A stretch of 14,634 bases of DNA from contig WGFD01000069.1 in assembly GCA_015492395.1 (NCBI GenBank), positions 1 to 14,634 on the forward strand, read 5' to 3'. The translations under genes and the position numbers were made by a program. The stretch comes from Deltaproteobacteria bacterium (GTDB lineage Bacteria > Desulfobacterota > GWC2-55-46 > S146-70). Shown here piece by piece: positions 1 to 14,634 of this stretch; within the stretch, counting starts at the first letter, position 1, and every line of letters starts with the position of its first letter. A model generated the notes under the pieces. The model worked only from the letters and a program-made list of their open reading frames with translations. It was not told the DNA's origin and made no database searches.

Positions 1-1085
1 GAAAAGAATTTGTCGCCTGCATTAAAGTCTATGTTTGGCATGATGGTTGTGGTGATAAAGTTGCTTGCCAACCGTTTGGACCTGAACAGCAGAAATAGTA
101 GTAAGCCACCTTCAAGTGATCCGAACCGTAAGAAGAAGAGTAAGAATAAATAAATCAGATAAAAAACCGGGTGGGCAGCAAGGTCATACGGTGACGACAC
201 TTAAACGGATAGAAGATCCTGATGAAGTCCAGGTAATAAGGATAGACAGAAGGACCTTACCAAATGATCGGAAAAGACAAGTTTTTGATATTGATATTTC
301 CAGGATTGTCACTGAGTACCAGGCAGAGGTATTGGAAGACAGTAAAGGAAATCGGTTTGTCGCTACTTTCCCTGAGGGTGTTACCAAAGCAGTACAGTAT
401 GGCAATAAGCTGAAAGCACATGCCGTCTATATGTCACAGTATCAGCTAATTCCATACAAACGGATAGAGGAATATTTTTCAGAGCAACTCCATATACCTT
501 TAAGCAGTGGTTCTCTCTGTAATTTCAATCATGAAGCATTTGAAGGTCTGGCAAATCACGAGGAGACAGCTAAAGATAAACTGGCGTTATCAGGACTGGT
601 GCATGCTGATGAAACGGGCAAAAGATATACAAAGTCTGCTTGAAGAGATTAATCAGAAGGTTAAGGCAGGGGGTGGGCAACTGTAAGCCATTGAATCCGG
701 TAAATATCGAAAAAAGTACCGAAAGATTCTAAAAGAAGCCGGAGAAAGTGAATGTCCTCCCCCGGAGAAAAACAAGAAAGGAAAACGAGGAAGAATTAAG
801 AGAAGTAAGTCAAGAAATCTTCTGGAAAGACTTATCGCTTATGAAAAAGATGTCTTGCGGTTTATGGATAATCTTATCGTTCCATTTACCAATAATCAGG
901 GGGAGAATGATATCAGGATGACAAAAGTACAACAGAAAATATCGGGCTGTTTCAGAAGTGACAATGGCGCAGAGATATTCTGCCGTATTCGTGGTTACCT
1001 GTCTACTTGTCGCAGGCAAGGTATTAGGTCGAGTCTGGCTATGGAGTTGCTTTTTAATGGAGAACTTCCTCAGTTCATAAGCTAA
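1..1085 (+). pseudogene. Degraded IS66-family transposase (TnpC type), 5' end outside the window
   Basis: This is a relic of a DDE transposase of the IS66 family. Frame 1 (1-153) encodes the N-terminal hallmark LNSRNSSKPPSSDPNRKKK and hits TAA at 151-153. The reading continues in frame 2 (about 147-643) with KPGGQQGH, a central domain and the first catalytic motif HADETG near 601-618. A third frame (618-1085) carries AKDIQSLLEEI, then an in-frame TAA at 684-686, then the family C-terminus with NNQGENDIRM (the catalytic Glu region), KISGCFRS and FCRIRGYLST. Three lesions are visible. The TAAA repeat at 147-155 looks like a 4-bp duplication that shifts the frame. About 100 or more residues between the first and last catalytic motifs, including the second Asp, are missing at about 617. 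A nonsense codon follows. No intact product is possible. Family assignment is firm; the exact element is not identifiable here. Confidence 0.9.
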
Positions 1086-1139
1086 CGTTGTTGTACTTTA
1101 GATGTTATGCTGAATGGTTACGACCCAAGCAACGTTTTT
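1084..1139 (+). terminator. Possible terminator-like stem after the IS66 relic
   Basis: AACGTTGTTG (1084-1093) can pair with CAAGCAACGTT (1126-1136) with one bulged G, and five T residues follow (1135-1139). The 32-nt loop is long for an intrinsic terminator. The stem may instead be part of the right end of the dead IS66 element, whose terminal repeat I could not fix. Confidence 0.25.
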
Positions 1140-1159
1140 CATATTCATTTTGATCATTC

Positions 1160-1206
1160 ATCGCCTCTTGCTCCTTCCAAATGTTTTTGGAAGAAGTTTA
1201 GGCGAT
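1160..1206. repeat. Two-tier imperfect palindrome (hairpin)
   Basis: The outer arms ATCGCCT (1160-1166) and AGGCGAT (1200-1206) are perfectly complementary. They enclose a second perfect stem, CTTCCAAA (1174-1181) with TTTGGAAG (1186-1193), around a 4-nt loop. An internal loop of 7/6 nt separates the two stems. It could be a bidirectional terminator, a remnant of a small inverted-repeat element, or the IS66 distal end. No gene overlaps it. Confidence 0.5.
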
Positions 1207-1220
1207 CTTAAATTTGGTTC

Positions 1221-1260
1221 ACGATGTTATTACATTCTTTTGGTATACGATGTTATTACA
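1221..1260. repeat. 14-bp direct repeat, two copies 26 bp apart
   Basis: ACGATGTTATTACA occurs at 1221-1234 and again, identically, at 1247-1260. It lies at the AT-rich/GC-rich boundary where the mobile debris seems to end. The function is unknown: possible protein-binding iterons, a target-site or insertion scar, or a local tandem duplication. Confidence 0.6.
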
Positions 1261-1470
1261 TAAACCCACTAGGTGGTTGGCGAGTGAGCACAACTTGCGT
1301 ATTCCTTACATTTGAAGATCCCATGGGCCACGCCGTGGGGGACTTCGGTATCGATGAGCATTCATGGAGCGGGATAGGTCTCGATGACATGTATACATGC
1401 AACGGCGGCCGGAAGAAGGAATAACGCGGTACGGCAGGCGGGCTTTCTACGGGCCGGTAAGGACTTGATC
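1261..1470. other. Intergenic, GC-rich, no gene recognised
   Basis: No convincing coding region is seen downstream of uvrB. A 66-codon open frame at 1224-1424 begins inside the direct repeat and resembles nothing I recognise. The segment contains a perfect 12-bp palindrome CATGTATACATG (1388-1399). I see no clear T-tailed terminator for uvrB. Confidence 0.5.
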
Positions 1471-3468
1471 TCATGCAATCCCCAGTTCCGCCTCCTCCAG
1501 CGCCTTTATCCTGTCCCTCAGTTCTGCGGCCTTTTCGAACTCCAGCCCCTTTGCCGCCGCCGCCATCTCCTTCTTCAACGCCTTTATAATCCCAGGCAGT
1601 TCATGCGGCGGGATGTACTCTTCTTCGGTCTCCTCGACTGCCGGCACCGTGTAGTAGTCGGTTTCGTAGATGGAGGAGAGGATATCCTTGATCTTGCTCT
1701 TGATGGTTTCCGGGGTGATGGAGTGTCTTTTGTTATATTCCGCCTGCATCTTCCGCCGCCTGTTGGTTTCGTCGATAGCCGCCTTCATCGAGCCGGTGGT
1801 CGTATCAGCGTACATTATGACCATGCCGTTTATGTTTCTTGCCGCCCTGCCGCAGGTCTGGATAAGGGATCTTTGCGAGCGGAGAAAACCCTCTTTATCG
1901 GCGTCCATGATGGCTACGAGGGAGACCTCCGGAAGGTCCAGGCCTTCCCGGAGGAGGTTTACCCCTACAAGGATGTCGAAGGTTCCCAACCTCAGGCCTT
2001 TTATGATCTCCACCCGTTCCAGTGTCTCTATATCGGAGTGTAGATACTTGACCTTCAGTCCCATATCCAAGTAGTACTGAGTCAGGTCTTCCGCCATCCT
2101 CTTCGTCAGAGTGGTCACAAGCGCCCTCTCTCCCTTCTCGACCCTCTTCCTCAACTCGCCGAAGAGATCGTCCACCTGGGCGCCGGCGGGCCTCACCTCT
2201 ATGTCCGGGTCCATAAGTCCTGTGGGCCTGATTATCTGTTCCACAACCACACCGTTGGTCTTCTTCAGCTCATATTGCCCTGGTGTAGCCGAGATATAGA
2301 TGACCCGCTTTACCCTCCTCTCGAACTCTTCGAATCTCAAAGGCCGGTTGTCCAGAGCCGAAGGCAGCCTGAAGCCGTGCTCCACCAGGTTCTTCTTCCT
2401 TGCTCTGTCACCATTATACATGCCACCGATCTGAGGTATGGTTACGTGGCTTTCGTCTATGATGATGAGAAAATCCTCCGGAAAGTAGTCGATCAGTGTA
2501 TAAGGGGGTTCACCGGGGAGCCTGCCGGTGAGATGGCGTGAGTAGTTCTCGATCCCGGTGCAGTAGCCCATTTCATCCAGAAGTTCAAGATCAAACATAG
2601 TCCTCTGTTCTATCCTCTGTGCCTCGAGTAGCTTCCCATCCTTCTTCAGTTCCTGTATACGTTCCCTCAATTCATCACGTATGGCGTCGACGGCCCTCTT
2701 CAGGTTGTCCCTGGAAGTGACGTAGTGGCTCGCGGGGTGTATAAGGGCCTTCTCCGCCTTTCTGACCACCTTCCCGCGCAAGGGATCTATCTCGCTTATG
2801 GCCTCTACGGTGTCGCCGAAAAACTCCAGTCTTATGGCCATCTCTCCTTCATAGGCGGGGAATACCTCCAGGATATCGCCGCGCACCCTGAACGTCCCCC
2901 TGTGAAAGTCATAGTCGTTTCTCTTATACTGCATCTCAACCAGGTGTCTTAAGATCCCTTCCATATAGATCTCCATCCCCCTTTCGACATAGAGATGAAG
3001 CTTTCCGTAGTCTTCCGGCGATCCGATTCCGTAAATACAGGACACAGAGGCGACGATGATGACGTCATTCCTTGTGAGGAGCGCGTGGGTCGCGGAGTGG
3101 CGGAGTTTATCTATGTCGTCGTTGATGGATGCGTCCTTCTCAATGTATGTATCGGTAGTGGGTATGTATGCCTCGGGTTGATAGTAATCGTAGTAGGAGA
3201 CGAAGTACTCTACGGCGTTTTCCGGGAACAGTTCCTTGAGTTCACCGAACAGTTGGGCCGCGAGTGTTTTATTCGGCGCTATGACCAGGGCCGGCCGGTT
3301 ATAACGGGAGATGACGTTGGCTACCGTAAAGGTCTTGCCGGAGCCTGTGACTCCGAGGAGGACCTGATGCTTCTCTCCGGATTCAAGACCCTCCGTCAAT
3401 GCGTCGATTGCTCCGGGCTGGTCTCCTCTCGGCGTAAACTCCGTTGATAACTCAAATCGTTCGGTCAT
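1471..3468 (-). CDS. uvrB: UvrABC excinuclease subunit B
   Basis: UvrB is the damage-verification helicase of nucleotide excision repair. UvrA loads it on DNA and UvrC then incises. The 665-residue product matches the usual length (E. coli 673). Visible features are the entry motif [11 protein letters not shown], Walker A GVTGSGKT (about residues 39-46), the tyrosine-rich beta-hairpin [12 protein letters not shown] (about 92-103) that clamps one strand, the Walker B/DEAD-like DESH (about 338-341), YISATPG, the helicase motif [19 protein letters not shown], and a C-terminal UVR coiled-coil domain (about 625-660) that contacts UvrC. The frame stays open upstream to a GTG at 3525, but family members begin at the equivalent of MTERFELS, so the ATG at 3466-3468 is chosen. 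No good ribosome binding site precedes any candidate start. The gene stands alone, flanked by transposase relics on both sides. Confidence 0.97.
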
Positions 3469-3474
3469 CTCTAT

Positions 3475-3480
3475 ATTATA
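3475..3480 (-). promoter_or_regulatory. Possible uvrB -10 box (TATAAT)
   Basis: On the minus strand a perfect TATAAT ends 6 nt before the uvrB ATG. If used, the transcript would start at or next to the ATG (leaderless), which would fit the absence of a Shine-Dalgarno sequence. No matching -35 element is visible at 16-18 nt, so this is weak. Confidence 0.25.
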
Positions 3481-3563
3481 CATATCGCCGGTAGGAAGGC
3501 AAAGGGCTAGTTTTCCCAAATCCACCGCCTTTACAGAGGCAGGCTGGTTTGGGAAGAGGGAGG

Positions 3564-3603
3564 GGAGAATGGAGGGAGAATGGGAGAATGGTCAGGAGAA
3601 TGG
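3564..3603. repeat. Four copies of GGAGAATGG
   Basis: GGAGAATGG occurs at 3564-3572, 3575-3583, 3583-3591 and 3595-3603, with spacings of 11, 8 and 12 bp. The cluster abuts the left inverted repeat of the Y1-transposase relic. A purine-rich (reverse-strand) GGAGAA series also lies outside the right repeat (about 4266-4300). The repeats therefore appear to belong to the element's flanks. Confidence 0.7.
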
Positions 3604-4268
3604 TGTCAGGTCTTGAATAGTGAATTAACCTTCGTAAGCATTTTCTGTATTGCTTTGTCTTTAGATAATCTCGATTTCATTATAGCTACTTGACGGCTTA
3701 TAGATGAGTAGTCAAGACCAAACAACTCTCCGATCTCCTTATTATTGTACAATCCTGTATTCCAGATGCATAGGCAGGGTAACTGCTCCACTTGTAGTCT
3801 ACAAGCCTCTCCACGATTCCGGCCCGCAATGGATTTCTATGAATGTAGCAGGAAAGGGTAAGAAGATATCTATCGTCTTCTACCAGAAAGGCTTTATAGC
3901 GGCCTTGAAACAAGTGGCCGTTGCGACAATGCCTCATATTGTACCGGCGGGTATAGGTGATGCCAAACCACTGCATACTTCTGGAAATGTTCGCCATGTT
4001 GGTCCTGAGAAGCAAATGGTAATGATTCCCCATAAGCACATAGGCGAAAATATCGATTTGATATCTTCCCGACATTTCACTAAGTGGTTTTAAAAATGAG
4101 AGACGATCCTTATCTTCTCTAAAGATTTCCTGGCCCTCATTACCCCTCGACAGTATGTGGTAATAAGCCCCTTCAAATTCTATACGCCACTGCCTTGTCA
4201 TAAAAAATCCTCTAGCAAATATTCACTCTATTAGTCAATCAATTTATTCATATTCAAGATTTGATACC
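3602..4268. mobile_element. Y1/REP-associated transposase relic with imperfect inverted repeats
   Basis: The left end GGTGTCAGGTCTTGAATAG (3602-3620, similarity continuing to 3628) is repeated in inverted orientation as the right end at 4244-4268. The reverse complement of the right end begins GGTATCAAATCTTGAATA and continues TGAATAA. The arms share the core TCTTGAATA and most surrounding bases. They enclose one broken transposase gene on the minus strand. Such terminal palindrome-containing sequences are typical of HUH single-strand transposition systems, which recognise structured ends. Element limits are inferred from the arms only. Confidence 0.6.
3606..4201 (-). pseudogene. Broken Y1_Tnp / REP-associated tyrosine transposase (IS200-like HUH)
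   Basis: The N-terminal part (4201 down to about 3755) is a clear Y1 transposase. It starts MTRQWRIEFEGAYYHILSRG, has the metal-binding HUH motif in GNHYHLLLR (His60, His62), the FQGRYKA segment, and the candidate nucleophile Tyr119 in CYIHRNPLRAG. After DYKWSSYPAY the frame runs out of homology and stops at 3698. In another frame, residues encoded at about 3765-3606 give the family's C-terminal helix-turn-helix region, NKEIGELFGLDYSSISRQV. Full-length relatives have roughly 100 residues between these parts. The gene therefore has an internal deletion with a frame change at about 3750-3765. The catalytic residues survive, but the protein is truncated and probably inactive. Confidence 0.85.
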
Positions 4269-4304
4269 TTCTCCCCTTCTCCCTTCCCCTTTTCTCCTTC
4301 TATA

Positions 4305-4333
4305 TTGACATCACCGTTAAGTTGGACTAACCT
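4305..4333 (+). promoter_or_regulatory. Candidate promoter of the thiamine-BP/copD/methyltransferase/macrodomain cluster
   Basis: A perfect -35 hexamer TTGACA (4305-4310) is followed after 17 nt by TAACCT (4328-4333), only a 3/6 match to the -10 consensus. It lies about 50 nt upstream of the first gene and just outside the right inverted repeat of the transposase relic. The weak -10 keeps the confidence low. Confidence 0.3.
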
Positions 4334-4383
4334 TATACAAGCCGTCGCCGCAATCCCTCATCCACGGATAAAAGGAGGTTTTC

Positions 4384-4692
4384 ATGCTCGTAGAGTTCTC
4401 TATCATCCCCATCGGCAAGGGGGAGAGCCTGGGCGATGAGATAGCTAAGGCGCTGGATACGGTGGACAAGAGCGGTCTGCCGTACAGGGCCACCCCCATG
4501 TCCACCATTATAGAGGGAGAGTGGGACGAGGTTATGGACCTGATAAACAGATGCCACAGGGAGGTACTGGCCACGGCGCCCAGAGTGGTAACGACCATAT
4601 CCATAGACGACAGGCCATCCGGGCCTCCCGGCAGGATCACCTCCAAGCTGGCCTCTGTGGAGGAGAGGCTGGGAAGGGAGGTGCGGAAGTAA
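4384..4692 (+). CDS. Thiamine-binding protein, MTH1187/YkoF-like family (DUF77)
   Basis: This 102-residue cytoplasmic protein has the typical single-domain size of the MTH1187 family (Pfam Thiamine_BP). Diagnostic blocks are VEFSIIPIGKGESL at the N-terminus, GLPYRATPMSTIIEGEWDEVM in the middle (residues about 32-51), then ISIDDRP and a C-terminal LASVEERLG helix. Family members form ferredoxin-like oligomers, and some bind thiamine or related pyrimidines; the exact role is poorly defined. The start is secure: AAGGAGGT (4372-4379) sits 5 nt before the ATG. It is the first gene of a tight plus-strand cluster. No thiamine biosynthesis genes or TPP riboswitch are nearby. Confidence 0.88.
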   Translation: MLVEFSIIPIGKGESLGDEIAKALDTVDKSGLPYRATPMSTIIEGEWDEVMDLINRCHREVLATAPRVVTTISIDDRPSGPPGRITSKLASVEERLGREVRK

Positions 4693-4705
4693 GGCGGTTC
4701 CGGGG

Positions 4706-4721
4706 GCGGACCGCCGTCCGC
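4706..4721 (+). other. Hairpin in the ribosome-binding position of the CopD-like gene
   Basis: GCGGA (4706-4710) pairs perfectly with TCCGC (4717-4721) around a 6-nt loop, 4 nt before the ATG at 4726. No Shine-Dalgarno sequence is evident. Translation of the downstream gene may depend on ribosomes arriving from the upstream gene, which stops at 4692 in the same frame. Confidence 0.35.
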
Positions 4722-4725
4722 AATT

Positions 4726-5190
4726 ATGCTGAAGCTTTCACTCTTCCTCCATCTCACGGCCGCCATATTCTGGATCGGGGGCATGCTGTTTCTTACATTG
4801 ATAGTAGGGCCATTCCTCATGACACTGGAACCGAAGGAGAGGTCCCGGGTCTACAGGTTCGTTGGACAGAGGTACAAGGTCTTCGGCTGGGCGGCGATAG
4901 CCGTACTCCTGATCACCGGACCATTGAACCTGCACCTCATGGGCGTTTCCCTCTCCTCCCTCTTCGACGGCTCGTTCCACTCCTCCAGGTACGGCATGGC
5001 CATCATGGTAAAGCTTCTCCTGGTCGCCGCCATAGTCGTCTCCAGCCTCATACACGACTTCTACCTCGGACCCAAGGCGCGGACCGACCGGAAGTACTCA
5101 TCCGTCGCCAGGAGAGTGGGGAGGCTGAATCTGCTTATCGCCATGCTTATCGTCCTCTTCGCCACATTCATCAGACTTGGAGGTGTCTAG
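4726..5190 (+). CDS. CopD-like four-helix integral membrane protein
   Basis: This 154-residue inner-membrane protein has four hydrophobic segments: about residues 5-30, beginning with the LHLTAAIFWIGGMLFL signature; about 50-72 (GWAAIAVLLITGPLNLHL); about 90-112 (AIMVKLLLVAAIVVSSLIHDF); and about 132-152 (LNLLIAMLIVLFATFI). The HLxAAxFWIGG opening and the later VKLLL...HDF region are typical of the CopD/copper-resistance-D superfamily of small membrane proteins. Conserved His residues near helix starts could bind metal or haem, but a copper role is not shown. The start is the only one in frame after the upstream stop, and no good ribosome binding site is seen. The next gene begins at the base after its TAG. 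Confidence 0.65.
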   Translation: MLKLSLFLHLTAAIFWIGGMLFLTLIVGPFLMTLEPKERSRVYRFVGQRYKVFGWAAIAVLLITGPLNLHLMGVSLSSLFDGSFHSSRYGMAIMVKLLLVAAIVVSSLIHDFYLGPKARTDRKYSSVARRVGRLNLLIAMLIVLFATFIRLGGV

Positions 5191-5757
5191 GTGGGACACA
5201 AGTTCGACCCCGCGAAGATAGATCTGCTTATAGGTAAAGAGCGGCACAAAGAGATGGATCCACGGTGCTTCCTGACGGAGAAGGGACTGTCAGGTGGGAT
5301 GTCTCTCGCCGATATCGGGTGCGGTCCGGGGTTCTTTACATTCCCCGCCGCTGAGATCGTCGGTAAGGAGGGAAGGGTCTATGCCGTGGATGTGCAGGAG
5401 GAGATGCTAGATGAGATCAGGAGACGCACCCCTCCGGAGAATATAGTTCTGGCCCGTTCCGGCGAAAGGGAGATACCAGTCGAAGACGGCTCATGCGACA
5501 TGGTACTCCTCGCCTACGTCTTTCATGAGGCGGAGGACAGACCCCCCTTCCTGGAAGAGATCAAGAGGATTCTCAAGGACAGCGGCCTGTTGATCCTCCT
5601 CGACTGGGAGAAGAGGGTCGAGGAGGAGGGACCTCCGTACGAGGAGAGGCTGGCGAAGCGGGAAGCGGAGACGCTCCTAAAGGGGGCGGGCTTCGAGGTG
5701 TTCGGGGGCGAGATGATAAACCCATCTCAATACTGTATATCCGCGAGGGCCGGATGA
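5191..5757 (+). CDS. Class I SAM-dependent methyltransferase
   Basis: This 188-residue protein has a Rossmann-fold methyltransferase layout. Motif I is ADIGCGPGFFTFPAA (residues about 40-54), the acidic residue after beta-2 is in YAVDVQEEML (Asp67), motif III/IV is DGSCDMVLLAYVFHEA (about 99-114), and a post-motif lies near LKDSGLLILLDWEK (about 128-141). It resembles Methyltransf_11/UbiE-like enzymes, but the substrate cannot be read from sequence. The GTG start directly follows the TAG of the CopD-like gene, and GGAGGT at 5179-5184 lies 6 nt upstream, inside that gene. It overlaps the macrodomain gene by 4 nt (ATGA), so translational coupling is expected. Confidence 0.85.
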   Translation: MGHKFDPAKIDLLIGKERHKEMDPRCFLTEKGLSGGMSLADIGCGPGFFTFPAAEIVGKEGRVYAVDVQEEMLDEIRRRTPPENIVLARSGEREIPVEDGSCDMVLLAYVFHEAEDRPPFLEEIKRILKDSGLLILLDWEKRVEEEGPPYEERLAKREAETLLKGAGFEVFGGEMINPSQYCISARAG

Positions 5758-6302
5758 GCGCAAAGGTGGGCAAGACGATTATATCTATTGTCAGGGGGGA
5801 TATAACGGAGGAAGATACGGATGCCATAGTGAACGCAGCCAATTCGAAGCTGGCCGGAGGTGGCGGCGTGGACGGCGCCATCCACAGGGCCGGCGGGCCC
5901 GCCATAATGGAAGAGTGCAGGAAGATCGGAGGTTGTCCGGCCGGTGAGGCGGTTGTAACCTCTGGAGGAAATCTCAAGGCACGGCATATCATACACACAG
6001 TTGGTCCGATATACAGAGACGGCAGACATGGAGAGAGGGAACTCCTGGCAAACGCCTACAGGAACTCCCTTAAGAGGGCATTGGAGAATGGCATCAAAAG
6101 TATAGCCTTCCCGTCGATATCCACAGGCGCCTACGGCTACCCGATAAGAGAGGCGTCGCGCATAGCGCTCCAGACTGTCATGGGCTTCGCTGAAGAACAC
6201 GAGGGGATCACGACCATAAGATTCGTGCTGTTTTCGGACAGGGACCTGGGGATCTACAGAGAGACACTTGCCAACTTGAGAAATATCAACCGAAAATGCT
6301 AA
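5754..6302 (+). CDS. Macrodomain protein, O-acetyl-ADP-ribose deacetylase type (YmdB/MacroD-like)
   Basis: This 182-residue single macrodomain has all family landmarks: VRGDITEED (residues 13-21), VNAANSKLAGGGGVDGAIH (26-44) with the NAAN ribose-binding loop and Asp40 in the GVDGAIH catalytic loop, ARHIIHTVGP (77-86), and the phosphate loop FPSISTGAYGYP (119-130). Enzymes of this class hydrolyse O-acetyl-ADP-ribose or remove ADP-ribose from acidic residues. The start overlaps the methyltransferase stop (ATGA, 5754-5757). Its TAA stop forms part of the -35 of the next transcription unit. No DarT-type ADP-ribosyltransferase lies beside it, so a DarTG-like toxin-antitoxin role is not supported. 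Confidence 0.93.
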   Translation: MSAKVGKTIISIVRGDITEEDTDAIVNAANSKLAGGGGVDGAIHRAGGPAIMEECRKIGGCPAGEAVVTSGGNLKARHIIHTVGPIYRDGRHGERELLANAYRNSLKRALENGIKSIAFPSISTGAYGYPIREASRIALQTVMGFAEEHEGITTIRFVLFSDRDLGIYRETLANLRNINRKC

Positions 6303-6326
6303 AGTCCTGATATATATAGCCGATAG
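6300..6326 (+). promoter_or_regulatory. Sigma-28 (FliA) type promoter for the CheW-CheZ gene
   Basis: TAAAGTCC (6300-6307), an 11-nt spacer, then GCCGATAG (6319-6326) match the enteric FliA consensus TAAAGTTT-N11-GCCGATAA at 13 of 16 positions with exact spacing. The -35 overlaps the TAA stop of the macrodomain gene. A start site near 6333 would leave a leader of about 65 nt before the ATG at 6398. Placement directly ahead of a lone chemotaxis gene supports it. Confidence 0.75.
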
Positions 6327-6397
6327 AGTAGGGGATTATACCCGATACCAGGGATCTGCGTTGCTTTCGACTATCATGAAGACTGCAGGAGGGAGTG

Positions 6398-7654
6398 ATG
6401 AGTCAACATATCGGTTTCAGTGTGGGTACGGAGGAATTCGCCGTCCCAATCCTTGTGGTACAGGAGATAATAAGACCAACCAGCGCCGTCAAGCTTCCCC
6501 ATACACCCGATTATGTCATCGGTCTGATCAACCTGAGGGGCAAAACCATCCCTGTAATAGACCTGAAAGAGAAGCTAGCCATTACGGAGAACGGTCATGG
6601 AGAAGATGGAAAGGTGCTGGTCATAAATATGGGCCAATTGACCTTCGGATGCAAGGTCGACGCGATAATGGGTGTAATGGATATCAGTGAAGATATGATA
6701 GAGACGAAGGTGGACCTCCTTGGCAATAGCGGAAGCGACTGCATCAATGGAATTGCGAATATAGACGAAAACAAGATGGTAATGCTCATAGACTTCCCGA
6801 AATTACTGAGCATTGAAGATATCTCCCTCCTGAGCGACCAGATATTAGATTCTGAGCTGTCCGATGATGGCAAGGTTATAGTTACAACCAAGAGATCCGG
6901 GATGGGCGGAGATATGTTGATAAGAGAGGTGAGGGAGGCTATGGAAAAGGACGCTGACTTGATTGGACTGAGTAAAGAGGCGGTAGAGAAGATCATGGAC
7001 GAAGTGCAGAAGCTCCTTGACGCACTCTCTGGAGGGGACTTCGCAAAGGCCGAAGAGGCGGTCTTGTCCCTGTCCAACTACAGCGAGCGGGAGATCTTTT
7101 CAGAACTCGGAAAGACTACCAGGAAGCTCCACGATTCACTGAACGAATTCAAGTCCCTGGTAGATCCAAAGCTCAGCAGTATGGCTAAAGAGGACATGCC
7201 GGAGGCCACGGATAAACTGGAATGGGTTATATCGAAGACCGATGAAGCGGCAAACAAGGCCATATCCATATCCGAAAGGAACCTCTCTCTCCACCCGAAG
7301 CTCCTGAAAAGCTTGGAAGTCATAGAAAAGAGGTTCTCCTCGCTCAGAAAGAAGTCCGGAGAAGAGAAAGAGGCGCTGACATCTATAAGGGACGGTATTA
7401 CGGGGATGAACAACGACTTCATGGAGATCATACTCGCCCAGGAGTTCCAGGATATAACCGGCCAGATACTCAAGAAGGTAATAAAGCTCGTCTCAGAGAT
7501 GGAGGAACACCTAGTCAACTTGATAAAGATCTTCGGTGTAAAGGTGGAGCCGAAGAAGTTCGAAGAGATGGCAGGACCGCAGATAAAGGCGGACGAAGAG
7601 ACACTCTCAAACCAGGATGATGTGGATTCGCTCCTCTCGGAGTTTGGTTTCTGA
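6398..7654 (+). CDS. cheZ: Chemotaxis fusion protein: CheW adaptor domain + CheZ CheY-P phosphatase domain
   Basis: One uninterrupted 418-residue frame joins two chemotaxis modules. Residues 1 to about 147 form a CheW domain (IGFSVGTEEFAVPILVVQEI; NLRGKTIPVIDL at 45-56; INGIANIDENKMVMLIDFPKLL), which normally docks CheA to receptors. About 80 residues of predicted helical linker follow. Residues about 230-418 align with CheZ along its length: an N-terminal helix REIFSELGKTTRKLHDSL, the catalytic segment AQEFQDITGQ with Asp352 and Gln356 (equivalents of E. coli CheZ Asp143/Gln147), and a C-terminal DDVDSLLSEFGF matching the CheY-binding tail QVDDLLDSLGF. The expected activity is CheY-P dephosphorylation at the receptor array. 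The ATG at 6398 is preferred over the GTG at 6395 because AGGAGGG (6387-6393) then lies 4 nt upstream. No other che gene is in the window. Confidence 0.93.
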   Translation: MSQHIGFSVGTEEFAVPILVVQEIIRPTSAVKLPHTPDYVIGLINLRGKTIPVIDLKEKLAITENGHGEDGKVLVINMGQLTFGCKVDAIMGVMDISEDMIETKVDLLGNSGSDCINGIANIDENKMVMLIDFPKLLSIEDISLLSDQILDSELSDDGKVIVTTKRSGMGGDMLIREVREAMEKDADLIGLSKEAVEKIMDEVQKLLDALSGGDFAKAEEAVLSLSNYSEREIFSELGKTTRKLHDSLNEFKSLVDPKLSSMAKEDMPEATDKLEWVISKTDEAANKAISISERNLSLHPKLLKSLEVIEKRFSSLRKKSGEEKEALTSIRDGITGMNNDFMEIILAQEFQDITGQILKKVIKLVSEMEEHLVNLIKIFGVKVEPKKFEEMAGPQIKADEETLSNQDDVDSLLSEFGF

Positions 7655-7767
7655 CGGTTTGCAAAAGATGCGCGTCGTCGCAAGATTGGGAATACAGCAG
7701 ATACGCGTACATCCCGCCGACGGGGCGAGCCGCAGATGGACTCATTAAACGGTAAGGATCGTGATAT
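7655..7767. other. Convergent intergenic region between the CheW-CheZ gene and lpxH; possible structured RNA
   Basis: GATG-CGCGT (about 7669-7677) can pair with ACGCG-TA-CATC (about 7703-7713), with a two-base bulge, around a loop of about 26 nt. A short CCCG/CGGG stem follows. No T-rich intrinsic terminator is visible for either converging gene. A 26-codon open frame from ATG 7670 has a weak ribosome binding site and no recognisable similarity. Confidence 0.35.
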
Positions 7768-8481
7768 CTATACGGTGAACCGTTCTATATTGAACTCCCC
7801 CCCCTCAAAAAGAAGATAGCTCCTGTGGTTGACCCAGTCCCCAGGATTGGCGTAAATACCGACACGGTTGCCCCCCACCTCCTTAGAGATAGAGGCCACG
7901 TGAGAGTGGGCCATAACCACAACGTCAAAACCGTCACCGATCCTCTTTCTAGCATACCCCTTCATCATGCCGTCGAGCATAAGACCGTGTTCCATGCTGC
8001 GCCTGCTCCTCCTGGAAAGGGCCATGGCTATTCTCCAGGCACACGCGGAAGGGATTCCGGCGTAGATCAAGGCAAAGAGAGGGCTTCGCAAAAACCATCG
8101 CCACAGCCTGTACGAGACACTCATATCCACGATATCGCCATGGGTGATAAATAGTCTCAGGTCGTCGAGCTCCGACTCCGCCGACTCCGGGTAGACATCC
8201 GCCCCTATCGTAGAGCTGAAGAAGGGTCCCAAAGAAAAGTCATGGTTCCCCTCGCTGTACACTATCTCCGCACCATCTTCCCTGAGCTGCACCAACCTGT
8301 CGAGCACAGGTGCATACCTGCCGCGCAGAAATGGATCATCACCCGCCCAGAACTCAAAGATATCTCCAAGTATATAGAGCCTGTCTACACCTTTTATACT
8401 TTCCAGGAATCTGCAGAAGAGATCCTGATTGGAGTCACCGGGGCCTTTCAGATGGGCATCCGCTACAAAGACGGCCTTCAC
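7768..8481 (-). CDS. lpxH: UDP-2,3-diacylglucosamine diphosphatase-like calcineurin-type phosphoesterase
   Basis: This 237-residue binuclear metallophosphoesterase is of the LpxH/YbbF family, which hydrolyses UDP-2,3-diacylglucosamine to lipid X in lipid A synthesis at the inner face of the inner membrane. Metal ligands are visible in order: DAHL (Asp8, His10), GDIFEFW (Asp40), GNHD (79-81), THGD (His114) and AHSH (His192, His194). The family ending NPGDWVNHRSYL follows. The GNHD form differs from the GNRD of E. coli LpxH and is closer to LpxH2-like relatives, so the exact substrate is likely rather than proven. A hydrophobic, basic insertion (about 125-165) fits membrane association. The start is GTG, 1 nt after the aroE stop, which implies translational coupling. 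It is the last gene of the operon. Confidence 0.83.
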   Translation of the reverse strand: MKAVFVADAHLKGPGDSNQDLFCRFLESIKGVDRLYILGDIFEFWAGDDPFLRGRYAPVLDRLVQLREDGAEIVYSEGNHDFSLGPFFSSTIGADVYPESAESELDDLRLFITHGDIVDMSVSYRLWRWFLRSPLFALIYAGIPSACAWRIAMALSRRSRRSMEHGLMLDGMMKGYARKRIGDGFDVVVMAHSHVASISKEVGGNRVGIYANPGDWVNHRSYLLFEGGEFNIERFTV

Positions 8482-8482
8482 G

Positions 8483-9340
8483 CTACCTTAACGCCTCCTC
8501 CAACACCTTCCGCATAACATCCTTTGGCGGCTCCATGCCGGTCCAAAGTTGGAGACTCAAGGCACCCTGGCACACCAACATCCCAAGACCGCTATGGATG
8601 GCCAAATCCAACTCCTCGGCTGCCCGGAGAAAGGGGGTCTTAAGCGGCTTGTATACGATATCCGAAACTATGGCATGAGGGGGAAGCCTGTCTAGAGGGA
8701 CCTCAAGGGCGGCCATCCCGGTCATCCCCAGCGATGTGGCATTCACCACAAGATCGGCCTCGATCATGCATGTCGCAAGAGAGTCCGTATCCAATCCCGT
8801 GGTGAAAACATCTATGTTTTCAAAGCGCTCCTTGATCACAGAGGCCAGCGCATCCGCCCTCGGTCGCGTCCTGTTGGCTATCACCAGCGTGGCCGGCCCC
8901 TCCCCAGCCAGCGCGGTTGCTATCCCCCTAGCCGCCCCGCCGGCACCGATGACCACGACGACCCAGCCCTTCAGTACCGCCGAAGTCTCCTCTTTAAGAG
9001 AGGTGATATACCCCTCTCCATCCGTATTGTAGCCGGTTAGTCTCCCTTCCCTGTTAACAACTGTATTGACCGCGCCTATATCCGCTGCATCCTTTGAAAC
9101 CTCATCCAGGAACTCCATCACGGACTCCTTGTGCGGTATGGTTATGTTTACGCCGCCAATCCCCATGGCCCTCATGCCATCCACCGCTTCCCGCAACCTC
9201 TCCGGCTCCACCTCGAAGGGAACGTAGACCCCGTTTACACCCATGGCCTCCAAAGCCCTGTTCTGCATAAGGGGCGAGAGAGAGTGTGTCACGGGACGGC
9301 CGAATATGCCCAACACACTGGTATCGCCGGTTATCCTCAC
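8483..9340 (-). CDS. aroE: Shikimate dehydrogenase (NADP+)
   Basis: AroE reduces 3-dehydroshikimate to shikimate in aromatic amino acid synthesis. At 285 residues it has the usual length. Substrate-site residues are seen in THSLSPLMQN (Ser20, Ser22), GGVNITIPHK with the catalytic Lys71, Asn92 in AVNTVV, and Asp107 in GYNTDGEG. The nucleotide-binding loop GAGGAARG is at 132-139, and NRT at 156-158 is the NADP-selecting segment. A conserved VNATSLGM follows, and CQGALSLQLWTG lies near the C-terminus. The GTG start overlaps the ribF stop by 4 nt (GTGA on the minus strand), which supports coupled translation within the operon. Confidence 0.96.
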   Translation of the reverse strand: MRITGDTSVLGIFGRPVTHSLSPLMQNRALEAMGVNGVYVPFEVEPERLREAVDGMRAMGIGGVNITIPHKESVMEFLDEVSKDAADIGAVNTVVNREGRLTGYNTDGEGYITSLKEETSAVLKGWVVVVIGAGGAARGIATALAGEGPATLVIANRTRPRADALASVIKERFENIDVFTTGLDTDSLATCMIEADLVVNATSLGMTGMAALEVPLDRLPPHAIVSDIVYKPLKTPFLRAAEELDLAIHSGLGMLVCQGALSLQLWTGMEPPKDVMRKVLEEALR

Positions 9341-10254
9341 CGCAGTATCCTCCTTGCCTTGTCGACATCCCTCATGATCTGCTTCACAAGGGCTCCCGGG
9401 GCGCCGAAGCGCCGTTCATCCCTTAACCTCTTTATGAAGCCTATACTCAACTCTCTCCCGTATATCGACCTTTTGAAGTCGATAATGTGAACCTCCACCC
9501 TGGAGGTCTTCCCGCGGAATGTCGGGACACTTCCTATATTGGCGACACCTCCATAGGTCTTCCCGCCGATGGTTACAAGCACGACGTACACCCCTTTCTT
9601 GGGAATGAGCTCACTGCTCGTCGCCATATTGGCCGTAGGAAAGCCCAGGGTGACACCACGTCCGTCCCCCTCTATTACCTTGCCCTTTATGGAGTATGGC
9701 CTGCCAAGGAAGTTCGCCGCCTTCTCCACATCCCCCTCCTGTATGAATCGCCGCACAAGCGAACTGCTGACTATCATCCCACCCTTCTTGTAGGCCGCCA
9801 TCACCTTGACCTTGAAGCCATACTTAGCGCCCAGTTCCTTAAGATACTCCACCGTCCCTGTCTTCCCCCTACCGAAGGCATAGTCGTGGCCGACCCACAC
9901 CTCAGATGCCTTCATGTGTCTAACCAGGACATCTTCGACAAACTCTTCGGGGTGTCTGGCCGCGAACTCCTTCGTAAACCTCGCCATGACCATATAGTCC
10001 ACCCCCATATCCCCCAACAATGCAGCCTTCTCGTCATCGCTAGTTATCAGTGGCGGCCTCTTCCGTGGCGCCACTATCTTGAGGGGATGGGGGTAGAATG
10101 TGTAGACCACGGATGGCAATCCAAGCGCCGTGCTCCTCTCCACCACCTTCCTGATTATCTTCTGGTGTCCGAGGTGGACCCCGTCGAGGTTGCCTAGAGT
10201 GAGTATGGTAGGACTGGAAAATCTGAACCTTCCCTTTAAGACCTTTATCGCCAT
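9337..10254 (-). CDS. ribF: Bifunctional riboflavin kinase / FAD synthetase
   Basis: RibF phosphorylates riboflavin to FMN and adenylylates FMN to FAD. At 305 residues it has the usual length. The N-terminal nucleotidyltransferase domain (1 to about 175) has GNLDGVHLGHQ (21-31), TFYPHPL (52-58), a VGHDYAFGRGKTG loop (121-133) and the SSSLVRR motif (163-169). The flavokinase domain (about 180-305) has GRPYSIKGKVIEG, GRGVTLGFPTANM (198-210) and the catalytic Glu254 in VEVHIIDF. The ATG start is 22 nt after the ubiB stop and has only a weak AGG-type ribosome binding site, so it may depend on coupling. No FMN riboswitch is present in the short gap. Confidence 0.97.
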   Translation of the reverse strand: MAIKVLKGRFRFSSPTILTLGNLDGVHLGHQKIIRKVVERSTALGLPSVVYTFYPHPLKIVAPRKRPPLITSDDEKAALLGDMGVDYMVMARFTKEFAARHPEEFVEDVLVRHMKASEVWVGHDYAFGRGKTGTVEYLKELGAKYGFKVKVMAAYKKGGMIVSSSLVRRFIQEGDVEKAANFLGRPYSIKGKVIEGDGRGVTLGFPTANMATSSELIPKKGVYVVLVTIGGKTYGGVANIGSVPTFRGKTSRVEVHIIDFKRSIYGRELSIGFIKRLRDERRFGAPGALVKQIMRDVDKARRILR

Positions 10255-10276
10255 ACCTGTACGCCTGCCGGTGAGC

Positions 10277-11953
10277 CTAAAACTTTCCCGACTTTATGAT
10301 CAAGGCGGCGAGCCATATACCAAGAAGCCCTGCCGTGACAAACCCAAGTACACCTATTACCGGATAACCGAAGAGGAACGGTCCTCCCTCGAAGGCCAGC
10401 ACCAGAGAAGCTCCTATGATGAGAGCGGCCACAATGATACCGACGGTCAGCCTGTTCGAGGACCTGTCTATCTCGCCCATAAAGTCTTCCAGCCCCTTAT
10501 GCATGAAGTCAATGGTAAACCTGTCACTCGTCATCTTCCTGAGTATCTGGTTCAACTGCGACGGAAGGTTCTTCGTCAGCTCGTGGTAGTCCCGCATCAT
10601 CTCAACTACATCCCCGGCGATGGCTGAAGGACTCACCTTCTTGCAGAGAAGCTTCTCCGCATACTGTTCACTCTCCTTAAGTATATTCAGTCCGGGATGC
10701 AACAGCCTACCAAGGCCTTCAAGCTCGATCAGGCACTTGCTGAGGAGCAGTAGGTTTTGTGGAAGCTTGATCCGGTATCTGGCCGCGATACGCATATAAT
10801 CTACAAGAAGCTCGCCTATACGGGTATTTACGACGGGCCGGCCGAAGTAGTGGAGCAATAGGTCATGATACTCCCTCCTGAAGGCCGCCCTGTCAATATC
10901 CTCCGGCACCATTCCCATCCTCATATATACCTTCGTCAAGAGTTCATAGTCCTCCTTCCCGATCCCGATGAGTATATCCGCAAGGTTCTCCATGAACTCC
11001 GCGTCCACGTTTCCAACGATACCGAAGTCGACAAAGGCGATTCTATCCTGCCCCACAACGAAGATATTCCCGGAATGGAGGTCACCATGGAAGAAGCCGA
11101 ACTCAAAGACCTGCCGGAAGAACTGATTGGCAAGTGTATGCGCTACACCCCTGGTATCTATCCCCTCCCTCCGCATGGCATCCGTGTTGTCTATCTTTAT
11201 CCCCTCTATCCGCTCCATCGTGAGAACCCTCTTGGTGGTCAGATTCCAGAAGACCTTCGGTATGACAACCCTCTCATCGTCCGCGAACCTCTCCCTGAAC
11301 CTCCCCGTGTAGCTGCCCTCCAGGGTAAAGTCCATCTCCTTCTTTATGGCTGTGGAGAACTCTTCCACCATGCCGGTGGGACCGTAAAGCCGGCTTTCGG
11401 GGAGATACCGCTCCATGAGGCGGGCTATATACAATATGACGGCCACATCGGCATTGATAATCTCCTCTATATTGGGCCTCTGAACCTTCACGACCACATC
11501 TTCCCCATCTTTCGTTACAGCCCTGTGAACTTGAGCTATAGACGCAGCGGCTATAGGCCTTTCGTCCACGCTTGTGAAGAGCTCATCCAGAGGCGCACCC
11601 AGCTCTTCCCGCACTATCTTTCTTATCTCGCCGAATTCGATAGGTGACACTTCGTCCTGAAGCTTCAGGAGTTCGCTTATATAGTCCTCCGGAAGGAGAT
11701 CGGACCTGGTTGAAAGGATCTGTCCCAACTTTATAAAGCTGGGACCCAACTCTTCGATGGCCCTCCTGAGTCTCTCGGCCTCCGATACGGTCTCCACCTC
11801 GCGCATCGCCTTTTTCCAGCGCAGCTTCTGAGGAAGGGAAACGATGCGGGTAAGATGCAACCTCTCCAACAATGGATAGAAGCCGTACTTTATCAGGACC
11901 GAAACTATCTGGTGAAGCCTCTTTATGCTCTTATAGCCCAGATAAAATCTCAC
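10277..11953 (-). CDS. ubiB: UbiB/ABC1/AarF-family atypical kinase-like protein
   Basis: This 558-residue membrane-anchored protein belongs to the UbiB (ADCK/Coq8) family, which is needed for ubiquinone synthesis in many bacteria through an ATPase-like role. Family marks are KLGQ in FIKLGQILSTRSDLL (Lys75-Gln78), the alanine-rich nucleotide loop AAASIAQVHRA (135-145), Lys156 in VVVKVQRP, the kinase catalytic motif HGDLHSGNIF (289-298) and DFG (309-311). Two C-terminal hydrophobic helices (about 500-520 and 525-553) would anchor it in the inner membrane. No ubi/men genes are in view, so the quinone link is family knowledge. The GTG start overlaps the rnr stop by 4 nt (GTGA), making it the second operon gene. 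Confidence 0.92.
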   Translation of the reverse strand: MRFYLGYKSIKRLHQIVSVLIKYGFYPLLERLHLTRIVSLPQKLRWKKAMREVETVSEAERLRRAIEELGPSFIKLGQILSTRSDLLPEDYISELLKLQDEVSPIEFGEIRKIVREELGAPLDELFTSVDERPIAAASIAQVHRAVTKDGEDVVVKVQRPNIEEIINADVAVILYIARLMERYLPESRLYGPTGMVEEFSTAIKKEMDFTLEGSYTGRFRERFADDERVVIPKVFWNLTTKRVLTMERIEGIKIDNTDAMRREGIDTRGVAHTLANQFFRQVFEFGFFHGDLHSGNIFVVGQDRIAFVDFGIVGNVDAEFMENLADILIGIGKEDYELLTKVYMRMGMVPEDIDRAAFRREYHDLLLHYFGRPVVNTRIGELLVDYMRIAARYRIKLPQNLLLLSKCLIELEGLGRLLHPGLNILKESEQYAEKLLCKKVSPSAIAGDVVEMMRDYHELTKNLPSQLNQILRKMTSDRFTIDFMHKGLEDFMGEIDRSSNRLTVGIIVAALIIGASLVLAFEGGPFLFGYPVIGVLGFVTAGLLGIWLAALIIKSGKF

Positions 11954-14121
11954 GTCCTTCTCCGCCTCAGATCTTTACGTTTAATCTTCCGCGTTCCCCG
12001 CCCGGCGGCACCGTCATCCACGAGCAGCATGTCTATCCGTCTCCTCTCCAGGTCCACCCTTTCGATCCTCACGACTACTTCATTGCCTATCTTATAGACC
12101 TTGCCCGTATGTTCGCCCACGAGCGACAAATCCGCCTCAGCGAAAGAATAGTAGTCATCCCTCAGCTCGGATATACTCACAAGGCCCTCTACGAAGTACT
12201 CCTCCAGTTCAACAAAGAAACCGAAACCGGTAACGCCGGATATGAAACCCTTATAAACCTCGCCGATTCTCTCCTTCATGAATTGGGCCTTCTTAAGATC
12301 AGCGGCCTCTCTCTCCACATCCATGGATATACGCTCCATTTTGGATGTATGGTCGGCAATAACCGGCAAGGCCTCCAGCCACCTATCCCTCTTCCTCTTC
12401 CTGTAACGGCCCTTGACACGTTCCTTCAACAACCTATGGACGACAAGATCGGGGTACCTCCTGATCGGTGATGTGAAGTGTGTATAGTCGTCGAACGCCA
12501 GTCCGAAGTGGCCTATATTCTCCTCAGAGTACCTTGCCTGCTTCATCGATCTGAGGAGGAGGTGGTTTACAAGCTTCTCTTCGGGCCGCCCCTTTACTTT
12601 CGTCAATACCTCCTTGAAGAACTCATGCCCCTTCTTCTTTCTTATACGCAATCCCAGATTATGCAGGAACTTCAGAAACTCGGCAAGCCCTTCCTCCTCA
12701 GGGTGTTCGTGGACCCTGTAAAGGAAAGGCAGTCCTTCCATATGCTCGGCGACAGCCCTGTTGGCGGCGAGCATGAACTCCTCTATGATCCGGTGAGCGA
12801 TATTTCTCTCCGACCTCACGATGTCCTCCACCTTGCCTTCCATGTCTATTATAATCTGGGGCTCCGGAAGATCGAAGTCGATGCTCCCCTCCTCCGCCCT
12901 GCTCGCATTGAGTTTGAGGGCCAACTCTCTCATGACATACAGATCCTCGACTATGCAGGCGTACCGCTCTTTCAGCGCACGGTCCCCATCGACGAGTATC
13001 CTCTTCACCTCCGTATATGTAAGCCTCTCGCGGCTGTTTATGACACTCTCGTAGAACCGCTTCTTGAGGGGCCTGCCATCCATATCAAAATCCATCTCAG
13101 CCGTAAACGCCAGCCTCTCCACCTTAGGGTTCAGGCTGCATATGCCATTCGAGAGGTTCACCGGAAGCATGGGTATACATCTGTCCGGCAGATATATACT
13201 CGTCCCGCGCTCGTAGGCCTCCCTGTCTATCGCCGTCCCCTCCTTCACGTAATGGCTGACGTCGGCTATCGACACGAAGAGCTTGAATCCCCTCTTCGTC
13301 CTCTCTATGGAGACTCCATCATCGAAGTCCTTCGCGGACTCCCCGTCTATAGTCACGGTGCGCCTCTGTCGCAGATCCACCCTGCCCTCGATCTCCTCCG
13401 CGGACACCGTCTCAGGGATGCCCGATGCCTCACCGAGCACGTCTTCCGGGAACCTGGAAGACAAACCATACTTCCTTACTATGACCTCAACCTCGACGTC
13501 GGGGTCGTCTTTGTCACCAAGCACGGAGATAACCTTGCAGCAAGGCGCCGCCCCCCCGGCCGGCCACCTCGTTATCTCCACCTCAACAATCTCCCCGTCA
13601 CCGGAGCCGCCCGTCTCTCCCGGAGGCACCACCACATCCTGCAGTAATCTATCATCCGAAGGCACTACAATCCCAATGCCCTTCCTCCCTCGCTCGAATC
13701 TTCCGACTATCCTGCTATGCTCCCTATGCAGTATCCGTATTATCCTGCCCTCCCTCTTGCCACCGGGCTTGGAACGCTCCACCCTCGCCACCACCCTGTC
13801 CTTGTGCATCGCGCCTTTCATATTTCTCGGATTGATAAAGACATCCTCTCCCCCGCTATCGGGTCTTACAAAACCGAAGCCGTTGGGATGGCAGAGCAGC
13901 ACACCCGGAACGAGATTCATCCTTGCAGGGAGACCGTATCTACCGCCACGAATCCTTACAAGAGTCCCATCTGAGACCATCTCCTTCATCAGTCTCTTGA
14001 AATCCTCCCGTGCCTCCTTCGCAATGCCCAACCTGCGCGCAAGTTCCCTGAAAGAGAGCGGCCTGTAGGCCACGGCCTTCATAAATAACAGGATCTCTTC
14101 TCTACTCCCACTCATGGACAC
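11950..14121 (-). CDS. rnr: Ribonuclease R (RNB-family 3'-5' exoribonuclease)
   Basis: RNase R degrades structured RNA from the 3' end in mRNA turnover and rRNA quality control. The 723-residue product has an N-terminal winged-helix-like segment (about 5-65), a cold-shock/OB domain (GVLLCHPNGFGFVRP, about 73-87, then EDVFI), and the RNB catalytic domain with TIDGESAKDFDDG (257-269, four Asp at 259, 265, 267, 268). RNB hallmarks such as DVSHYVKEG, LPDRCIPMLP, EFMLAANRAVAEH and HFTSPIRRYPDLVVHR follow. A C-terminal S1 domain (about 618-700) and a short Arg/Lys-rich tail complete it. The GTG at 14119-14121 is preferred because GGAGG lies 6 nt upstream; an in-frame ATG sits two codons later (14113-14115). 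It is the first gene of the operon. Confidence 0.96.
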   Translation of the reverse strand: MSMSGSREEILLFMKAVAYRPLSFRELARRLGIAKEAREDFKRLMKEMVSDGTLVRIRGGRYGLPARMNLVPGVLLCHPNGFGFVRPDSGGEDVFINPRNMKGAMHKDRVVARVERSKPGGKREGRIIRILHREHSRIVGRFERGRKGIGIVVPSDDRLLQDVVVPPGETGGSGDGEIVEVEITRWPAGGAAPCCKVISVLGDKDDPDVEVEVIVRKYGLSSRFPEDVLGEASGIPETVSAEEIEGRVDLRQRRTVTIDGESAKDFDDGVSIERTKRGFKLFVSIADVSHYVKEGTAIDREAYERGTSIYLPDRCIPMLPVNLSNGICSLNPKVERLAFTAEMDFDMDGRPLKKRFYESVINSRERLTYTEVKRILVDGDRALKERYACIVEDLYVMRELALKLNASRAEEGSIDFDLPEPQIIIDMEGKVEDIVRSERNIAHRIIEEFMLAANRAVAEHMEGLPFLYRVHEHPEEEGLAEFLKFLHNLGLRIRKKKGHEFFKEVLTKVKGRPEEKLVNHLLLRSMKQARYSEENIGHFGLAFDDYTHFTSPIRRYPDLVVHRLLKERVKGRYRKRKRDRWLEALPVIADHTSKMERISMDVEREAADLKKAQFMKERIGEVYKGFISGVTGFGFFVELEEYFVEGLVSISELRDDYYSFAEADLSLVGEHTGKVYKIGNEVVVRIERVDLERRRIDMLLVDDGAAGRGTRKIKRKDLRRRRT

Positions 14122-14183
14122 ATGGCGCCTCCATCCTCACACTTGTAAAGACAATAGCGCCGTTTTTCTTGAGTTTCCGCCAT

Positions 14184-14189
14184 ATTATA
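14184..14189 (-). promoter_or_regulatory. Possible -10 box of the rnr operon
   Basis: On the minus strand a perfect TATAAT lies about 62 nt upstream of the rnr GTG. No convincing -35 hexamer is found 16-18 nt further upstream, where the sequence is GGC-rich, so the call is tentative. Confidence 0.25.
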
Positions 14190-14356
14190 GTCTTTGATTG
14201 ACCGCCGCCACCGCCATAAACAGCATCGATCGAGCCACACCCGCATACATACGGTCTTTTTCAGGCATACACCCCAGTGGGCCCTGACGATCCCGTTTAC
14301 CTTATAGAAAGCATCCTGTAAAAGATAGGATTCTCCACACCTCTTTAAAGATTACC

Positions 14357-14384
14357 TTGACTTGGTTTCGCTGTTTAGTATAAA
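14357..14384 (+). promoter_or_regulatory. Candidate sigma-70 promoter upstream of tRNA-Leu
   Basis: TTGACT (14357-14362), a 16-nt spacer and TATAAA (14379-14384) match the housekeeping consensus at 10 of 12 positions. It points at the tRNA, whose 5' end is about 125 nt downstream, so a long 5' leader would have to be processed. Confidence 0.45.
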
Positions 14385-14470
14385 TTAAAAAACATGTATC
14401 TTCAATTAAAATGCCGTTCTGATTGCAAAAATGTACTGGCATGCGCAGTTGCAGGTTCTTTAATGTCGGG

Positions 14471-14497
14471 ACTTCCCTGTACACTATCGCAGGGAGT
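14471..14497. other. Hairpin just upstream of tRNA-Leu
   Basis: ACTTCCCTG (14471-14479) pairs with CAGGGAGT (14490-14497) with one bulged T around a 10-nt loop. It lies in the presumed tRNA leader, 15 nt before the mature 5' end, and could affect leader processing. The following TTTAAAT is too short a T-run for a convincing terminator. Confidence 0.3.
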
Positions 14498-14512
14498 TTA
14501 AATCTTCATATC

Positions 14513-14600
14513 GCCGAAGTGGCGGAACCGGTAGACGCGCTAGGTTCAGGTCCTAGTGGGTGAATAACCTGTGGGGGTTCGAATCCCCCCTTCGGCACCA
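14513..14600 (+). tRNA. tRNA-Leu (anticodon CAG), CCA encoded
   Basis: The acceptor arms GCCGAAG (14513-14519) and CTTCGGC (14590-14596) pair fully, followed by discriminator A and an encoded CCA (14598-14600). The anticodon stem CTAGG/CCTAG encloses the 7-nt loop TTCAGGT, giving anticodon CAG (reads CUG, Leu). A long class II variable arm of GGGT/ACCT type and a T-arm GGGGG-TTCGAAT-CCCCC complete the Leu tRNA. Only 34 nt follow it in the window. Confidence 0.97.
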
Positions 14601-14634
14601 ACTCCTAAAGCTTCCGCACGCTGCGCGGACACAC

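What the first reader, a model, noticed from the sequence alone, without database searches (positions are those of the whole stretch)
6398..7654. Single-protein fusion of CheW and CheZ
One continuous frame carries a full CheW adaptor domain and a full CheZ phosphatase domain with the catalytic Asp352/Gln356 pair and the C-terminal CheY-binding peptide. CheZ is usually a stand-alone protein; in E. coli it reaches the receptor array through CheA-short. Here the CheW domain would supply that recruitment directly, a phosphatase counterpart to CheV (CheW-receiver). I do not know of this architecture as a characterised system, though it may exist unremarked in databases.
Basis: partly seen in the sequence, partly recalled or inferred. 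Interest (0 to 1): 0.75.

Follow-up and report, generated by a model that had tools for sequence, protein, structure and literature searches.

The report
CheW adaptor fused to CheZ phosphatase
One bacterial protein joins the adaptor that builds chemotaxis sensor arrays to the enzyme that switches their signal off; the join appears to have arisen at least twice, which suggests some bacteria dock the off-switch directly onto the sensor array.

Summary
The fusion is real. Window 6398-7654 encodes 418 aa with CheW (PF01584, 111.6 bits) and CheZ (PF04344, 147 bits); Asp352/Gln356 align with E. coli Asp143/Gln147. It is not a one-off: all 120 listed proteins (query included; 272 found) carry both domains; many named ones are Nitrospirota, mostly labelled CheZ. 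My paper searches found no description. New here: (1) in 5 of 5 other loci the fusion lies just upstream of cheA in a conserved flagellar cluster, in 4 directly between cheY and cheA; a stand-alone cheZ fills that slot in 8 of 8 class relatives picked. (2) In this genome the slot is empty and the fusion lies alone. (3) CheW and CheZ joined at least twice: a second fusion family stands apart from the first in both domain trees. (4) The window's fusion gene has a different history from the rest of the cluster. Best reading: an array-docked CheY-P phosphatase, CheV-like in layout, without the CheA-short contact of E. coli. It adds to free CheW. Function is inferred. New variant of a known kind.

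The parts
6398..7654 (+). cheW::cheZ fusion gene, 418 aa plus stop
   Evidence: open frame; both Pfam domains over cut-off; all 120 proteins listed have both domains
6387..6393 (+). AGGAGGG, likely ribosome-binding site, 4 nt before ATG 6398
   Evidence: sequence shows it
6407..6811 (+). CheW domain, residues 4-138; E23 and R47 equal E. coli CheW E38 and R62
6812..7090 (+). linker, residues 139-231, with GMGG at residues 168-171 (last two G in 58 and 65 of 70 rows) and helices that belong to the long form of this CheZ subfamily
   Evidence: A1 columns; predicted strands and helices, partly low confidence; similar helix in stand-alone CheZ L008, L011, L014 by eye
7091..7651 (+). CheZ domain, residues 232-418
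   Evidence: Pfam 147 bits; phmmer to 1kmi_Z E 8.4e-18
7451..7465 (+). catalytic DxxxQ, D352 to Q356
   Evidence: aligned with E. coli D143/Q147; D and Q in 122 of 122 rows of the main fusion group (2 rows are duplicates) and 2 of 2 of the second
7613..7651 (+). C-terminal CheY-binding peptide, residues 406-418
   Evidence: aligned with E. coli CheZ C-terminus; Q406, D410 and L413 in 70 of 70 rows of A1; short helix predicted at 406-415, though 416-418 are under pLDDT 50

Best explanation
It is an array-docked CheY-P phosphatase. The CheW half binds into the receptor-CheA-CheW lattice by its normal contacts (receptor tip and CheA P5), and the CheZ half dimerises and hydrolyses CheY-P there, so phosphatase and kinase sit side by side without CheA-short. 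In layout it is the phosphatase counterpart of CheV (CheW plus receiver). It serves the flagellar chemosensory system encoded by HEAT-cheR-cheY-cheY-cheA-cheB on contig C192, works alongside free CheW, and got into this lineage by exchange of the cheZ gene of that system. Shown: two intact domains, conserved catalytic and adaptor residues, cluster slot in relatives, two separate fusion events by tree tests, a gene history that differs from the cluster's. Inferred: array binding, phosphatase activity, which system of G000 it serves, gene exchange as the cause of the differing history, and the benefit (a signal sink at the source, possibly keeping several chemosensory systems of one cell apart).
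For: Both domains far over Pfam cut-off. D/Q catalytic pair in 122 of 122 and 2 of 2 fusion rows. The CheW Glu-Arg pair E23/R47, equal to E. coli E38/R62 (offset), in 70 of 70 rows of A1; a CheV paper reports the Arg62-Glu38 bridge as universally conserved in the CheW and CheV of its enterobacterial set (PMC4742279, passages). The fusion lies immediately upstream of cheA in 5 of 5 other loci and directly between cheY and cheA in 4 of these 5; a stand-alone cheZ fills that slot in 8 of 8 class relatives that I picked. G000 has one CheZ over cut-off, this one, no PF04509 (CheC) match (CheX was not searched) and a FliM. Two separate fusions: one fusion clade is rejected in the CheZ tree (p-AU 8e-54; 0.004 if nested stand-alones are allowed in), and the second family's CheW lies among stand-alone CheWs, including those of the same genomes (support of that inner group 89/95). 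The two halves evolve together (Mantel r 0.909, 0 of 2000 permutations as high, 70 rows). E. coli's CheAs-binding apical aromatics face gaps in all 124 fusion rows, and in the pairwise alignment W97 and F98 face L and R (role of these residues from PMC7750401, passages and introduction).
Against: I found no experiment on localisation or activity. The model of the whole protein is weak (pLDDT 68.4, pTM 0.39), and the CheZ half matches 1kmi only poorly by fold (Foldseek E 0.95). The lost CheAs site is not special to fusions. In G000 itself the fusion is not linked to any che gene that I recognised inside the window. Another CheZ, of Azorhizobium, reaches the pole without CheA (abstract of PMC7750401), and P0001 has the AXXFQ motif named there (A347-Q351; A in 39 of 70 rows), so recruitment need not be the job of the CheW half. 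Within the main fusion clade three stand-alone CheZ are nested (L008, L011, L014), so the CheW part can apparently be lost.
Confidence: 0.72

Rival explanations
1. The CheW half is a sensor for array activity: it is bound to CheA P5 or receptors and switches the phosphatase on or off with the signalling state, so that gain control, not location, is the point.
For: CheW domains sit at the receptor-kinase contact (general knowledge); the linker holds a partly conserved GMGG stretch (last two G in 58 and 65 of 70 rows), as could be expected if it does more than tether.
Against: Nothing in the sequence singles this out from simple tethering; the stretch between P0001 residues 138 and 236 varies from 88 to 151 residues (median 97, 70 rows) and residues 150-172 are modelled under pLDDT 50.
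Confidence: 0.15
2. The CheW half is mainly a structural adaptor that fills CheW sites (for example CheW-only rings), and the CheZ half serves chiefly as a dimer strut that joins neighbouring array units.
For: [quoted passage not shown] free CheW is also present.
Against: Catalytic D and Q are kept in every fusion row, and the C-terminal D206 equivalent in all but the one truncated row, which a pure strut would not need.
Confidence: 0.07
3. Ordinary CheZ with a neutral add-on: a cheW beside cheZ was joined by chance and tolerated, with no change of function.
For: The same CheZ subfamily exists without CheW (L008, L011, L014), nested in the fusion clade.
Against: The join arose at least twice by the tree tests and is kept in relatives down to 35% identity with both active surfaces conserved.
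Confidence: 0.05
4. Sequencing or assembly artefact that fused two genes.
For: The genome is a 359-contig draft.
Against: All 120 proteins listed have both domains; the 119 other than the query's own record align over 97-100% of the query.
Confidence: 0.01

Closest known systems
CheZ (PF04344), E. coli 1kmi
   Same: DxxxQ active site, helical hairpin, C-terminal CheY-binding peptide
   Different: an N-terminal CheW domain and linker; apical hairpin shorter (67 residues between the L55 and D143 equivalents, main-group median, range 67-78, against 88 in E. coli) and without the CheAs-binding aromatics
CheW (PF01584)
   Different: fused to a phosphatase; in the CheW tree 27 of 28 stand-alone CheWs are parted from the main group's fused CheWs by a 95/98 branch (the 28th, L045, has a very long branch and no sure place)
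CheV (CheW plus receiver)
   Same: a CheW domain carries a second signalling domain into the array; coexists with CheW
   Different: the cargo is a CheZ phosphatase; no receiver domain is detected in P0001
Stand-alone CheZ in the same cluster slot (for example G119, G147, G196, G200)
   Same: same position between cheY and cheA in the same flagellar cluster
   Different: no CheW domain; a different CheZ lineage

Membership tests
CheZ phosphatase | PF04344 over the curated cut-off | tested here: met
   147 bits against 30.7
CheZ phosphatase | catalytic Asp143 and Gln147 | tested here: met
   D352 and Q356
CheZ phosphatase | C-terminal CheY-binding peptide | tested here: met
   aligned to residue 214 of 1kmi
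CheZ phosphatase | NCBIfam equivalog for CheZ over its cut-off | tested here: not met
   101.2 bits against 257 for NF008368 and 17.6 against 350 for NF041271; so it is a PF04344 member but outside these two narrower equivalogs
CheZ phosphatase | dephosphorylates CheY-P | not testable with these tools
   needs an assay
CheZ of the E. coli type that is recruited by CheA-short | apical aromatic residues at 97 and 98 | tested here: not met
   these columns are gaps in all 124 fusion rows; in the pairwise alignment they face L and R
CheW adaptor | PF01584 over the curated cut-off and CheW fold | tested here: met
CheW adaptor | NCBIfam equivalog for CheW over its cut-off | tested here: not met
   72.6 bits against 260 for NF007903
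CheW adaptor | Glu38-Arg62 pair | tested here: met
   E23 and R47, 70 of 70 rows, offset
CheW adaptor | binds receptor tip and CheA P5 | not testable with these tools
   needs an experiment or a complex model
CheV | CheW domain followed by a receiver domain | tested here: not met
   no receiver domain (PF00072) among the Pfam hits of P0001 up to E 0.1

The most novel reading that the evidence does not exclude
Because CheZ is a dimer, each fusion dimer brings two CheW domains: it could plug into the lattice at two points, link array units, and turn the array itself into source and sink of CheY-P. In cells with several chemosensory systems (G000 has a second CheA over the PF02895 cut-off on C191, and CheA-like frames on C295 and C336) this would keep each system's CheY-P private. 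Such self-contained kinase-phosphatase arrays arose by separate fusions, and the gene has been exchanged between lineages at the cheZ slot.
Probability: 0.25. Interest if true: 0.75.

Novelty: new variant of a known kind. Interest (0 to 1): 0.56.

Why it matters
How CheZ finds the array outside the enterics is not settled: one paper states, citing earlier work, that alpha- and delta-proteobacterial CheZ lack the sequences responsible for CheA-short binding (PMC7750401, introduction), and a model proposes that array-bound CheZ has higher affinity and activity than free CheZ (PMC2673030, abstract and passages). A natural CheW-CheZ protein that evolved more than once is a ready-made test: the CheW half can be cut off or grafted on. 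The cluster slot gives matched organisms with and without the fusion.

Tried and rejected
Shorter apical hairpin as a mark of fusion: rejected. The main group is shorter (median 67 residues, range 67-78) than the other stand-alones (median 78, range 70-80, 17 rows), but the second fusion family has 79 (2 of 2) and one of the three nested stand-alones has 67. Loss of CheAs-binding aromatics as a mark of fusion: rejected, as the 20 stand-alones other than E. coli's lack them too.

Fused CheW as the only CheW of the cell: rejected for G000, G194, G195, G043 and G079, which all have CheW matches outside the fusion and outside CheA. For the Nitrospirota record L004 only a 17 kb stretch was seen.

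One origin of all fusions: rejected by tree tests. Caveats: the groups were tested after the first tree was seen, and some branches are long. In one search the second family lies with the stand-alone CheZ (100/99), with more members, the branch next to it is weak (81/27), so its exact place is unsure; only its separation from the first family is firm.

Recent transfer by base composition: not supported. GC3 of the fusion gene (0.63) lies within the range of the window's and cluster's genes; its total GC (0.486) is below all other window genes measured except the transposase (0.437), but within the cluster's range (0.45-0.51). Old paralogues with differential loss are not excluded as a rival to transfer. 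In the cluster tree two rows (G195, G148) have an odd letter make-up.

Fold evidence for the CheZ half: weak. Foldseek puts 1kmi at rank 28, E 0.95, and the VIA rows shown for residues 256-384 are other long helical proteins, 1kmi not among the 50 shown; sequence carries this identification. No complex could be modelled with the tool.

Literature: 10 searches. Eight aimed at the fusion or its carriers; two searches asked about CheA-short and about receptors with DxxxQ. No listed title or abstract start describes a natural CheW-CheZ fusion; the term 'chew-chez' occurred 0 times in the 25 papers listed of the 164 found, and the other 139 were not seen. The library holds open-licence papers only, so this is no proof. 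Passages only were seen of PMC2829493, PMC10782961, PMC9321776, PMC7750401 (introduction read in 60), PMC4742279, PMC2577667, PMC9665402 and PMC2673030.

Full report
WHAT IS THERE. The frame at 6398-7654 (+) encodes 418 aa. Pfam finds CheW at residues 4-138 (111.6 bits) and CheZ at 232-418 (147 bits), both well over their cut-offs. phmmer aligns the second half with E. coli CheZ 1kmi to its last residue, E 8.4e-18; D352 and Q356 fall on D143 and Q147. E23 and R47 fall on E38 and R62 of E. coli CheW (ungapped offset of 15 against 2ho9). AlphaFold gives a fairly confident CheW barrel and long helices for CheZ, but no reliable arrangement of the two (pLDDT 68.4, pTM 0.39).

NOT A ONE-OFF. The protein search returned 272 proteins at E up to 0.001; all 120 listed carry both Pfam domains, the query's own record among them, the others at 35-59% identity. 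The other 152 were not seen. Those with names are mostly labelled CheZ, some 'hypothetical' or 'CheW-like', one with both halves (P0061); most organisms named are Nitrospirota (Thermodesulfovibrio, Magnetobacterium, Magnetoovum and others). Among the fusion rows that I aligned, D and Q are kept in 122 of 122 of the main group (two rows are duplicates of others) and 2 of 2 of the second. E23 and R47 are kept in 70 of 70 rows of alignment A1; A1 holds 70 of the 120.

THE HOST. UvrB from the window finds, among the 120 hits listed, mostly 'Deltaproteobacteria' and Thermodesulfobacteriota where a name is given (the best at 78%), whereas the fusion's best named hits are Nitrospirota. The genome is a draft of 2.09 Mb in 359 contigs, 93% complete. 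It has one CheZ over the cut-off, this one; two further matches are below it and lie in MCP-type receptors. It has no PF04509 (CheC) match (CheX not searched), a FliM, and 10 CheW places, of which the fusion is one; the rest are CheW-like frames or parts of CheA-like frames, two with an in-frame stop in the table.

THE SLOT. A flagellar-chemotaxis cluster recurs in the 14 loci annotated for it: (flhF-flhG-fliA in several of those that reach that far) - HEAT-repeat protein - cheR - response regulator - cheY - X - cheA - cheB. X is the fusion in L004 (Nitrospirota), L088 = G194, L089 = G195 and L086 = G043; in L087 = G079 the fusion directly precedes cheA, but I saw no second cheY before it. X is a stand-alone cheZ in 8 of 8 class relatives that I picked from the 41 of 63 with CheZ: G119, G147, G196, G200, G164, G148, G179 and G185. 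In the window's own genome the cluster is on contig C192, and the cheY-cheA gap is 48 bp with no gene in it; the fusion lies in the window, between a macro-domain gene and an LpxH-like gene. Stand-alone CheZ of the fusion's own subfamily (in L127, L128, L129) sit in flhF-flhG-fliA-cheY-cheZ clusters.

HOW COMMON NEARBY. In the phylum sample 35 of 148 genomes have CheZ over the cut-off; of the 30 CheZ frames that I had as loci, 3 have a CheW domain (G000, G043, G079). In the class, 41 of 63 genomes have CheZ over the cut-off; of the 30 frames held as loci, 3 have CheW (G000, G194, G195). The over-cut-off class hits not held as loci have open frames of at most 286 aa, too short for both domains, though contig ends may cut some; the phylum hits not held as loci were not examined for CheW.

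TWO FUSIONS. In the CheZ tree the fusions of G043/G079 stand apart from the main fusion group; forcing all fusions into one clade is rejected (p-AU 9.9e-8; 8e-54, with nine more members of the second family added and five rows dropped: L016, L015, L032, E. coli and the truncated G079 row). Allowing the three nested stand-alone CheZ into the clade still gives p 0.007 and 0.004. In the CheW tree the G043 and G079 fused CheWs lie among stand-alone CheWs, close to those of G043 and G079 themselves (inner group 89/95, forks within it weak), while a 95/98 branch parts them and 27 of 28 stand-alones from the main group's fused CheWs; the 28th, L045, has a very long branch. A search with the G043 protein lists 14 of 120 proteins with both domains (its own record included), 55-100% identical; the other 106 show only CheW in their precomputed Pfam domains. 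So CheW joined CheZ at least twice, and both products occupy the place next to cheA. Within the main group the two halves share their history (Mantel r 0.909, 0 of 2000 permutations as high, 70 rows).

GENE EXCHANGE. For the rest of the cluster (HEAT, CheR, two regulators, CheA, CheB; 14 loci, some partial) G000, G194 and G195 form one clade (100/99), next to class members with stand-alone cheZ; grouping G000 with the Nitrospirota record is rejected (p-AU 2.8e-5). For the fusion gene itself, grouping the window with the G194 and G195 proteins (P0024, P0032) is rejected (p-AU 1.9e-7); the window's protein falls with P0003 (100/99) and, further up, in a set of 14 (100/98) that includes the Magnetoovum, Magnetobacterium and nDJH14bin7 proteins. 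The simplest reading is that the fusion gene reached this lineage separately from the cluster, more than once, and that in G000 the slot gene was lost. Old paralogues with differential loss are the alternative. Base composition shows nothing clear.

MECHANISM. I take it to be a phosphatase that the CheW half docks in the array. This is inference from conserved surfaces and context. E. coli CheZ is held at the array by CheA-short through apical aromatics (PMC7750401, introduction read; it writes Phe-97 and Trp-98, while the 1kmi sequence has W97 and F98). Those columns are gaps in all 124 fusion rows, but also in the 20 other stand-alone CheZ of my set, so the fusion is one answer to a wider problem. 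Azorhizobium CheZ goes to the pole without CheA (same paper, abstract), which warns against taking recruitment as the only possible role of the CheW half. Free CheW remains, so the fused CheW is an additional adaptor, as CheV is.

NOVELTY. The architecture stands in databases, mostly under the name CheZ. I found no paper on it in eight searches aimed at it, in an open-licence library (listed under tried and rejected). It is a new variant of a known kind: known domains in a join that, as far as I could find, has not been described, and that evolved more than once.

Noticed in passing
L052:595-1854 (G000:C191), L056:13-924 (G000:C48), L132, L134, L135, L137: MCP-type receptors with a CheZ-like FQDxxxQ motif (for example SLQFQDITRQRIEHV), 114 aa after the receptor-tip motif in each, in 6 of 9 loci checked (L133, L136 and L138 gave no match by the pattern). 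They score 17-23 bits with the CheZ model, below cut-off. A cheY-like gene follows directly in L052 and after one small gene in L056. Possibly receptors with a built-in CheZ-like active site.
   Followed up: partly
L051:6405-8306 and the same position in L004, L086-L089, L091-L098: A HEAT-repeat protein of about 630-650 aa sits just upstream of cheR in all 14 clusters annotated, only 27-46% identical to the G000 copy; role unknown.
   Followed up: no
L087:711-1931 (G079:C20): The second-family fusion in G079 ends early (406 aa) and lacks the C-terminal CheY-binding peptide.
   Followed up: no
L006, L007, L009, L010; L024, L025, L027-L031, L033: CheZ proteins with other, unassigned N-terminal extensions, and CheZ proteins whose two halves are split by a long insert.
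   Followed up: no
window 116-643 and 3698-4201: Partial IS66 transposase (+) and an IS200-like, REP-associated tyrosine transposase (-), upstream of the fusion.
   Followed up: no
window, residues 168-171 of the fusion; L013 protein: The linker holds GMGG, its last two G in 58 and 65 of 70 rows; the second family has RGMAGMVEV at a similar place (by eye). Meaning unknown.
   Followed up: partly
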